From NCBI GenBank assembly GCA_030447505.1, contig JAUJOT010000010.1:62001-126000 (forward strand): 64,000 bases of DNA, written 5' to 3'. Source of the DNA: Solirubrobacteraceae bacterium (GTDB lineage: Bacteria > Actinomycetota > Thermoleophilia > Solirubrobacterales > Solirubrobacteraceae). The translations under genes and the position numbers were made by a program. Under the pieces are notes generated by a model that did not search any database, had not been told where the DNA came from, and saw only the letters and a program-made list of their open reading frames with translations. Position 1 is the first letter of the stretch. The number at the start of each line of letters is the position of its first letter. Shown here piece after piece: positions 1 to 64,000 of this stretch.

Positions 1-1
1 C

Positions 2-1102
2 ACGCTCACCACCGGGCCGTGGGTCGTGCACGTGCTCGAGGTGCGCCCAGCCGAGCTCGTCGGCCGCCTCGACGCGCGGCTGGCCACCGAGGTCGTGCCC
101 GAGCGCGAGCTGCTGACGAGCATCGCAGGCCGTAGCGGCGCGCTGGCCGCGCTCAACGGCGGCTACTTCGTGATCGGGCCCGACGACGGCACGCCCGGGG
201 ATCTCGCCGGCATCTCGATGCTCGACGGAGAGCTCGTCAGCGAGGCCGTCAACGGGCGCACGAGCCTGCTCGTGCCCGGACCCTCCGGCGCGGGCGCCCG
301 CGTAGCCGCGATGTCGACGCGCTTGACAGTCACGGCATCGGACGGAGCGCGGCGCGAAGTCGACGGACGCAACCGCAAGCCGGGCTTGATTCGCGGCTGT
401 GGCGGCGTCGGCGGGGATCTGCCCACCGAGCGCCCGAAGCACGACTTCACATGCACCGACGACAGCGAGCTGATCCACTTCACGCCGGCATTCGGCGCGG
501 CGAGCGAGCCCGGTGAGGGCAGCGAGGCCGTGCTCGACGCGCAGGGGCGGGTGCGCGAGCTGCGCTCCCAGCGCGGCGGCCCGATCCCGTCCGACGGCTC
601 GGTGCTGTCGGGCACCGGCGAGGGCGCCGGATGGCTGCGCGCCCATGCGCAGCCAGGCGAAAGGCTCGAGGTCGTCGCCGGCACGCTCGCCGGCGGGCTG
701 CCGCTCGGGCCGGCGCCGGCGCTCGACGTCGTCAACGGCGGGCCGCGCCTGCTGCGGGCGGGCAGGCTCGACATCACGGCCGCCGACGAGGGGTTCCACT
801 GGCCCGACAACCCCGAGTTCTACTACCGCTTCGGGGTGCGGCGCAATCCGCGCACGCTGGCCGGCACGAGCGGCGACGGGCGCCTGATCCTCGTCGCGGT
901 CGACGGTCGGCGACCGGGCTACAGCGTCGGGGCCAGCTTCGAGGAGAGCGCCCTGATCATGGCTGCACTGGGCGCGCACGATGCCGTCAACCTCGACGGC
1001 GGCGGCTCAACGGGGATGACCTTGGGCTCCACGTTGGTGACGCGTCCTTCCGACGCCACCGGTGAGCGTCCGATCGCCGACGCCCTGGTGATCGATCGCT
1101 GA
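2..1102 (+). CDS. Phosphodiester glycosidase family protein (5' end outside window)
   Basis: The frame is open from base 2, so the N-terminus and any signal peptide lie upstream. About 366 residues remain. The sequence shows LNGGYF near the visible start and NLDGGGSTGM near the C-terminus, both typical of the NAGPA/DUF2233 fold, which cleaves sugar-phosphodiester bonds or is found in secreted cell-wall-associated proteins. Secretion is an inference from the family and from the secreted phosphoesterases elsewhere in the window. The next 200 bases contain only phosphatase debris. Substrate is unknown. Confidence 0.8.
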   Translation, partial: TLTTGPWVVHVLEVRPAELVGRLDARLATEVVPERELLTSIAGRSGALAALNGGYFVIGPDDGTPGDLAGISMLDGELVSEAVNGRTSLLVPGPSGAGARVAAMSTRLTVTASDGARREVDGRNRKPGLIRGCGGVGGDLPTERPKHDFTCTDDSELIHFTPAFGAASEPGEGSEAVLDAQGRVRELRSQRGGPIPSDGSVLSGTGEGAGWLRAHAQPGERLEVVAGTLAGGLPLGPAPALDVVNGGPRLLRAGRLDITAADEGFHWPDNPEFYYRFGVRRNPRTLAGTSGDGRLILVAVDGRRPGYSVGASFEESALIMAALGAHDAVNLDGGGSTGMTLGSTLVTRPSDATGERPIADALVIDR

Positions 1103-1163
1103 GCCCGCTCCACTGTCCACAGCGCGCGAACAGGCCAACCACAGCGAGAGCGGAGGTGTCCAC

Positions 1164-1320
1164 ATGAGCATCACAGGAGGTGGACTGGCACTGGAGCGGA
1201 TCGACGACGTGCTGCTGCCCCCTCGAATAAGGGTCCGAGTCGGCGCCGGTGCTCGACACATTGGCATCTGACCACCTCCCGGTGGTGGCCGACGTCGTCC
1301 TGACCAGGGGGAGGCAGTGA
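1164..1320 (+). pseudogene. Decayed C-terminal tail of an endonuclease/exonuclease/phosphatase (EEP) gene
   Basis: Two frames each carry part of a conserved EEP ending. One encodes ERIDDVLL (RIDYVLV in the intact paralogue at 21.07-21.97 kb). Some 60 bases later another frame encodes ASDHLPVVADVV followed by a stop at 1318-1320. The C-terminal SDH motif is an EEP hallmark. No N-terminal half exists here, so this is a deletion and frameshift remnant. Its stop codon overlaps the start of the following GH3 gene (TGATG), suggesting the two were once translationally coupled. Confidence 0.6.
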
Positions 1321-2340
1321 TGAAGCTCGGAAGCGACGTCATGGGTCGGCTGGGACTGGCCGCATTGGCCGCCGTCGTGCTGGCCTGGCTGGCGGCAGCC
1401 GGCTCGGTCGCGCAGCCGGCGCCGGAGACGCGGCCCTGGGAGAACGAGGAGGCCGTGCGCGGCCTCGTGGAGAGCAAGCTCCGGCGAATGACGCTGGAGG
1501 AGAAGGTCGGCCAGCTCTTCGTGATCCACGTTTATGGGAGGACCAGCTCTTCGTGATCCACGTTTATGGGAGGACGCCGACCGCCCGCGCCCACGAGCAG
1601 ACCAACCTGAACTCCCGCCGCGGCGTCAAGAACTTCGCCGAGGCGATCGAGAAGTACCACGTCGGCGGCTTCATCTACTTCAACTGGAACGGCAACGTGC
1701 CCCAGCCGCTGGACGCCGGGCAGGTCAACGGTCTCTCCAATGGCCTGCAGGAGATCGCGATGCGACGAGGAGCGCGCATCCCGCTCTCGATCTCCACCGA
1801 CCAAGAGGGCGGCGTGGTGGCCCGCGTCACCGAGCCCACCACGGTCTTCCCCGCGAATATGGCCCTGGGCGCTACCCGTTCGGACGAGTACGCTACGGAA
1901 GCCGCGGCGATCACCGGCCGTGAGCTGCGCGCCCTCGGGATAAACACGAACCCGGCGCCAGTCCTCGACGTAAACATCAACCCGGAGAACCCGGTGATCG
2001 GGGTCCGGTCCTATTCAGAAGATCCTGAACTCGTCTCCGAGCTCGGGGCGGCGCAGGTACGCGGCTATCAGGGGGAGGGCGTCTCAACCACCGCCAAGCA
2101 CTTCCCGGGACACGGTGATACCAATGTCGACTCGCATTCCGGCCTGCCGGTCATAACCCACGACCGCAAGACCCTGGAAGAGGTGGACCTCCCGCCCTTC
2201 CGGGCGGCCATAGCGTCCGACATCGACGCCATCATGTCCGCGGCACATCGTCGTCCCGGCGCTGGACCACTCGGGCCGCCCCGCCACTCTCAGCAGGCTT
2301 ATCCTCACCGAGCTCTTGCGCAAGAAGATGGGCTCAGCGG
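1320..2340 (+). pseudogene. Beta-N-acetylhexosaminidase (GH3, NagZ-like), frameshifted and truncated
   Basis: The ATG at 1320 follows a GGGGGAGG ribosome site and starts a secretory signal (residues 1-28), then a GH3 opening with EEKVGQLFVIHVYG. A perfect 32-bp tandem duplication (1511-1542 and 1543-1574) shifts the frame; the GH3 frame resumes after it, with DQEGGVVAR and the family signature KHFPGHGDTNVDSH. After DAIMSAAH (about 2240) a second indel shifts the frame again (IVVPALDHSGRPA lies in the next frame). Coding ends at LRKKMG, where an ISL3 remnant begins, so the segment carrying the catalytic nucleophile Asp is gone. Non-functional as it stands. Confidence 0.85.
1511..1574 (+). repeat. 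Perfect 32-bp tandem duplication
   Basis: The 32-base unit beginning CCAGCTCTTCGTGATCC occurs twice with no gap. 32 is not a multiple of three, so it breaks the GH3 reading frame; removing one copy restores it. This looks like a recent slippage or repair event. Confidence 0.95.
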
Positions 2341-2621
2341 GAGGACGACATGCGCGTCACGACGGCATTCAACAGGTTGCTCTGCCTGCGCGGGGCATCG
2401 GTCATCGACGTTTCGTTTGCTGGCGAGGGGGGGACACCGTCGGGCCGATCGTCGCCAGGGTCGTCGCCGACCGCCTCGACGACAGCAGGCTCGCCGGGCT
2501 GATCGCGATCGGCGTCGACGAGATCAGTCACCGCCGCGGCGCACGCTGCGTCCTCGAAAAGCCGCGGCCGCTCGAGCGGTTCCTCGCGGAGCTGGCGAGC
2601 GCCGAACACGCCAGGACGTGA
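2341..2621 (+). mobile_element. ISL3-family transposase remnant (N-terminal part)
   Basis: An ATG at 2350 starts MRVTTAFNRLLCLRGASV, a typical ISL3 transposase opening. After a frame change and the loss of the zinc-binding region, the next frame reads GDTVGPIVARVVADRL and IAIGVDEISHRRG, where the D of VDEIS is a catalytic residue. The remainder of the transposase is missing; the last 25 codons cannot be assigned. The piece abuts the broken GH3 gene on one side and the convergent kynureninase-like gene on the other. A different, C-terminal ISL3 piece lies near 50.4-51.0 kb. Confidence 0.7.
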
Positions 2622-2627
2622 CGGGCG

Positions 2628-3806
2628 CTACGCGCGCACCGCCGTCCGGCCGCGGTCGCGCGCGCCAAATCGCTCGACGGCGGCGCACACGGCGTCCACG
2701 TCGCGCGCGTCGTTGAAGTAGTGAAACGACAGCCGGACGAACGGGTGGCGCGGACTGACGCTGATCCCGCAGCGCGCGAGCCAGCCCGCAAGTTCGTCCG
2801 GGTCGTCATCGAACAGCGCGAGGTGGGCGCCGCGGCGGTCCGGTGCGATGGCCGCGAAGCGCTCGCCGCACGCGCTGAGCCTGTCTGCGGCAAGCACGGT
2901 CAACGCGCCCACGTGCCGCTGGACCTCGTGCATGTCGAGCTCCGCGAGCAGGCTCATCCCGGCGCTCGCGGCGTAGAGCGCGCCGACGTCCGGCGTACCG
3001 ATCTCATAGCGTCGAGCGTTCGGCGCGAAGTCCAGCCGTCGCGGGTCGAACGCGAACGGGTCGACGCGCCCAAACCAGCCCGTCAGCACCGGGTCCAGCT
3101 CGGTGCCCTCGCGGACGTACAGGAACGCCACACCAGGCAGCCCGAGCATGTACTTCGCCGCACCGGCGACGAGGAAGTCGCACTCCAGGTCGGCGACGTC
3201 GACCGGCCGGACGCCGATGGCCTGATAGGCGTCGACGAAGACCGCCGCCCCATGCGCGTGCGCCGTCCGCGCGATGTCGCTGACCGGCAGCGCCGCGCCG
3301 TGCAAGTACGTCACCAGCGGGACCGAGACGAGCGCCGTGCGCGCGTCCACGGCGGCGGCGTACGCCGCCTCGTCGGCGTCCCTGCCGGCCGCGCCCGGGG
3401 CATCGACGAAGCGCACCCGAGCGCCGTGGCGGTGCTGGGCGAGCCATACGTGGGCGACCGACGGGAACTCGCCGACCGAGGCCACGATCGTGTCTCGCTG
3501 GCCGAGCTTCAGCGTGGAGATGACCTGGTACGCGCCGATCGACGCGTTCGGCAGTAGCGCGACCTGCTCGGCGTCGGCGCCGATGAGGGCGGCGAACCCG
3601 CGCCGGCAGCGCTCTGCCTCGGCCTCGAACTGCGACCACGCGGCCTCCCCCGCGGTCATCGCGTCGAGCATCCGGGCCAGCGCCGCGTCGAGCGCGTCAG
3701 AGCGCGCCCCGAGGCTGCACGAGGCCAGGTGGACGGTCGCGTCGAGCGCGGGGAACCGGCGGCGGAACTTGGCCGGCGAGGGCTCCGGAGCGCCGGCCAG
3801 GGTCAC
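2628..3806 (-). CDS. Kynureninase-like PLP enzyme (aminotransferase class V fold)
   Basis: 392 residues, GTG start at 3806 overlapping the dioxygenase stop (GTGA). The fold-type I features are clear: a substrate-loop NASIGAYQV (about residue 87), PLP-contacting VDAYQAIG (Asp192) and the Schiff-base lysine in GAAKYMLG (Lys218). The class V family includes kynureninase and cysteine-desulfurase-like enzymes. Directly behind a tryptophan 2,3-dioxygenase, cleavage of (hydroxy)kynurenine to (hydroxy)anthranilate plus alanine is the likely reaction, an inference from context. Last gene of a four-gene operon; its stop lies 6 bases from the convergent ISL3 remnant. Confidence 0.85.
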   Translation of the reverse strand: MTLAGAPEPSPAKFRRRFPALDATVHLASCSLGARSDALDAALARMLDAMTAGEAAWSQFEAEAERCRRGFAALIGADAEQVALLPNASIGAYQVISTLKLGQRDTIVASVGEFPSVAHVWLAQHRHGARVRFVDAPGAAGRDADEAAYAAAVDARTALVSVPLVTYLHGAALPVSDIARTAHAHGAAVFVDAYQAIGVRPVDVADLECDFLVAGAAKYMLGLPGVAFLYVREGTELDPVLTGWFGRVDPFAFDPRRLDFAPNARRYEIGTPDVGALYAASAGMSLLAELDMHEVQRHVGALTVLAADRLSACGERFAAIAPDRRGAHLALFDDDPDELAGWLARCGISVSPRHPFVRLSFHYFNDARDVDAVCAAVERFGARDRGRTAVRA

Positions 3807-4564
3807 GCCCACCCGCCGGCCGACGATGCCTCGAGCGAGCTCGCTGTCGAGATCGGGCAGGCGCCGCCGAGCGGACCCGTGGCGGTCAGCTCGCTGCGAA
3901 CGCGCCACAGCCGTGGAAAGAACTTCTGGCTCAGCAGGCCGGCCAGCGCGTCGACCGGCGTGCCTTTGGTGCCCACTGCGCCGTGGCCGATGATGCGCGT
4001 GGCGATCTTGAAGTGCCGCGCGCGCCAGATCGCAATGCGGTCGTCCCATTCGACGAGGGCCTCGGCGAGCCGGTACAGCGGTGCGTCGGGGCTGCCGCGA
4101 TACAGCTCGGCCAGATCGACGTCGTGCTTGTCCAGCAGCACATCGAAGGCGCTGCCGAGCTCGCGGCTGACCCGCCGCGTCGCGTTCCATCCCGGCGACT
4201 CGAAGCCGGAGCCGTGTCCGAGCACCGTGCGAATGAGCTGAAACGACCACGGCGTCAGGTGGCGCAGCATCTCCAGCTGGTCGGTGATGAGCTGGATGCC
4301 CAGCGACGCGCGCGCCAGCATCCGGACCGCGCCGTCGATCTGCGCGGATTCCACCAGCGTCAAGGCCTCCTCGACCTCCGCGCAAGCGTGCTTGAGCCAC
4401 AGCTCCGTCGACTGGTGGACGCTCTGGAACAGCAGCTCGTCGTGGTGAATTCGCTCGTCCCGGCTCCGTTGCAGCGACAGCAGCTCGTCGGTTCGCATGT
4501 AGCGCGCGTAGTCGGTCTCGCCGGGTCCGTCGAGGATCGGGACCGCGTAGTCCTCGGGGGTCAT
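3803..4564 (-). CDS. kynA: Tryptophan 2,3-dioxygenase
   Basis: 253 residues, ATG at 4564 inside an ATGA overlap with the ATP-grasp gene. Haem-dioxygenase signatures are present: DELLFQSVHQSTELWLKH (distal His and tryptophan-pocket segment), LTPWSFQLIRTVLGHGSG, and WRARHFKIATRIIG (proximal haem His) followed by GAVGTKGT, equivalent to the GTGGS loop. It opens the indole ring of L-tryptophan to N-formylkynurenine in the cytoplasm. Length and motif order match bacterial KynA. Located in a secondary-metabolite-like operon, so it probably feeds product assembly rather than tryptophan catabolism. Confidence 0.92.
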   Translation of the reverse strand: MTPEDYAVPILDGPGETDYARYMRTDELLSLQRSRDERIHHDELLFQSVHQSTELWLKHACAEVEEALTLVESAQIDGAVRMLARASLGIQLITDQLEMLRHLTPWSFQLIRTVLGHGSGFESPGWNATRRVSRELGSAFDVLLDKHDVDLAELYRGSPDAPLYRLAEALVEWDDRIAIWRARHFKIATRIIGHGAVGTKGTPVDALAGLLSQKFFPRLWRVRSELTATGPLGGACPISTASSLEASSAGGWA

Positions 4565-6033
4565 GCCGGGCCTCCCTTGTCGCCGGGTGTCGAATGGGTG
4601 AAGACGCAGGTGCCGCGCGTGCCGCTGTTGCCGTAGGTGATGATCGCGCCGTCGCGCGCGCGCAGCGCGCGGACGAACGCGCCGGCATAGCCCTCGTCGT
4701 TCGCGAAGATGCCCCAGTTGGCCTGCCAGAGCTCGATCTCGCCGCTCGCTTGGTCCACCACCCGCTCGGGCGCCGGGACCACGACCTCCTGCGCGACGTA
4801 GTCCTCGCCGGCGATCGCGTGCAGCGCATCGGACCACTCGCTATCGGTCAGCTCGCGTCCGAGCAGCGCGCCGGCACCGCCGCAGCCCACGCCGCGCTTG
4901 AGGATCAGCGACTCGCGCCGCTCGCGGCAGTGCTCGATCAGCGCCGCTCGGTCGCTCGCGCCCGCGCCCGCGCCCGTGCCGACCGTCCGCGTCCACGGCA
5001 CGATCCGATCGATGAGCTCGAGCTCCTTCGCCCGGAAGCACGCGCGGTGGCGCGGGTCGTGCAAGAGCGCGAGATTGGCCTTGCTCTCGACGAGGCCGCA
5101 CTCCAATGACGTGAACAGCGCGGTGCCGCCTTCCGCGTGGGCGTCCGCGATCATCTGCATGACCTCCGCGCCCGAGGAGTAGCACTGCAGCAGTTGCTCG
5201 GCGGTGAAGTAACGGAGCAGCACGTCGAGCTCCACGCCGTCGAGCGTGAGCTTGCCGCGGCGCATCGAAAGCTGCTGAACTTCGCCTAGGAGCAGCGAGA
5301 TCCCATAGCGCTGCATCGCCTCCTCGATCGCGGTGAACACGTGCGCGTGCTCGCGCAGCCCGCCCGGGCCCTCGATCAGCGCCACCACGGGCTCCCCGCG
5401 CGAACCGACCCGCCGCGCGGCACGCCGCAGCTCGCCGGCGAGCACGAGCGCGGTGTCGCGGTAGGCGAGCTGCTCGCGGCGCGCGAACTCGGCGAAGGCG
5501 GGGATGTCGAGGAAGGCGCGGTTCATCTGGGCGGCATCGATGCCGCCCAGCTCGCTGCCGACGTTGAACTCGAGCAGCCTGAACCTCGTGCCGTCGTGAT
5601 AGGCGTCGGCCCGGCTGTAGCGCTCGGGACGGCCAGTCGCGCCGATGCGCATCAGCTCGGACTGGCGCTCGTCAATACCAAGCGCAGCGCAGTAGCGGCC
5701 GACGTCGCCGTCAAAGCAGCGCTCGGGCAGGGAAGTGAGCAGGTCGAACAGCGCGCTCAGGTCGCTGGCGAACGTCACGATCTCTCCGTAGTCGGCGAAC
5801 AGCGGCCGGCTCAGCCTCAAGTCGCCGTACGCGTCGAGATAGGTCGGCGGCAGCACGAGCTCTTCGAACGATGCACGCAGCGCACTGCAGGCGTCTGTGC
5901 ACTCGGCGACGTAGCGGGCGGTCACGGTGTCGCCGACGGCATCCGGCGGGACCGCCGACGGTGCTCGGCGCGCATCAGGCGCGGCCCGCGCGATGGCAGT
6001 CGCCGCGGACACTCGGTGCTGTTCGCCGGTCAT
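4561..6033 (-). CDS. ATP-grasp ligase (circularly permuted / glutathionylspermidine-synthase-like)
   Basis: 490 residues, ATG at 6033 in an ATGA overlap with the upstream fusion gene. An EFNVGSELGGID segment (about residue 170) and a glycine-rich loop LKRGVGCGGAGALLG (about 395) followed by AQEVVVP resemble the metal and nucleotide sites of circularly permuted ATP-grasp enzymes, which form amide bonds through acyl-phosphates. It sits between an ATP-grasp/GNAT fusion and kynA, so joining an amino acid or amine to a kynurenine or anthranilate acid is the natural proposal. Exact substrate unknown; the subfamily call is tentative, the ATP-grasp call firmer. Confidence 0.7.
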   Translation of the reverse strand: MTGEQHRVSAATAIARAAPDARRAPSAVPPDAVGDTVTARYVAECTDACSALRASFEELVLPPTYLDAYGDLRLSRPLFADYGEIVTFASDLSALFDLLTSLPERCFDGDVGRYCAALGIDERQSELMRIGATGRPERYSRADAYHDGTRFRLLEFNVGSELGGIDAAQMNRAFLDIPAFAEFARREQLAYRDTALVLAGELRRAARRVGSRGEPVVALIEGPGGLREHAHVFTAIEEAMQRYGISLLLGEVQQLSMRRGKLTLDGVELDVLLRYFTAEQLLQCYSSGAEVMQMIADAHAEGGTALFTSLECGLVESKANLALLHDPRHRACFRAKELELIDRIVPWTRTVGTGAGAGASDRAALIEHCRERRESLILKRGVGCGGAGALLGRELTDSEWSDALHAIAGEDYVAQEVVVPAPERVVDQASGEIELWQANWGIFANDEGYAGAFVRALRARDGAIITYGNSGTRGTCVFTHSTPGDKGGPA

Positions 6034-8462
6034 CCGAATGCGCGGGCGTTGCGCAGGACGGGAACGGGCTCCGGGACGGCGGGGAGGAGCGGCAGATGCG
6101 CCTGCATCCCCCGGTCCATCTCGCGCAGGCGGGCGTGAAGGGCATCGTGGTCGCGCCCGGGCGTGAGGTACACGAGCGACCACAAGTCGGTGGGCGCGAA
6201 GCCGTGGCGCTCCTTGAAGGCGAAGTTGCCCCGCCCGGCCTCGACGAACCGGCAGCCCTCGCGCACCGCGAAGCGGATCGACTCGAAGATCAGGAAAGAG
6301 TACGTGCCGAGCTCCGACCGGCGAGCGTAGTCGTGGCCGCCGGCCCACAGGTACAGGCTGTCGTGGTGCAGGAACGTCAGGAACGCCCCAATCGCTTCGC
6401 CGTCGCGCTCGGCCACGAGCAGCGTCGCCCCGGGCACGCGGCTGAGGGCGGCGAAGGTCTCGACGTTGTACAGCGGCGGCCCGTGCCGGCTCGAGGTCGC
6501 CTCGGCCAGCGCGGCGACATCGGCGAGCTGCGGCTGCATCGCTTCGCCGCGCAGGACGTTGAGCGTGAGGCCGCGCTCGGTGCTGCGGCGCCACAGGCGA
6601 CACAGCTCACGACGGGCGTGCCCGCTCATCGTCGCCAGGTGCGCCTCGACTCCGCGCGAAACGTCCGCGCGATAGGCACGGTCGAGAACCAGCGAGATCG
6701 TCGGCGGCGACACTGCGCTCCACGCCGCGGCGACGTCGGGCTCGAGGTTTCCGACGACGAGCGCGGCGGCGCCCCAGAGGCGTGCCTGCTCGAAGCCGCG
6801 ATCGACGATCCGCCGCGCCTGCTGCAGGGGGGCCGCGTTGGGTCCGTAGAAGGCGTACAAGCTCGGCGTCACCGCGACAGGCGCGCCCCAGACCGGGCCA
6901 ACTCCCGCGTCGGTCTCGTAAGCGTTCCACATCGGCGAGTCGTCGACGAGGTAGAACGGGTCGACCGCCGCGGTGTCGGAATGGCGCAGGTAGCACCGCG
7001 TGATGTGGCGCTCGGCCGTGGCTCGCTCCCACGCTCGCAGCCAGCCCTCGCTGTCGAACACGTGGTCGGCCGCGGCCGGCGGCAGCGAGGGCACGCGCTC
7101 GTCCCACCACGTGGCCGCTGATCGGCGTGCCAGCGGGACGACGGGAGCGAACTCGCGCGTGTCGGCCGGCCGCTCGTCACCACCACCGGCGCTGTCGCCC
7201 GAGCGCGTATCGGCCGCGCCGCCGATCGGCGCCGGCGGCGCTGACAGCGGCTCCGTCGAGAGCAGCAGGTGACGCTCGACCTCGTCGAGCCGCGCCTCGC
7301 ACTGGACCTCGCTCTCGCCGGTGACGATCGCGAACCCGAGGCGCGACATGAAGCCGTCGGGCGGCAGCCTGAGGACGTCGCCCTCCGACACCTCCCAGCA
7401 GACGCGGTCCAGCCATGCCGGCACCGGCCACCGCGGATCGAGCTTGCGCCCGAGCACGCGGATGTCGGCCCTGGGATAGAAGAAGCGGATCGCGGCCGCG
7501 CCCCGGCGGGTAGCGGCCAGCCGCGGGCGCCGGCCCACGGCGATGTCGGCGGCCGCACGGGCGGTGTCGACGCCGGTCGACAACCTGCCGACGTACGGGA
7601 TGAGGTCGCCGCCGAGCCGCGCGTTGACTTCGATGACGCGAAGGCCGGTCGCCGTCAGGCGCAGCTCGGTGTGGGTGATGCCGCGGTCGACGCTTAGCGC
7701 GCGGTGCGCCGCGACGACGACCTCGCGGATGCGCTCGCGGGGCAGCGACGCGTCGGGCCGCGAGCAGACGACGTGGCCGGTCTCCTCGAAGAATGGCGCC
7801 AAGCCGAGGCGCTTCCTCGCGACGACCGCGATCTCGAGCTCGCCGTCGAGGACGGCGCAGTCGACGCTGATCTCGGGGCCCTCGAGATACTCCTCGACGA
7901 GCACGCCGGCAAGCGCGTCTACGCCCGGCAGGCGCGAGCCGGTGGCGAGCTCGTAGGCAGCCGGCAGCTCGTCCGGGCCGGCCACCATCGTCACGCCGAC
8001 GCTGCCCGCCAGCGCGCGTGGCTTGACGACCACGGGGTAGCCAATGCGCTGCGCCGCCGTCTGGGCCCCGTCGAGTGTCACGGCGTGCTCGGCGCGCGCC
8101 GACGGCACCCCGGCCGCGTCCAGCGCACGACGCGTGGCGAGCTTGTCGCGGCAGCGCGCCGCCGCCGCGCTATCGATGTGCGCGATGCCCAGCTGCGCCG
8201 CGATCTCCGCGGCCAGCCGCACCCGGGTCTCGTCGTAGGTCAGGACGCCGGCCAGCTCGTGGCGGTCGCCGCACGAGCGCGCCGCGGCGAGCACCGCGGC
8301 CTCGTCGTCGAGGCACGCGAGCAGCCCGTCGACGATGTACGGACGCTGCCATGTCGCCGGCGCCGACTGCACGAGCACCAGCCGGTAGGTCTTCGCGATC
8401 GTGGCACAGACATACTCGCGGTACAGCCGGTCGCCGCTTGCGATCAGCAGGATGGTTTCCAT
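6030..8462 (-). CDS. Fusion of ATP-grasp amino-acid ligase and GNAT/FemAB-like acyltransferase
   Basis: 810 residues, ATG at 8462 behind GGAGGTGGAAGC. Residues 1-400 form an ATP-grasp ligase of the L-amino-acid-ligase/carboxylase type: VVVKPRALAGSVGV (ATP lysine loop), VEEYLEGPEISVD, and metal-binding VIEVNARLGGD. A Gly/Ala/Ser-rich linker (about 405-450) leads to a C-terminal peptidoglycan-biosynthesis-type GNAT domain with SRHGPPLYN, YSFLIFESIRFAVREG and RGNFAFKERHGF. ATP-grasp makes an acyl-phosphate for amide bonds; GNAT/Fem domains transfer acyl or aminoacyl groups. Both activities in one chain suggest two consecutive acylations. First gene of the minus-strand operon. Confidence 0.8.
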   Translation of the reverse strand: METILLIASGDRLYREYVCATIAKTYRLVLVQSAPATWQRPYIVDGLLACLDDEAAVLAAARSCGDRHELAGVLTYDETRVRLAAEIAAQLGIAHIDSAAAARCRDKLATRRALDAAGVPSARAEHAVTLDGAQTAAQRIGYPVVVKPRALAGSVGVTMVAGPDELPAAYELATGSRLPGVDALAGVLVEEYLEGPEISVDCAVLDGELEIAVVARKRLGLAPFFEETGHVVCSRPDASLPRERIREVVVAAHRALSVDRGITHTELRLTATGLRVIEVNARLGGDLIPYVGRLSTGVDTARAAADIAVGRRPRLAATRRGAAAIRFFYPRADIRVLGRKLDPRWPVPAWLDRVCWEVSEGDVLRLPPDGFMSRLGFAIVTGESEVQCEARLDEVERHLLLSTEPLSAPPAPIGGAADTRSGDSAGGGDERPADTREFAPVVPLARRSAATWWDERVPSLPPAAADHVFDSEGWLRAWERATAERHITRCYLRHSDTAAVDPFYLVDDSPMWNAYETDAGVGPVWGAPVAVTPSLYAFYGPNAAPLQQARRIVDRGFEQARLWGAAALVVGNLEPDVAAAWSAVSPPTISLVLDRAYRADVSRGVEAHLATMSGHARRELCRLWRRSTERGLTLNVLRGEAMQPQLADVAALAEATSSRHGPPLYNVETFAALSRVPGATLLVAERDGEAIGAFLTFLHHDSLYLWAGGHDYARRSELGTYSFLIFESIRFAVREGCRFVEAGRGNFAFKERHGFAPTDLWSLVYLTPGRDHDALHARLREMDRGMQAHLPLLPAVPEPVPVLRNARAFG

Positions 8463-9035
8463 GCTTCCACCTCCATCTCGCCTGGGACGACCCGGGCGTG
8501 GTAGGCCGGCCGCGGATCTTTCAATTCACTCAAGACGCTCTCCTTCACCGTCATTGGCCTCGCCTGCTGCGATATCTGTCAGATCCGCGCGCGTGGACTT
8601 TGGAGGGGGGAGGCGTCGATTGCGGGCAGCGCGTCTCATGCATTTTCCACCCGTATACAAGAACGTAGCCGAGGCGTCACGGGGCTCTATGTCGTCGCGT
8701 TAGCGTATCGATCGACTCCGTGAACATGTGACGATTCGGTGATGCGCGCTGGCGGTCGTTTCGCAGTGGGCTGGCTCTAGCAGTGCTCTCCGCGGGTCAG
8801 CAGCATGCGACCTGCATCGTGTCAGCCATGGACCTCGCCAGTGTGCGGATAGTCGCAGGATGGCGTCGGCGCGGCACACCGGTTTGTGTCGCGCTGGGTC
8901 ACAAGGCTTGACAGGTGTGAGAGCGTGGCAACCCTCACAACGACTGGCGTCACAACACGTTCACCTGCCATCCAGGACCGCCCGCTATGTTCCGATTCTG
9001 TCCGGCCCTGCGAATCGGAACGGAATTCAGACTAA
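8463..9035. promoter_or_regulatory. 573-bp divergent promoter region of the kynurenine-type cluster
   Basis: No coding signal is seen on either strand. The region separates the two divergent operons and is locally less GC-rich. A TTGACA hexamer at 8908-8913 could be a -35 element for the plus operon, but no convincing -10 follows at 17 bases. Several GTGNNA/TCACA half-sites are scattered between 8710 and 8960. Regulatory role inferred from position only. Confidence 0.4.
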
Positions 9036-10277
9036 GTGATTGTCGAAGAGCTCAACTCCTGGCTCGAGAGCCCTGATCCCGCGACCTTCCCCGTCGATGC
9101 GGTCGTGGGCGAATACCACCGAGTAGGCAAGCACTTCGTCGGCGACGAGCTGCTCGAGGCGCTTGCACGAGTGCGCGCGTCCGCGCTTGCGCACGCGCCG
9201 ACCTGCCCGGATGCGCATGTGCTGCGCCGCTTCCTGGACACGGCGCTGGACAAGCGCGACGGCCGCTACGAGTACACGACCTACATTGCCCTCTCGCTGC
9301 TTCCGATTCCCGGCGTGGACGATCCGTGGCGCGCCGACGCGCGGGGCGCGCTGCGGCGCCGCGACCAACTCGTGCTCGCGCTGCTCGCCGACGTTGTCGG
9401 CTTCGAGCTCGACAGCGCCGACGGGCATACCGAGCTGTTCCCGGAGATGCCGCCCGACGCGGGCACGGTGATCAAGCGTTGCCGCCATGCGTTGCGGGTC
9501 GCGGCGCCGGCGCTCGAGCGGGAAGGGCTGATGATCGCAGATCTCGAGCCGGTGCCCGCCGCGCGTGAGCTCTGCGCGACGATCGCGGCCCGCCTGACGG
9601 AGCGCGAGCGACGCGTCCTGAAGCTCAGCATGCTGCCGGTCTACGTCTCTCACGACGAGTACCTGTTCATTCGCGTGCTGCAGCTGTTCGAGACGACGTT
9701 CGCCAGCCTGGCGCTTGCCCTGCTCAACGCAGTGGACGCGCTCGGCGAAGGAGATGCCGCCACTGCCGCCGAGAGCGTCGCGCTCGCCGGCGCGACGCTG
9801 CGCGAGTCCGCTCCGCTGTTCTCCCTGCTCGGCACCATGCAGGTCGAGTCGTTTCGGACCTTCCGCGCCTTCACCGATGGGGCGAGCGCGATCCAGTCGC
9901 GCAACTACAAGACTGTCGAGTCGATCTGCCGGCGGCCGGATCCCGACCGGCTGAGCTCCGCGGCGTACACGTCGACCCCGGAGGTCCGCGAGCGCGTGCT
10001 CGCCGGCAACGCGACGCTCGACGACGCGTTCATGTCGGCCTACGCCGCCGACCGGCTCACGACGGACGAGCGGGAGGCGCTCGGTGAGGCGATGCGCGAG
10101 TTCGCGGCGACGCTGCAGCGCTGGCGTCACACGCACTACCGGCTTGCCGTGCGAATGCTCGGCGAGCGGACCGGCACCGGCTACACCGAGGGCGCCGGCT
10201 ACCTGGCGTCGGTGCGCTCGATCGATGTCTTGCGGTCGGTATCACGCTCGGACGTCGTCGTCAGCCATGCAGTCTGA
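9036..10277 (+). CDS. TDO/IDO-superfamily haem protein (PrnB/MarE-like relative of tryptophan dioxygenase)
   Basis: 413 residues, GTG at 9036 directly after a TAA and without a strong ribosome site. The C-terminal block RWRHTHYRLAVRMLG then RTGTGYTEGAGYL (about 362-390) mirrors the proximal-His and GTGG regions of tryptophan 2,3-dioxygenase, and MQVESFRTFRAF resembles the FQSYQFRELEF segment. It is much longer than KynA and differs elsewhere, like secondary-metabolism members such as PrnB, MarE and SfmD that do unusual oxidations of indoles or phenols. Its presence beside a canonical TDO argues for a different step. The next start codon overlaps it by 11 bases. Confidence 0.7.
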   Translation: MIVEELNSWLESPDPATFPVDAVVGEYHRVGKHFVGDELLEALARVRASALAHAPTCPDAHVLRRFLDTALDKRDGRYEYTTYIALSLLPIPGVDDPWRADARGALRRRDQLVLALLADVVGFELDSADGHTELFPEMPPDAGTVIKRCRHALRVAAPALEREGLMIADLEPVPAARELCATIAARLTERERRVLKLSMLPVYVSHDEYLFIRVLQLFETTFASLALALLNAVDALGEGDAATAAESVALAGATLRESAPLFSLLGTMQVESFRTFRAFTDGASAIQSRNYKTVESICRRPDPDRLSSAAYTSTPEVRERVLAGNATLDDAFMSAYAADRLTTDEREALGEAMREFAATLQRWRHTHYRLAVRMLGERTGTGYTEGAGYLASVRSIDVLRSVSRSDVVVSHAV

Positions 10278-11916
10278 CGCGCCGGTCTGCGTCGTCGGCG
10301 CCGGGCCGGTCGGGCTGACGGCAGCCGCACGGCTGGCATCGTTCGGCATCCGCAGCGTCGTGCTGGAAGCCAACCCCGGGCTGGTCAGGCAGGGCTCGAA
10401 GGCGTGCCTCATCCAGGGCGACGTGCTGGAGGTCCTCGACAAGGTCGGTTGCGGCGCGCAGATCCACGAGGAGGGCGTGACGTGGCACGTCGCGCGGACG
10501 TATGTCCGCAACCGCGAGATTCGCAGCACGCGGTATGCGGATCGGATCGGGTTCGGCCCGTTCGTGAACATCTCGCAGTACCGGATCGAGCAGCTGCTGC
10601 TAGCGTGCGTCGACGCCGATCCGCTCTCCGAGGTCCGCTGGTCGCACGCGGTCACCGGGGTCGAGCAGCACGCAGACGCGGCGGTCGTCCACGCCGACAC
10701 CCCGTCCGGCCCCGTGCGCCTGCGGTGTCGCTACGTCGTCGCCTGCGACGGCGTGCGCAGCCGCATGCGCGAGATCGTCGGGGTCGCCTGGACCGGGTAC
10801 TCGCACAAGGACAGGTTCCTCATCACGGACATCCGGGCGCGGCTCCCGCTCGCCCGGGAGCGCCACTTCCATTACGACCCGTCCTTCAACCGCGGTCGCC
10901 AAGTGGTCATGCATCCCCAGCCCGACGACGTCTGGCGGATCGACTGGCAGCTTCGCCGTGACACGGACATCGTAGAGGAGCGGCGCACGGGAGCGTTCGA
11001 CGCGCGGGTGCGTGCGGTGATCGGGGACGTCCCGTACGAGGTCGACTGGTTGAGCACCTACCGCTTCCACCAGCGCGTCGTCGAGCGGTTCGTCGTCGGC
11101 CGGGTGCTGTTCGCCGGTGACGCGGCTCACGCACTGCCGCCGTACGGCGCGCGGGGCATGAACAGCGGCATACAGGACGCCGACAACCTCGCGTGGAAGC
11201 TCGCTGCGGTCCTGCGCGGCTGGTCGTCAGAGCACGTCATCGAGACCTACCACGGCGAGCGCTACGCCGCAGCGGTGGAGAACCTGGCGGTGACCGAGGC
11301 GACCATCGGCTTCATGGTGCCGCGAAGCTCGCTGCGCCGGTACGGTCGCGCAGCCGTGCTCGCGCTCTCGCGACCGTTGAAGTTCGTCCGTGGACGGGTC
11401 AACAGCGGCCGCATGGCGGAGCCGTTCGTCTACCGCGACTCCTCGATCGTCGATCCGGCCGATGGGCACCCGCTCATCGGCCACCTCGCGCCGGACGGCT
11501 TCGTCTCGACCGCCGACGGCCGGCGACGAGTTCGCACACTGTTCGGCGGGGAGCTCGTAGTGCTGCACTTCGGCGCCGACCCCGTCGCGGCGCAACGACT
11601 CGCGCGCGAGTGGACCGAGCAGGAGGTGCTGCCGCCGGTGCGGCTCGTGCTCGTGATGCCCGCGGACTCCAAGCTCGCGCAGCTGCCCGACACGGTCGTG
11701 CTGGCACACGACGACGATAGCTGCCTGCGCACGGAGTACCGCGTCGAGCGGCCGCAGTGCCTTCTCGTGCGACCGGACGGCCACATCGCTGCCGCGGTCG
11801 ACGCTCGCGCCGGCGAGGTCGCCGCGGCGGTGGCGCGCTGCACGCGCGCGCTCGCGCCCCCCCACGTCGAGGCGCTCGTCCCCGCCGCCGCGGCGCCCGC
11901 CCTACGATGCGGATGA
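10267..11916 (+). CDS. FAD-dependent aromatic hydroxylase (class A flavoprotein monooxygenase)
   Basis: 549 residues, ATG at 10267 overlapping the previous gene by 11 bases. Rossmann motif GAGPVGLTAA (about residue 10), DG motif ACDGVRSRMRE, and GD motif GRVLFAGDAAHALPP followed by GARGMNSGIQDADNLAWKL place it in the p-hydroxybenzoate-hydroxylase/MhpA family, with a C-terminal thioredoxin-like extension from about residue 390. These enzymes hydroxylate phenolic or anilinic rings using NAD(P)H and oxygen. In this cluster, 3-hydroxylation of kynurenine or anthranilate is the simplest idea. No membrane helix is seen, unlike mitochondrial kynurenine monooxygenase. Confidence 0.88.
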   Translation: MQSDAPVCVVGAGPVGLTAAARLASFGIRSVVLEANPGLVRQGSKACLIQGDVLEVLDKVGCGAQIHEEGVTWHVARTYVRNREIRSTRYADRIGFGPFVNISQYRIEQLLLACVDADPLSEVRWSHAVTGVEQHADAAVVHADTPSGPVRLRCRYVVACDGVRSRMREIVGVAWTGYSHKDRFLITDIRARLPLARERHFHYDPSFNRGRQVVMHPQPDDVWRIDWQLRRDTDIVEERRTGAFDARVRAVIGDVPYEVDWLSTYRFHQRVVERFVVGRVLFAGDAAHALPPYGARGMNSGIQDADNLAWKLAAVLRGWSSEHVIETYHGERYAAAVENLAVTEATIGFMVPRSSLRRYGRAAVLALSRPLKFVRGRVNSGRMAEPFVYRDSSIVDPADGHPLIGHLAPDGFVSTADGRRRVRTLFGGELVVLHFGADPVAAQRLAREWTEQEVLPPVRLVLVMPADSKLAQLPDTVVLAHDDDSCLRTEYRVERPQCLLVRPDGHIAAAVDARAGEVAAAVARCTRALAPPHVEALVPAAAAPALRCG

Positions 11917-12917
11917 TCGAGGAGCACGACGCAGCGATGCCGTCGCCGCCCAAGCCATCGCCGGCGACGCCCGGCGCGCCCGACTACGCGTGGCTGAACG
12001 GACGTCTCGTCCCGTTCGACGAGTGCGTCGTGCACGCGCGCTCCCAAGGCGCGTTCTGGGGCGCCAACGTGTTCGAGGGCCTGCGCGGCTACTGGCTCGA
12101 GGGTGAGCAGCGGCTGTCGATCTTCCGGCTTGAGGATCACCTGCGGCGGCTGCGATGCTCGATGAAGAGCCTCCACATGCCGCTGACCTACAGCGACGAG
12201 GAGATCGCGCAGGCCTGCTTCGCGCTCCTCCGCGCCAACGACCTGAAGGCGGACGTGCACCTCTGCGTCGTCGCCTACTTCGGGCTCGGCGCCAACCTGG
12301 ATCCTCTGAACTACACCGACGACACCGGGATGCACATCACGTGCATGCTCGCGCCGCGCTCGCGCGGCTTCACGCACGGGCTGCGCGCCTCGATCTCCAC
12401 GTGGCGGCGCATCAGCGACGACACGATGCCGCCGCGCATCAAGACGGGCGCCAACTACCACAACAGCAGGCTCGCCCAGCACGAGGCGGTGCGCAACGGC
12501 TTCGACACGACGATCCTGCTCAACCAGGCCGGCAACGCGGCCGAGACGCCCGGCGCATGCGTCGTCATGGTCCGCGACGGCCGGCTCGTGACGCCGCCCG
12601 GCACCAGCGGCGTGCTTGAGGGGATCACGGTCGCGACCGTCGAGCAGCTCGCGTCCGAGCATCGCGGCTGGACGTTGGAGCGCCGCCCGATCGACCGTAC
12701 CGAGCTGTACATCGCCGACGAGCTCTTCGTTTGCGGCACGCTCGTCGAGATCCAGTCCGTCGTCGAGATCGACCGCATCGCGGTAGGGGACGGTGCTCCC
12801 GGACCAGTCACGCGCACGCTCCAGCGCCTGTACGAGCAGGCCACGCGCACGCCGGGCCTCACCGGATGGTCGACGCCGGTTCCCGCGGCGGAGCCCCGCC
12901 AGCGGTCGGTCGCCTGA
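11913..12917 (+). CDS. Class IV aminotransferase (branched-chain/D-amino-acid/ADC-lyase fold)
   Basis: 334 residues; the ATG at 11913 overlaps the hydroxylase stop (ATGA), and an ATG two codons upstream is possible. WGANVFEGLRGYW (about residue 47), the Schiff-base lysine in RIKTGANYHNSRLA, and TPGACVVMVRDG then GTSGVLEGITV are diagnostic of the fold IV family. It may transaminate an aromatic or branched-chain acid, or act as a 4-amino-4-deoxychorismate-lyase-like enzyme; motifs cannot separate these. In a cluster with its own DAHP synthase, a chorismate-derived substrate is conceivable. Confidence 0.85.
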   Translation: MIEEHDAAMPSPPKPSPATPGAPDYAWLNGRLVPFDECVVHARSQGAFWGANVFEGLRGYWLEGEQRLSIFRLEDHLRRLRCSMKSLHMPLTYSDEEIAQACFALLRANDLKADVHLCVVAYFGLGANLDPLNYTDDTGMHITCMLAPRSRGFTHGLRASISTWRRISDDTMPPRIKTGANYHNSRLAQHEAVRNGFDTTILLNQAGNAAETPGACVVMVRDGRLVTPPGTSGVLEGITVATVEQLASEHRGWTLERRPIDRTELYIADELFVCGTLVEIQSVVEIDRIAVGDGAPGPVTRTLQRLYEQATRTPGLTGWSTPVPAAEPRQRSVA

Positions 12918-12940
12918 GCTCCCGAAGGCGAGCGATCCCG

Positions 12941-13726
12941 ATGACCCTCCTCGAGCAGATCGCCGCTTCGCTGCACGACGGCGCGATCGAGGTCGTCGAC
13001 CTCACCGCTCCGCTGTCGGAGGCGACGCCGGTCATCCGCCTGCCGCCGGATCATGGGCAGGCGTGGCCCTTCGAACGCGAGCCCATCAGCCGCTTCGACG
13101 AGCGCGGCCGGCACGCCTACTGGAACAACCTGCGCATGTCCGAGCACACCGGGACCCACTTCGACGCACCCGCGCACTGGTTGTCGGGCCGTGACCTCGA
13201 CGACGTCGCCCGGGTGCCGCCGCGGCGCCTCGTGGCCCCTGCCGCGGTGCTGGACTTCTCGCGCGAAACCGCCGCCGACGCCGACTTCCTGCTCGAGCGC
13301 GAGCACGTCGAGGCCTGGCAGTCCGAGCACGGGCCGCTCCCTGACGGCGGCTGGCTGCTGTACCGCACGGGCTGGGATGCGCGCGTCCGCGATGCCGAGG
13401 CGTTCCTCAACGGCGGCCACACACCCGGGGTGGCGCCCGAGTGCGCGCGCCTCCTCGCCGAGGAGACGGGGGTCATCGGCATCGGCGTGGAGACGGTGGG
13501 AACAGACGCCGGGCGAGCGGCCGATCTCGAGCCACCGTTTCCGTGCCACTGGTACTTCCAGGGGGCCAACAAGTACGGGCTCACCCAGCTTCAGCGCTTG
13601 GCCGATCTCCCGCCGCAGGGCGCGGTGATCGTCGCGGGGCCACTGCCGATCGTGGACGGGTCGGGCAGCCCCGCGCGGGTTCTCGCGCTCGTCGAACGGC
13701 ACACGACCGGCGCCGATGCGATCTGA
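12941..13726 (+). CDS. Cyclase-family metal hydrolase (kynurenine-formamidase-like)
   Basis: 261 residues, ATG at 12941, 23 bases after the aminotransferase stop. The family motif HTGTHFDAPAHW supplies the metal-binding His/Asp set, and GIGVETVGTDAG follows as in KynB-like cyclases. KynB hydrolyses N-formylkynurenine to kynurenine, exactly the step needed between the TDO and the kynureninase-like enzyme here. Other family members open lactones or amides, so the role is an inference from context. The next gene starts 11 bases inside it. Confidence 0.82.
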   Translation: MTLLEQIAASLHDGAIEVVDLTAPLSEATPVIRLPPDHGQAWPFEREPISRFDERGRHAYWNNLRMSEHTGTHFDAPAHWLSGRDLDDVARVPPRRLVAPAAVLDFSRETAADADFLLEREHVEAWQSEHGPLPDGGWLLYRTGWDARVRDAEAFLNGGHTPGVAPECARLLAEETGVIGIGVETVGTDAGRAADLEPPFPCHWYFQGANKYGLTQLQRLADLPPQGAVIVAGPLPIVDGSGSPARVLALVERHTTGADAI

Positions 13727-14426
13727 TCGCGCCACGCCCGTCCACGGCTTGGCCAGGGGCCTCGACCTGTACCGCCGAAACCTCGATGCGGTCGCCGAAC
13801 AAGCCGAGTTCGAGCTGCTCGGCCGGCGCTGGACGTTGCTGCGACGCGTCTTCTCGCCGGCGCACACGCCAGTCACCGAGCTGTTCACTTCCTGGCTGCC
13901 GTTCGCTGCAGGCCGGTCCTATCTCGACGTCGGGTCGGGCGCCGGCGTGACGGCGGTCTGCGCCGCGCTCGCCGGCTGCCGCGTCACGGCGCTGGCCATC
14001 ACCGCCGAGGCCGTCGCCAACACGCGCCTGAACTCCGAGCGCCACGGCATGGTCGAGCGCGTCGACGTGCGTCAGAGCGACCTCTTCGGAGCCCTCGCCC
14101 CGGGTGAGCGCTTCGACGTCATCTTCTGGAACTCGAGCTTCGGGTTCGTACCGGCGAACTTCGAACTCGACGACGACTTCCAGCGTGCGTTCATCGACCC
14201 CGGCTATGAGACGCACCGCCGCTTCCTGCGACAGGCCGGCGACCACCTGACCCCGAGCGGGCGGCTGCTGCTGGGCTTCAGCGACCTAGGCGCATGGGAG
14301 GAACTCCGCGCCGGCTGCCGTGACGAGGGGCTGGCTCCCGAGATCATCCGCGCCGACCGGCGCAGCCTTGAGGTGCCGATCGAGTTTCAGCTGGTGGAGC
14401 TGTGCCCCGAGGGCAAAGCGCGGTGA
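13716..14426 (+). CDS. SAM-dependent methyltransferase
   Basis: 236 residues, ATG at 13716. Motif I is YLDVGSGAGVTAVCAAL (about residue 70), and FDVIFWNSSFGFVP occupies the place of the NPPY-type motif of the HemK/PrmC group, which methylates planar nitrogen or nearby atoms. The Asn is kept but the prolines are not, so the substrate is probably a small molecule rather than release factor. Likely a tailoring N-, O- or C-methyltransferase of an aromatic intermediate. The stop overlaps the start of the exporter gene (GTGA). Confidence 0.82.
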   Translation: MRSDRATPVHGLARGLDLYRRNLDAVAEQAEFELLGRRWTLLRRVFSPAHTPVTELFTSWLPFAAGRSYLDVGSGAGVTAVCAALAGCRVTALAITAEAVANTRLNSERHGMVERVDVRQSDLFGALAPGERFDVIFWNSSFGFVPANFELDDDFQRAFIDPGYETHRRFLRQAGDHLTPSGRLLLGFSDLGAWEELRAGCRDEGLAPEIIRADRRSLEVPIEFQLVELCPEGKAR

Positions 14427-15691
14427 GCGGCGCCCGCGCGCGTGCGCGGCGGGCCGCACGCAGCGTCCGGCCGGTCTACTGGCTGCTCGGGCTGCACGGG
14501 GTCTCGTCGTTCTGCTACGGGATGGTGCTGCCCTACACGAGCATCTTCCTCTCCGAACAGCCGGGTCTCGGGACGGGCGGCGTCGCGCTGTACTACGCCG
14601 CGTCGGGCGTGGCGAACATGACCGTGGCGCTGGTGCTGGCACTCGGGTGGATGCGGCCACCACGGGTCGCGCTCGGCGTTGCCGGCAACGCGCTATCCGC
14701 CGTCGGCTACCTGGTGCTGCCCGCGGTGTCCTCGTTGCCCCAGGCGGCGCTGGCGGCGGTCGCCGTGGGCGCCGGACAAGGATGCTTCCTCGCCGCCGTC
14801 ATCCCGATCGTCAGCTCACTGGTGTCCGAGTCCGAGACACGCCGCATCTTCGCCCTGCGCTACCAGGTCCTGAACGCCACCTTCGCGCTCGGATCGCTCG
14901 CGGCCGGCGTGCTGACGACCCTCCTGACGTCGGCGATCCTCCCGTACCTCTTCGTCGTCTGCGCCCTCGGCTACCTGCCGATCGCGGCCGCCCTGCTGCT
15001 GACCCGCGGCGTCAGCGAGGCCGGGCGGGCGGCGCGCCGAGCGGAGCGCGCCGCGGCCGGCGACGACGGCTCCCCGATGCCGATGATGTTGCTGCTTCGC
15101 GCGACGATCGGCGTCGTCGTCTTCGAGGTCGTCGCCGCGCTGTTCGCGTTCGCCCAGTTCGAGAGCACCGCCCCCCTCGTGGCCTACCGCCTCATGGATG
15201 TTGGCCTCAGCTGGATCCCCGCGCTCATCGCCCTCAACGTGGCTGTGGTGGTCTTCGCCCAGCCGGCGATGACCCGGATCCTCGAGCGCCGCGGCGACGC
15301 GTTCGGGCTCCGCATCGCGGTCGGGCTCTGGGTCGCCGGGTACGCGGTCGTCGGCATCACGATGCTGGCGGGGCCGTTCGCGCTCGCCGGGCTGCTGGCG
15401 TACGCGATCCTCTTCGGCCTCGGCGAGTGCGCGTACTCGTGCTCCTTCTATCCGTGGATGATCTCGAAGGTGCCCGACAGCGAGCTCACGCGGATCACCG
15501 CGCTGACGAACGGCATGATGGGCATCGGGCTGTTCGCCGGCCCGCCGATCGGCATCGCCCTCGTCGGGAGCGGTAGCGCCGCGCTCGTCTGGTTCTCCCT
15601 GGCGGCGCTCTGCGCGGCGGCGATGCTCGGCACGGTTCGCGGCGGGACGCGGCGGATGGGGAAGGTGCCCGCCGCCCACGGTGCGCGGTGA
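14423..15691 (+). CDS. MFS transporter, probable product exporter
   Basis: 422 residues from the GTG at 14423 that overlaps the methyltransferase stop, with GAGGG upstream; an earlier in-frame GTG at 14402 is less likely. About twelve hydrophobic helices are visible, split by a charged central loop (RAARRAERAAAGDDG) between helices 6 and 7, the classic two-bundle MFS layout. The last gene of a biosynthetic operon is often its efflux pump or self-resistance gene. Direction and substrate are inferred. Confidence 0.82.
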   Translation: MSGARARARRAARSVRPVYWLLGLHGVSSFCYGMVLPYTSIFLSEQPGLGTGGVALYYAASGVANMTVALVLALGWMRPPRVALGVAGNALSAVGYLVLPAVSSLPQAALAAVAVGAGQGCFLAAVIPIVSSLVSESETRRIFALRYQVLNATFALGSLAAGVLTTLLTSAILPYLFVVCALGYLPIAAALLLTRGVSEAGRAARRAERAAAGDDGSPMPMMLLLRATIGVVVFEVVAALFAFAQFESTAPLVAYRLMDVGLSWIPALIALNVAVVVFAQPAMTRILERRGDAFGLRIAVGLWVAGYAVVGITMLAGPFALAGLLAYAILFGLGECAYSCSFYPWMISKVPDSELTRITALTNGMMGIGLFAGPPIGIALVGSGSAALVWFSLAALCAAAMLGTVRGGTRRMGKVPAAHGAR

Positions 15692-15706
15692 CGGTGGGCC
15701 CGCCGT

Positions 15707-16579
15707 TCAGGCGGCGGCGCGCACTTGCGGGATGACCTCCGTCGCGATCCGGCTGAGCTGCTCGTGCCGCGCATCTCCACCGGCGTCGATGTTGAAGCCG
15801 GTGAAGCCGTGCTCGACGAACGTCGCCAGCTGATCGACGATCTCCTCGGGCGACCCGATGACGGCATCGGGATCGTGCATTCCGTAGCCGTAGAGGCCGA
15901 CCTCGAGGTTGAGCACGCAGGCGATGTCGCGCGCGTCGCGGCCGGCTTGATCTGCCGCGGCGATGACGCGCTCGTGGAGCCCCAGCAGCTCCTGCGTCGA
16001 GACGTAGCCGAGCGTCGGGATCCAGCCATCCGCAACTCGGCCCGTCAGCGCGAGCGCCCGCGGCCCGAAGGTCCCGAGCCAGATCGGGATCGCGCGCTCC
16101 GGCTTTGGCTCGAGCTCGGCGGCGACCGTGGCGTGGGCCTTGCCGGAGTACGTGAACCCGGACTCCGACCACATCCCGCGGATGATGTCGATCGCTTCGG
16201 CCAGCCCGTCAATCCGCTGGCCGGGAGTGGTGGCGGGTGCCCCTAACGACCGCAGCTCGGTGTCGTTGCCGCCGGCACCGAGGCCCAGGATCACCCGACC
16301 GCGAGATAGCCGGTCGAGCGTCTCGGTCATCTTCGCCAGCACCGCAGGCGGGCGCAGCGGGAGACCGAGCACGCGCGTCGCGACGCCGATGCGCGTCGTC
16401 GCCGCGGCGATCCACGTGAGCAGCGTCCATGTCTCGTAGTTCGGCCTGCTCCCGCCTGGGTGGTCGTTGCACGACACGAAGTCGTACCCGAGCTCCTCAG
16501 CTCGGCGCGCGTCCTCGACGGGGTCGGCATCCGGGCCGACGGAGGTTGAGACGTTCATCCCGAAGATCAGATCAGCCAT
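15707..16579 (-). CDS. Luciferase-like (LLM) F420- or FMN-dependent oxidoreductase
   Basis: 290 residues with the bacterial-luciferase TIM barrel: an N-terminal FGMNVSTS strand, ATRVLGLPLRPP, GRVILGLGAGGN and a C-terminal PEEIVDQLATFVEHGF. Actinobacterial members of this size commonly use F420. It converges on the exporter with a 15-bp gap and lies 125 bp downstream of the DAHP synthase in the same direction. It could reduce or oxidise the cluster product, but could also be a neighbour with an unrelated role. Confidence 0.8.
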   Translation of the reverse strand: MADLIFGMNVSTSVGPDADPVEDARRAEELGYDFVSCNDHPGGSRPNYETWTLLTWIAAATTRIGVATRVLGLPLRPPAVLAKMTETLDRLSRGRVILGLGAGGNDTELRSLGAPATTPGQRIDGLAEAIDIIRGMWSESGFTYSGKAHATVAAELEPKPERAIPIWLGTFGPRALALTGRVADGWIPTLGYVSTQELLGLHERVIAAADQAGRDARDIACVLNLEVGLYGYGMHDPDAVIGSPEEIVDQLATFVEHGFTGFNIDAGGDARHEQLSRIATEVIPQVRAAA

Positions 16580-16704
16580 CGCTACTCAGCCGCTCTCCGG
16601 CGCACGCGGCAACGCGATCAAGCCGCGTCTCGCACCCGAAGCGGACCGTCCCGTCGGCGAAGCCGACGCGGCGTGCGCGACGCCCGAGCGCGGAGCGCCG
16701 GCGT

Positions 16705-17877
16705 TCATGCCGTCACTGCCCTCGTGAAGGCCGCGACGACCGCGCGCGCCTGACCGGCGTTCAGCCGCGGATCGCAGCCGCTGCGGTAGCGCGGCAGGTC
16801 GACCGGCGAGCGTCCGTCCTCACGGCGCTCGACGCACTCCGTCACGTGCTGGGGCGTCGCTTCCAGATGCACGCCGCCCGGATGCGCACGAGCCAAGCGC
16901 AGGACGCGCACGAAAGCCGCAACCTCGCGCACGAGGTCGGCGACCGCGCGGGTCTTGCGACCGTGCGCGGTGCAGAAGGTGTTCTCGTGCATCGGGTCGC
17001 ACAACCAGACCGGGCGCGCGTCGGCGGCCAGCGCGGCTTCCACGAGCTCGGGCAGCCGCTGCTCGACCGCGTCGTTGCCCAGCCGCGCGATGAAGACGAG
17101 CCGACCAGGTCGGCGGTCGGGGTCGAGCACCTCGACGAGCTCGGCGACGTCGGCGGCCGTCGCCCGCGGTCCAAGCTTGACCGCGACCGGATTGGCGACC
17201 GACGCCAGCAGCTCGATGTGCGGCCCGCCAAGCTCGCGCGTGCGATCGCCGGCCCACAACAGGTGCGCCGAGGACGCGTAGCGTGTTTGCGTGCGGGAAT
17301 CGATCCGCACGAGCGCCTCCTCGAACTCGCACAGCAGCCCGTCGTGGCTGGTGTACAGCGCGCCCGCCCGTCGCCGCTCACGCAGATGGCGCAGCACCTC
17401 AGCAGCCTTGTCGTAGGCTGTCAGCAGGCGGCCGCAGTCGGGGTGACGGGCGAGCGCGCCGGTCGCCCGATCGTTCACCGCGTCGCCGCGATAGACGGGC
17501 AGGGGCTCGCCCGCATGATCCTCGACGCCGCACGAGCGCGGCTTTGCGAACTGGCCGCCGATTCGCCCGAGCCGGACGACCGGCCGGGCGGTCGCGCATC
17601 GGACGATCCACGACAGGTCACGCAGCTGGGCGTCCTTGCGCGCCGACAGGAGGGGCGACACATCGGCGAAGAGCTCGGCGCAGTCGCCGGCATGGACGAG
17701 GAACGCGTGGCCCGCGGCGACGCCCGCGAGCTCGTCGGAGAGCATGCGGCAGCGGTCGTAGCCGACAAGCGGTGGGCGATCGCGCAGCTCGGCGAGCACG
17801 CTCTCCATGCGCCCGTCGTCGGGCCAGCGCGGCAGCGCCGATGGAGCGCTGGCGAGGGTCGTCCCCGGCGCGCTCAT
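16705..17877 (-). CDS. Class II 3-deoxy-D-arabino-heptulosonate-7-phosphate synthase (secondary-metabolism type)
   Basis: 390 residues, ATG at 17877. Class II signatures seen: RIGGQFAKPRS, HLLWAGDRTRELGGPHIELL, VANPVAVKLGP, CDPMHENTF, and GGVHLEATPQHVTEC carrying metal and substrate residues. It joins PEP and erythrose-4-phosphate, the first step to chorismate and tryptophan. It is clearly shorter than primary-metabolism enzymes of about 460 residues that carry N-terminal regulatory extensions, like PhzC-type copies in biosynthetic clusters. An extra feedback-insensitive copy would raise tryptophan supply for the adjacent dioxygenases. Its ATG overlaps the stop of the frame upstream (ATGA). 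Confidence 0.9.
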   Translation of the reverse strand: MSAPGTTLASAPSALPRWPDDGRMESVLAELRDRPPLVGYDRCRMLSDELAGVAAGHAFLVHAGDCAELFADVSPLLSARKDAQLRDLSWIVRCATARPVVRLGRIGGQFAKPRSCGVEDHAGEPLPVYRGDAVNDRATGALARHPDCGRLLTAYDKAAEVLRHLRERRRAGALYTSHDGLLCEFEEALVRIDSRTQTRYASSAHLLWAGDRTRELGGPHIELLASVANPVAVKLGPRATAADVAELVEVLDPDRRPGRLVFIARLGNDAVEQRLPELVEAALAADARPVWLCDPMHENTFCTAHGRKTRAVADLVREVAAFVRVLRLARAHPGGVHLEATPQHVTECVERREDGRSPVDLPRYRSGCDPRLNAGQARAVVAAFTRAVTA

Positions 17878-18205
17878 GGTGTCCTGTGCGGCTCGAGCGG
17901 CCGTCCGCGGCGCGCTCTGAGCGCCTGGGGTTCCCCGCGTTCGTCGCGTTGGCGACGAGTGTCGCCCCCCGGGTTCGGTTCACCCTCGGCGGCCTTCGCT
18001 GCGGTCTCGGCAAGAGCCCTGATCGCGGCGAGACGATCCTGCGGGTCGTAGGCGCTACGCGAGCGCGCGGTTCGCCGACGCTCCACTCGAACGGGAACGT
18101 CGCTGCTTCGACGTCCTCGCTGCCGTGGGAGATGAGCTGCACCGGCATCAGGTCGAACCCGGGCGGCGCCACGTCCTCCGCCGCGCCGAACGGCGCGGCC
18201 CGCAT
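17874..18205 (-). other. Coding-like signal in two alternate frames at the 3' end of the metallophosphatase gene
   Basis: From an ATG at 18205 a frame different from the metallophosphatase shows strong GC3 bias (GAAEDVAPPGFDLMPVQL, then FPFEWSVGE). Near 18070 the bias moves to the metallophosphatase frame (DPQDRLAAIRALAETAAKAA), which stops in an ATGA overlap with the DAHP synthase. This suggests either two compensating indels in the metallophosphatase tail or a separate small frameshifted gene of about 110 codons just before the DAHP synthase. No family is recognised. Confidence 0.35.
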
Positions 18206-20732
18206 CGCGCTGCTGACCACGTCCGCCCACGAAGCAGTAGACGACGCCATCGTAGGCTCCGACGACCACGCTGTTACCGGAGACCGCGGGCGTCGAGGCC
18301 TGCCAGACGCCGGTCTCGAACGCCCAGCGCTCGGCGCCCGTGGCGCGGTCGAGCGCCATCAACCGCCCGTTCGTGGACCCGGTGTAGATCAGCTCTCCGG
18401 CGACGGTGGGCGACGCGAAGATGCCGCCGGCCGGCGTCACTTGGCGCCAGCGCTCCGCGCCCGTCGCGGCGTCGTGCGCCGCCACGCTGCCGTCCGGGTA
18501 GCCCATGTAGACGGTCCCGTCGGCCACGGCCGGGCTGGCCGGCGTGATCTCCGTGATGATCCGCGACGGGCCCGGGCTCTTGGTGCTCCACAACTGGTCG
18601 CCGGACGCCGCGCTGACGGTCGTCAGCAGTCCAGTCCGGAAGCCCACGTGCAGGCGGCCATCGGCCAGGGCCACGGTCGAGTGCATCCAGCTGCGCGTCT
18701 GCGGCCGCTTGCGCCAGACGGTCGCGGCGGTGGCATCGTCGAGTGCCGTCAGGTAACCCGACCCGGCGACGACGTAGACGCGGCCGCGGTCGACGGCCGG
18801 CGAGACGGCGTGGTAGGCGTCGCGCTCGAGCCGGGCCGTCCACAGCTCCCGGCCGCTGAGGCCGTCGAGCTTGACGAGGTAGGAGGACTCGCGCGTGGCA
18901 TAGCCCTGATAGACGGCGCCGCCGGCCACCGTCGGCGCGTGGTACATCTGCCCGCGCTGGACGCCGTCCTCCTCCACGGCGGTGACGTGACGCCAGCGCT
19001 CGCGCCCGGTCCCGGCGTCGACGGCGTGCAGTGTCCCCTTGATCGAGGCCGCGTAGACGATGCCGTCGGCCACCGCCGGCGACGACTGCACCATCGAGCT
19101 CGTCGGAAACCACCAGCGCCGCCGGCCATCGGAGTGCGCGAGCGCCAGCAGGCCGTTGTGGCGCTCGCCGTCGTCGTCGCGCACGCCGATGTAGACGGAC
19201 CCGTCGACCAGCGCCGGCGAGGAGGTCACGATCCGCCCGCCGGTCGGCTGCGCCCAGGCCAGCCGCAGATCATCGCCGGGAGCATCGGCAGCGACGCCGG
19301 CGTGGCGCGCGTCGACCTTGAACATCGCCCATGGGACGCCCGGCCGCGGCGCGGGCACGGGCTCCCCGACGGTGAAGCTCGACGACTGCTGCCACACGGC
19401 GTCCGTCTCGTCGGTCACCCGCAGCTCGAGCCGGTGCTTGCCGTGCCCCGCTCCCGACGGCTGCCAGGGCGCAGTCCAGGTCGCCCAGCCGCGACGGCGC
19501 AGCGGCCGCCACGCGCCGTCGTCGACGCGGAAGCTCACCGCGCGCGCCTCGCGCGCCGAGTCGAAGGCGTTCACGGCGATCTCCGTGTGCCCCGGGCCGA
19601 TCTCCGCGCCGGGCGCCGGATGCAGCGCCGTGACGCGCTTGTCGTAGTCAAACGGCCGGAACGGGATCGTCACGCGCTCGCGGCCCAGGCTCACGCGCCG
19701 GAAGCCCGGCGGCGTCTGGTCGTTGGTGTTGTGGCCGGTGGAGTTGGTCACCACCTGCGTCGCGCCGTCGATCGCGTCGTGCGAGACGTCGTTGACGTGC
19801 GTGTGCCCGGCCAGCACGAGCTGGGTGCCGTGGCGCTCGAGCAGCTCGAAGAACGGCGCGCCCTCCGCACGGCTCTCCGGCGTGTCCGCCGGATAGTGCA
19901 CCGAGGCGACGATCTTCTTGCCGCGCGCCGCCTCCAGATCCTCGCGCAGCCAGCTCAGCTGATCGGCCTGCGCGAAGCCGAGATAGCTCTCGAGCATCAC
20001 GTAGTGGCGGCCGCCATGGTCGAAGGAGTACCACTCCGGCCCGAGGTTGCGCCGGTAGGCGTCGATGCGCTCCGCGAAGCTCCCCGCGCGCGTGAGCTCG
20101 TGGTTGCCCGCCGCGGGGTAGATCGGCCGCACCGATCGCGCCGCGCCCTCCCCGTAGGCGTCGAACTCCGCCTGCGTCGCGTTGTGGACGAGGTCGCCGG
20201 AGATGATCAGGAACTCGGCGTCGGGCACGTCGTTGAGCTGACCCACCTGCGAGGCGAAGCGCGGGGCGTCCTCGGTGAGCGCATGCGCGCCGACCTGCAT
20301 GTCGGACATCAACAGGAACTCGTGCGGCCGCGGCGCCGCCCCGCGCGCCAGCGGCCGCAGGGCGAACTCGGCCGTGCGCTCCTCGCCCGCGGTCAGCTGG
20401 CCCAGATCGGCCCAGAAGCGCGGCGTCATCCAGCGATCCGGCGGCGCCTGATAGCCGCTTGGCGGCGTCACCGACACGAGGTCGGTCACCCGCCGCGCCG
20501 GGTCGATCGTCAGGCTGTAGCCACCGTCGCGGCCCGTCGTCGTCCCCACCGCCCCGTCCGAGACGCGCACGCCCTCCAGCGGCCGCTCGCCGGGGTCGCG
20601 CTGCCCGTCGCCGTCGGCGTCGGCGTAGACGGTGCCCGACACCACGGCGCGCTCCTGCGCCGCGGCGGGTGCCGCCAGCGCCAACATTGTCACGAGGGCC
20701 GCGAGCGCGGCCGTGGTCCTGGAAGTCGTCAC
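17874..20732 (-). CDS. Secreted metallophosphatase fused to a PQQ-type beta-propeller
   Basis: 952 residues from GTG at 20732 with AGGAGG upstream. Signal peptide 1-28; a B-repeat/prealbumin-like domain (DADGDGQRDPGE, about 38-50); calcineurin-type phosphoesterase (LLMSDMQVG, IISGDLVHN, AAGNHELTR, LAGHTHVND, about 130-360); a linker; and repeated PQQ-propeller blades with DAGTGRERW-like motifs (about 505-830). It probably hydrolyses extracellular phosphoesters. After YDGVVYCF (about residue 830) codon bias in this frame collapses while another frame becomes gene-like, so the last 120 residues are doubtful. Confidence 0.85.
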   Translation of the reverse strand: MTTSRTTAALAALVTMLALAAPAAAQERAVVSGTVYADADGDGQRDPGERPLEGVRVSDGAVGTTTGRDGGYSLTIDPARRVTDLVSVTPPSGYQAPPDRWMTPRFWADLGQLTAGEERTAEFALRPLARGAAPRPHEFLLMSDMQVGAHALTEDAPRFASQVGQLNDVPDAEFLIISGDLVHNATQAEFDAYGEGAARSVRPIYPAAGNHELTRAGSFAERIDAYRRNLGPEWYSFDHGGRHYVMLESYLGFAQADQLSWLREDLEAARGKKIVASVHYPADTPESRAEGAPFFELLERHGTQLVLAGHTHVNDVSHDAIDGATQVVTNSTGHNTNDQTPPGFRRVSLGRERVTIPFRPFDYDKRVTALHPAPGAEIGPGHTEIAVNAFDSAREARAVSFRVDDGAWRPLRRRGWATWTAPWQPSGAGHGKHRLELRVTDETDAVWQQSSSFTVGEPVPAPRPGVPWAMFKVDARHAGVAADAPGDDLRLAWAQPTGGRIVTSSPALVDGSVYIGVRDDDGERHNGLLALAHSDGRRRWWFPTSSMVQSSPAVADGIVYAASIKGTLHAVDAGTGRERWRHVTAVEEDGVQRGQMYHAPTVAGGAVYQGYATRESSYLVKLDGLSGRELWTARLERDAYHAVSPAVDRGRVYVVAGSGYLTALDDATAATVWRKRPQTRSWMHSTVALADGRLHVGFRTGLLTTVSAASGDQLWSTKSPGPSRIITEITPASPAVADGTVYMGYPDGSVAAHDAATGAERWRQVTPAGGIFASPTVAGELIYTGSTNGRLMALDRATGAERWAFETGVWQASTPAVSGNSVVVGAYDGVVYCFVGGRGQQRDAGRAVRRGGGRGAARVRPDAGAAHLPRQRGRRSSDVPVRVERRRTARSRSAYDPQDRLAAIRALAETAAKAAEGEPNPGGDTRRQRDERGEPQALRARRGRPLEPHRTP

Positions 20733-21071
20733 CGTCGTCCTCCTGTGAGTGGCTCGGGCGGCTAGGATCCGCGCGGCTACAGGCGCGCGTGTGACGATCC
20801 CGTTGCCGGCCGCGGCCGCGGTCGCGCCGGGCCGGCTGCGCGGCGCTCGTCGACGAGCTGGAACGCCGGCCCCGGATGTCGCGTCAATGGCGAGGGCATG
20901 GCCCGCCGCATCGAATCCACCCGAGGCGTGGGAGGTGGGAGCAAAACGACGTGATAACACTGGCGCCGCCACGGCGCAGCACGCTACGCGCGGCGGGCCG
21001 GTGACGGCCGGCGACCTCTATGTGAGCAGGCGATCGACTGGCGAGGATCGCCCTGAGCGAAAGCGAGACCC
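20733..21071. promoter_or_regulatory. Divergent intergenic region, partly duplicated at 34.54-34.68 kb
   Basis: No gene is seen on either strand. From about 20936 to the EEP start the sequence is clearly homologous to the leader of the truncated EEP copy at 34.54-34.68 kb, including GTGATAACAC/GTGATAGCAC and GAGCGAAAGCGAGA just before the start codon. AAAC (20944) and TAAC (20955) are 11 bp apart, a weak PHO-box-like pair. Confidence 0.45.
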
Positions 21072-21974
21072 GTGCGTGACCTGCGTCGTCCCGTCCTCAA
21101 GCAGCTCGCGCTCGCGATGCTGGCCGCAGCTTGCGTCGTCTCGCCGGCGCTGGCGTCCCCGGCTGCCGCGAGCACCCCGCATCCACCGGACCGAGCGCTG
21201 ACGGTCATGAGCTACAACGTTCATGTCGGCATCGGCGCCGACGGACGGCTCGACCTCCAGCGCACCGCCGACGCGATCCGCGACTCCGGCGCCGACGTCG
21301 TCGGCCTGCAGGAGGTCGACAGGCACTGGAGTGCCCGCTCGGAGTTCGAGGATCAGGCGCGGCTGCTCGCCAAGGAGCTGGGCATGCACTACTTCTTCGC
21401 GCCGATCTACAGCCTCGACCCGCTGCAGACCGGACAGCCGCGGCGGGAGTACGGCCTCGCGGTGCTCAGCAGGTATCCGATCGTCAAGGCCTACAACCAC
21501 GCGATCACGCGCCTCTCGACGCAGACCTCACCACCGGTCCTCGCGCCCGCCCTGGGCTTCGCGGAGGTCGTGCTGAACGTGCGCGGCGTGCCCCTGCACT
21601 TCTATGCGACGCACCTGGACTTCCGGCCCGACCCGACCGTTCGCCGGATCCAGGTCGACGAGATGCTCGCAATCATGGCCCAAGACGAAGGTCCCAAGGT
21701 GCTCGTCGGCGACCTCAACGCCCCGCCGGACGCTCCCGAGCTCGCGCGCCTGTGGACCGGCCTGGATGACGCATGGCAGCTGGCGGGCGAAGATGCCCCC
21801 GGCTTCACCTACTCGACCAGCAACCCTGTGAAGCGCATCGACTACGTCCTCGTCTCGCACGACGTCGAGGTCGACGAGACGCGTGTGCTGCGCACGGCGG
21901 CGTCCGACCACCTGCCGGTCGTCTCCGAGCTGCTTCTTCCCGGGGAGAGCGTTGGTGTCGGGCGGCGGCGCTGA
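21072..21974 (+). CDS. Secreted endonuclease/exonuclease/phosphatase (EEP) family hydrolase
   Basis: 300 residues, GTG at 21072 (the paralogous copy at 34.68 kb has ATG at this place). Signal peptide 1-33 ends at an alanine-rich site. The EEP core is complete: MSYNVHVG (Asn), VGLQEVDRH (metal Glu), FYATHLDF, VLVGDLNAPPD (Asp/Asn), RIDYVLVS, and ASDHLPVV (catalytic His). Such exported enzymes hydrolyse phosphodiesters or phosphomonoesters, perhaps sphingolipid- or inositol-type substrates. It heads the plus-strand phosphatase series, and its closest relative in the window is the deleted copy at 34.68 kb. Confidence 0.88.
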   Translation: MRDLRRPVLKQLALAMLAAACVVSPALASPAAASTPHPPDRALTVMSYNVHVGIGADGRLDLQRTADAIRDSGADVVGLQEVDRHWSARSEFEDQARLLAKELGMHYFFAPIYSLDPLQTGQPRREYGLAVLSRYPIVKAYNHAITRLSTQTSPPVLAPALGFAEVVLNVRGVPLHFYATHLDFRPDPTVRRIQVDEMLAIMAQDEGPKVLVGDLNAPPDAPELARLWTGLDDAWQLAGEDAPGFTYSTSNPVKRIDYVLVSHDVEVDETRVLRTAASDHLPVVSELLLPGESVGVGRRR

Positions 21975-22108
21975 CACGCGCGGCGGCGCCGACATGCGCG
22001 ACTCCATCCGCCGACGACGTGCTCGCGACCGGCCTGGGGGGTCGGAGGCGCTGACACCGGTACAGCCGACGTGAGCCGGTTCCCGCTCGCGCCGTAAGCT
22101 GCACCGCC

Positions 22109-22130
22109 GTTGACGACCGGGTAACACGGT
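22109..22130 (+). promoter_or_regulatory. Candidate PHO box (two 11-bp direct repeats)
   Basis: GTTGACGACCG and GGTAACACGGT are adjacent, with TGAC/TAAC cores exactly 11 bp apart, 43 bp upstream of the chimeric phosphatase. PhoP sites in Streptomyces are built of 11-bp direct repeats with a GTTCACC-like core. Confidence 0.45.
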
Positions 22131-22172
22131 TGTGGCGCGGGACTGGATGCTTCTCCGCATGAGTGTTCTGAT

Positions 22173-23467
22173 CTGAACACGACGCGCCGCGAGATCCTGG
22201 GGAGCGCGGCGCTCGCGGCGGGCGCCGTGCTGCTTCCCGTCGCTCCGGCGAGCGCGGACCCCCGCAGGCGGGCCAGAGCCGACCACGTGATCCTGATCGA
22301 CTGGGACGCCTTCGGCAGCGATCTGCTCGGCCGCGTGCCGATGCCCGCAGAACTTCGGCACCGAGCACCTTCCACACCGTTTCCAATCCGGCGCGTGCGT
22401 CGATGTCGACGGGCGCCTACCCCGAGATCCACGACAACGCCGCGTACTACTTCGATCCGTTCGCCAACCGCGCGCGCGGCCAGGAGCGCTTCCTGGCGGC
22501 CGAGACGATCGCCGAGGCGCTGGCGGCCGAGGGTCGCACGATCGCGTCGGTGCAGTGGTACATGGTCCAGAACCACGGGGTCAGATACGGCGATCCGGAG
22601 CACCTCTACGTGCAGCCCGGTGGCGACTTCGGCCGGCGCGTCGATGTCGCGATCGACATCCTCCACGGGCGCCCGGTCGACTCAGGCGGGCAGCAGATCA
22701 GCGTCCCGAAGATCCCGGACCTGCTGGCGGTCTACAGCGACGGCCCCGACTCTCTCGGGCATCGCCAGGGCGCCGAGTCGCCCGCGATGGCGGAGTTGCT
22801 GGAGAAGATGGACCGCGACCTCGGCCGGCTCGTGCAGGCCACCAAGGACGTCGGCATCTACGGCGAGACCGCGTTCATGCTGACCTCCGACCACGGCATG
22901 ACGAGCTGGAGCAAGACGCTGCTGCCGCAGGTCCTCGCCGCGATCTCCGCCGCCGGCTACCGCCCTGAGATCGTCACCCCGGGGCGCTCGCCCGCCGCCG
23001 ACACGGAAGTCGTGATCGTCCCCAACGCCGTCCGCCAGGGCGACATCACGCTGCGCGGCCGGGCCGCGACCGCGGACGGCCGGAAGGACGTGCGCGCCGC
23101 GCTCGAGTCGTTGTCTCCGACTCACATCAGCGAGGTGCTCGACGAGTCCGAGCACCGCGCCCTGCGTGCCAGCCGCAAGCTGGGCGACCTCAGCGCCGAG
23201 GCGCAGCCGCCGTACGGGTTCGCGCTCTCCGAGCCACCGGCCGGTGAGACGCGCGGCTCGCACGGCAGCCGCGCCGAGCTGCAGGTCCCCTTCCTGCTCT
23301 CCGGCGCCGGGATCCGCCGCGCCGTCAAGCCATCCGATCCCGTGCTGGTGGACGTTGCTCCGACGATCGCCGCGCTGCTCGGCACCCGTCCTCCCGGCGA
23401 GGCTCAGGGACGCGCGCTGCGCGAGGCGCTCGGGCCGGCGGCACCCCAACGCGCCGCCGGCCGCTGA
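22173..23467 (+). pseudogene. Chimeric alkaline-phosphatase-superfamily pseudogene
   Basis: The 5' part (22173-22360) encodes a Tat-type leader (RREILGSAALAAGAVLLP) and DHVILIDWDAFG, unlike the Sec leader of the intact paralogue at 45.43 kb. At 22364 the sequence switches abruptly to one nearly identical to that paralogue (STFHTVSNPARASMSTG onward) but in another frame, with about 45 bp of the intervening region missing. The C-terminal part is intact from MSTGAYPE to the stop and keeps YSDGPDSLGH and LTSDHGMT. It looks like a recombination or gene-conversion product; a functional phosphatase is unlikely. Confidence 0.8.
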
Positions 23468-23562
23468 GACCGGCTCAGGTGCGGGCTCGCGCGTCTCGCT
23501 CAGGCCCCATGGCTTGGCGTAGGGCCGCACGGCTTGCCGCGGCGGGTGGAAGGTCGCGGATC
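22364..23562 (+). repeat. 1.2-kb direct repeat, copy 1 (partner 45641-46842)
   Basis: From AGCACCTTCCACACCG through the phosphatase stop and into the tail of the convergent HD gene the sequence matches 45641-46842 with only a handful of substitutions seen by eye and one 3-base indel near the right end. Near identity against diverged flanks means a recent duplication or conversion. Confidence 0.95.
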
Positions 23563-24134
23563 GCTTCGAGCTCGAAGCGAAGCTGGGTGACAAGCGGGTG
23601 GTCGCCGAGCGCGCGCTCGAGCATCGCCAGGCTGCGCCAGTAGTGCGCGAGCTTTCGCCGCCCCTCATCGCTGGCGGCGAACGTCGGATCGCCAACCAGG
23701 CGGATCCTCAGCTCACGCACCTTCGACAGCTTGTCGGCGGCATAGATCTTCTTGGCCTCACAGTCACACGCAGCGACCTGCTCGCGCAGGGCGGACTTGC
23801 GTCGTTGCGCATCGTCGATGCGGTCATCCTCGGTCAAGCAGCACACGAGGTGCTCAACGGGAGCGCCAAATCGCAACTCGATCTCGTCACTCGTCGCGCC
23901 GGTCGCCTCCAGCGTGTCATGCAGGATCGCAGCCGCCGAGACCTCGTCGCTGCAACCGCACGAGCTCAGCAGCGACGCGACCTCGAGCGGATGCAAGATG
24001 AACGGCGCGCCATCGGCCTCGCGCCGGTGATCGCCATGCACGCGCAGCGCAAACCGCAAGGCGGCAAACGTCAGCGGCCGACGCCGCACGAACGTCGGCA
24101 CGCCCTGTAAGGCCCCCTCGCGAACGCTCCCCAT
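23475..24134 (-). CDS. HD-domain hydrolase of the RelA/SpoT-like (MESH1) group
   Basis: 219 residues, ATG at 24134. FILHPLEVASLL and AAILHDTLEATGAT give the HD metal site; EIELRFG and a CLTEDD segment follow as in (p)ppGpp hydrolase domains, and AADKLSKVRELR supplies the later Asp. No synthetase domain is present. The usual E-D pair after HDxxx is E-A here, so ppGpp hydrolysis may be altered. Its last 30 codons lie inside the 1.2-kb repeat and are also found, without the rest of the gene, at 46.75-46.84 kb. Convergent with the phosphatase pseudogene at 8 bp. Confidence 0.75.
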   Translation of the reverse strand: MGSVREGALQGVPTFVRRRPLTFAALRFALRVHGDHRREADGAPFILHPLEVASLLSSCGCSDEVSAAAILHDTLEATGATSDEIELRFGAPVEHLVCCLTEDDRIDDAQRRKSALREQVAACDCEAKKIYAADKLSKVRELRIRLVGDPTFAASDEGRRKLAHYWRSLAMLERALGDHPLVTQLRFELEAIRDLPPAAASRAALRQAMGPERDARART

Positions 24135-24214
24135 TCCAGATCGCTTTCCCTGCGCAACGCGAATCTAACGCACGCGATCAGGAGGAAAGCCGGCTCTCCC
24201 GAACGGCTTGCAGG

Positions 24215-24247
24215 GTCACAACCGTCGCGTAACCACCGGATAACGAG
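24215..24247 (+). promoter_or_regulatory. Candidate PHO box (three 11-bp direct repeats)
   Basis: CACAACCGTCG, CGTAACCACCG and GATAACGAGTC are contiguous, with CAAC/TAAC/TAAC cores exactly 11 bp apart, 51 bp upstream of the 5'-nucleotidase start. Confidence 0.6.
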
Positions 24248-24298
24248 TCGGGTCGAGGCGACACGTAGCGTGCGCCGGACGCGATCGAGAGAGGGAGC

Positions 24299-25852
24299 AT
24301 GTTGAGAGCACGACTGACGGTATCGACCGCGCTTGCCACGCTCGCACTGGCCGCGCCGGCGGCGCAGGCGGGCCCGTCATCGCAGGCCGAGCCGCAGGCG
24401 CAGCGGACGGTCGAAGTGCAGATCCTCGGGCTGAACGAGACGCACGGGCAGCTCGTGCCGCTGCGGCGCGAGGGTCGGCTGGCGGGCGGGGCCGCGACGC
24501 TGGCGGCGTATCTGGAGCGCGAGCAGGCCGAGAACCCGCGGCGCACGCTGATCCTGGACTCCGGCGACTTCATGCAGGGGCCGCCGATCTCGAGCTTCTT
24601 CGAGGGAGCCTCGACGGTGGAGGCGTTCAACGCGATCGGTGTCGACGCCGTCGCGGTCGGAAACCACGAGTTCGACTGGGGCCAGGACGCGCTGCAGGCC
24701 CGCATCGGCGAGGCGGAGTTCCCGTTCTTGGCGGTCAACGTCCGTGACGCGCAGACCGGCGAGCAGCCGGTCGGCATCAGCCCATACGTGATCGAGCGGC
24801 TGCGGGGCGTGAAGGTCGGTGTGATCGGCGTGGCCAATCCCGACACGAAGAACGTGACGCTGCCCGCCGCGACCGCGGGGCTGGAGTTCCTCGACCTGAA
24901 GGCGTCGGCCGAAGCCGTCAACGACGCGGTCGCGGAGCTGCGCCGTCGCAAGGTCGAGACGATCGTCGTCGCCGCCCACCAGGGACTGACCGCACCTTCC
25001 GAGGGGGCGCTCGCCGATCTCGTGCGAGGTCTGTCGCCCGAGGTCGACCTGGTGCTCGGCGGGCACATCCCGCTCGAGTTCAACACGAAGATCAACGCCA
25101 TCCCCGTGGTCCAGCCGTACGGCAACACGCGCGGCTACGCCGACGTCGTGCTGACCGTCGACCGCAAGACCAAGGACGTCGTCGCCGCCGACGCGCAGAC
25201 CGACGCCACCTGGGTCGACGCGATCGAGCCTGACCGCGAGGTCGCGACGATCGTCGAGCGCTACCAGGCCGAGTTGCGCGAGGCGCTCGGCAAGGTCGCC
25301 GGTGAGACCCGCAGCGCGATCACCCGCACCCGCGACGCCGAGTCGGAGATGGGCAACTTCGTCACGGACGCGATGCGCACCCACCTGCCCGGCGTGGACT
25401 TCGCGCTCACCAACGCCGGCGGCCTGCGCGCCGAGATCGACGCCGGGCCGATCACGCTGGAGGAGATCTACAGCGTCCTGCCGTTCAACAACACGCTCGT
25501 GCTGATGGACCTCACGGGCGCGCAGCTCCGCAGGGTGCTCGAGCAAGGCGCGGCCAGCCGCTACGGCGTCGTGCAGGTCTCCGGGCTGCGCTGGGCGTTC
25601 GACGCCGACGCGCCGTTCGGCAACCGCGTCACCCGCGTCACCCTGGCCGACGGCAGCCCGATCGACCCGAGCGCCACCTACCGGATCGCCACGAACAACT
25701 TCATGGCCTCCGGCGGCGATCAGTTCACGACGCTCATGCAGGGCGGCAACGTCGTCGACACCGGCGTCAACCTCGTCGACACCGTCGTCGGCCTGCTCGA
25801 GCGCAGCTCACCGGTCGACCCGGAGGTCGAGGGACGTCTGACGATCGAGTAG
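24299..25852 (+). CDS. Secreted 5'-nucleotidase / 2',3'-cyclic phosphodiesterase (UshA-like)
   Basis: 517 residues, ATG at 24299 behind GAGGGAGC. Signal peptide 1-23. N-terminal metallophosphatase: LNETHGQL, LDSGDFMQGPP, VGNHEFDWG, AAHQG, LGGHIPLEF; C-terminal nucleotide-binding domain: NAGGLRAEIDAG, ITLEEIYSVLPFNNTL, ASGGDQF. It releases phosphate from nucleotides outside the cell. In the first motif the usual metal-binding Asp (ND-HG in UshA) is Glu, which may change metal preference. A PHO-like box lies upstream and a perfect hairpin downstream, so it is probably monocistronic. Confidence 0.9.
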   Translation: MLRARLTVSTALATLALAAPAAQAGPSSQAEPQAQRTVEVQILGLNETHGQLVPLRREGRLAGGAATLAAYLEREQAENPRRTLILDSGDFMQGPPISSFFEGASTVEAFNAIGVDAVAVGNHEFDWGQDALQARIGEAEFPFLAVNVRDAQTGEQPVGISPYVIERLRGVKVGVIGVANPDTKNVTLPAATAGLEFLDLKASAEAVNDAVAELRRRKVETIVVAAHQGLTAPSEGALADLVRGLSPEVDLVLGGHIPLEFNTKINAIPVVQPYGNTRGYADVVLTVDRKTKDVVAADAQTDATWVDAIEPDREVATIVERYQAELREALGKVAGETRSAITRTRDAESEMGNFVTDAMRTHLPGVDFALTNAGGLRAEIDAGPITLEEIYSVLPFNNTLVLMDLTGAQLRRVLEQGAASRYGVVQVSGLRWAFDADAPFGNRVTRVTLADGSPIDPSATYRIATNNFMASGGDQFTTLMQGGNVVDTGVNLVDTVVGLLERSSPVDPEVEGRLTIE

Positions 25853-25862
25853 GACCTGGCCT

Positions 25863-25891
25863 GGCCGGGGCGGCCGCAAGCCGCCCCGGCC
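25863..25891 (+). terminator. Perfect 12-bp GC hairpin after the 5'-nucleotidase
   Basis: GGCCGGGGCGGC at 25863-25874 pairs perfectly with GCCGCCCCGGCC at 25880-25891 around a 5-base loop, 10 bases after the stop. There is no T-tract, as is common for high-GC actinobacterial terminators. Confidence 0.7.
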
Positions 25892-25927
25892 CAGCGCCGA
25901 TCGAGGCACTGCCGGCTTTCCTGCCGC

Positions 25928-25949
25928 GTTCACCGTTCGACAACCCGCC
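25928..25949 (+). promoter_or_regulatory. Candidate PHO box (two 11-bp direct repeats)
   Basis: GTTCACCGTTC followed by GACAACCCGCC, cores 11 bp apart; the first unit contains GTTCACC, the core known for Streptomyces PhoP. It lies 56 bp upstream of the phoD-like start. Confidence 0.55.
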
Positions 25950-26005
25950 GCCGGGCCGATCCTGCGATCAATCGCCTCCTCAGCACAGCGAAGCGGAGGC
26001 GGCAG

Positions 26006-27628
26006 ATGAGCGCGCAGGGCGACTTCGAACGGCGAATCGGACGACGTGGGTTCATCTTCAACGCCGCCGCGGCAGGGATGGCGGTCTACGGCCTGGCTGC
26101 GCCGGGCGCCGGGGCGACCGGACGCAGCGGCGGGCGACCGCAGCTCACCCATGGCGTGCAGAGCGGTGACGTGACGTGCCGTGGCGCGATCGTGTGGGGA
26201 CGCGCGGACCGGCCCGCCGCGATGTACGTCGAGCTCTCGCCCACAGAGTCGTTTCGCCGCTCGCTGCTCGTCCGCGGTCCGCTCGCGACCGCGGCCACTG
26301 ACTTCACGGCTCAGGTAGAGATCGGACACCTGCCGCCCGGCGAGGAACTCTTCTACCGCGTGGGCTTCGCGGAGCCCGGCCGCCCGCGCAAGCTCGGGGA
26401 GGCTCAGGTCGGCCGCTTTCGCACGGCGCCGGCGCCCGGATTCGAGCGCGACGTGCGCTTCGTCTGGGGCGGCGACACCGCGGGTCAGGGCTGGGGGATC
26501 AACCCCGACTTCGGCGGGATGCGCATGTACGAGACGATGCGCTGTCGCCAGCCCGATTTCTTCCTGCACTCCGGCGACACGATCTACGCGGACGGGCCGA
26601 TCCTGCCGACGGTGACGCTCCCCGACGGCTCCGTATGGCGCAACGTGACGATCGAGGAGAAGTCCAAGGTCGCCGAGACGCTGAACGAGTTTCGCGGCAA
26701 CCATCGCTACAACCTGCTCGACGACAACGTGCGTCGCTTCAATGCCGAGGTGCCGAATCTCGCGCAGTGGGACGACCACGAGGTGACCAACAACTGGTAT
26801 CCGGGCGAGGTTCTCGACGATCCGCGCTACGTCGTGCGCGACGTCAACCTGCTGGCCGCCCGTGGCAACCAGGCATTCCACGAGTACTGGCCGATCCGCC
26901 AGCGCCGGCGCGAGCTTGGGCGCGTGTACCGCCAGATCGCCTACGGCCCGTCACTTGACGTGTTCGTGCTCGACATGCGCAGCTACCGCGGGCCGAACAC
27001 GACGAACAACCAGACCGAGCGCAGTGAGCAGACCGCGATCCTCGGACGGACGCAGCTCGACTGGCTCAAGCGCGGACTCGAGTGCTCGCGGGCGACATGG
27101 AAGGTAATCGCATCGGACATGCCGATCGGCCTGATCGTCAAAGACGGTCCGGCGGCCTTCGAGGCGGTCGCACAGGGCAGCGATCCGGCGCTCGGCCGCG
27201 AGCTCGAGATCGCGGAGCTGCTCTCCCACATCAAGCACGCGGGAATCCGCAACAGCGTCTGGCTCACGGCCGACGTTCACTTCTCGGCGGCCCACTATTA
27301 CGATCCAGAGCACGCGCAGTACCAGGACTTCGATCCGTTCTGGGAGTTCGTCAGCGGCCCGCTGCACGCCGGCTCGTTTCCGCCCAACGCGCTCGACAAC
27401 ACCTTCGGCCCGCAGATCCGGTTCGTGAAGGGGCCCAGCAGCCCGAACCAGCCGCCCTCGGCGGGCCTGCAGTTCGCCGGCGAGGTCCAGATCGACGGCG
27501 CGGCCAAGCAGATGACGGTGCGGATCTTCGACCTGGAAGGCAACGTTCTCTACGAGGTGGGGCTGAACCCGCAGGAGGACCTGAGCCGGGGGCTCGGACG
27601 CCGCCCTCGGGCGACGCGCGCCCGCTGA
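26006..27628 (+). CDS. phoD: Tat-exported alkaline phosphatase PhoD (copy 1)
   Basis: 540 residues, ATG at 26006 with GGAGG upstream. A twin-arginine leader (GRRGFIFNAAAAG, residues 13-25) is followed by the PhoD N-terminal domain and metallophosphatase motifs SGDTIYADG, WDDHEVTNNW, VLDMRSYRG, ASDMPIG and LTADVHFSAAHYY. PhoD enzymes are exported, Fe/Ca-dependent phosphodiesterases and monoesterases induced by phosphate starvation. A tatA gene lies at 44.1 kb. Preceded by a PHO-like box; no downstream partner. Confidence 0.93.
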   Translation: MSAQGDFERRIGRRGFIFNAAAAGMAVYGLAAPGAGATGRSGGRPQLTHGVQSGDVTCRGAIVWGRADRPAAMYVELSPTESFRRSLLVRGPLATAATDFTAQVEIGHLPPGEELFYRVGFAEPGRPRKLGEAQVGRFRTAPAPGFERDVRFVWGGDTAGQGWGINPDFGGMRMYETMRCRQPDFFLHSGDTIYADGPILPTVTLPDGSVWRNVTIEEKSKVAETLNEFRGNHRYNLLDDNVRRFNAEVPNLAQWDDHEVTNNWYPGEVLDDPRYVVRDVNLLAARGNQAFHEYWPIRQRRRELGRVYRQIAYGPSLDVFVLDMRSYRGPNTTNNQTERSEQTAILGRTQLDWLKRGLECSRATWKVIASDMPIGLIVKDGPAAFEAVAQGSDPALGRELEIAELLSHIKHAGIRNSVWLTADVHFSAAHYYDPEHAQYQDFDPFWEFVSGPLHAGSFPPNALDNTFGPQIRFVKGPSSPNQPPSAGLQFAGEVQIDGAAKQMTVRIFDLEGNVLYEVGLNPQEDLSRGLGRRPRATRAR

Positions 27629-28062
27629 TCGGGGGGCGCGGTGCCGGCGCGGCTGTAGTCGGCGGGCGCGTAGCCGCTGCTCGACGACCGGCTGCGACAT
27701 CTCGAGCGATGAAGCTCGGGTGAACATACGGAGGCGACATCCGCTCGCGCATCTGACCCGGGCCGAACCCTCGTCGGAGCCGCCGCCGCCACGACGACGG
27801 CTGCAGCCGATCCGCCGCCGGCGCCCGCGCCCCCCGAGCCGGGGCAGCGCCGGTATCGGCTGCGCGCCGGCGAGGCGATCCCGGACGACATCCGCCGCGT
27901 CGCCGGCGTCGAACGGGGCTGGCGCAAGCGGGTCGAGAGCCGCTGAACGCTTCCCGAGCCGATGGCGGGACGACGCGCCACTTTCGCATCCCGGTAACAC
28001 CACGGTTCGATTGAAGCGCGAGCCTGCGGCTCCGCCCGGTGCACCCGGCCAGAAGGAGTCCG
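27629..28062 (+). other. Intergenic region with a short CHAD-like coding relic (27713-27946)
   Basis: One frame is open from 27713 to a stop at 27946 with strong GC3 bias and encodes a proline-rich stretch then YRLRAGEAIPDDIRRVA, resembling the start of CHAD-domain (polyphosphate-binding) proteins. It has no start codon and ends abruptly, so it is probably a relic. CHAD proteins bind polyphosphate, which would fit the setting, but the match is short. Confidence 0.3.
27993..28014 (+). promoter_or_regulatory. Weak candidate PHO box
   Basis: GGTAACACCAC and GGTTCGATTGA are adjacent 11-bp units 48 bp upstream of the glycerophosphodiesterase start. The second core is degenerate. Confidence 0.35.
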
Positions 28063-29025
28063 ATGCGATCCCTGTTTGTAGTCGCCGCGCTCGTCCTCGC
28101 GCTGCTCGGCCTTCCCACCGTGGCGCCCGCCAAGCCGGCCTCCGCCGACGAGCAGGTGCTGAACATCGGTCACCGGGGCGCGTCGGGCCTTGCGCCGGAG
28201 CACACGTTCGCCGCCTACGACCTCGCGCTGAAGCAGGGCGCCGACTACATCGAGCAGGATCTCCAGCAGGCGAGTGACGGCACGCTGGTCGTGATCCACG
28301 ACGCCACGCTGGACCGCACCGCGCGCGGTCCGGGGCAGAACTGCACCGGGCTTGTGTCCGAGAAGACGCTCGAGCAGCTCAAGACCTGCGACGTGGGCTC
28401 GTGGTTCAACGAGAGATATCCGGAGCTGGCGCGCGAGGAGTACGTGGGACTGCAGATCCCCACGCTGGAGGAGGTCCTGCGCCGCTACCGCCACCGCACC
28501 AACTACTACATCGAGACCAAGAACCCCGACAACGCCGACCGCATGGAGCAGCGCCTGGTGGCGCTGCTGGAGGAGTACAACCTGCTGCGCTCCGCCGCCG
28601 ACCGCTGGCAGGTGCTGGTGCAGTCCTTCAGCCCCGCCAGCCTGCTGCGCCTGCAGGCCCTGGAGCCGCGGCTGCCGCTGATCCAGCTCTTCTTCGGCTC
28701 GGAGGCCAGCCAGACGATCCAGGCCCGCCTCGACGCCGTGGCCCAGTACGCGGTCGGCATCGGGCCCTCGAAGACCGACATCGACGCGGCGATGGTGCAG
28801 GCCGCTCACGAGCGCTGCCTGGACATCCACCCCTACACCGTCAACGAGTCCGAGGAGATGCGCGACCTGATCGACGTCGGAATCGACGGCATGTTCACGA
28901 ACTTCCCGGCGCGGCTGGACGAGGTCCTGGGCCGCGCGGCCGTGGGCGGCAAGCACGCGGCGAAGCGCGCGGCCGACGCGCAGATGGACTGCGTGTCGGG
29001 GCTGACGGCGACGGCAGCGCGGTAG
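28063..29025 (+). CDS. Secreted glycerophosphodiester phosphodiesterase (GDPD 1)
   Basis: 320 residues from ATG 28063 behind AGAAGGAG; an in-frame ATG at 28039 lacks a ribosome site. Signal peptide 1-29. GDPD motifs: GHRGASGLAPEHT, EQDLQQASDG, VIHDATLDRT, YYIETKNP and a C-terminal HPYTVNESEEM, forming the TIM-barrel metal and catalytic His sites. It splits glycerophosphodiesters from lipid head groups to glycerol-3-phosphate and an alcohol. Longer than the cytoplasmic GDPD 2 at 29.8 kb. Confidence 0.92.
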   Translation: MRSLFVVAALVLALLGLPTVAPAKPASADEQVLNIGHRGASGLAPEHTFAAYDLALKQGADYIEQDLQQASDGTLVVIHDATLDRTARGPGQNCTGLVSEKTLEQLKTCDVGSWFNERYPELAREEYVGLQIPTLEEVLRRYRHRTNYYIETKNPDNADRMEQRLVALLEEYNLLRSAADRWQVLVQSFSPASLLRLQALEPRLPLIQLFFGSEASQTIQARLDAVAQYAVGIGPSKTDIDAAMVQAAHERCLDIHPYTVNESEEMRDLIDVGIDGMFTNFPARLDEVLGRAAVGGKHAAKRAADAQMDCVSGLTATAAR

Positions 29026-29410
29026 CGCCGCGCCCTTCCTGCTCGGCGCCGTGCTCGCCGCCGCGGCGACCGGACGGATGCTGCGCGGAACGAAGTTGCT
29101 GGCGCCGCGGCGAGGGGCGCTCGTGCGTGGTAACGCGGAGCAACATCGCGCGTCTGGCGGGTGTCCAGTGAACATCCCGAGCCGCGGGCTCACCTTCGCC
29201 ATCTTGGCGCCGTTCGCGCGCGCGGGGGCAGGCGGGGCGCCAGCGCCCGACGGGGAGCGCTGCCTCGAAGCGGCAGTTCGCGCCCCGGCCGTCGGTCGGC
29301 CTCGCCGAGGCGGCCGAGCGCCACGGCGTAAGCCCTCGCGAGGTGGCGGCGTTCGACCGCTTCAGGGTGTGGATCGTACCGAGCGCACGCAGCACTCCGA
29401 TGCGGACACG
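29026..29410 (+). other. Region without a supportable gene
   Basis: A membrane-like stretch (APFLLGAVLAAAATGRML, about 29033-29086) follows the GDPD stop without a start codon. The rest has no consistent codon bias on either strand. Probably debris leading into the methyltransferase relic. Confidence 0.4.
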
Positions 29411-29758
29411 GGGTTATTGGCCTGGCAAGGATTGATCGCCGAGCTGCTGTGAGTGGTCGGGCCGGCGGCGGCCCGCTCGCAGCGGTGGGCGCGCTACGAG
29501 AGCGTGTACCTGCACTTCTTCGACTTCCCGGAGCTCGACGTGCGCGAGCATGCACTGCAACTGCGCTTCGAGGGCGTCGACGACGCGATCGACGCGCTGG
29601 CGGCCCCAGCCGGCCCGATCGGCGCCGAAGAGCGAGTCCGCCAGGCGCTGTCGCGTCTGCTGGCGGCGCAGCATCAGCCGCAGGACGGGGGCCTACTGAT
29701 CGAAGCCGCCCATGCGATGGTGTTCGCCCGTCGCCCGTCGCCCGTCGCCCGTCGGCTA
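29411..29758 (+). pseudogene. Methyltransferase C-terminal fragment, copy 1 (nonsense and slippage)
   Basis: About 110 codons nearly identical to the fragment at 39.25-39.58 kb: IAELL, then VVGPAAARSQRWARYE, YLHFFDFPELDVR, AGPIGAEERVRQAL and AHAMVFARRP. It resembles the end of UbiE-like SAM methyltransferases and lacks motif I. Copy 1 has TGA where copy 2 has CGA (29450-29452), and a CGCCCGT tandem expansion at its 3' end removes the stop present in copy 2. Confidence 0.6.
29727..29753 (+). repeat. CGCCCGT heptamer tandem repeat
   Basis: About four head-to-tail CGCCCGT units; the paralogous site near 39.57 kb has two. Slipped-strand expansion by 7-base units changes the reading frame of the methyltransferase relic. 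Confidence 0.75.
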
Positions 29759-30496
29759 GGCGGCGCGCGCGGCGGCCGCTGCGCGATCGACGGCGGCGCG
29801 CGCGATGTCTGGTGCGTCGGTGATGATGGCGTCGACGCCGAGCGCGAGTAGGCGCGCGATCTCTTGTGGGCTGTTCACGGTCCAGGCGCGGATGAGGATG
29901 CCGGCGGCGTGGGCGCGCAGGACGAGGGCTGTGTCGACTGACGCGTGCCAGACGCCGATCGCGCCGGCGTATCTCGCGATCTGGCGCAAGCGGCGGCCGG
30001 TTGCGGGCGCGACGTGGTAGAGCGGCGCGATCGCGAGCCACGGCGCTGCGCTGTGCAGCCTGCGTAGAGCGTTTGTGTCGAATGACTGGACGATCGCCTG
30101 CTCGGCCAGTCCGTGGCGTGCGATCGCGGTGACGACGCGTTGCTCCCATCCGCGAGCCGGGTCCTTGAGCTCGACGAGCAGGCGTACGTGCTGGCCGTAG
30201 CGTTCGAGCACGGTGTCGAGCGTGAGCGGTCGCAGGAGCGGGTCGAGTGCCATCAGCTCGACGCGCGTCAGTCGGCAGACACGGCGTGCGTCCAGCGCGG
30301 TTCGCAGGAGCGTTGCGTCGTGTACGACGAGAAGCTCGCCATCGGCGGTCGCCCGCACGTCGAGCTCGAGCGCGTCCGCGCCTTGCTGCAGCGCGAGGTC
30401 GTAGGCGGCGAGGGTGTGTTCGGGGACGTACGCGGATGCTCCGCGGTGAGCGATCACCTGCGCGGATGCTGCAGAAGCGATCTGCATGCTGCTCAT
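29756..30496 (-). CDS. Cytoplasmic-type glycerophosphodiester phosphodiesterase (GDPD 2)
   Basis: 246 residues, ATG at 30496 (a second ATG three codons on). No signal peptide. [34 protein letters not shown] and LLVELKDP define the GDPD barrel; [11 protein letters not shown] contributes the C-terminal site. It would process imported glycerophosphodiesters. A three-unit PHO-like box lies 21 bp upstream of the start, and its promoter plus N-terminal region has a decayed duplicate at 43.6-43.85 kb. Confidence 0.88.
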
Positions 30497-30516
30497 GCAA
30501 TCGCGGGCAGGGTCTG

Positions 30517-30549
30517 GCGATGTTGCGCGGCGGTGACCTATGTGTGACT
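30517..30549 (-). promoter_or_regulatory. Candidate PHO box (three 11-bp units) for GDPD 2
   Basis: On the minus strand AGTCACACATA, GGTCACCGCCG and CGCAACATCGC are contiguous with TCAC/TCAC/CAAC cores 11 bp apart. The duplicate upstream of the GDPD relic (43815-43847) keeps all three cores and the spacing. Confidence 0.65.
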
Positions 30550-30659
30550 TACTTGAGACGCGGATGGCCGGTCGAGCGGGCTGACGACGCGTGGCCGTGT
30601 GCAGCGGGTGGCTGCTCGTTGAGGCAACGTGATCAGCAGAACCGTGATCAGCTGCGTGA

Positions 30660-30681
30660 GATCACGGGCTGGTAACGATTG
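30660..30681 (+). promoter_or_regulatory. Candidate PHO box (two units) for PhoD 2
   Basis: GATCACGGGCT and GGTAACGATTG, cores TCAC/TAAC 11 bp apart, 57 bp upstream of the preferred start of the second PhoD. Confidence 0.5.
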
Positions 30682-30738
30682 GGCTGCGTGGATTGCTGAT
30701 AGTGCGGCGCGGAGTCTGTGTCGACGTGGGAGGGGACC

Positions 30739-32313
30739 TTGAGTGATGTTCGTAGTCCGCTGGGTGAGCGGCTGCTCAGCCGGCGGCGGTTTCTTGGTTC
30801 GGCGGCGGCGGCGGCGCTGGCGGCGGGAGCGGCGCAGGTGCCGCTGGCGGGTGCGCGGCGCGGGCCGGCGCGGCTGGTCGGCTATCCGTTTACGCTTGGC
30901 GTGGCCGCGGGGGATCCGCTGCGCGACAGTGTTGTTCTGTGGACGCGGCTGGCGCCCGCCGCGCTGAGTGGCGGCGGGATGCCCGATCGACCGGTCGACG
31001 TGCGCTGGGAGGTTGCTCACGACGAGGCGTTCTCGCGTGTCGCGTGCCGTGGCAGCGATGTCGCGCGGCCCGATCTCGGCCACAGTGTGCACGTCGAGCC
31101 TGAGGGCCTTGAGCCGGGGCGCGAGTACTTTTATCGCTTCATCGCGGCGGGGCAGGCGAGCCCGACCGGCCGCGTGAAGACGGCGCCGGCTGCGCCGGCG
31201 GCGCTGGCTTTTGCGTTTGCGTCCTGTCAGCAGTACGAGCACGGCTACTACACCGCCTATCGGCATATGGCGCAGGAGGATCTTGACTTCGTCGTGCACC
31301 TCGGCGATTACATCTATGAGTACGCGACCAATGTCTATCGTGCGCCGGGCGGCAACGTGCGTGCGCACAGCGGTCCGGAGATCATCACGCTGGAGGACTA
31401 TCGCAACCGCTATGCGCAGTACAAGAGCGATCCTGACCTGCAGGCCGCTCATGCGGCGTTCGCGTGGCTGGTGACGTGGGACGATCACGAGGTCGATAAC
31501 AACTGGGCCGACGAGGTTCCCGAGGACGGGCAGCCCGACGAGGCTTTCCTGCGCCGGCGCGCGAGCGCCTTTCAGGCCTTTTATGAGCACATGCCGCTGC
31601 GCCGCGGCGCGCAGCCCAGCGGCATCGACCTGCGCCTTTACCGCCGGCTTGCGTTCGGTGACCTGGCGAGCTTTAACGTCCTTGACACCCGTCAGTACCG
31701 TTCTGATCAGGCCTGCGGTGATGGCACCGACGTGGGCTGTGAGGAGCGCCTCGACCCGGCGCGGACGCTGACCGGCGACGAGCAGGAGCGCTGGCTGTTG
31801 GAGGGGCTGGGCGCCTCGCGCGCGACCTGGAACGTGCTCGCCCAGCAGGTCTTCTTCGCCCAGCGCGACTTCAACGCAGACGACACGCAGCGCTTCAGCA
31901 TGGACGCCTGGGACGGCTACAAGCCCAACCGCGACCGGATCTTGCGCTTCGTGCAGGAGCGCAACGTCGCTAACCCGATCGTGCTGACCGGCGACGTTCA
32001 CAACAACTGGGCGTCTGACATCAAGGCCGACTTCGACGATCCGGCGTCGCGGACGCTGGGGTCGGAGTTCGTCGGCACGTCGATTACCTCGGGCGGCAAC
32101 GGCTCGGACTCGCCCAATCAGGCGGTGCTCGACGAGAACGCGCACATCAAGTTCAACAACGCCCAGCGCGGCTATGTGCGCTGCGCACTGGACCGCGCGA
32201 CGTGGCGTACGGACTACCGCGTCGTGCCCTACGTCAAGCGCCCGGGCGCGCCGGTCCAGACGCGCGCGTCGTTCGTCGTCGAGGCCGGCGATCCCGGCCT
32301 GAAGCCGGCATGA
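30739..32313 (+). CDS. phoD: Tat-exported alkaline phosphatase PhoD (copy 2)
   Basis: 524 residues from TTG 30739, chosen because GGGAGGGGACC precedes it; an in-frame GTG at 30718 gives 531 residues. Tat leader with SRRRFLGSAAAAALAAG. PhoD domain motifs: GVAAGDPLRDSVVLWTRL, FASCQQYEHG, HLGDYIYEY, WDDHEVDNNW, LDTRQYRSD and LTGDVHNNW. It differs widely from copy 1 and is closer to the classical Bacillus/Streptomyces PhoD type. Its stop overlaps the start of the next gene (ATGA). Confidence 0.93.
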   Translation: MSDVRSPLGERLLSRRRFLGSAAAAALAAGAAQVPLAGARRGPARLVGYPFTLGVAAGDPLRDSVVLWTRLAPAALSGGGMPDRPVDVRWEVAHDEAFSRVACRGSDVARPDLGHSVHVEPEGLEPGREYFYRFIAAGQASPTGRVKTAPAAPAALAFAFASCQQYEHGYYTAYRHMAQEDLDFVVHLGDYIYEYATNVYRAPGGNVRAHSGPEIITLEDYRNRYAQYKSDPDLQAAHAAFAWLVTWDDHEVDNNWADEVPEDGQPDEAFLRRRASAFQAFYEHMPLRRGAQPSGIDLRLYRRLAFGDLASFNVLDTRQYRSDQACGDGTDVGCEERLDPARTLTGDEQERWLLEGLGASRATWNVLAQQVFFAQRDFNADDTQRFSMDAWDGYKPNRDRILRFVQERNVANPIVLTGDVHNNWASDIKADFDDPASRTLGSEFVGTSITSGGNGSDSPNQAVLDENAHIKFNNAQRGYVRCALDRATWRTDYRVVPYVKRPGAPVQTRASFVVEAGDPGLKPA

Positions 32314-33356
32314 ACCGGCGCAGGCCCATGATGAAGCGCGACCTGATCCCGGTCGTCGTCGCCGGCGCGGCGGCGCTGACCGGCGCCGGCCTCGTCGGCC
32401 ACGCCGCGATCGCCGAGCACGCACCAGTCGAGCGGTTTGTCTACCTCGAAGCCGAGGACCGCCTGCCGGCGCTCGAGTCGTTTGAGAGCAACCCGACCGG
32501 CACGCCGCAGCAGGCGATCGCGCGGCGCCAGAACAACTGCTGCGGCGTGCGCTGGTCAAGCAACGCCCAGGTGCTCTTCGAGAACTTCACGCCCGGCAAC
32601 CGGATGACGCTGCGCTTCGAGGTGCCGCAGAGCGCGACGTATCGGATCAGCGCGGTCTTCACGCGCGCGCCCGACTTCGGCATCTACGAGTTCTCCGTCG
32701 ACGGGCGCCCGATCGGCGAGCGCCACGACGGATACGCCGCGGCCGTGGAGCGCTCGCAGGCGACCGGCCTCGGATCGCTGCAGCTCGCCGCGGGGACGCA
32801 CACGCTGACGCTCACCGTTGCCGACAAGAACCCCGCGTCGTCGAACTACTTCGCCGGCCTGGACTACTTCCAGCTGCGGACCCCCGGCGCCGCACGCGAA
32901 CCGACGGTCAAACCGAAGCCCGCGGCGCCCGGCGCGGGGCAGACGGGCGGTTCGGCGACCCGACCCTCCGCTCCGCCGCTGACGGGCTCGCAGGCGCCCG
33001 GCTCGCCCCAGGCACGCCGCCGCCGGGCGCCGCGCCTGTCGCTGCGCGTCAATCCCGCGATCGACCGCCGGCGCCCGTACCGCTTCACGATCAGCGGCCG
33101 ACTCGGCCTGCCGGCCGGCGTGCGACCCGAAAACGGCTGCCAGGGCCGCGTCGCGGTCCAGGTCAAGGCCGGCGCGATGACGATCTCCAACCGCCGCACC
33201 GCAGTCAGCTGGGCGTGCACGTTCTCACAGCGCGTCAGCTTCGCGATCCCGCGCCGGTTCGCGGGCCGCAAGCGCCTGACCGTCCTCGTCCGCTTCGGAG
33301 GCAACCGCTTCCTGCTCGCCAAGCGCGCCGCGGTCACGAGCGTGCGCGTGCGCTGA
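32310..33356 (+). CDS. Secreted carbohydrate-binding-like protein coupled to PhoD 2
   Basis: 348 residues, ATG at 32310 in an ATGA overlap with phoD. Signal or anchor segment DLIPVVVAGAAALTGAG (residues 9-25). VYLEAEDRLPALESFE and later GTHTLTLTVADKNPASSNY with AGLDYFQL resemble CBM6/35-like beta-sandwiches (about 40-190). A Pro/Ala/Gly linker precedes a basic C-terminal beta-rich domain (about 240-348). Translational coupling suggests it works with PhoD 2, for instance tethering it to wall glycans or teichoic acids. The role is inferred. Confidence 0.7.
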   Translation: MNRRRPMMKRDLIPVVVAGAAALTGAGLVGHAAIAEHAPVERFVYLEAEDRLPALESFESNPTGTPQQAIARRQNNCCGVRWSSNAQVLFENFTPGNRMTLRFEVPQSATYRISAVFTRAPDFGIYEFSVDGRPIGERHDGYAAAVERSQATGLGSLQLAAGTHTLTLTVADKNPASSNYFAGLDYFQLRTPGAAREPTVKPKPAAPGAGQTGGSATRPSAPPLTGSQAPGSPQARRRRAPRLSLRVNPAIDRRRPYRFTISGRLGLPAGVRPENGCQGRVAVQVKAGAMTISNRRTAVSWACTFSQRVSFAIPRRFAGRKRLTVLVRFGGNRFLLAKRAAVTSVRVR

Positions 33357-33497
33357 CGCCGGAGCCGGGCGGCATCGCAAGCGGTACAGCACGCAGGAGT
33401 TCCGAGGGCGCGGACGTTGCAGTCCCGGTGACGGCAGCGTCCGCCCGCGCGGCGCCTGGTTGGTGCCGCGGCCGTAGCCGACAGCAAGGGAGAGAAG

Positions 33498-34424
33498 ATG
33501 TTGTTCTTCGCGAGATCTCGGGCGGCGTTCGTGCTGGCCGCCGCCGTCGTCAGCACGGCGTTCGCTTCGTCCATATCGACGGCTTCGGCGAGCGCCAGAC
33601 AGCCCGTCGACGGCGCCGGCGCCGCGGGCCTGGAGCGGGCGCATGCCCACAATGACTACGAACATGAGCACCCGCTGTACGACGCGCTGAGCAACGGCTT
33701 CAAGAGCGTCGAGGCGGACGTCTGGTTGGCCGACGGCGAGTTGCTCGTCGCCCATGACCGCGAAGACCTGCAGAGCGGCCGTACGCTGCAGTCGCTGTAT
33801 CTCGAGCCGCTGCGACAGATCGTCAGGCGCAACCGGGGCGCTGTCCATCGCGGCGATCCGGACACCTTCACGTTGCTGATCGACATCAAGTCCGATGCCG
33901 CCGCTACCTACCTGGCGCTGCACAGGCAGCTGCGGCGCTACCAGCAGATCCTCACGAGGTTTCTGCCCAGCGGCGTCAACGAGGGCGCCGTCACCGCCAT
34001 CGTCTCCGGCAACCGTCCCGCCGGGCTGATGCGCCGACAACGCGTTCGCTACACCGCCTACGACGGACGGCTCGGCGATCTCGGCGTCATCACCGACGCC
34101 GGCTTCGCTGCGCTGATCAGCGACAACTGGACGAGAAACTTCACCTGGCAGGGGATCGGCCCGATGCCCGAGGCCGAGCGCGCGAAGCTGCGAAGCATCG
34201 TGCAGACGGCGCACGCCAACGGCCAGCGCGTGCGCTTCTGGGCGACGCCCGAAGCGTCACCGCAGCGCGAGGCCGTCTGGCAGGAGCTCCTCGCCGCGCA
34301 GGTGGACTACATCAACACCGACCACCTGCAGGAACTGCGCGACTTCCTGCTGCGCAACGACCCGCAGGCGACGCAGCCGTACGTCTCGTGGCAGTCGCGT
34401 ACGCGTGGGCAACCAGTGAGCTAG
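33498..34424 (+). CDS. Secreted PLC-like/GDPD-family phosphodiesterase
   Basis: 308 residues, ATG at 33498 behind GGGAGAGAAG. Signal peptide 1-33. AHAHNDYEHEHPLYDAL, VEADVWLADGELLVAHD and TLLIDIKSD are the metal/catalytic strands of the PI-PLC-like superfamily, in the AHNDY subgroup. It probably cleaves lipid-derived phosphodiesters outside the cell. It stands alone between the PhoD 2 pair and the deleted EEP copy. Confidence 0.85.
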   Translation: MLFFARSRAAFVLAAAVVSTAFASSISTASASARQPVDGAGAAGLERAHAHNDYEHEHPLYDALSNGFKSVEADVWLADGELLVAHDREDLQSGRTLQSLYLEPLRQIVRRNRGAVHRGDPDTFTLLIDIKSDAAATYLALHRQLRRYQQILTRFLPSGVNEGAVTAIVSGNRPAGLMRRQRVRYTAYDGRLGDLGVITDAGFAALISDNWTRNFTWQGIGPMPEAERAKLRSIVQTAHANGQRVRFWATPEASPQREAVWQELLAAQVDYINTDHLQELRDFLLRNDPQATQPYVSWQSRTRGQPVS

Positions 34425-34502
34425 ACGCCGACCGCGGCAACCGCCTTCCGTGCGGCCGCTGAGCCGGCGGCGGAGGGCGCTGTCTTGGCGCCGCGACCTC
34501 GG

Positions 34503-34524
34503 GTTCAGCTCCTGTTCAGATTGA
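34503..34524 (+). promoter_or_regulatory. Candidate PHO box (two units) before the EEP pseudogene
   Basis: GTTCAGCTCCT directly followed by GTTCAGATTGA, identical in the first six bases and 11 bp apart, 152 bp upstream of the truncated EEP start. Confidence 0.5.
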
Positions 34525-34675
34525 CGGCATCCAGTCGGAGGTGGGAGGAAAGGCGTGATAGCACCAGCGCCGCGACGGCGCAGCAGGCTGCGTGCGGTCC
34601 GGCCCGTGGCGACCGGCGATTTCTTGTGGCAGGCGATCGGCTGGCAGGGACCGCCGTGAGCGAAAGCGAGAGGCC

Positions 34676-34910
34676 ATGCGTCACCTCCGTCGTTGCGTCC
34701 TCAAGCGGCTCGCGGTCGCGATGCTGGCCGCGGCGTGTGCCGTCTGGCCGGCGCCGGCGTCCACGGCTGCCGCGAGCAACGCGCGTGCACCGGACCGAGC
34801 GCTGACGGTCATGAGCTACAACGTTCATGTCGGCATCGGCGCCGACGGACGGCTCGACCTCCGAGCTGCTTCTTTCGGGGGAGAGCGTCGGTGTCGGACG
34901 ACGCCGCTGA
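34676..34910 (+). pseudogene. EEP phosphatase with a large internal deletion
   Basis: ATG at 34676. The first 61 codons (signal peptide through MSYNVHVGIGADGRLDL) match the gene at 21072, and the last bases match its final 48 bases including the stop. Everything in between, 668 bp by comparison with 21259-21926, is absent. Both edges carry CTCC in the intact gene, so a 4-base microhomology deletion explains the join. The deletion shifts the frame and removes all catalytic residues except the first Asn. Confidence 0.88.
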
Positions 34911-34925
34911 AACCCCGACTCTCGA

Positions 34926-35597
34926 TTATCGGCCGCCGCCGGGGCTCACGAGCCCGCACTCGTAGGCGAGCACGACTGCTTGGACTCGGTCGCGCAGGTC
35001 GAGCTTCGAGAGCAGGTGCGCGACGTGCGTCTTCACCGTGGTGTCGCCGACGACCAGCGTGGCCGCGATCTCTGCGTTGGACAGCCCGCGCGCCACGAGC
35101 TTGAAGACCTCGAGCTCGCGCGCTGTCAGCTCGCCGAGGCCGGGCGGCGGCTCGCGGCCGCTGGGCGCGGGGCGCGCGAACTGCTTGATGAGCCGGCTCG
35201 TGATCGACGGGGCGAGCAGCGCCTCGCCGGCGGCGACGACGCGGATCGCCGTGACGAGCTGCTCGGGCGGGCTGTCTTTGAGCAGGAAGCCGCTGGCGCC
35301 GGCAGCGAGCGCGTCGTAGACGTACTCGTCGAGGTCGAACGTCGTGAGCATGAGCACGCGCGCGCAGCAGTCGCTCTCGCCGTCGGCGATCCGGCGCGTG
35401 GCGGCGATCCCGTCGAGCTCGGGCATCCGGATGTCCATCAGCACGACGTCGGGTCGCAGTCGCTGGGCGGCGTGGACGGCCTGCTCGCCGTTGGCGGCCT
35501 CGGCGACGACCACGATGTCGGCTTCGGCCTCGAGCACCATCCGGAAGCCGGCGCGCACGAGCGCCTGGTCGTCGACGATCAGGACGCCGATGCTCAC
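34926..35597 (-). CDS. NarL/LuxR-type response regulator
   Basis: 223 residues, GTG at 35597 overlapping the kinase stop (GTGA). Receiver domain with DD near residue 10, phospho-acceptor Asp in VVLMDIRMPELDG and Lys in FLLKDSPP; C-terminal LuxR helix-turn-helix LTARELEVFKLVARGLSNAE. It pairs with the adjacent HisKA_3 kinase, and an ABC exporter is divergent. By analogy with LiaSR/VraSR-like sets it likely responds to membrane or cell-wall stress. It is not an OmpR-type PhoP. Confidence 0.92.
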   Translation of the reverse strand: MSIGVLIVDDQALVRAGFRMVLEAEADIVVVAEAANGEQAVHAAQRLRPDVVLMDIRMPELDGIAATRRIADGESDCCARVLMLTTFDLDEYVYDALAAGASGFLLKDSPPEQLVTAIRVVAAGEALLAPSITSRLIKQFARPAPSGREPPPGLGELTARELEVFKLVARGLSNAEIAATLVVGDTTVKTHVAHLLSKLDLRDRVQAVVLAYECGLVSPGGGR

Positions 35598-36745
35598 GCC
35601 GCGAACGGAAGCGACGCGCGTATGACGAAGCCGCCCTCGGGGCGCGGCGCGGCGTGCAGGTGGCCGCCGTAGAGCGCGACGCGCTCGCGCATCCCCAGCA
35701 GCCCCTGTCCGCCTTCCGCGCTCACTGGCGCCCCGTTCGGAGCCCGTCCCGCGAACCCGTCGTCTGCGATCTCGAGCTCGAGCCCATCGTCGCCATAGCG
35801 CACCGTCACGCGGGTACGCACCGGCCCGGCGTGCTTGAGCGTGTTCGTCAGCGCTTCCTGGACGATGCGGTACGCCGACACGTCGACGCCGGAGGGGAGC
35901 GGCGCCGGCTCGCCCTCCGCTACGAGCTCGACGGCGAGGCCGCTCGCGCGCGCCTGCTCGACGAGCGCGCCGAGGCCTCCCATCCCCGGTTGCGGCGCCA
36001 GCGGCACGTCGGCGTCCGGCCGTCGCAGAACGCCGAGCGAGCGGCGCATCTCCTCCAGCGCGGTGCGGCCGGTGCGTTCGATGGCGCCCAGCGCGTCGCG
36101 CGCACGCTCGGGGTCGAGATCGAGCATCCGTTGCGCTCCCTGGGCCTGCACGACCATGACTCCCACGCTGTGCGCGACGACGTCGTGCAGCTCGCGCGCG
36201 ATGCGCGCCCGCTCCTCGCCGACGGCCGCGCGCTCGCGCTGGAGCTGCTCGCGCTCGAGCAGCGCCAGGCGCTGCGCGCGTGCGCGGTTGCTGCGGCCCA
36301 CAAGCCACGGCGTGGCGACGATCAGGCCGGCCGAGAACAAGAAGCTCTGGGCGTCCACGTGTCCGCCGGCGATCACGGCCGTCCAGAGTCCGGCGACGCC
36401 GACGCCCGCGCCGATCAGCGCCCGCCGGTCCTCGGCATGCGCGCCGAGCGAGTAGAAAGCGACGGCGCCCGCGGCAAGCGACGCAAACGGCGGCGGCTCG
36501 CCGTCGAACAGTCCGCCGCCGAGGGCGGAGCTCAGCGTGGCGGCTGCGGCGAAGACGCATGCGACGGCGAACGGCGCGCGGCGGCGCGCGCCGAGCGGGA
36601 GCGTGAGCAGCAGCCCGCCGCCGATGTCGACGAGCAGCTCGCTGCCACCCTCGTCGTTGCGCAGCACCATCTGCGCCACGAGCGCCATCGCCAGCGCGAA
36701 CGCGATCAGCGCATCGATCACGCGGGTGTCGCGCAGGCGCCGCAC
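35594..36745 (-). CDS. Sensor histidine kinase, HisKA_3 (NarL) family
   Basis: 383 residues from GTG 36745; the frame is open to 36865, so the start is uncertain. Four to six N-terminal membrane helices (about 10-165), a coiled coil (RAQRLALLEREQLQRER), H-box RELHDVVAHSVGVMVV with the phospho-His, and the ATPase domain with EALTNTLKHAG and GGQGLLGMRERV. Signal is probably sensed in the membrane. Cognate regulator lies immediately downstream. Confidence 0.9.
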   Translation of the reverse strand: MRRLRDTRVIDALIAFALAMALVAQMVLRNDEGGSELLVDIGGGLLLTLPLGARRRAPFAVACVFAAAATLSSALGGGLFDGEPPPFASLAAGAVAFYSLGAHAEDRRALIGAGVGVAGLWTAVIAGGHVDAQSFLFSAGLIVATPWLVGRSNRARAQRLALLEREQLQRERAAVGEERARIARELHDVVAHSVGVMVVQAQGAQRMLDLDPERARDALGAIERTGRTALEEMRRSLGVLRRPDADVPLAPQPGMGGLGALVEQARASGLAVELVAEGEPAPLPSGVDVSAYRIVQEALTNTLKHAGPVRTRVTVRYGDDGLELEIADDGFAGRAPNGAPVSAEGGQGLLGMRERVALYGGHLHAAPRPEGGFVIRASLPFAA

Positions 36746-36909
36746 GCGACCGACGGTAGCGGTCCATGCGACCGGTGTCCTCGTCCGCTGTGACGACCGG
36801 CGATCCTCCTCGCGGAGGAGGCGCCGTGCAGCAGATCGTCCGGGCGGGCCACCGACGTTCATCACGGTGGCCGACGACGTGCGGCCTCGCGAGCGCGATC
36901 GTCCCGGCC

Positions 36910-37875
36910 ATGACCTCCAGCACCCTCGAAGCTGACCGCACGATCCCCATGACGCGTGCGCCCGCGGTGTCGCTGCGCGCCGTGACCAAGCGCTACGGCG
37001 AGCGCACCGCAGTCGACGACCTGACGATCGATGTGCCCTGCGGCGTCGTCGCCGGCTTCGTCGGTCCGAACGGCGCTGGCAAGACGACGACGATGGCGAT
37101 GCTGCTCGGCCTCGTGCGGCCCACCGCGGGGACCGGGAGCGTCCTCGGCGAGTCGCTCGGCGATCCAGCCGCCTATCTGCAGCGAGTCGGCGCGCTGATC
37201 GAAGGCCCGGCGTTCTACCCAGGGCTGACGGCCGCGCAGAACCTCGCCGTGCTCGCGACCGCCGCCGGCCACGACCGGGCCGAGATCCCGCAGCTGCTCG
37301 ACCTCGTCGGGCTCGGCGCGCGTCAGCACGACCGCTTCGGCTCGTATTCGTTCGGGATGAAGCAGCGCCTCGGCATCGCCGGTGCGCTGCTGGGCGATCC
37401 GCGACTGCTGATCCTCGACGAGCCGATCAACGGGCTCGATGCGGCGGGCGTGCACGAGATGCGTGGGCTGATCGGCAGCCTCGCAAGCGCCAGGCGCACT
37501 GTGCTGGTCTCGTCGCACGTCCTGGCCGAGCTCGAGCACGTCTGTGACTGGTTGATCGTCATCGACGGCGGCCGGCTGGCCTATCAGGGGCCCGTCGCGG
37601 AGCTGCTCGGCCGTGCGGGCACGACGCTGGTCGTCGCTCCCGAGCATCCCGGCGACCTCAGCCTGCTGTCCGCCGTGATCGCGTCCGCGGGGCACGAGGG
37701 CCGGGCCGGCGGTGGTCACGTCGAGCTCGCCGTCGACGGCGCCGATCCACGCGCGCTCGCCGCCGACGTCAACCGCGCGGCGAGCGCCGGCGGGATCGTC
37801 CTCGCCGAGCTGCGCCTCGTCGGCAGGAGCCTCGAGGACCGCTACCTGACGATGGTCAACGGAGGCGACCGATGA
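36910..37875 (+). CDS. ABC transporter ATP-binding protein
   Basis: 321 residues from ATG 36910; ATG 36949 is an alternative. Walker A GPNGAGKTTT, signature SFGMKQRLGIA, Walker B LLILDEPINGLD and the H-loop VSSHVLAELE are intact. Of the DrrA/BcrA-like exporter type. Divergent from the two-component pair, so likely regulated by it. The stop overlaps the permease start (ATGA). Confidence 0.93.
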   Translation: MTSSTLEADRTIPMTRAPAVSLRAVTKRYGERTAVDDLTIDVPCGVVAGFVGPNGAGKTTTMAMLLGLVRPTAGTGSVLGESLGDPAAYLQRVGALIEGPAFYPGLTAAQNLAVLATAAGHDRAEIPQLLDLVGLGARQHDRFGSYSFGMKQRLGIAGALLGDPRLLILDEPINGLDAAGVHEMRGLIGSLASARRTVLVSSHVLAELEHVCDWLIVIDGGRLAYQGPVAELLGRAGTTLVVAPEHPGDLSLLSAVIASAGHEGRAGGGHVELAVDGADPRALAADVNRAASAGGIVLAELRLVGRSLEDRYLTMVNGGDR

Positions 37876-38660
37876 TCTCGATGTTCCGAGCAGAGCTGCT
37901 CAAGCTGCGCCGCCGGCGCGTCGCCATCGCCGTCGTCCTCGGTGCGCTGGCGTTCGCCGCGGTCGCCTCGATCACCGTGTTCCTGTCGGCGACTGCGGCC
38001 GGCGGGCGGCCCGCCGAGCGCGGCGCGACGGTGCAGTCGCTGAGCCAGGCCGGCGGCGCCACCGAGGCGTTCGCGATCGGCGCGTCGTTCGCCGGGATCC
38101 TCGTGATGGTGCTCTTCATCGCCAACGTCGCCGGCGAGCTGTCGCAGGGCACGTTTCGCACGCTGCTGATGCGCCAGCCGCGGCGGATGGCTCTGCTCTC
38201 CGGCAAGATCGCCGCGCTGCTCGTGTTCGCGGCGATCGTGCTGGCGCTCGCCGAGCTGCTCAGCGTCGGCGCGTCGGCGGCGCTCGCGCTCGAGCAGGGC
38301 GTCTCGACGGGCTCGTGGTTCGGACTCGACGGGCTCGGCGCGGCCGCCGGCGATTACGCGACGGCGCTGCTCGCAATCGCCGCGTGGGCATCGCTGGGCT
38401 CGGCGCTTGCGATCTTCGTGCGCTCGATCCCGATCGCATTGGCGATCGGGATCGTCTGGTCGGGCCCGTTCGAGCACCTGCTCCAGGACGCCTGGGCGAG
38501 CGCCGGCCAGTGGTTCCCGGGGCTGTTGCTCGAAGCGCTCGCTGCCGGTGGGACTCCAGACGTCTCGTTCGCGCGCGCGCTGGCGCTCGTCGCGCTCTAC
38601 GTCACGCTGGCGCTGAGCGCCGCGGCTGTCGTGTTCGCCCGGCGTGACGTCACGGGGTGA
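37872..38660 (+). CDS. ABC-2 type permease
   Basis: 262 residues, ATG at 37872 overlapping the ATPase stop. An amphipathic N-terminus (FRAELLKLRRRR) precedes six hydrophobic segments typical of ABC-2 permeases such as BcrB/DrrB. With the ATPase it probably exports an antimicrobial or lipid. A decayed IS3/phoX junction follows. Confidence 0.88.
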   Translation: MISMFRAELLKLRRRRVAIAVVLGALAFAAVASITVFLSATAAGGRPAERGATVQSLSQAGGATEAFAIGASFAGILVMVLFIANVAGELSQGTFRTLLMRQPRRMALLSGKIAALLVFAAIVLALAELLSVGASAALALEQGVSTGSWFGLDGLGAAAGDYATALLAIAAWASLGSALAIFVRSIPIALAIGIVWSGPFEHLLQDAWASAGQWFPGLLLEALAAGGTPDVSFARALALVALYVTLALSAAAVVFARRDVTG

Positions 38661-38706
38661 GTTGTGCCGGCCGGCCGCGCTGCAGCGACGTTGGCCTGAC
38701 CCGCTG

Positions 38707-38779
38707 AGTTCGGCGCCGCTGAAGCGGATCGTCGCCGACCAGGTGCTCGAGAACCAGGCGCTCAAGGAGATCTATCAAG
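38707..38779 (+). mobile_element. IS3-family OrfA remnant
   Basis: A 24-codon open stretch reads PLKRIVADQVLENQALKEI, resembling the C-terminal leucine-zipper region of IS3-family OrfA. It has no start and runs straight into phoX coding sequence, so the junction probably records an insertion followed by deletion. Confidence 0.5.
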
Positions 38780-39118
38780 GACGGTCTAGTCGAGAACCCC
38801 GACAACGTCGTCATCGTTCCGCAGACCCAGGACATCTTCCTGCAGGAGGACAGCCCGGGGGAGCAGTTCATCCGCGGCGTCACGCAGGACGGCGAGATCT
38901 ACGACTTCGCCCAGACGATCACCAACGAGACCGAGTTCTGCGGCGGCTGCTTCGACCCCGACGGTCAGACGCTCTACGTCAACCAGCAGGGCGAGCGCGG
39001 GGGGCCGGTCGAGGGGCCGCCCGGTGGTCAGGCCGTCACCTGCGCGATCTACGGACCGTTCGAGAAGCGCGCGGGGGCCAACAACAAGAACTTCGGCAAC
39101 GGCCCGAGCCGCGGCTAG
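38780..39118 (+). pseudogene. phoX: C-terminal fragment of alkaline phosphatase PhoX
   Basis: 113 codons in one frame: VENPDNVVIVPQTQDIFLQE, GEQFIRGVTQDGEIYDFA, ETEFCGGCFDPDGQTLYVN and ITNE are characteristic of the end of PhoX (DUF839), including the FCGGCFDPDG segment. More than three quarters of the gene, with the Tat signal and most metal ligands, is missing. It adds a third family of phosphatase to those that once stood here. Confidence 0.85.
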
Positions 39119-39131
39119 CGGCGGCAACGGA

Positions 39132-39578
39132 ATGGCGGGCGGTCAGGGGCTGTCGCGCCGCGCGCAGTTCGGCGCGGGACTCGGCCGCGCGCTCGACGCC
39201 CGCTTCGCGCACCAAGACGAAGACGAAACGGGCCCGGGCGCCCCGATCGCGTTCACCGCTTGGAAAGGGTGGATCGCCGAGCTGCTGCGAGTGGTCGGGC
39301 CGGCGGCGGCCCGATCACAGCGGTGGGCGCGCTACGAGACCGCCTATCTGCACTTCTTCGACTTCCCGGAGCTCGACGTGCGCGACTGCGCACTGCAACT
39401 GCGCTTCGAGAGCATCGACGATGCGATCGAGGCGCTGGCCGACCCAGCCGGCCCGATCGGCGCCGAAGAGCGGGTTCGCCAGGCGCTGCCGCGTCTGCTG
39501 GCGGGCGAGCATCAGCCGCAGGACGGGGGCCTGTTGATCCAAGCCGCCCACGCGATGCTGTTCGCCCGTCGCCCGTAA
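39132..39578 (+). pseudogene. Methyltransferase C-terminal fragment, copy 2
   Basis: ATG at 39132 opens 148 codons. From TAWKGWIAELLRVVGPAAA onward it matches the relic at 29.4 kb (WARYETAYLHFFDF, AGPIGAEERVRQAL, AHAMLFARRP). The N-terminal 45 residues (QGLSRRAQFGAGLGRALDAR) have no SAM-binding motif and may derive from another gene. It could be expressed, but a working methyltransferase is not possible. Confidence 0.55.
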
Positions 39579-39587
39579 TCGGGGCGC

Positions 39588-40913
39588 TCACGATCTGCCC
39601 TCAACCGGCGGGCGGTCAGGCGGGCGCTGCACCCGGTCACCGGAACCGTCCCGATCGCCTTCGGGTTGCGAGTCGCCAACCAGAGCCGCTGACGACCCCG
39701 CCTTCTCGCTCGCCTGCGGCCCAGCTGCCGGAGCAGTGCTGGCGGCGAGCAGCGCGATGACGGCGGCAAAGGCGACGACGATCACGAGGGCGCCTCGCAA
39801 CGATGCGGCCTCTGCGACGAATCCGATCGCCGGTGGGCCGGCTAGGAATCCGAAGTAGCCGACCGTCGAAGTCGCCGCGATTGCGGTGGCCGGTGCCACG
39901 CCGGGGGTGCTCGCGGCCGCCCGCAGGACCGTGGGCAGGACCGTCGCCAGGCCGGCGCCGACGCAGGCGAAGCCGAGCACCGCGGCGATCGGCGTGTGGA
40001 TGATGAGCGTCGTCGTCAATCCCAACGATGCCAGCGCGCCGGCGAAGCGCGTCGATGCCACCGGGCCGAGACGTGCGGTCAACCGGTCGCCGGTGAGCCG
40101 TCCGACCGCCATCATGAGCGAGAAGGCCGCAAAGCCCGCGGACGAGAGCACCGCGTCGGCCTCGAGCGAGCCACGCATGTAGACCACGCTCCAGTCGGCG
40201 ACCGAGCCTTCCGCCAGGAGGCCGCAGAACGCCACGAACCCGAGCGCGAACAGCCTGGGCGGTGGCCGGGCGAGGATCGGTCCCACCGTCGAGAGCGCGC
40301 TCCCTGGCACGCGCGATCGCAGATGGGCGACGGCGACGACGCCAACGGCACCGAGGATCGCCGCGCTCACAGCGAAATGGACGAGCGGCGCCACGCCGGC
40401 GGCGGCGAACGCTCCGCCGGAGAGCGCGCCGGCGAGGCCGCCGACGCTGAACGCGCCGTGAAACGAGGCCAGTATCGGACGGTCGTGCTCGCGCTCGATG
40501 CCCATGCCCTCATGGTTCATCGCAACGTCCAACGCCCCGTTGACGGCGCCGATCAGAAACAACGCGGCCGTCAGGCCGACGAGATTGGGAGCCAACGCGA
40601 TCAGTGGGAGAGCGCCGCAGTAGAGCGGGACCGCCGGCGCCAGCACGCGATGCGCCCCGACTCGACCGAGCGCCCGGCCCGCGAGCGGCATCGCCACGAG
40701 CGCTCCGGCCGCTACGCCGAGAAGCGCGATACCCAAAGCTCCCTCGCCGAGCCCGAGCCGCTCTTGGACGTCCGGAATCCGCGGCACCCAGCTCGCCAGC
40801 ACTGCGCCGTTGACGAAGAAGACGGCGGTCATACCGCGGCGCCGCTCGGAACCGCCCCGCGCCAGCGGTCGCCGCTCCCCGCGCCGCCATAGGCGCTCGC
40901 TCACACGCACCAT
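39588..40913 (-). CDS. MFS transporter (FucP/YbjJ-like)
   Basis: 441 residues from ATG 40913; ATG 40832 would shorten it by 27 residues. Twelve helices, with the subgroup motif ASWVPRIPDVQERLGL after helix 1 and HEGMGIEREHDRPILASFHGAFSVGG in the middle. This subgroup includes YbjJ-type proteins of unknown substrate. The C-terminal 40 residues are hydrophilic. It converges on the methyltransferase fragment. Confidence 0.82.
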   Translation of the reverse strand: MVRVSERLWRRGERRPLARGGSERRRGMTAVFFVNGAVLASWVPRIPDVQERLGLGEGALGIALLGVAAGALVAMPLAGRALGRVGAHRVLAPAVPLYCGALPLIALAPNLVGLTAALFLIGAVNGALDVAMNHEGMGIEREHDRPILASFHGAFSVGGLAGALSGGAFAAAGVAPLVHFAVSAAILGAVGVVAVAHLRSRVPGSALSTVGPILARPPPRLFALGFVAFCGLLAEGSVADWSVVYMRGSLEADAVLSSAGFAAFSLMMAVGRLTGDRLTARLGPVASTRFAGALASLGLTTTLIIHTPIAAVLGFACVGAGLATVLPTVLRAAASTPGVAPATAIAATSTVGYFGFLAGPPAIGFVAEAASLRGALVIVVAFAAVIALLAASTAPAAGPQASEKAGSSAALVGDSQPEGDRDGSGDRVQRPPDRPPVEGRS

Positions 40914-40968
40914 GCGAGGTGGCGCAGGGCCGCGGGCGAGACGGCCGAGACCGGGGCTCGGCTCTCCC

Positions 40969-42228
40969 TCAAGCCGGTACCGCTTCGCCGAGCTCCCACC
41001 CGCGAAGCGCCTCGGCGCCGGCATGCAGCCTCTTGATTGCCGTCGCGATGCTCAGCACGTCAGCCTGGTCCTCCAACAGCACCTCGTGGGAGAAGACGAC
41101 AGCCAGCTCATACGCGCGCCGCGCCACCGGAAGGCTGTGCCTGCTCGGGTCGATCGCCGCCCAGTACTCATCGCCCAAACGGTGCCTGCGCTTGGTTCTG
41201 GGTTGATAGAGCGCCGACATGTCAAGCGGGCGGTACGGCGCCCGGAAGGCCACTCCGGTCTCCAGCTGCAGGGCCCGCCGGAACGACCGGACGGACAGCC
41301 CCGCGAACGCCAGCGGGTCGTACCAGAACACGTAGGCATAGAGATTCCTTCTGGTGACCCGCTCATCGCAGCGCTGCGGCGAGACGCCCGGGATGGCGCC
41401 GATCGCGTCGTCGAGGGCAGATGCGTTGGCTGCGCGCCGGCGGCATTGATCCTCGAGCCGCTCCAGCTGGCCCACGAGGATCGCCGCCTGCAGCTCGGTC
41501 ATTCGGTAGTTGCCGCTCTGCATCGGCCGCCAGTTCGCTTCTGCGCTTCCAGGGCGGCGCCGGCCACAGTTGCGCAGGCTGTAGAGCCGCTCGTACAGCG
41601 AGTCGTCGTCGGTCGTGACGAAGCCCCCCTCGCCGGCCGTGAGCGTCTTGCTGGCCTGAAAGCTGAAGGCGCCGATGTTCCCCATCGAGCCCACGCCGCG
41701 ATCGCGCCAGCAGGATCCGTGGGCGTGAGCACAATCCTCGACCAGGACGAGACCGTGGCGCTCGGCGATCGCGCCGATCGCATCTAGGTCCGCCACGGCT
41801 CCGTAGAGATGGACCACGACGATCGCCCTGGTCCGGGGCGTGATCGCCGCCGCCACCAGCGCTGGATCGAGGCAGAGCGTCTGAGGACAGACGTCGACGA
41901 GCACCGGTATCGCGTTCACGTCGAGGACGGCGGCCGCCGTCGCCTGCCAAGTGAGCCCGGGCACGATGACCTCGTCGCCGACTCCCACGTCGAGAGCCTC
42001 GAAAGCCAGTTGAAGCGCGACCGTGCCGTTCGCCACGCACAGCCCGTGCGCGCATGTCTGCAGCCGCGCAAACGACCGCTCGAACGCTCGCTCCATCGGA
42101 CCCTCGCCGGCCCAGTGGCCGCTCTCCAGGGCCTTGGCGATCAGCGCGCCCTCGCGGTCGCTCCACACCGGCCAGCGCGCGTGGAGCGCACCGACCGGGT
42201 CGCCCCCGAGGATCGCGGGCAGGCTCAC
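40969..42228 (-). CDS. DegT/DnrJ/EryC1-family PLP aminotransferase
   Basis: 419 residues, GTG at 42228 overlapping the oxidoreductase stop (GTGA). VANGTVALQLAFEAL, VIVPGLTWQATAAAVLD, LVEDCAHAHGS (PLP Asp), SFQASKTLTAGEGG (Schiff-base Lys) and YRMTELQAAIL are family hallmarks. These enzymes aminate keto-sugars or keto-cyclitols (for example scyllo-inosose or UDP-keto-sugars). Coupled to a Gfo/Idh dehydrogenase that could make the ketone, so a two-step amino-sugar or aminocyclitol route is likely. Confidence 0.88.
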   Translation of the reverse strand: MSLPAILGGDPVGALHARWPVWSDREGALIAKALESGHWAGEGPMERAFERSFARLQTCAHGLCVANGTVALQLAFEALDVGVGDEVIVPGLTWQATAAAVLDVNAIPVLVDVCPQTLCLDPALVAAAITPRTRAIVVVHLYGAVADLDAIGAIAERHGLVLVEDCAHAHGSCWRDRGVGSMGNIGAFSFQASKTLTAGEGGFVTTDDDSLYERLYSLRNCGRRRPGSAEANWRPMQSGNYRMTELQAAILVGQLERLEDQCRRRAANASALDDAIGAIPGVSPQRCDERVTRRNLYAYVFWYDPLAFAGLSVRSFRRALQLETGVAFRAPYRPLDMSALYQPRTKRRHRLGDEYWAAIDPSRHSLPVARRAYELAVVFSHEVLLEDQADVLSIATAIKRLHAGAEALRGWELGEAVPA

Positions 42229-43403
42229 GCAACCCCTGCCAGTCGCGGGCTTGGCACGCCCGCGGCCATCTCTTCGCCTGGCCCGGCACCGCCCTGCGCG
42301 TTCAGCGTCTCCTCTTCGGAGGTCGGTGCCATGGCGACGGCGCAATCGGTCTGCGCCGAGCGGTACAGCCCTTCGACCACGCGCTGGATGACGAGTCCTT
42401 CACGCGGCGTCGCCAGCGCGCTGTCGTCAGCCGAGCCCGTACGGCACATGTCCACGAACTGGCTGGCCTGCGCGACGTATGGATCGGCGCTGCCGGGCTG
42501 CTGCGAGACCGGTGTCGTGTCAAGCAGGGTCCCGTGCCGCTCCTGGTAGATCCGCAGCGGGAAGAGATCCGCGCCGCCGTGGTTGCCCATCAGCGACACC
42601 TGCGTGGTCTCGGTCGGCTCGATGTTGGCTGCAAACGACGTCTCCAGCATGAGCGAGGCGCCGTTGACGAAGCGAACCACGCCCACGGCCATGTCCTCGA
42701 CGGCATACGTCTGCCAGTCCCACTCCCCCCACAAACCGACCCCGTCTCGGTTGCCGATGCGCAGGTGGGTGGCGCCGAGGACGACCGACGGCTCCGGGTA
42801 GCCCATCAGGTACAGGGCGGTGTCGAGCACATGCACGCCGATGTCGATCAGCGGGCCACCGCCCTGCCCCGCCTGCTCGGCGAACGCGATCCACCCGGGG
42901 ATGCCGCGCCGGCGCAGCGCATGCGCCCGCGCGGCGTAGATGTCGCCGAGCTCACCTCCATCGATGAACCGCTTGAGTGTCTGGGCTTCTGCACTGTGGC
43001 GGTATTGAAAGCCGAAGCGCAGGAAGGTCCCCGTCACGCGAGCGGTGACCGCCATGCGCTCCGCCTCCGCGACCGACGTCGCCGGGGGCTTCTCGCACAG
43101 CACATGGCAGCCGGCTCGCATCGCAGCGATGGCCGCGTCTGCGTGGTGGCAGTTGGGGACGCACACGCTGACGGCATCGAGATCGGCGTCGGCGAGCATG
43201 TCGGCATAGCTGCCGTACGAACGCGGGATTCCGAACACCCGGGCACACTGCTCGGCGCGGTCTCTGCGAACGTCGGCGACCGCTACTACCTGAGCGCGCG
43301 GGGCGCATTCCGCATATGCCGGTATGTGCCGCTTCGAGGCGATCTCACCACAGCCGATCACGCCGACTTGCAAGGGACGGTCCATCGGTTCTCCCGTGGT
43401 CAT
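42225..43403 (-). CDS. Gfo/Idh/MocA-family NAD(P)-dependent dehydrogenase
   Basis: 392 residues, ATG at 43403 (ATG at residue 7 also possible). Rossmann GVIGCGEIASKRHIPAY, the catalytic-site motif CEKPPATS (Lys) and GGPLIDIGVHVLDTALYLMG in the C-terminal beta-domain. It oxidises a sugar or cyclitol hydroxyl, presumably giving the keto substrate for the overlapping aminotransferase gene. Confidence 0.9.
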   Translation of the reverse strand: MTTGEPMDRPLQVGVIGCGEIASKRHIPAYAECAPRAQVVAVADVRRDRAEQCARVFGIPRSYGSYADMLADADLDAVSVCVPNCHHADAAIAAMRAGCHVLCEKPPATSVAEAERMAVTARVTGTFLRFGFQYRHSAEAQTLKRFIDGGELGDIYAARAHALRRRGIPGWIAFAEQAGQGGGPLIDIGVHVLDTALYLMGYPEPSVVLGATHLRIGNRDGVGLWGEWDWQTYAVEDMAVGVVRFVNGASLMLETSFAANIEPTETTQVSLMGNHGGADLFPLRIYQERHGTLLDTTPVSQQPGSADPYVAQASQFVDMCRTGSADDSALATPREGLVIQRVVEGLYRSAQTDCAVAMAPTSEEETLNAQGGAGPGEEMAAGVPSPRLAGVA

Positions 43404-43598
43404 CGATCAAATCCGGTCCGCCCCGAGGGCGTGGCTTCGAGGGTACCTGGCCGTAATCGGATCTCGTGACGATGCTGTAGTCGCGGCGATCACGATCGAT
43501 TAGCGTCAGCGAACGCAACTGACGACATTCGGCGAGGACGTCCGTGAGCCGGTGTTACGCCCGATCGGCTGCGGCGTGCGTCGTCGACGAGGGGCGCG

Positions 43599-43785
43599 TC
43601 AGCCGTCGGCGCCGCCGGAGCTCGGATCAACGAGAAGCACCCCGTCCGCTGTCGCCCGGACGTCGAGCCTCGAGCGCCTCCGCGCGTTGCTGCAGCGCGA
43701 GGTCGTATGTCGCGAAGGTGTGTTCGCGAACGTATGCCGATGCTCCGCGGTGAACGACCACCTCCGCCATCGCTGCAGAAGGCAT
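43599..43785 (-). pseudogene. Decayed N-terminal piece of a GDPD gene
   Basis: ATG at 43785 or 43770. [18 protein letters not shown] and DLALQQRAEALE match GDPD 2 at 30.4 kb; a frame change then gives [13 protein letters not shown] and a stop. The remaining 80% of the barrel is absent. It still carries the upstream PHO-like array, so the duplication included the promoter. Confidence 0.75.
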
Positions 43786-43814
43786 GTTGCGGATGCAAGC
43801 GCCGCCAGCGTCTG

Positions 43815-43847
43815 GCGATGTTGCCCTGCGGTGACGCGCGTGTGACT
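43815..43847 (-). promoter_or_regulatory. PHO-box-like array of the GDPD relic
   Basis: Minus strand: AGTCACACGCG, CGTCACCGCAG and GGCAACATCGC, 11-bp units with TCAC/TCAC/CAAC cores, matching the box of GDPD 2 while the coding part has decayed. Confidence 0.55.
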
Positions 43848-43901
43848 TTGAGACGCGGTACAGCGCGAGCGAGCGGGCACACGACGAGCGGCCGCGCATC
43901 C

Positions 43902-43945
43902 GGTAACCGTTCGTTCACAGATTTGTCACCAGCTCGTGACAGGCG
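43902..43945 (+). promoter_or_regulatory. Candidate PHO box with four 11-bp direct repeats
   Basis: GGTAACCGTTC, GTTCACAGATT, TGTCACCAGCT and CGTGACAGGCG are contiguous; TAAC, TCAC, TCAC and TGAC begin at 43904, 43915, 43926 and 43937, exactly 11 bp apart. It is the most regular array in the window, 149 bp upstream of tatA and in line with the EEP and alkaline phosphatase genes that follow. Confidence 0.7.
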
Positions 43946-44093
43946 CGCGCGGGGGCGGCGCCAGCCTTTGCCCCATCAAGACGCGTCGCCTGATCGCGCT
44001 CGCGTTCGTCCATCGCCCGTACTGAGCGAGCTCCGGCCGCGCAAGAGCGGCACGCGGCTGACCTACTGCCACAGAACCCGTCAGGAGACAACG

Positions 44094-44291
44094 ATGCCGA
44101 ACATCGGACCGATGGAGCTCATCATCGTGCTGGTACTCGCGCTGCTCATCCTTGGGCCCAAGCGGCTGCCCGACGCCGGACGATCGCTCGGCCGCGGGAT
44201 GCGCGAGTTCAAGGACTCGCTGACGGGCGGCGACGCACAAGAGCGCCGTGCCGTGTCTGAGGCCCAGCCCGAGCGGGCCGCCCGGGATTGA
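44094..44291 (+). CDS. tatA: Twin-arginine translocase subunit TatA
   Basis: 65 residues, ATG at 44094 behind AGGAG. One N-terminal helix (PMELIIVLVLALLILGPKRL), the FGPxxLP-type hinge LGPKRLPDAGRSLG, an amphipathic helix (GRGMREFKDSL) and an acidic tail: the complete TatA architecture. It builds the Tat pore. A dedicated copy beside Tat-dependent PhoD and PhoX-type genes suggests export capacity matched to phosphate starvation. Confidence 0.93.
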   Translation: MPNIGPMELIIVLVLALLILGPKRLPDAGRSLGRGMREFKDSLTGGDAQERRAVSEAQPERAARD

Positions 44292-44351
44292 CGCCCTGCA
44301 GCCCCCGAGCTGTCCCTGGGTTTCCGCGTTCCGCGACAGGAGGTTTCCAAG

Positions 44352-45353
44352 ATGATCCGCCGCTGTCTCGTAGCGCTCGCCGCCACGCTCGCGAGCGTCC
44401 TCGCCGTGCCCGTCGTCGCGCCGGCGGCGATCGAGGAGTCACCGCCCGGGCAGGTGCTGGTGATCGATGCGAACCTGCAGGAGGGCTTCCGGCTGCCCGA
44501 CGTCGAGGATCCGACGGATATGCGCAACTTCGTGCGCGCGATCGACGCGACGGTGCCGTATGACTTCGCACCCGACGTGCTGCTGTTGCAGGAGATTCGC
44601 CGGACGAGCGCCGAGAACGTCGCCGAGCTGCTCGGCGAGGCGTACGGCCATGGCTTCGCGGTCGCCGTCGACCCGGGCGAGCACCCGTGGGTGGGCGCGG
44701 CGGTCCGCGACACCACGGTCGTCTACAACGAGACGACGATGCGCCTGGAGGACGACGGCGGCTTCGTAGCCACGACCAACCGCGCGGGCCGCGCCAAGGA
44801 CAACGCCTACGCGCTGCTCAAGGAGCGCCGCGGCGGACTGCGGGTGCCGGTCATCAGCCTGCACTGGGCGCACCGCGGCGACTCGGTCGCGCAGGCCCGC
44901 GACATGGTCGAGCTGCTCGACAGCAAGTACCCGTCGCCGTCGCGGCGCCAGGTCGAGATCGTGGCCGGCGACTTCAACGTCAAGCGCTGCATCGGCGGGG
45001 AGTCCTGGAAGAGCGAGCAGCTCGGCTGTGAGGAGCAGGACTGGTACCGCGTCTTCACGGCCGAGCACGGCTACAGCGACGCGGTGCTGGCGGCGAGTCC
45101 GGAGGAGATCGCGCAGGCCCAGCTCGACGACGTCGCGCGGATCGACTTCCTGTTTGCCCGCGGCGCCGTGCACGATGCCGGAAGCGATCTTGCCACCAAG
45201 CGCGAGCTCCGCCGGCACGAGCAGTGCGCGGGCGTCAACGACGAGTACTTCAAGGCCGGCCGTGGCAGCGAGGCGCCGGAGCCCTGCCGATCGCTGTTCT
45301 ACACCGACCATCGGCTCGTCTGGGCGCTCGTCGGCATGTCCACCGGCCCTTAG
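44352..45353 (+). CDS. Secreted EEP-family hydrolase (diverged)
   Basis: 333 residues, ATG at 44352 with CAGGAGG upstream. Signal peptide 1-26. EEP motifs: VIDANLQEGF (Asn), VLLLQEIRR (Glu), ISLHWAHRGD, EIVAGDFNVKR (Asp/Asn), ARIDFLFARG and a final YTDHRLVWALV (His). Four cysteines in the C-terminal third could form disulfides. Substrate unknown; distinct from the gene at 21.07 kb. 60 bp after tatA. Confidence 0.87.
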   Translation: MIRRCLVALAATLASVLAVPVVAPAAIEESPPGQVLVIDANLQEGFRLPDVEDPTDMRNFVRAIDATVPYDFAPDVLLLQEIRRTSAENVAELLGEAYGHGFAVAVDPGEHPWVGAAVRDTTVVYNETTMRLEDDGGFVATTNRAGRAKDNAYALLKERRGGLRVPVISLHWAHRGDSVAQARDMVELLDSKYPSPSRRQVEIVAGDFNVKRCIGGESWKSEQLGCEEQDWYRVFTAEHGYSDAVLAASPEEIAQAQLDDVARIDFLFARGAVHDAGSDLATKRELRRHEQCAGVNDEYFKAGRGSEAPEPCRSLFYTDHRLVWALVGMSTGP

Positions 45354-45430
45354 CGAAGAAGGCTTGGCGGGACCACGCGCGGCCGGCGTGTCGCGGCTGT
45401 CCCTGTAACCCCGATCGAGGAGTCGCTCAA

Positions 45431-46744
45431 ATGAGAACCAGATCCGCCCGCTTTCTGTCGCTGATCGCCGTCGCGCTGGTGGTTGCGGCGGTGCTCGCGC
45501 CGGCGCCCGCCTCGGCCGAGCGACGCGCCAAGCACGTCGTGCTCGTCGACTGGGACGGATTCGACCCCGACTACCTGACGCGCGCGGAGATGCCCCACCT
45601 GCGCCGGCTCGTCAGGCGCGGCAGCCTCTCGATCGCGAGCAGCACCTTCCACACCGTTTCCAATCCGGCGCGTGCGTCGATGTCGACGGGCGCCTACCCC
45701 GAGATCCACGACAACGCCGCGTACTACTTCGATCCGTTCGCCAACCGCGCGCGCGGGCAGGAGCGCTTCCTGGCGGCCGAGACGATCGCCGAGGCGCTGG
45801 CGGCCGAGGGTCGCACGATCGCGTCGGTGCAGTGGTACATGGTCCAGAACCACGGGGTCAGATACGGCGATCCGGAGCACCTCTACGTGCAGCCCGGTGG
45901 CGACTTCGGCCGGCGCGTCGATGTCGCGATCGACATCCTCCACGGGCGCCCGGTCGACTCAGGCGGGCAGCAGATCAGCGTCCCGAAGATCCCGGACCTG
46001 CTGGCGGTCTACAGCGACGGCCCCGACTCTCTCGGGCATCGCCGAGGCGCCGAGTCGCCCGCGATGGCGGAGTTGCTGGAGAAGATGGACCGCGACCTCG
46101 GCCGGCTCGTGCAGGCCACCAAGGACGTCGGCATCTACGGCGAGACCGCGTTCATGCTGACCTCCGACCACGGCATGACGAGCTGGAGCAAGACGCTGCT
46201 GCCGCAGGTCCTCGCCGCGATCTCCGCCGCCGGCTACCGCCCTGAGATCGTCACCCCGGGGCGCTCGCCCGCCGCCGACACGGAAGTCGTGATCGTCCCC
46301 AACGCCGTCCGCCAGGGCGACATCACGCTGCGCGGCCGGGCCGCGACCGCGGACGGCCGGAAGGACGTGCGCGCCGCGCTCGAGTCGTTGTCTCCGACCT
46401 ACATCAGCGAGGTGCTCGACGAGTCCGAGCACCGCGCCCTGCGTGCCAGCCGCAAGCTGGGCGACCTCAGCGCCGAGGCGCAGCCGCCGTACGGGTTCGC
46501 GCTCTCCGAGCCACCGGCCGGTGAGACGCGCGGCTCGCACGGCAGCCGCGCCGAGCTGCAGGTCCCCTTCCTGCTCTCCGGCGCCGGGATCCGCCGCGCC
46601 GTCAAGCCATCCGATCCCGTGCTGGTGGACGTTGCTCCGACGATCGCCGCGCTGCTCGGCACCCGTCCTCCCGGCGAGGCTCAGGGACGCGCGCTGCGCG
46701 AGGCGCTCGGGCCGGCGGCACCCCAACGCGCGGCCGGCCGCTGA
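45431..46744 (+). CDS. Secreted alkaline-phosphatase-superfamily phosphodiesterase/pyrophosphatase
   Basis: 437 residues, ATG at 45431 behind GAGGAG. Sec signal peptide 1-32. HVVLVDWDGFDPDYL (metal Asp), the nucleophile segment FHTVSNPARASMSTGAYP, YSDGPDSLGHRRG (metal Asp/His), LTSDHGMT (Asp-His) and ETRGSHGS (His) outline the type I phosphodiesterase/NPP fold. It probably hydrolyses nucleotides or phosphodiesters outside the cell. From 45641 onward it is nearly identical to the chimeric copy at 22.36 kb. Confidence 0.88.
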   Translation: MRTRSARFLSLIAVALVVAAVLAPAPASAERRAKHVVLVDWDGFDPDYLTRAEMPHLRRLVRRGSLSIASSTFHTVSNPARASMSTGAYPEIHDNAAYYFDPFANRARGQERFLAAETIAEALAAEGRTIASVQWYMVQNHGVRYGDPEHLYVQPGGDFGRRVDVAIDILHGRPVDSGGQQISVPKIPDLLAVYSDGPDSLGHRRGAESPAMAELLEKMDRDLGRLVQATKDVGIYGETAFMLTSDHGMTSWSKTLLPQVLAAISAAGYRPEIVTPGRSPAADTEVVIVPNAVRQGDITLRGRAATADGRKDVRAALESLSPTYISEVLDESEHRALRASRKLGDLSAEAQPPYGFALSEPPAGETRGSHGSRAELQVPFLLSGAGIRRAVKPSDPVLVDVAPTIAALLGTRPPGEAQGRALREALGPAAPQRAAGR

Positions 46745-46842
46745 GACCGGCTCAGGTGCGGGCTCGCGCGTCTCGCTCAGGCCCCATGGCTTGGCGTAGG
46801 GCCGCACGGCTTGCCGTGGCGGCGGGCGGAAGGTCGCGGATC
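45641..46842 (+). repeat. 1.2-kb direct repeat, copy 2 (partner 22364-23562)
   Basis: Covers the phosphatase body and about 100 bp beyond its stop, including the tail of the HD gene whose remainder exists only at copy 1. Hence copy 1, or its ancestor, appears to have been the donor of the right end. Confidence 0.95.
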
Positions 46843-47073
46843 TTCGGCTGGCTCTACGTTGTCGCCACCCGCGAGGCCTTCCGGCTGTGCGAGCGCGAGC
46901 GACGCCACCTCCACCTCGAAACGATGCTCCCGCAAGGATCCTGGGACGCCGTCATCGCCGACGCGTTCTCGATCGACGACATCCTCGAGGCTCGCGAGGC
47001 GCTTCAGATCCTCGCCGGCCTCCCGGAGCGCCAGCGCGGCGACCTGACCCTCCTGGTCGCGCGCTTCAACTGA
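46840..47073 (+). pseudogene. ECF sigma factor fragment
   Basis: Open in the frame IFGWLYVVATREAFRLCERE, then DIDDILEAREALQ-like residues and LAGLPERQRGDLTLLVARF, which match the end of sigma region 2 and the start of region 4 of ECF sigma factors (WLYRVATREA, ALPERQR). No region 2 start and no recognition helix of region 4. It begins exactly where the 1.2-kb repeat ends, so the duplication truncated it. Confidence 0.65.
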
Positions 47074-47152
47074 GCTGCCTGAGCGAGCAGGTCGGCCACC
47101 GCCACGACGCCGCGCCGGACCTCCGTAAGCGTCCTGCCGCACCGCGAGACGA

Positions 47153-47183
47153 CGGAAGCCCTCGCCCGGGGCGAGGGCTTCCG
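47153..47183 (-). terminator. Strong hairpin after the M14 peptidase gene
   Basis: CGGAAGCCCTCGCC (47153-47166) pairs perfectly with GGCGAGGGCTTCCG (47170-47183) around a 3-base loop, 27 bp past the peptidase stop. Confidence 0.75.
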
Positions 47184-47209
47184 CGTCGGCCAGGACGGTG
47201 TCGCCGGGG

Positions 47210-49711
47210 CTACTCGCGCTTTGCCCGGCAGTCGTTGCGCAGGTCGAGCGACACCCGCTCGCCGCGGTCGACGTAGACCTGCCGCGCCGACCGCACGACG
47301 CCCTGCGGCGTCTCGCAGGTCAGCGTCCACGCCTCCTTGAGAGCGGGCTCGAGCGCGTCCGGGCCGGCGAACGTGACCGTACCCGTCCAAGGCTCCACCG
47401 CGGCGTAGTTGATGACGCGCACGACGTAGTCCCCGGGGGCGGGATCCGGTCCGAGCACCGCCTCCTCGAAGTTCGTCGTGCCCTGCCCCGACTGGGCCAC
47501 CGGGTCGCCGGTCGCGTTGCCGCTTGCGTCGGCCCGGAAGATCTTCATGTCCCAGTCGCTCGTCGGCGTCGCCCACTCGATGCGGACGGTGGCCTTCGCG
47601 TTGTCGACGCCTTCTCCGCCGGGGACCGTGATCCGGTGGTCCTCGTAGCAGCCCGCCGGCGGCGCGTCGTAGTTCGCGCACGGCACCGTGGCGCTCACGC
47701 CGTTCGACGCGAACGCCTGCGGCTCGCTCGGCTCGCCGGCCGGCTCCCGCCCGCTCTCCTTCTGCACGAGCGGCCGCGTGGACGGGTTGACGTGCCACTC
47801 GAACGCGCCCTTGTCGGCCGTCACCTGCATCGTGGTGTCGAGCGTGTCGGTGAACGTCCGCGTCGTGCCGTCCGTGTTCTTCTGCGAGGTGGGGGACTCG
47901 AACGTCTTCTTCACGCGCAGAACCGAGCCGTCCGGCGCCCGGCCGGCGATGACCGCGTGCTTCGACGGGTCGGCGGCCGCTTCCTGGACGAGCAGGTACG
48001 CCTTGCGGTTGCCGCCGCCGTTCTCAGGGGCGTCCTCCGTGGTTCCGTGGTACTCCGCGATCGTCTCGGCGAACGGCGGGTGGAACCCGAGGTCGCCGAT
48101 CTCGAATGTGAAGCCGAAGCCGCCCGTGGCGTAGTACGTCCAGTCCTCCGTGGTCCCCGTGGTGTCGTAGAGCTCGTAGCTGAACTGGCTCGTGTAGCCG
48201 TTCTCGGCCGCCATCGCGTCCCCGAGAGCCTTGTAGGCCGGCTCGTCGGGCGTCGGGCCCTGGACGGCGATGCCCGGCGGGCGCAGGACGAGGTTCGAGA
48301 ATGTGTGGTTCGTGATGAGCGCCGTCACCTGGCGGCTCGAGACGAGCTCACGGATGTTCTGCGTCTCGGGCTCCGAGAACGGCCCCGGGCCGCGGTACGT
48401 CTGGTTCGACGGCGCCGCGCTTGCCCCCGGGCCGCCCCAGAACCCGCCGTAGTTGCGGTTCGGGTCGACGCCCGGCCCGATGATGCCCGTGTCGGGCTGC
48501 AGGCAGCTGCCGCCTTCCGCGTCCGTGAGAAACCGGCAGTTCTTGCGCTTGTACTCGTTCGGCGCGGCAGCGGCGGCGAGGACGAACTCCGCGGTGGAGA
48601 TGTCGCCGCTGCCGTCGAGGTCGGTCCCCTGGCCGTCCCCGTTCATGTAGAGCTGGCCGGCTTCACGCGACTGGTTGAAGCCGTCTGGGTTCACGACCGG
48701 CACGACGATCGTCCGCGTGTTCTCGACCAGCTCTTTGATCCGCGGGTCGCCGCTGCGGTAGCCGACGATGAGCTCGTACGCCCACTCGATGGCGTGCTCG
48801 GAGGACGGCCACTCGCGGGCGTGATGGACGCCCATCTGCAGGAACACCGGACGGCCGTCACGCGCGTGCGGGTTCGTGGCGATCTCGATGCCTTCGACCG
48901 GGCGGCGCTCGTAGGTCTCGTGGCCGAGCGTGATTGGCTTGACGAGGTCGGGGTGCTCGCGCGCGAGCTGCTTCAGGTTCTCGCTGTAGTCGTACAGGCG
49001 CCGGTACGTGGTGCGCCCGCTCGGCAGGTCCGACCTGTCGGTCGAGCTGGCGAACGCCAGGTCGGCCTGGCGGTCGTTGCGCGCCTGCACGGCGAGGTCG
49101 GGGACCTCGAGGGTGTAGACGAAGGCGTTGTCGACGAGCTTCTGCGCGTCGTCCGGGCCGTGCAGGACGACCTCGAGGTAGCCGGGTCCGCCGTGCTCGG
49201 TGACGTCGAGGCCCAGGTCGACGAGCTCGCGCTTGCGATCGGCGTTCGGCGTCGACACCCGGACGAGCGAGGTCTTGCTGACGTTCGTCGTGTCGATCGC
49301 CGTGGCGTCGACGGTTATCCGCGCGGTCCCGGCGTCGCCCGACACCCGGCACGCCTGCACCACGAGCCGCTCTTCGGCGACCGCGAATCCCGAGGCGACC
49401 TCCTCGCTGCCGCGGTAGGCCGATCCGGCGACCACCCGGCCGCCGTCGGCGTTGAAGATGGCGACGTCCCAGTCGCCGCCGGCCGCGCTCAGGCGCGCGG
49501 TGACCGACCCGGCGACCGGCATGGTCACCGTGCGCTGCGCGACGCCCGCCGCGTCGGAAAGGTTGCGGTGCGTGCAGCTCCGGTCAACCGCCTCCCTCGC
49601 GGTGACGTCGGCCGTGAGCAGCGACTCGGCCGATGCCGTCGATGCGCCCGTGAGCAGCGCCGCGAGCGCGGCGACGGTCGCGGAGCGGAACCTGACTGTG
49701 ACTCCAAGCAA
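47210..49711 (-). CDS. Secreted zinc carboxypeptidase (M14 family), large multidomain
   Basis: 833 residues with a TTG start at 49711 preceded by GGGGG; the start is uncertain. Signal peptide up to about residue 28, an N-terminal beta-domain (SCTHRNL, DWDVAIFNADGG), then the M14 domain from about 210: GVHHAREWPSSE (zinc His/Glu), PVVNPDGF, DPNRNYGGFWGG, TNHTFSNLVLRPPG (zinc His) and FTFEIGD (catalytic Glu). C-terminal domains again show DWDMKIF and PGDYVVRVINYA repeats of proprotein-convertase-P-like type. It trims C-terminal residues of extracellular proteins. Confidence 0.92.
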   Translation of the reverse strand: MLGVTVRFRSATVAALAALLTGASTASAESLLTADVTAREAVDRSCTHRNLSDAAGVAQRTVTMPVAGSVTARLSAAGGDWDVAIFNADGGRVVAGSAYRGSEEVASGFAVAEERLVVQACRVSGDAGTARITVDATAIDTTNVSKTSLVRVSTPNADRKRELVDLGLDVTEHGGPGYLEVVLHGPDDAQKLVDNAFVYTLEVPDLAVQARNDRQADLAFASSTDRSDLPSGRTTYRRLYDYSENLKQLAREHPDLVKPITLGHETYERRPVEGIEIATNPHARDGRPVFLQMGVHHAREWPSSEHAIEWAYELIVGYRSGDPRIKELVENTRTIVVPVVNPDGFNQSREAGQLYMNGDGQGTDLDGSGDISTAEFVLAAAAAPNEYKRKNCRFLTDAEGGSCLQPDTGIIGPGVDPNRNYGGFWGGPGASAAPSNQTYRGPGPFSEPETQNIRELVSSRQVTALITNHTFSNLVLRPPGIAVQGPTPDEPAYKALGDAMAAENGYTSQFSYELYDTTGTTEDWTYYATGGFGFTFEIGDLGFHPPFAETIAEYHGTTEDAPENGGGNRKAYLLVQEAAADPSKHAVIAGRAPDGSVLRVKKTFESPTSQKNTDGTTRTFTDTLDTTMQVTADKGAFEWHVNPSTRPLVQKESGREPAGEPSEPQAFASNGVSATVPCANYDAPPAGCYEDHRITVPGGEGVDNAKATVRIEWATPTSDWDMKIFRADASGNATGDPVAQSGQGTTNFEEAVLGPDPAPGDYVVRVINYAAVEPWTGTVTFAGPDALEPALKEAWTLTCETPQGVVRSARQVYVDRGERVSLDLRNDCRAKRE

Positions 49712-50252
49712 AAGAAACCCCCAGCCCTGTAATAGACAAGCCCGAGAAGCAGCGTGCTGCTTCGTGGCCCGTACCTAATCACGACCCGGACGGAACGTGC
49801 GGCAGGGCGTCCGGATGCCGACGGCCGGCCATGCGGCGGACGAGGCCCGGGCGTCGTCCGGCAGCAGCCCGAGCCGGAACGGCCCGCGAGCCGTCCGCGC
49901 GTCCGCCGGGGCGCCGTGCTGGGTGACCGCGAGCTCGCCGCGCCCTCGAAGGATCAGCGCCGCGAGTTCAGATGAGGCGCGGTACGATTCGTTAATGCGC
50001 GTGTAGTGGACCGCTGGCAGACGTTTGCCGTCGTAGCGCTGATCGTCCTGGCGGCTGAGCCTGACCACGAGCACGGGGCACCGCGCAAGTCGTAGAGATC
50101 AGGCAGGGAGATGTGGCGTCGAGCCGCGAGTTCGATCCAGGCGGCGAGCGGACCACTCTCCCGGAAGCCGCCTCACCAACAGTCCTCGGCGACGCATCCG
50201 AAGGACAAAGAACCGGTCGACCAACCGCAAATGACCGATCGAGGGCGACAGC
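49712..50252. other. Region with only weak coding signal
   Basis: A minus-strand frame from GTG 50074 to 49775 (99 codons, LVVRLSRQDDQRYDGKR at its start) has moderate GC3 bias but no recognisable family or ribosome site. 50075-50252 shows nothing convincing. This marks the left boundary of the mobile-element debris. Confidence 0.35.
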
Positions 50253-50440
50253 CACACTCATCTGATCGCACCGCTCACCGAGCTCGCGCGCGAGCTTGGC
50301 TACCACGTCGAGATCCGCGACCTCGCCAACCCGGGGCCGCAAGGGTGGTGTGACCCCAACCGCCAGAGATCGTCGTCGCGGCCGGGCGCGCCAACCGCCA
50401 GGTCCGCACGCTCGTGCACGAGATCGTTGCTCAGTCCGTG
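50253..50440 (+). pseudogene. ImmA/IrrE- or ArdC-like metallopeptidase fragment
   Basis: The plus frame encodes LTELARELGYHVEIRDLAN, then QGWCDPNRQ and, after a one-base frameshift, IVVAAGRANRQVRTLVHEI, the usual lead-in to the zinc HExxH helix of ImmA/IrrE-like peptidases that travel with plasmids and integrative elements. It is cut within the helix by the ISL3 remnant. Confidence 0.6.
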
Positions 50441-50965
50441 GCGGATCGCGGCTTCGATCCCGGCGCGCTGGTCGCGGATCGTACGCGCGAGCTTGACGAA
50501 CGGCTGGAGGCGACATCGCCAGGCCCACTTCAGCCACGCGTCGAGGACGGCGATCGCCTCGTCGGGCTCGACGCGGTAGATCTGGCGCAGCTGCTCTTTG
50601 AGCAGATAGGCGCGAAACAGGCGCTGGTTGATCTGCTGGATGTGAGCGAGCTTGAGCTTCTGGCGGGCGGTCAGGTTCTCAGGGTTCTTCCACAGCGCGA
50701 AGCGCGCGCCTTTGAGATCCTTGGCGAGCGCTATCTCGCCCGCCTTGCGGGCCTCGTTCCAGACCTCGCGGCGGATCTCATCAAGCGCGTCGGTTGCCAA
50801 CTTGATCACGTGTAACGGATCCAGGCAGATCTCGGCGTTGGGACAACGCTCAGCGACCGGGATCGTGATCCAGGACGCCATGTCGCAGGACACCAGCTCG
50901 AGCCGCTTGCAGCGCTCGTCGCCCAGCAGATCCACGGCAAAGGCCTTGGTTTGCAGGGCCGTTTC
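50430..50965 (-). mobile_element. ISL3-family transposase remnant (C-terminal part)
   Basis: One frame encodes LELVSCDMASWITIPVAERC, then NAEICLDPLHVIKLATDALD with catalytic Asp, WKNPENLTARQKLKLAHI, AYLLKEQLRQIY and AIRHGLSN, all diagnostic of the ISL3 DDE domain. Both ends are missing: a tRNA fragment stands directly upstream and the peptidase fragment downstream. Inverted repeats are not recognisable. Confidence 0.85.
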
Positions 50966-50969
50966 CGAT

Positions 50970-51017
50970 GGCGAGACCCGGACTCGAACCGGGGACACCA
51001 CGATTTTCAGTCGTGCG
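50970..51017 (-). tRNA. 3' fragment of tRNA-Phe(GAA): probable attachment-site scar
   Basis: Read on the minus strand: anticodon stem-loop CACGA-CTGAAAA-TCGTG with GAA anticodon, variable GTGTC, T-arm CCCGG-TTCGAGT-CCGGG, 3' acceptor strand TCTCGCC plus discriminator A, no encoded CCA. The expected 5' acceptor strand (GGCGAGA) and a proper D-arm are absent upstream. Integrative elements commonly recombine into tRNA 3' ends and leave such a partial copy; here the island would extend toward higher coordinates. Confidence 0.75.
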
Positions 51018-51118
51018 GAGTTGCGACTGAGTCTGGCGTATTAGCCGGGCTTTTCGTCGATCTCGGGGTGTCTGGCGGCGTCCGCGTTTTGCCGCACTTT
51101 GCGGTCGTTTGCCGTATG

Positions 51119-51149
51119 AAAAGGCCCACGGCGACTCTGTGGGCCTTTT
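51119..51149. terminator. Bidirectional rho-independent terminator
   Basis: AAAAGGCCCAC (51119-51129) and GTGGGCCTTTT (51139-51149) form a perfect 11-bp stem with a 9-base loop and A/T-rich feet on both sides, so it could stop transcription in either direction. Confidence 0.85.
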
Positions 51150-51213
51150 CGTCGCTTCGGATTGGCTGACCGCTGCCCTCGTCGTGGTCGTGGCGATCGG
51201 TGATGCGACTGGG

Positions 51214-52302
51214 TTAGACGATCGCTGGCCGGGCGACCTCGCGGCGGCGCATTTCGCTGGCGAGCATGAAGAGCAACTGTTCGGGCTGCGCGGCGACGAA
51301 GTCGTTGATCCACGCCCCGAAGCGTCCACGCGTCATCGTTGCGAACGCCTGCGGTCGGTAGCGGACCACGGAGCCGAAGAAGAAGATCAGCATCCACATG
51401 GAGGCGATCTGCGGCTGCGATTAGTTTCGGCTGGCGGAGTCAGGTGGAGGTAGTAGCGGCGGTAGCCCTCCGCGGGGTACGCGGTGACGATCCGCCACAA
51501 CCATGGGCGACACGGATCGACCAGATCGGGCACGACGTCGGTCGGTCGGCCGGTGTAGGCGACGGGCGCGATCTGCTCGAAGCACAGGTAGTCGGGATCC
51601 GTCGTTAGCGAGCCGGGGTGGACCTCTGCGAATAGGCCGGTGAGCCCGGCTTCTTGCATGACCCGTGCGTGCGTGAGGCTGTAGCGGTTGAGGTCGCTAC
51701 GGCGGACCCATAGTCGAAGCCAAAGCTGACCGGCTGCGTTGTCGCTGACGAACTCGAGGTCTTCGATGACGATGAATCGCTCGCTGCGGTTGGTGGCCTC
51801 GCGCCAAAGTCGGTGGCCAACAACGATCTGGGGTGCGAGTTCAGGGACGGGGATCGTTGCGGCGTCCGTCGGCCGCGGGTAGCCGAGGCGCTCGATGAGC
51901 TCGGGGAAGACGTTGACCTTGCCGGGGGAGTCATGGATCGTGACTGTGCCGGCGGTCAGGTCGGCGGCGGGGACGGTCTGGCCATCGGACAGGCCGTGCT
52001 TCGCGCGGTCGAGGGAGCCTGTGAAGCCGCGGCAGCGGATGATCGCCTGTGCGCGAGCTCGCGGCCTCGAAGAACGCCCGGGCGTGCGCAACGAAGGCGA
52101 GCGACTCGTCGCGTTCGACGCCGGTCAGCTGGTCGTTGACGGCGCCCTCGATGATGGCCCAGGGATCGATCGCGAACACGATGTCGTTAAGCCCGTATCT
52201 GCGCGTGTTCCGGCGCACAGGGAAGAACGAAAACCTGAGCGGACGGCCTTTGACCACCAGTGGCGCGCCCGGGCGGGGCTGAGGGAGGCGTGGCAAGCAC
52301 AT
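51214..52302 (-). pseudogene. YaaC-like protein gene with two frameshifts
   Basis: ATG at 52302. Frame 1 gives NDIVFAIDPWAIIEGAVNDQ to FFEAA; frame 2 continues with IIRCRGFTGSLDRAKHGLS through RRYYLHLTPPAETN; frame 3 ends with IASMWMLIFFFGSVVRYRP and FMLASEMRRREVARPAIV. Together they give one protein of about 360 residues whose C-terminal SVVRYRP block resembles YaaC-like proteins of unknown function. Frameshifts fall near 52060 and 51410. Divergent from ietA. Confidence 0.65.
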
Positions 52303-52390
52303 AAGGATGCCCGACCGGGCTGCCGCGCGCCCGGGGTTGCATGCGACCGCGACGGGTCGCAACGGCCGTGCTGGCCGGTACGCTCGCGAC

Positions 52391-53364
52391 ATGGCCGGCC
52401 GTGAACTCAAAGCGCTATTCAGGGCGTATCGCGAGGGTGACGAGCTGGCGTTCCGGCGTGCCGCGCAGGAGATCGTCGAAGAGGAAGAGGCGAAGAATCA
52501 CGTTGCTTTGGCGCGTGACCTCCGCGCCCTGCTGCAAGCGGCGGATCGCTCGCGGCGGTTGCGCCGAGCGTCGTTCTGCCGGAAGCGCCGCTAGACCGCG
52601 AGGGCGAGTGGCCCCTGGCTCAGGTCAGACACGCGGAGCGTGCGTTCGATGATCTCGTGCTGACCGGCGCTCTGGTCGACCGCCTACGGACGTTGGCCGA
52701 TGAGTACCGCCGTTGGGAGGAGCTCGACCGACGGGGCATCCCGCGCCGCCAGCGGATCCTGTTCCACGGCCCTCCGGGCTGCGGGAAGACGAGCGCGGCT
52801 GAGGCCGTTGCCAACGAGATCGGCCTCCCGTTGGTGGTCGTCCGGATCGATGCGGTCGTGTCGAGCTATCTCGGAGAAACCGCCTCGAACTTGCACCGGA
52901 TCTTCGAGTTCGTCGGCCAGGGCTCATGGGTCTTGTTGTTCGACGAGTTCGACGCGCTCGGGAAGGCTCGTGACGATCCGACTGAGCACGGTGAGATCAA
53001 GAGGGTCATCACGGCGTTCTTGCAGATGCTCGACGCGTTCCGCGGCCCGAGCCTGCTGATCGCGGCAACCAACCACGAGCACTTGCTCGACCCGGCGCTG
53101 TGGCGACGCTTCGACGACGTCCTCGAGTTCCCCCGAGCGACGGTCCATCAGAGCCGGCGCCTGCTGCGTCAACGGCTGCGCGCCGTCAAGCATCACGGCC
53201 TCGAGATTGATACGAGTGCATCGCGGATGAAGGGCAAGCCGCACGCGGCGATCGAGAAGGTCGCCTGGGACGCTGTGCGATTCGCCGTGCTCGATGACCG
53301 TGAGGCCGTCGAGCAGCGCGATCTCGATCGCGCGATCACCGACGCGCTCGCGCGCCCCTGGTAG
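52391..53364 (+). CDS. ietA: IetA-like AAA+ ATPase of an ietAS defence pair, one apparent frameshift
   Basis: ATG at 52391. The N-terminal helical region (GRELKALFRAYREGDELAF, VALARDLRALLQAA) runs in one frame to about 52560; the rest (VVLPEAPLDREGEWPL and the AAA+ core) is one frame over. Core motifs: Walker A FHGPPGCGKTS, SYLGETASNLHRIF, Walker B WVLLFDEFDAL, sensor IAATNHEHLLD. ietAS systems pair such an ATPase with a subtilase and are reported to protect against phage. The stop is 3 bp from the subtilase start. As read, the ATPase part would need re-initiation at GTG 52657. Confidence 0.75.
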
Positions 53365-53367
53365 GCG

Positions 53368-55699
53368 ATGGCCGATCACCTGCTCCTCCCGCAGCCCGTG
53401 CGGCTTGACAGCCGACGCGCGGGCACCGGCTTCGGCGAACGGCCGCACCGGCTCCCGGGGCGGCACGGCAAGAAGCTCAGCGACGAACTGGACGAGGCGA
53501 TCACGGCGATGCGCCCCGCGCGCACCATCGAAGGGGTGGATCCTGCCTACGTCTTCAAGATCCGAGCTGCCGGCCCGCTACAGGACAGCGCCCTTCGTAG
53601 CAGCGGCCTCCAGTTCCTCGGAGACACCAAGGAGTGGACGTACTTCGTGCTCGCTCCTGGCGATGATCCCGGCGATTCTGCGCAGGCATCTCGGCGAGTA
53701 CGGCGCGGCCGGCGAGCGCGCCGCTGCGGCCCCTGGTCGCACGTTCTTTGATTCGATCGAGGAGTTCCTGCCTTACGGCCGTCAGGATCGCCGCGGCCCT
53801 GGCATTCCGGCCGACGGGGAGGACTTCGACGAGGCGATGGCTGTCGACGTCATCGTGTGGCCGTCGCCAGATGCCCAGACGGCGCGCGCGCGAGTCAACG
53901 ACGTGCGGCTCGTCATCGCCCAGAGCGACGCCGCGGCAGTGCTCACGGCGGACGAACGCGCCCGCTTCACGGTGGTCCGGGCGCGTGTGGACCAGGCCGT
54001 TCTCGCTGACCTTCTCGACCTTCCTGTTGTCGAGCGCATCCGTGTTCCGCCTGCTCCGCGGCTGGAGCCGTCGACCTGGCGCAACGTCGCGATCGACGAG
54101 CTCCCGGAGCCGCGCGTCGAAATCGTCGCTCCGATGGGACTGATCGACGACGAGGTCATGGACCACCCACTCCTGCCCGCAGCGGTCCTTGCGTCCCGCA
54201 CCGGCGTGCCCGCCGACCACCCGTGGCTGCCGCCGAGCGATCACGGAACGTTCGTCGCCGGTCTGTACGCATACGGCGACGTCGAAGACGCGCTCGCGGG
54301 CGCCAGCGAGTGGCTCGCGTGCGGCCCGATCCACGCCGTACGTGTGCTCGAACCCGATCCGCGAATGCCCGATCGGACGCGGTTCCCGACCGCCCAGCCC
54401 GCACATCTCGTGATCGAGAAGGCAATCCGCCACCTACACACCGAGTACAGCGTTCGCGTCTTCAACCTCTCCGTCACCGACGACGTTGCGTACTCCGGCC
54501 CGCACGTCAGCGTCTGGACAGAGCGCCTCGACGAACTCGCCCGCGAACTGAACGCCGTCATCGTCGTCGCCGCCGGCAACCAGCGACCCGACGATCTCCC
54601 ACCCCAGACCGACCTGCTCGGCGCCTACCCGAGCTACCTCCTCGCCGACGGCGCACGCGTCGCCGAGCCGGCCATCGGGGCGAACGTGATCGCAATCGGC
54701 AGCATCGCGCACGCCGACGCGCCGCAGACCCTTGACGGAACGTCTCGGCCGGGCGATCGAGCAATCGCCAAGCCGGGTCAGCCATCGCCGTTCACTCGCA
54801 GCGGCCCCGGCACCGCCGACGCGATCAAGCCCGACCTCATGGAACGCGGCGGCAACTGGGTCCTCGACGACACCGACCGCCTCCGCGACCCCGACTACGG
54901 CGTCAGCATCATCTCTCTGGTCCGCCGCGACCCACGACTCTTCGGTGTCGCCAACGGCACGAGCTTCGCCGCCCCGCGCATCGCTCGTCTCGCCGCGCGC
55001 ATCCTGCACCGCTACCCCGACGCCAGCGCCAACCTCGTCCGTGCACTCCTCGGAGCCGCAGCAGCACCAATCGAGAACCCCGCCGCGTTCGATGCCAAGG
55101 AGCTGCGCCGGATCGCCGGCCACGGTCAACCGCGGGCGCACCGCGCTCTCGACAGCGCCGCCCCGCGAGTCGCGATGACGTTCGACGGCACGATCGCGGC
55201 CGACACAGTCGTCATCCATCCCGTCGCGATTCCCGATGAGTTCGCCCGCGGCGGCTCGTCGCGATCAATCTCCGTCGCGCTTGCGTTCGACCCGGAGGTC
55301 CGACGCACGCGCCGCGAATACCTCGCCGGGCGCATGAGCTTCGACCTCGTCCGCAACATGTCCATCGACGACATCAAGGCCACCTGGGTCAAACAGCCCG
55401 ACGACAAGGACCTGCGCCGCGATCTTCCCGGCGATCGGCGACGCCCAAAGCTCGAGCCCGGGATGCAGGACAGCCAGGACAGCACCCTCCAGGTGCGCAC
55501 GCTTCGCCGGAAACGTCTCGATCCCGACGACGGCGACACCTACTACGTCGTCGTTCGGCACACGTCTTCGGCCTGGACAGAGGGCGGCGAGCAGCGGTAC
55601 GCGCTCGTCGTAGTGCTCGAAGACGAGGAACGCCAGAACATCGATCTCTACGCGAGTCTCACCGTGCGCGTGCCGGTGCGCGTCCGAGTTCGTTCTTAG
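53368..55699 (+). CDS. ietS: IetS-like subtilisin-family (S8) protease, one apparent frameshift
   Basis: ATG at 53368. N-terminal 95 codons (HGKKLSDELDEAI, DPAYVFKIRAAG, EWTYFVLA) are in one frame; from about 53665 the protein continues one frame over (PAILRRHLGEYGAAGE onward) to 55699. The catalytic triad is complete: Asp in GLIDDEV, His in SDHGTFVAG, Ser in ANGTSFAAPRIA, with VVAAGN for the oxyanion Asn. About 775 residues in all, no signal peptide, so it acts inside the cell, presumably controlled by the ATPase. Confidence 0.78.
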
Positions 55700-55718
55700 C
55701 CGCGAGACTGAGCGGAGC

Positions 55719-56317
55719 ATGTCGTTTTCGCCGCCCCAGCTGGCCGTCGGATCGCCGCTGCTTCAGACCGGGCTCGCGGACGACCGGTTCCACGTCACCG
55801 ACTACATGGGCGATGGCGGCTACCCCGGTCACCGCTCGAGGAGGCCGAGGATTACGTGGCGCGTGTCGTCGCGGCGATGGATCGTGGCGATGCCTCCCAA
55901 CTCGCTGATGATCTTCGCCACTACCTGCGCGCGATGTTTTCGCCGGACGAGCTCAAGCAGGCGAGCGCGGATGCGGCCCTGTTCGCGCGACAGGTCGGGT
56001 TCGCCGCCCTGCAACGAGCCGTCGACGAGGCTCTCTACGAGCTTGAGGATCGTTCCTTCGACGCGCCGACAGCAGCCGATCCCGTCTTCGCGCGGTGCCC
56101 ATCGCTGTTCGAGCACGTCACGAAGGACGGACTGGTGCGCCTGCATCGCGGCGACGTCACCGACGAGGCGCTACGTGGCGAAGGAGTCTTCAGCGTGGAT
56201 GGCACCGCGATCTATCCGCACCCGATGCTGGCGCCGGCGCGCGAGCTGGTCGTCGAGCTCCTGGCGTTGGCGCTCGATCGCGATGGCCGTCCACCCGTTC
56301 CGGGTGACCGCGATTGA
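55719..56317 (+). CDS. Third gene of the ietAS locus, unknown function, one apparent frameshift
   Basis: ATG at 55719, 19 bp after the protease. The first frame encodes SFSPPQLAVGSPLLQTGL and VTDYMGDGGYPGH; near 55830 coding continues one frame over as PLEEAEDYVARVVAAMDRG and LFARQVGFAALQRAVDEAL, ending at 56317. Both parts have strong GC3 bias, so together they make one protein of about 200 residues, mostly helical. No family recognised. Position and orientation suggest an accessory to the ATPase/protease pair. Converges on the CBASS effector gene. Confidence 0.5.
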
Positions 56318-56363
56318 GGACGTCCAGTACCGGCTACTGGTCCCGGACGTTCGTTGGGCAACG

Positions 56364-57842
56364 TCAAGTGGCTGGGAACTCGAACGCTGGCGCGTAGCCA
56401 CGGCCTGGGCCGAGGTCATCCCAGAGCTGGGTCGGCGGCATCCGATTCCAGTGGTGTCCGAGGAGCACCCCGGCAGCCCGAGGGCCGTAGAAGAACAGGT
56501 GGATGCGAGGCCAACTGTATTCGGCAAGCGCGCGCAGTTCGTCGGTCACCGTCTCTGCCCAGCCCCGGACCTCCATCGGGTCGGCGAGTGCGTCTCGTGC
56601 CACGGTGGGCAGCGACAGCACCGTCAAGTGCTCGACCGGCGTTGAGGTGTTGCGGAGGTGTCGCAAGACGGCCGCGGTCAAGTCTCCCGAGACGTTCAGC
56701 CCGACGGCGAGCTCGTGACCTTGTCCGACTTCGTGATCGGTACGCGTGATCGTTGGGTTGAGGCGGCTGCCGTCCGCGGCGATGTCACCCGTCCATCCCC
56801 CGTCGCCAGATCGACCGGGAACGCTGACGCGGAACCCGCGGACGTCGCTGAAGACGTATCCGGCGTGGATGGCTGTCGCGAGACGGAATGCACCGTCGAT
56901 GCGGACACGCTTGAAACCGAGGCCACGGACGTGGGTGGCGGCTTGGTGCAGCTCAGGGGAGAACCGTTCCATCCAAAGTTCTGGAGCTGTCGTCTCGCGG
57001 CGCTCTGGTGGCAGTTCGCCCTTGAAGCCGTCGACCCAGTCGACGGCGACGGTCGCCGTTTCTGGCCAGAGGTCGTGGTCGATGGCTTGGATGAGGACGG
57101 TTGCGAGCGGTTCGGTCGACCGCAGCTGCAGGTCCTCGATCAGCTGCGTGATCGTGTCGCTGAGGACATCGCGGACTCCGGTTTGTACCCAGCGGCGCGC
57201 CGCGAGCATGCCCTTGTCGACGGCGTCGAGGGTGGCGATCATGCCGACGGCGTCCATCACCCAGCGGCAGCGATCCTGCAGGTCGTTGAGGCTGGCTTGG
57301 GCGGCGCGGATCCGTAGCGAGCCGAGCATGGTCAGCAGCGCCTCTTCGGAGATGCCGAGATGCTGTGCCCAGAGCGATCGGACCTTGCCCGCCGCGCTGC
57401 CCGGTGTTGTCCGACGCAGCTTCGGGACCAGTAGCTCGCTCGTTCCATCGAGGCAGCTGAGGATCGGGTCGTTGGCCGCAGGGAGCCGATTGGTGTGGAG
57501 AACCATCTCGGGCGGCGTCCCGTTGACGGTGAGCTTCTCGAAGGACCGGTTGAAGCGCTGCAGCGGCGACGTCGTGCCGCTACCGACGTCGGTAAACCAC
57601 TCGGCGCTCAGGGCGTCACCAGGCTGGGTTGTGAACTTGACCTGGTGGTAGAGCGTGGGTTCATCGCGGCGGTGGACGACGAGATCGTCGACGTTGCCGG
57701 CGTCGTGTTTCTCGAGCTCGACGCGGGTGACTCGCGGGTCTCGGTGGACGAGTTGCGCGGCATGCAGCCAGGTGAGCAGGTGCTGGTAGTCGTCGCCGAG
57801 GAGCCGTGCGCCGCTTGCCGCGGGTCCTCGGTCGGCGTTCAT
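56364..57842 (-). CDS. cap4: CBASS effector: Cap4-like nuclease with SAVED domain
   Basis: 492 residues, ATG at 57842 overlapping the ATPase stop (ATGA). The N-terminal 160 residues show GDDYQHLLTWLHAA and a PD-(D/E)xK-like pattern VELEKHDAGNVDDLVV then LYHQVKF, as in DUF4297/Cap4 nucleases. The C-terminus (about 300-492) has the SAVED fold with LAVGLNVSGDL, HLTVLSLP, HLFFYGPRAAGVLLGHHWN and QLWDDLG. SAVED binds a cyclic oligonucleotide and switches on DNA degradation. Last gene of the CBASS operon. Confidence 0.85.
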   Translation of the reverse strand: MNADRGPAASGARLLGDDYQHLLTWLHAAQLVHRDPRVTRVELEKHDAGNVDDLVVHRRDEPTLYHQVKFTTQPGDALSAEWFTDVGSGTTSPLQRFNRSFEKLTVNGTPPEMVLHTNRLPAANDPILSCLDGTSELLVPKLRRTTPGSAAGKVRSLWAQHLGISEEALLTMLGSLRIRAAQASLNDLQDRCRWVMDAVGMIATLDAVDKGMLAARRWVQTGVRDVLSDTITQLIEDLQLRSTEPLATVLIQAIDHDLWPETATVAVDWVDGFKGELPPERRETTAPELWMERFSPELHQAATHVRGLGFKRVRIDGAFRLATAIHAGYVFSDVRGFRVSVPGRSGDGGWTGDIAADGSRLNPTITRTDHEVGQGHELAVGLNVSGDLTAAVLRHLRNTSTPVEHLTVLSLPTVARDALADPMEVRGWAETVTDELRALAEYSWPRIHLFFYGPRAAGVLLGHHWNRMPPTQLWDDLGPGRGYAPAFEFPAT

Positions 57843-58759
57843 GTGTTCTGTTCCTCGAACGGCGGCGTCGGTGCCAGCCGGGCTTGGTCCTTGATGGCGG
57901 TGAAGTCCAGGGGCCGGTCGGGGAAGCTGCCGAGCACGGCGCCGGGGATCAAGCGGGTCGTCAGATCGGAGAACGTGTACCCGTAGCCGCGGCCGTCGAG
58001 ATCGCCGGTCATGGCGACGAGCTCGCTCAGCTGCTCGGCGGTGAGGCCGAGGTCGCCAAAGGCGTCGGTCAGCACCTTGGCTCGCAGCGTGTCGGTGGGT
58101 CGCTCGAAGGTCAGGACCGCCGCTGCGCGCCGGCGGATCGCGGGGTCGAGCGCGCCGATGCGGTTGGTGCACATCACGACGACGACTGGGCGCCGGTCGG
58201 CGGCGAGGTGGTCGATGCCCCGGATCAGCGCGTTGACCCCAGCTCGGTCCTCGTGGTGCATCTGTCCCAGTTCGCGTGACTGTGCGAGGGCGTCGGCCTC
58301 GTCGATGAGCAGCACGCCGGCGACGCCGGCCTTGCCGGTCTTCGGCTTGGGGATGTTGTCCGCGACGTAGGCGAACGCGGCGGCGAGGAGCTTGGTCATC
58401 TCCCCGACGGCGGCGGTGCCGCGGGCGCTGAGGCTCAGCGGGAACAGCAGTACGTCGATGCCCGCGCGGCGGGCGACGTCGTCGGCGAATGTCTCGGCGA
58501 GCGCGGTCTTGCCGGTCCCGACGTCACCGGAGAAGACCAGCAGCGGTGTGCGCTCGGCGAGGAGCTCGGTGGCCCGCAAGATCTTGCCGTGATGTTTCTT
58601 GCTCCAGTCGGTGACGCTTTGTGGTGATAGGAGCGAGAGTGCCTCGCGGACCGCCGTCTCTTTCTTGTCGTCGAGTCCGACGAGCGATTGGTAGCGCCGC
58701 TGAGCTGCGGCATCGGGGAAGGACTTCGGCTCGTCGAAGAGGTCGATCGTGTCGGTCAT
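57839..58759 (-). CDS. cap6: CBASS TRIP13/Pch2-like AAA+ ATPase
   Basis: 306 residues, ATG at 58759 overlapping the HORMA stop. Walker A FSGDVGTGKTALAE, Walker B GVLLIDEADALAQ, sensor VMCTNRIGALDPAIRRRA. TRIP13-like ATPases of type III CBASS disassemble the active HORMA-cyclase complex and so limit signalling. Size and gene order fit Cap6. Confidence 0.88.
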   Translation of the reverse strand: MTDTIDLFDEPKSFPDAAAQRRYQSLVGLDDKKETAVREALSLLSPQSVTDWSKKHHGKILRATELLAERTPLLVFSGDVGTGKTALAETFADDVARRAGIDVLLFPLSLSARGTAAVGEMTKLLAAAFAYVADNIPKPKTGKAGVAGVLLIDEADALAQSRELGQMHHEDRAGVNALIRGIDHLAADRRPVVVVMCTNRIGALDPAIRRRAAAVLTFERPTDTLRAKVLTDAFGDLGLTAEQLSELVAMTGDLDGRGYGYTFSDLTTRLIPGAVLGSFPDRPLDFTAIKDQARLAPTPPFEEQNT

Positions 58760-59253
58760 GTGGGTCGGAAGCCACTGCGGCTGGTCGACGTGCCGCCGCT
58801 TGCGTAGCTACGGCCGGTTTCCCAGTAGCCGTTGCCGTCAGCCGGCTCTTCGCCGGGCGTGCGGTCGATCGGTACGGAGTCCTTGATGCCCTTGCGAGCC
58901 GCGTCGCTCAGGTTCCACCAGGCGAGCGAGTAGCTCATGAAGGTGAACCAGGACGCGCCTGTCACGTCGGCGCGGGCGTAAATGCCGCCGGCGCGCTCGT
59001 CGGTTGACAGGCCTGACGTGCTGACGCTGTAGCGCTGCGAGACGACGCGTTTGCCGTCTTTGCGGAATCCGGCTTCGTAGGTCGCGATGTAGCCGCCCGC
59101 GAGCATCTTAACGAGCTCGTCGTAGAGGTCGTCGATCTGCTGCTCCGTCGGGCGACCGTAGAAGCTCCGCAGCTGGCGCAGGTCGGCTGCGATCTTGGAG
59201 GCGAGGTAGCGGGCGTTGGTGCGCGTGAAGGTGTTGGTGCTTGTCGTGCTCAT
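58756..59253 (-). CDS. cap7: CBASS HORMA-domain protein
   Basis: 165 residues, ATG at 59253. Helical N-terminus NARYLASKIAADLRQLRSF, then beta-rich VVSQRYSVSTSG, SWFTFMSYSLAWWNLS and a glycine-rich tail resembling a safety-belt region. Bacterial HORMA proteins sense a peptide cue and activate the partner CD-NTase. Called mainly from its position between CD-NTase and TRIP13 genes, with overlapping codons on both sides. Confidence 0.8.
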   Translation of the reverse strand: MSTTSTNTFTRTNARYLASKIAADLRQLRSFYGRPTEQQIDDLYDELVKMLAGGYIATYEAGFRKDGKRVVSQRYSVSTSGLSTDERAGGIYARADVTGASWFTFMSYSLAWWNLSDAARKGIKDSVPIDRTPGEEPADGNGYWETGRSYASGGTSTSRSGFRPT

Positions 59254-60214
59254 GGGCGAAATAGGGGGCCGAGGAGGGTCTGCCAGCACTCGACGGCGGG
59301 CCTTGGTAGTGGCTGGCGTACTGGGCTTCTTGGACGGCGTCGAGGGCGTCGTGGGCGGCGCGGACTATTGCGTCGCGCTGTGCGTGCGTGTAGTTCGCGG
59401 CGACGTTGTTCTCGGGGTTGACCGGGTCGATGATCACGAGCGGCGCGTTGGGTGTCTCGTCGGGCTCGTCGAAGTCGGCGAAGGTGATCGCGTCCTCCAA
59501 GCCGGTGCGGACGATGTAGGCCAAGACGGCTTCGACGGCGTCGGTGTAGTCCGCGAAGCTCTGCCCCTCGTCCGCGACCTGGGCGCAGAGCAGCTCGATC
59601 ATGAACGACTTGAAGCGGAAGTCCTGGTCCTGCTGCTTGAGCTGGCGGACCCACCACTTGAGGAGCCTGACGGTCTGGGCGAAGTGCAGGGGCCGGGCGT
59701 CCTTGCGCGCGCGGATGAACTTGAGATGCTGGGTCACCGACGTGCGCACGCGGGCGCCTGTGTCCTTGGTGATGAGGTAGCCGATGTCGTCGGCCTCGCC
59801 CTCGTAAATCATCGGCACGACATCGACGTTCAAGCCGGTCCCGTGGAAGAGGATCGTCACGCAGTGGTGCTGGATCGTGAAGTCCTCGTCCGCCTTCTGC
59901 GGGTACGCGGCCCGCAGGCGGTCGGCCAGCCAGGAGAGCAGCTGGCCCTCCTCCGCTGGGGCATCGGCCGCCTTGACGTAGACCGCGAGGTCCATGTCGT
60001 TGACCGTCTTCAGCGCGGTGCCCTTCGCGACGCTGCCCGAGTGCCGGGTCTTCACCAGCCCGTAGTCAGGGTGTTCTGCGATGTGCCGCTCCAGCTTGTC
60101 GCGCAGGTTCGCGACCTGCGTCCGGTAGGCCGTCAAGTCGTCCCGCTTGACGTTGACGCGTTCGGCCGCCCAATCGCGGAGTACGGCGTGCGTGACGTAG
60201 CGATCGACAGCCAT
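59250..60214 (-). CDS. cdn: CBASS CD-NTase (cGAS/DncV-like nucleotidyltransferase), 3' frameshift
   Basis: ATG at 60214. Pol-beta-type site GSVAKGTALKTVNDMDLAVYV begins with the GS motif and the metal pair DMD (about residues 62-80); the third Asp is in LNVDVVPMI. The frame as read runs past the HORMA start to 59108, but the natural C-terminus ARPAVECWQTLLGPLFRP lies one frame over and ends at 59250 in an ATGA overlap with the HORMA gene, so a single-base indel near 59305 is inferred. It makes the cyclic oligonucleotide that activates the SAVED nuclease. Confidence 0.88.
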
Positions 60215-60325
60215 CTCGTATGTACGGTATGTGTCGGGCCGGACAGCTTCTATGCGCCTAAAGCCCCGGTTCGCCGGGAGAGGGACGCCTCCCTTGCTGT
60301 CCGCCGTTCGACGTACGGTGAGCCT

Positions 60326-60796
60326 GTGGCGAGCTCCGATGACACGCGGGTACGGCAGATCGACGAACCCGACGTCGCGTCAGCCGGCCTCGTCGAAGAG
60401 CTGCGGGCAATGGCTGTCCGTGTCCGCGAAGGACGACAACGAGCGGATCGGCTGCGCGCGCTCGCGGAGCACAGTGAGGCACAAGCAGCTCGCGACGAGC
60501 AACTACTCGCCGAACTCGAGGCCGCGCTTGGCATCGCGAGCCAGCTGCGGCTCGAAGACCTCGATCGTCGCCTCGGTGGGCAGCGACTGGAAGAGGTCGC
60601 GCTCGAACTCCTGAACCACGACCGAGAGTTCGGCGAGGCGATCCACTACCGCGAATGGTTTGCCCTCATCGTTCGAGCCGGACACGAAGTGGCGGGTAGG
60701 GATCCGCTGGCAACATTCCTGGCGCAACTGCGACGTTCGGAGGCAGTTGAGGCGGTCGGACGCCGTTCAGGGCTGTACAAGCTTCGGGCGGCATAG
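60326..60796 (+). CDS. Small coiled-coil plus winged-helix-like protein, divergent from CBASS
   Basis: 156 residues, GTG at 60326. A coiled coil (about 20-75, VREGRQRADRLRALAEHSEA) is followed by a C-terminal block HYREWFALIVRAGHEVAG, DPLATFLAQLRRS, VGRRSGLYKL that resembles winged-helix/HARE-HTH modules found in mobile and defence loci. Divergent from the CD-NTase gene across 111 bp, so it may regulate CBASS. The role is inferred from position. Confidence 0.55.
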   Translation: MASSDDTRVRQIDEPDVASAGLVEELRAMAVRVREGRQRADRLRALAEHSEAQAARDEQLLAELEAALGIASQLRLEDLDRRLGGQRLEEVALELLNHDREFGEAIHYREWFALIVRAGHEVAGRDPLATFLAQLRRSEAVEAVGRRSGLYKLRAA

Positions 60797-60851
60797 CGTC
60801 CGGTGGATCGAGGGCGGTGCGCTCGCTCGACTGGCTGATTAGCCGGCCTCT

Positions 60852-61853
60852 CTAGGGCTTCAACCGGCGTTCGACACGACGGGTCAGCCGGTCGAGTCGC
60901 CGTTGTACGGCTGCCCTATCTCGACGCTCGTCGCGCAGTTGCGTCGACAGCTGGCTAACCCGATCGCTCAGCGCCTGTCGATCCTTGTCGGTATCGCCGA
61001 CAAGTCCGTACACGGAGATTACGAGCGCAGCGAGGCCCGCTGCGATGGCGGCAAGGCCCAACGCGGAAACTCCGAGGAAGATGCGGCGAACGCTTCGCGC
61101 CTCGCGAGCGCTCTTGTCCGCGGATTCTTGCGCCTGGCCAACCAGTCTGGGGATCGAACTCGTAATCGGCGTCGGGGAGGCCCTGCCGATGTAGTCCTCG
61201 ACATCGTGCCTGCTCAGCTTGCGCGGTGGGAAGTCAACCCAGGTCTTGCCTTCTCGCTCTGTCCGGCCTGACCACCGCTTGTGGGGAGAGAGCTTGGTGA
61301 ACTCCATCCAGACCAAGGGCTCGCCGCCTTCGAGTTCGTAATCGTTAGACGTGAGGTTGTGCAGCGGCAGTGAGAGCCGACCCACGAACCCGGGATCGAC
61401 GAGCGGCCCAGTACCCACGAGGAGGCCGCGGTAGATGTCCCGGATCGTGAGGTTGAAGCGCGCCGCGATGTAGTCCGGCATCCGAAACATCGGCTCGAGC
61501 GTGACGTACACGATCGAGTTTCTCGCCAACTGGAGCTTCTGTCCAGAACCGAGCTCGAAGGAGTCCTTGGTCGCGACCATACGGCCCTTCGTCTCTTCGT
61601 ACTCCTCACGCCAGAAGAGCACTTTGCCCCGGAGCGGGATCGCGCACGACGCCGGCTTTAGCCGCACGCTTGGATCAGCTGCAGGAATGTCAAACGGATA
61701 GACCATCCCGGTCGTCGCGACATAGTCGAGTAGGTCGGCGACGTTGAGAAGTGCCGAAGGGATCTCCGGAAAGGGGTCTCGTGATCGTGTGGCTTGAAAA
61801 CGACTCTCGGCGTCCGCGTCGTGGGCTGGGAACTGAGGTAGGCCGCTCGCCAC
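60852..61853 (-). CDS. dUTPase/dCTP-deaminase-fold protein with a C-terminal membrane anchor
   Basis: 333 residues, GTG at 61853 with GGAG upstream, 13 bp after the PurZ-like stop. Residues 60-210 carry the trimeric dUTPase/DCD pattern: RFNLTIRDIYRGLLVGTG, LVDPGFVGRLSLPLHNLT, GEPLVWMEF. The Arg/Ser motif and catalytic Glu of active dCTP deaminases are not evident, so binding rather than deamination is plausible. A hydrophobic helix (FLGVSALGLAAIAAGLAA, about 255-280) and a charged coiled coil (DRVSQLSTQLRDERRDRA) end the protein. Cytoplasmic nucleotide sensor tethered to the membrane is an inference. Confidence 0.65.
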   Translation of the reverse strand: MASGLPQFPAHDADAESRFQATRSRDPFPEIPSALLNVADLLDYVATTGMVYPFDIPAADPSVRLKPASCAIPLRGKVLFWREEYEETKGRMVATKDSFELGSGQKLQLARNSIVYVTLEPMFRMPDYIAARFNLTIRDIYRGLLVGTGPLVDPGFVGRLSLPLHNLTSNDYELEGGEPLVWMEFTKLSPHKRWSGRTEREGKTWVDFPPRKLSRHDVEDYIGRASPTPITSSIPRLVGQAQESADKSAREARSVRRIFLGVSALGLAAIAAGLAALVISVYGLVGDTDKDRQALSDRVSQLSTQLRDERRDRAAVQRRLDRLTRRVERRLKP

Positions 61854-61866
61854 GTCGGACTCCGGG

Positions 61867-62898
61867 CTACGCGACGAGCGCCCCGGCGGTGCGACACGGC
61901 ACGAGCACGTCGGGGCCGAGCCCCAGAAGGTCCACCGGCCGGCCGATGTCGGCGGCGACCTGCGCGACGAACTCTTGCGCGCGGGCGGTGAGCGCGCCTC
62001 TTCGCACTTGGTAGTCGACGTAGTCGACGTGGTTCAGCACGATCATCGTGGGCCGGTTGACCGCGATGGCGTCACGCACGATCCCAGGATCGAAGCGCGA
62101 GACGCGCCGGACGAGGCCTGTGACCGAGGTTCGCTCCTCGACAACCGAGTCGAGCCCACCTTCGGCTGCCAGAGTCTCCCAGTCGATCTCTTCGCCCCCG
62201 AATGGCCCAGAGTCGCCTGCGACTCGGATCGGATGGGCCCGTAGGACGAGCACGACCTGGTCCACATCAAGCGGGCTCAGGCCGGCTTCCGAGAGGGCAC
62301 CGGCGGCAGACGTGTCGCGGGAGGTTGCCTTCGGGAAGTGCGGCGTGTGCAGCAGGGACAGTCCGAAACCCTGCGTGCCTTCGATCACTACGCGCTCCCC
62401 CTCGTCGAGCAATCCTCGGAGCACGTCGACACTAGGACGCACGTAAGGCGCGAGGGCCTGGCATGAGTCGGCGAGGATCTCGGCGGACCCACGCATCGCC
62501 CGCCGCACCACGGCTGCGCCGGTCCCACTGCAAGTTGAGCCGATCCTGCGACGGAGGTCGGACCGCTCCTCCGCGAGCCGATCAGCCTCCGAGATGATCA
62601 TGGCGTTCGGATCAATGACGAGACGGTCGGCGGGGAGGTCGAGGCGCGCGACCTCCTGCAGGAGGATGGGAACATCGATGTACGAGCCAGCCGGGAGAAC
62701 GCAGAGGACGTCTGGGAGCAAAGCTGCAGTCGGCAGCTGTCGAAGAACCTGCCGTGGAGGTCCCATCGTCGTGTGACCCGAGTTCGAGCCGCCAACGCGC
62801 ACCACCGCACTGGCACTCTGCGACGTCGCGAGCGCCTGCGCGACCTTTCCCTTGCCCTCGGAGCCATACTGGCCACCGACCACGACGCTGACTGCCAT
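61867..62898 (-). CDS. Adenylosuccinate-synthetase-family enzyme of PurZ-like type
   Basis: 343 residues from ATG 62898 (AGGA 8 bp upstream; ATG 62907 also possible), much shorter than PurA at about 430. P-loop GGQYGSEGKGK has Ser13 where PurA has the catalytic Asp, the change described for phage PurZ. Other blocks also follow PurZ: GGSNSGHT (His42), IGSTCSGTGAA, EGTQGFGLSLLH, ATSRDTSAAG, RAHPIRVAGDSG and GLGPDV. PurA converts IMP to adenylosuccinate; PurZ uses dGMP toward 2-aminoadenine. Co-directional with the DCD-fold gene and divergent from 62960. Confidence 0.8.
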   Translation of the reverse strand: MAVSVVVGGQYGSEGKGKVAQALATSQSASAVVRVGGSNSGHTTMGPPRQVLRQLPTAALLPDVLCVLPAGSYIDVPILLQEVARLDLPADRLVIDPNAMIISEADRLAEERSDLRRRIGSTCSGTGAAVVRRAMRGSAEILADSCQALAPYVRPSVDVLRGLLDEGERVVIEGTQGFGLSLLHTPHFPKATSRDTSAAGALSEAGLSPLDVDQVVLVLRAHPIRVAGDSGPFGGEEIDWETLAAEGGLDSVVEERTSVTGLVRRVSRFDPGIVRDAIAVNRPTMIVLNHVDYVDYQVRRGALTARAQEFVAQVAADIGRPVDLLGLGPDVLVPCRTAGALVA

Positions 62899-62959
62899 GG
62901 ATGACATCCTACGGACGCCTGCGGACGGCCGCGGGCGATCCCGGACGGGGCGGACCGCG

Positions 62960-63658
62960 ATGAAGGATCAGTACGTCGGCGACGTCAACGACTTCTGGAA
63001 GTACGCGATTCTCAGAGCTCTGGCGGGCGCGTGGCCGGGACGTGTTCGCGTTTGCTGGATGCTCACGGCGCCAGACAACCGAGCCGACGGACGGCACGTG
63101 GCGTACCTGGACGAGCCGCCGCGCTTTAGGGGGGTGGACCCCGAGCTATTCGATGGGCTCGAGCAACTGATCGCATCCGGCCAACGGTCGGTACACGCGG
63201 TCGAGTCTATGAAGCTTTGGCCCGACGCGCGGTTTCACTCCAGCATCCTGCCCGACGAGCTGTCCGCTCGCAGCGCCTATTTCGAGAGCCTCTGGGAGGC
63301 GACAGGCTCGGAGGATCTCCTCTTCTTCGATCCCGATAACGGCGTAGAGGTCCCGAGCGTCCCAAAAAGACGGCGAGGGAGCGCGCGCTACGTCTACTGG
63401 GACGAGGTCGACGTTGCCCTGGAGAGGGCGGGTGCGATCTGCATCTACCAGCACTTTCCACGCGTCGCGCGCGAGCCTTTCGTCTCGAGCCTCCTGTCTC
63501 GGGCCCTCCAGCGCGCTCCCGGACATCACGCGTTTGCTCTGTTCTCAACACGGGTCGCCTACATGGTCGTCTGCAAAGACGGCCACGCAAGGACTCTTTC
63601 AGCCGGCGCGCGCGGGCTCGTCCGGCGCACTCGCGCGCTCCGGTTTCTCATGGCTTGA
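62960..63658 (+). CDS. Conserved protein of unknown function (DPDNG motif)
   Basis: 232 residues from ATG 62960. KDQYVGDVNDFWKYAILRAL at the N-terminus, VCWMLTAPDN, LLFFDPDNGVEV (about residue 130), RYVYWDEV and CIYQHFPRV are strongly patterned, like a Rossmann-type nuclease or methyltransferase-related fold, but no SAM motif is certain. Divergent from the PurZ-like gene over 61 bp and followed after 71 bp by a kinase-like gene, so it may belong to the same nucleotide module. Function not assigned. Confidence 0.6.
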   Translation: MKDQYVGDVNDFWKYAILRALAGAWPGRVRVCWMLTAPDNRADGRHVAYLDEPPRFRGVDPELFDGLEQLIASGQRSVHAVESMKLWPDARFHSSILPDELSARSAYFESLWEATGSEDLLFFDPDNGVEVPSVPKRRRGSARYVYWDEVDVALERAGAICIYQHFPRVAREPFVSSLLSRALQRAPGHHAFALFSTRVAYMVVCKDGHARTLSAGARGLVRRTRALRFLMA

Positions 63659-63729
63659 TCCCATGAAGCGCGACGTCGGGAGCCGCGCGCGGCCAGGGGC
63701 AGCCGCGCGAGCGACGAAACTATGGAGCG

Positions 63730-64000
63730 ATGATCGCCGCGCTCGAAGGACTTCCTGGGGCTGGAAAGACAACCACCACCGCTCACATCGCCGAGCGGCT
63801 CAGCATCGCGGCTGTGCGCGAGACGACCGCCGACCATCCATTTCTGAGCCAGGTGTATGACGATCAGGGACGCGACGACCTAACGGTCGAACTGGCTTTC
63901 CTCATCGTCCATGCCAACGCATACCGCCGGGTGAACCGCGCGTCGGCGACCGTGACCGACTTCTCACCCGTCAAGGATCTGCTGTTCGCCGAAGACATGC
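63730..64000 (+). CDS. Deoxynucleoside-kinase-like P-loop enzyme (3' end outside window)
   Basis: 90 residues visible from ATG 63730. P-loop ALEGLPGAGKTTTTAHIAE at the very N-terminus and VTDFSPVKDLLFAED about 75 residues later match deoxynucleoside (dA/dG/T) kinases, where the D-F/Y segment contacts substrate. It would phosphorylate a deoxynucleoside or a monophosphate. Next to a PurZ-like synthetase and a DCD-fold protein this strengthens a deoxynucleotide theme. The C-terminal part is needed to decide the subfamily. Confidence 0.6.
   Translation, partial: MIAALEGLPGAGKTTTTAHIAERLSIAAVRETTADHPFLSQVYDDQGRDDLTVELAFLIVHANAYRRVNRASATVTDFSPVKDLLFAEDM

Follow-up and report, generated by a model that had tools for sequence, protein, structure and literature searches.

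The window, a stretch of 64,000 nucleotides from a contig of a Solirubrobacteraceae bacterium, carries at its right end a group of genes arranged around a predicted PurZ-type (Ser13) succinyl-purine-nucleotide synthetase of 343 aa (61867-62898, minus strand). On the same strand, starting 13 bases beyond the stop codon of the synthetase gene, lies a gene (60852-61853) for a 333-aa putative DCD-fold protein with a C-terminal transmembrane stretch and a coiled coil (P0002, hereafter DCD-TM). Divergent from the synthetase, and separated from it by an intergenic region of 61 bp (62899-62959) in which no sigma-70 consensus was found, is the gene for a protein of unknown fold, the DPDNG protein (62960-63658, plus strand). 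It is followed by a deoxynucleoside kinase gene (PF01712; 63730-64000, plus strand), of which the window holds only the first 90 of 198 codons; the reading frame runs past the window edge to contig position 126326 (window-equivalent 64326), and the complete protein passes the Pfam dNK model with 71 bits against a cutoff of 27. The initial annotation had noted a co-directional DCD-fold membrane protein, a nearby kinase-like gene and an unknown DPDNG protein, and all three were recovered, the first with a DCD match that stays below the Pfam cutoff.

This module sits, alongside CBASS and ietAS, on a tRNA-Phe island of ~21 kb that is integrated and mobile. On its left the island carries a 47-bp att-like repeat (50969-51015, minus strand) that matches the 3' portion of tRNA-Phe (contig C9:133983-134055) with full identity. 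Both neighboring defence systems, proposed earlier from the sequence, were confirmed with PADLOC models, CBASS being represented by a cyclase, a HORMA protein, TRIP13 and a SAVED endonuclease; the PurZ, DCD and DPDNG proteins themselves gave no PADLOC matches. Open reading frames were inspected over a stretch beginning at 50 kb of the window and ending 13 kb beyond the synthetase gene, and no DatZ/DutZ, MazZ or Z polymerase was seen, in agreement, for the stretch examined, with the earlier statement that DatZ, MazZ and a Z-type polymerase are not visible in the window. A profile of the HD proteins of related loci detected no DatZ-like HD gene in the genome, which contains a separate full-length host PurA (G000:C10, 580 bits).

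Assignment of the synthetase

The proposal that Ser replaces the catalytic Asp of PurA in a protein with PurZ-type blocks is borne out by translation. Ser13, within GGQYGSEGKGK, occupies the position of that Asp, PIRVAGDSG replaces the TRVG.GPF block of PurA, and the blocks EGTQGFGLSLLH and RAHPIRVAGDSG are present as described. Tabulation of the pocket residues identified Ser13, GST (GTT in PurA) and PIRVxGxSG as PurZ markers and found the N, Q, T and RR residues of the dGMP pocket to be kept; the features expected of PurA, catalytic Asp13 and TRVG.GPFPTE, are absent. Ser is also present in 22/22 bacterial relatives and in the phage rows of the compared set. In the published PurZ group it occurs in 147/147 phage sequences, and Asp in about 99% of PurA (PMC12884076).

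Family models place the protein in the superfamily (Pfam Adenylsucc_synt, E 7e-42) without assigning it to any named equivalog. The NCBIfam PurZ model NF038379 gives 206.8 bits, under its curated cutoff of 300; the protein represents a sister lineage and is for that reason not filed as phage PurZ proper. The best NCBIfam score comes from the archaeal-type short PurA model PRK04293 (237.8 bits, cutoff 368), and the other PurA cutoffs are likewise missed (TIGR00184, 162.6 against 395.6 bits; PRK01117, 136.9 against 402 bits). The structure predicted with AlphaFold (pLDDT 72.5) has the short PurA/PurZ fold, and comparison of this model did not discriminate between PurZ and archaeal PurA.

An archaeal short PurA is also the best single PDB match, and ToyG-like short synthetases, which resemble the window protein in being PurA-like enzymes outside housekeeping purine synthesis (L044), occur on rhizobial plasmids. 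The protein could accordingly be an adenylosuccinate synthetase of the IMP type, or the ToyG-like product of a gene for a purine-analogue antibiotic, a reading that is disfavoured and hardly tenable. Archaeal short PurA (Pyrococcus horikoshii PH0438, PRK04293) shares length and fold with the synthetase but has Asp, GTT and TRVG.GPFPTE and uses IMP, and the ToyG-like proteins of the toyocamycin and sangivamycin clusters are likewise Asp-type, with the TRVG.GPF block and with FolE, QueC, QueE and PurB as neighbors, whereas no biosynthetic genes were found in the neighborhood of the synthetase in the window and host PurA is encoded elsewhere. Phylogeny separates the groups: in a tree of 41 proteins, a 100/100 branch unites the synthetase with all Ser-type proteins against PurA, archaeal PurA and ToyG, and the AU test rejects its grouping with the latter (p = 0.0012). 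Placement inside canonical PurA, which had been named in advance as a refutation of the PurZ-like assignment, is thereby rejected.

Within the Ser-type branch, the synthetase lies outside both the phage PurZ and the PurZ0 clades, and the lineage to which it belongs (type I, below) groups with PurZ0 at 89/86. Judged from its sequence, it is a member of one of two bacterial Ser-type lineages. It resembles phage PurZ0/PurZ (Wayne, Archimedes, phiVC8, S-2L) in its short architecture, Ser for Asp13, PIRVxGxSG and the dGMP pocket residues, but forms a bacterial clade of its own, found on islands and plasmids. Existing phage homologues and the mobility of the island leave room for capture from a Z-phage, or for a remnant without a function of its own, as had been suggested for capture. 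The low identity to 205 phage relatives (at most about 40%) and the position outside the phage clades weaken capture from a known Z-phage, and the partner genes are conserved over two phyla; the explanation is disfavoured and very improbable. Scanning viral sequences with the PurZ of Agrobacterium, the PurZ fusion of rhizobia and the DPDNG protein gave no matches. One pattern match (G1366, L086) was discarded as a false positive, the locus being PTS-like.

Two types of bacterial PurZ loci

The type I set comprises five genomes: the window, Agrobacterium, Sinorhizobium medicae plasmids and two further Rhizobiaceae. DCD-TM is encoded directly downstream of PurZ in 5/5, a kinase is present in 3/5 and the rare DPDNG protein in 3/5; DPDNG homologues with 34-36% identity adjoin DCD-TM at two type I loci besides the window. 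Linkage of the synthetase to the DCD-fold and kinase genes, the lack of which would have counted against the module, is thus retained in relatives. A full-length DCD-TM profile run against 395 Rhizobiaceae genomes matched only the three type I PurZ genomes and one distant relative. In type II, represented by 18 bacterial loci, PurZ is fused to a kinase and is always followed by DUF7002. In 15 of these loci the additional partners are an HD phosphohydrolase together with a 453-aa protein for which no Pfam family was found; the other three have an M78-macro protein instead. A nucleotide kinase recurs in three forms (dNK, fused domain, fused to an RNase H-like gene), and the window kinase is 38-39% identical to that of one type II locus (G212). 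Modules also occur on plasmids, and adjoining genes include RM, Lamassu-like, Gabija-like helicase, PDC-S06 and RADAR-like genes.

Residues 1-47 of DUF7002 align with DarT1 in the PDB at a non-significant level (E 0.29), and a macro domain lies upstream in three loci; a DarT-like ADP-ribosyltransferase identity is a lead only.

The Ser-type family, its conserved partners and its mobile island setting are observed, and the initial interpretation as a PurZ-like synthetase in a deoxynucleotide module is supported by the tree, the AU test and partner linkage. That a Ser-type PurZ enzyme heads a mobile nucleotide module can be held with good confidence. No description of bacterial PurZ modules was found in the open literature, subscription papers and preprints being outside the search.

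The putative DCD-fold partner

The DCD assignment of the type I partner is remote (Pfam DCD, E 4.2e-5, 24.1 bits, cutoff 27), and a profile of five DCD-TM relatives matches solved dCTP deaminases at 1.4e-5; a single-sequence AlphaFold model reached a pLDDT of only 41.8. Residues 267-285 form one strong hydrophobic stretch. In all five relatives SSLxR, the Dcd Glu and dUTPase motif V are replaced or absent: the Ser-Ser phosphate-binding motif and the C-terminal glycine motif of dUTPases are lacking, and Pro stands in place of the catalytic Glu, whereas RGLL.GTGPLVDPGF.G...P.HN.T is invariant. This combination suggests that binding is conserved and catalysis doubtful, although loss of catalysis remains unproven, since the Glu is missing as well from 8y1w, a solved "dCTP deaminase". 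DCD-TM-coil proteins also adjoin a methyltransferase (L043) and an FAD oxidoreductase (L094), as expected of a reusable sensor.

These degenerate motifs bear on two alternatives. The synthetase might drain dGMP (with ATP/GTP and Asp) while dNTPs are deaminated or hydrolysed by the DCD-fold protein upon infection, so that phage DNA synthesis is starved; the DCD-fold, HD and kinase families represented among the partners all act on deoxynucleotides, and dUTPase and other nucleotide domains are among predicted defence domains (PMC13092281). Without conserved Dcd/dUTPase catalytic motifs, and with a ligase being a costly sink whose product host PurB would return as usable purine, such depletion is improbable.

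The main rival is a Z-nucleotide module proper, in which PurZ yields dZTP that host polymerases insert into DNA, be it that of the plasmid or island host or that of a phage during infection, for restriction avoidance or phage DNA poisoning. Removal of dATP/dGTP, as by DutZ/DatZ, would fall to the DCD-fold protein in type I or to the HD protein in either type. The partner folds do parallel those of Z-phages, as does the position of a dUTPase-fold or HD gene adjoining PurZ: DutZ, a dUTPase-fold enzyme hydrolysing dATP and dGTP, is found in 98/98 PurZ0 genomes, and PurZ phages mostly carry DatZ, an HD enzyme (PMC12884076). Of the 18 type II loci, 15 carry an HD gene, as do the type I loci of Agrobacterium and S. 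medicae. Type I also clusters with PurZ0, and datZ, mazZ and purZ alone suffice to put Z into E. coli DNA (12.1% Z in plasmid DNA and 3.9% in the chromosome; PMC8342488). The same expression is, however, toxic to E. coli (PMC8342488), and no Z-specific polymerase (DpoZ), MazZ or classical DatZ was seen adjoining the bacterial modules examined, the fixed type I partner being instead a membrane-anchored protein without motif V or the Ser-Ser motif of DutZ. The HD proteins of relatives match dNMP phosphatase families far better than DatZ and also resemble Atu1052, and the window genome lacks one. This rival is therefore considered unlikely, without being dismissed.

For the HD genes found at the type I loci of Agrobacterium and Sinorhizobium, signalling is a poorer fit than Z-phage-like dATP removal. 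An HD gene is absent from the window module.

Proposed role of the module

The explanation tentatively preferred, though it falls somewhat short of being probable, combines a PurZ-type dGMP enzyme with a DCD-fold sensor/effector in an anti-phage response. In this reading the synthetase is central to a mobile accessory module (type I) and would attach aspartate at position 6 of dGMP, or possibly of GMP, to form N6-succinyl-2-amino-dAMP (dSMP), which host PurB and kinases could convert to dZMP and dZTP. This dGMP reaction is inferred from family knowledge, without activity or product data. The substrate could be supplied by the deoxynucleoside kinase, or could rise upon phage degradation of host DNA. 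The DCD-fold domain of the membrane protein encoded next to the synthetase may bind the product, either directly or after phosphorylation, and this membrane protein would act as sensor and effector and not as a deaminase; most likely, with substrate and binding both inferred, a 6-aspartyl or 2-amino purine deoxynucleotide made from dGMP is bound by DCD-TM at its degenerate site. The modified deoxynucleotide would then serve as an alarm signal, following a logic like that proposed here to be shared with the dITP-signalling Kongming system, which pairs a modified purine deoxynucleotide and a kinase with a nucleotide-fold sensor (PMC12948488). Unlike Kongming, the window module lacks a HAM1 or SIR2 partner, and the enzyme, the sensor fold and the presumed effector all differ. 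Sensing, membrane effect and defence are inferred without direct evidence, and the signalling reading as such stays doubtful.

Significance

Phages in which 2-aminoadenine takes the place of adenine are known to have PurZ as their hallmark, and there are four archaeal relatives, of Ser/Gly type. Two bacterial Ser-type lineages, each with a partner gene of its own and spread over islands and plasmids, would alter the view of where Z chemistry occurs, would bear on the origin of Z genomes and would offer a testable modified-nucleotide immune pathway. The relatives on rhizobial plasmids with the same partner genes point to an undescribed bacterial system using an altered DNA building block. It is conceivable, if still speculative, that they form a mobile bacterial immune family in which a PurZ-made modified purine deoxynucleotide is an alarm or a poison read out by DCD-TM (type I) or DUF7002 (type II); PurZ would in that case exist in bacteria independently of Z-phages. 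The exchange of DCD-TM for DUF7002 between the two types provides a direct experimental handle on the reader of the product.

A Ser-type synthetase related to PurZ

The short adenylosuccinate-synthetase-like protein of 343 aa encoded at 61867-62898 on the minus strand carries, as the initial annotation had noted and translation bears out, a Ser at position 13, within GGQYGSEGKGK. Sequence scores by themselves leave its family ambiguous: the archaeal-type short PurA model reaches 237.8 bits against 206.8 bits for the PurZ model, both under cutoff, and in the PDB it comes closest to Pyrococcus PurA (7.8e-43) and to PurZ0 (7vf6, 1.7e-40), followed by phiVC8 PurZ (1.3e-26) and, weaker still, E. 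coli PurA (about 1e-20). What decides the matter is residues and phylogeny. At the dGMP-pocket positions taken from S-2L PurZ (PMC8342488), the protein has the PurZ letters, namely Ser for Asp, GST for GTT and PIRVAGDSG for TRVG.GPF; Asp and the TRV block are present in all five bacterial PurA, in archaeal PurA and in ToyG of a toyocamycin-like cluster (L044). In a tree of 41 rows (LG+C20 model), a 100/100 branch splits these seven Asp-type rows from every Ser-type protein, and the AU test rejects a constraint that unites the window protein with those rows (p = 0.0012), which upholds the initial description of the enzyme as PurZ-like rather than PurA. The Ser-type proteins fall into four groups with good support: the phage enzymes PurZ0 and PurZ form one each, and bacteria contribute two lineages, here named type I, which holds the window protein (100/98), and type II. 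How these groups branch from one another is weakly resolved: type I pairs with PurZ0 at 89/86 and type II with PurZ at 87/79. Since the protein stays below the curated PurZ cutoff, we class it as a new lineage, sister to PurZ, rather than as phage PurZ proper. Housekeeping purine synthesis does not depend on the window copy, as the genome encodes a canonical PurA (580 bits) on a separate contig.

No description of the two bacterial lineages was found in the open-access literature. A recent PurZ phylogeny (PMC12884076) included phage sequences and four archaeal ones and took no more than two prokaryotic sequences from each phylum, a depth at which bacterial Ser-type lineages could easily be missed. 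The Ser-type pattern is rare: in the window's phylum it occurs in one genome out of a sample of 396, and the counts are 8/395 for Rhizobiaceae genomes and 6/385 for Alphaproteobacteria, the last count including one genome counted again (G657) and one false positive; the pattern misses divergent members, being absent from G212 and G094. An assembly of the window's class (L008, G094:C76) encodes a phage-like PurZ (GQWGSTGKGL), with MazZ-like, HD-like and ThyX-like ORFs nearby.

Gene neighborhoods of the two bacterial lineages

Type I comprises the window protein and homologs from Agrobacterium salinitolerans (L036, 53% identity), S. medicae plasmids (L040, L041) and two further Rhizobiaceae genomes (L073, L078). 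A DCD-like membrane protein (DCD-TM) lies directly downstream of PurZ in all type I loci, so its proposed linkage to the synthetase is conserved in relatives; in the window, this co-directional gene (333 aa, 60852-61853, minus strand) starts 13 bases past the PurZ stop codon, and its product is strongly hydrophobic over residues 267-285 and has a tail that resembles a coiled coil. Among 395 Rhizobiaceae genomes, a DCD-TM profile gave full-length matches in the three that carry type I PurZ and, in a different context, to one distant relative (G853). The DPDNG gene (62960-63658, plus strand), divergent from PurZ at a distance of 61 bp, is followed by a deoxynucleoside kinase (dNK) gene that crosses the window edge (L004:5730-6326 on the continuing contig; PF01712, 71 bits), as initially suggested. 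A kinase is present in three of the five type I genomes, as the dNK in the window and, in L073 and L078, as the C-terminal domain of an RNase H-like/DUF429 protein overlapping or adjoining PurZ. DPDNG homologs occur in the same three genomes and are rare: two queries against 72,556 plasmid records gave two matches each. An HD protein is divergently placed in L036 and L040.

Type II consists of 18 bacterial loci that encode a kinase-PurZ fusion (about 530-550 aa) and are carried by rhizobial and Methylobacterium plasmids, alphaproteobacterial genomes and a genome of the window's own order (G212), whose locus has an extra dNK 38-39% identical to that of the window. The kinase part of the fusion and the kinase domain seen in L073 and L078 are homologs, with a best E of about 1e-12. 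DUF7002 (PF22531, 1.9e-70) follows the fusion in 18/18 loci (e.g. L042:9053-9748, L079:9709-10374); a stretch at its N-terminus resembles DarT only weakly and without significance (E 0.29). Fifteen loci also encode an HD protein and a 453-aa protein, replaced in the other three by an M78-macro protein, the macro-domain protein being upstream of the fusion. The ~453-aa protein (L042:13116-14477 and 14 homologs), accompanied by the HD protein wherever it occurs in type II modules, matches no Pfam family, and its C-terminus appears ATP-grasp/PPDK-like by eye. A phage contig from IMG/VR (L038; L039 is alike) encodes a kinase-PurZ fusion (5455-7044) and a uracil-DNA-glycosylase/DNA polymerase I fusion (9121-12111), making it a candidate Z-phage with a PurZ lineage outside PurZ and PurZ0.

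Genomic setting

The window covers positions 62001-126000 of its contig (G000:C9). The 3' 47 bp of a tRNA-Phe gene beyond the window edge on this contig (C9:133983-134055, L004:13983-14055) are repeated perfectly, in the same orientation, at 50969-51015. The interval between the repeats, about 21 kb, looks like an island integrated at the tRNA; it contains ietAS and CBASS, which the initial annotation correctly placed beside the module, along with the PurZ module itself, a tyrosine recombinase (L004:7814-9376) and a truncated DrmC-like gene. The module genes have a GC content of 0.63-0.68, lower than the 0.71-0.74 found outside. In other genomes, modules are found near Lamassu-like LmuB, type I RM, PDC-S06, Gabija-like helicases, RADAR-like RdrB, AbiE and SIR2 genes, and repABC or toxin-antitoxin genes. 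On pRLN3, RdrB-like (RADAR) and ATPase-like genes adjoin the type II module (L042:1031-6546). Separately, several rhizobial plasmids, among them R. leguminosarum plasmid p3, carry a toyocamycin/sangivamycin-like cluster (L044:8375-16721) encoding FolE, a short Asp-type PurA, PurB, QueE, an IMPDH-like protein, nitrile hydratase, QueC, PRTase and QueD.

Possible function of the module

Ser-type enzymes join Asp to dGMP, and dZTP can be completed by host PurB and kinases (family knowledge; PMC12884076, PMC8342488). By this family knowledge, the window PurZ would ligate Asp to dGMP, and host PurB and kinases could carry the product on to dZTP. The main rival to a sensing role is that PurZ makes Z nucleotides for DNA while the DCD-fold or HD proteins clear dATP in the manner of phage DutZ and DatZ, whose folds they strikingly parallel; however, the S-2L triad is toxic when expressed in E. 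coli (PMC8342488), and no neighbor of the bacterial modules looked like a Z polymerase. Sequence cannot decide between the two.

DCD-TM proteins share the invariant motif RGLL.GTGPLVDPGF.G...P.HN.T while lacking the Ser-Ser motif, the Dcd Glu and dUTPase motif V, from which we infer that a putative binding site is kept under strong constraint and that catalysis is doubtful, in a protein predicted to be membrane-anchored with a coiled coil after the anchor. DCD-TM-coil proteins also occur without type I PurZ, at L043:5484-6410 beside a SAM methyltransferase and at L094:7203-8318 beside an FAD oxidoreductase. These features fit a reusable nucleotide sensor/effector, the reading favored here; what reads or uses the product is inferred. 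By analogy with the Kongming defence, which uses dITP (PMC12948488), the proposed ligand of DCD-TM would here be made by PurZ and the kinase.
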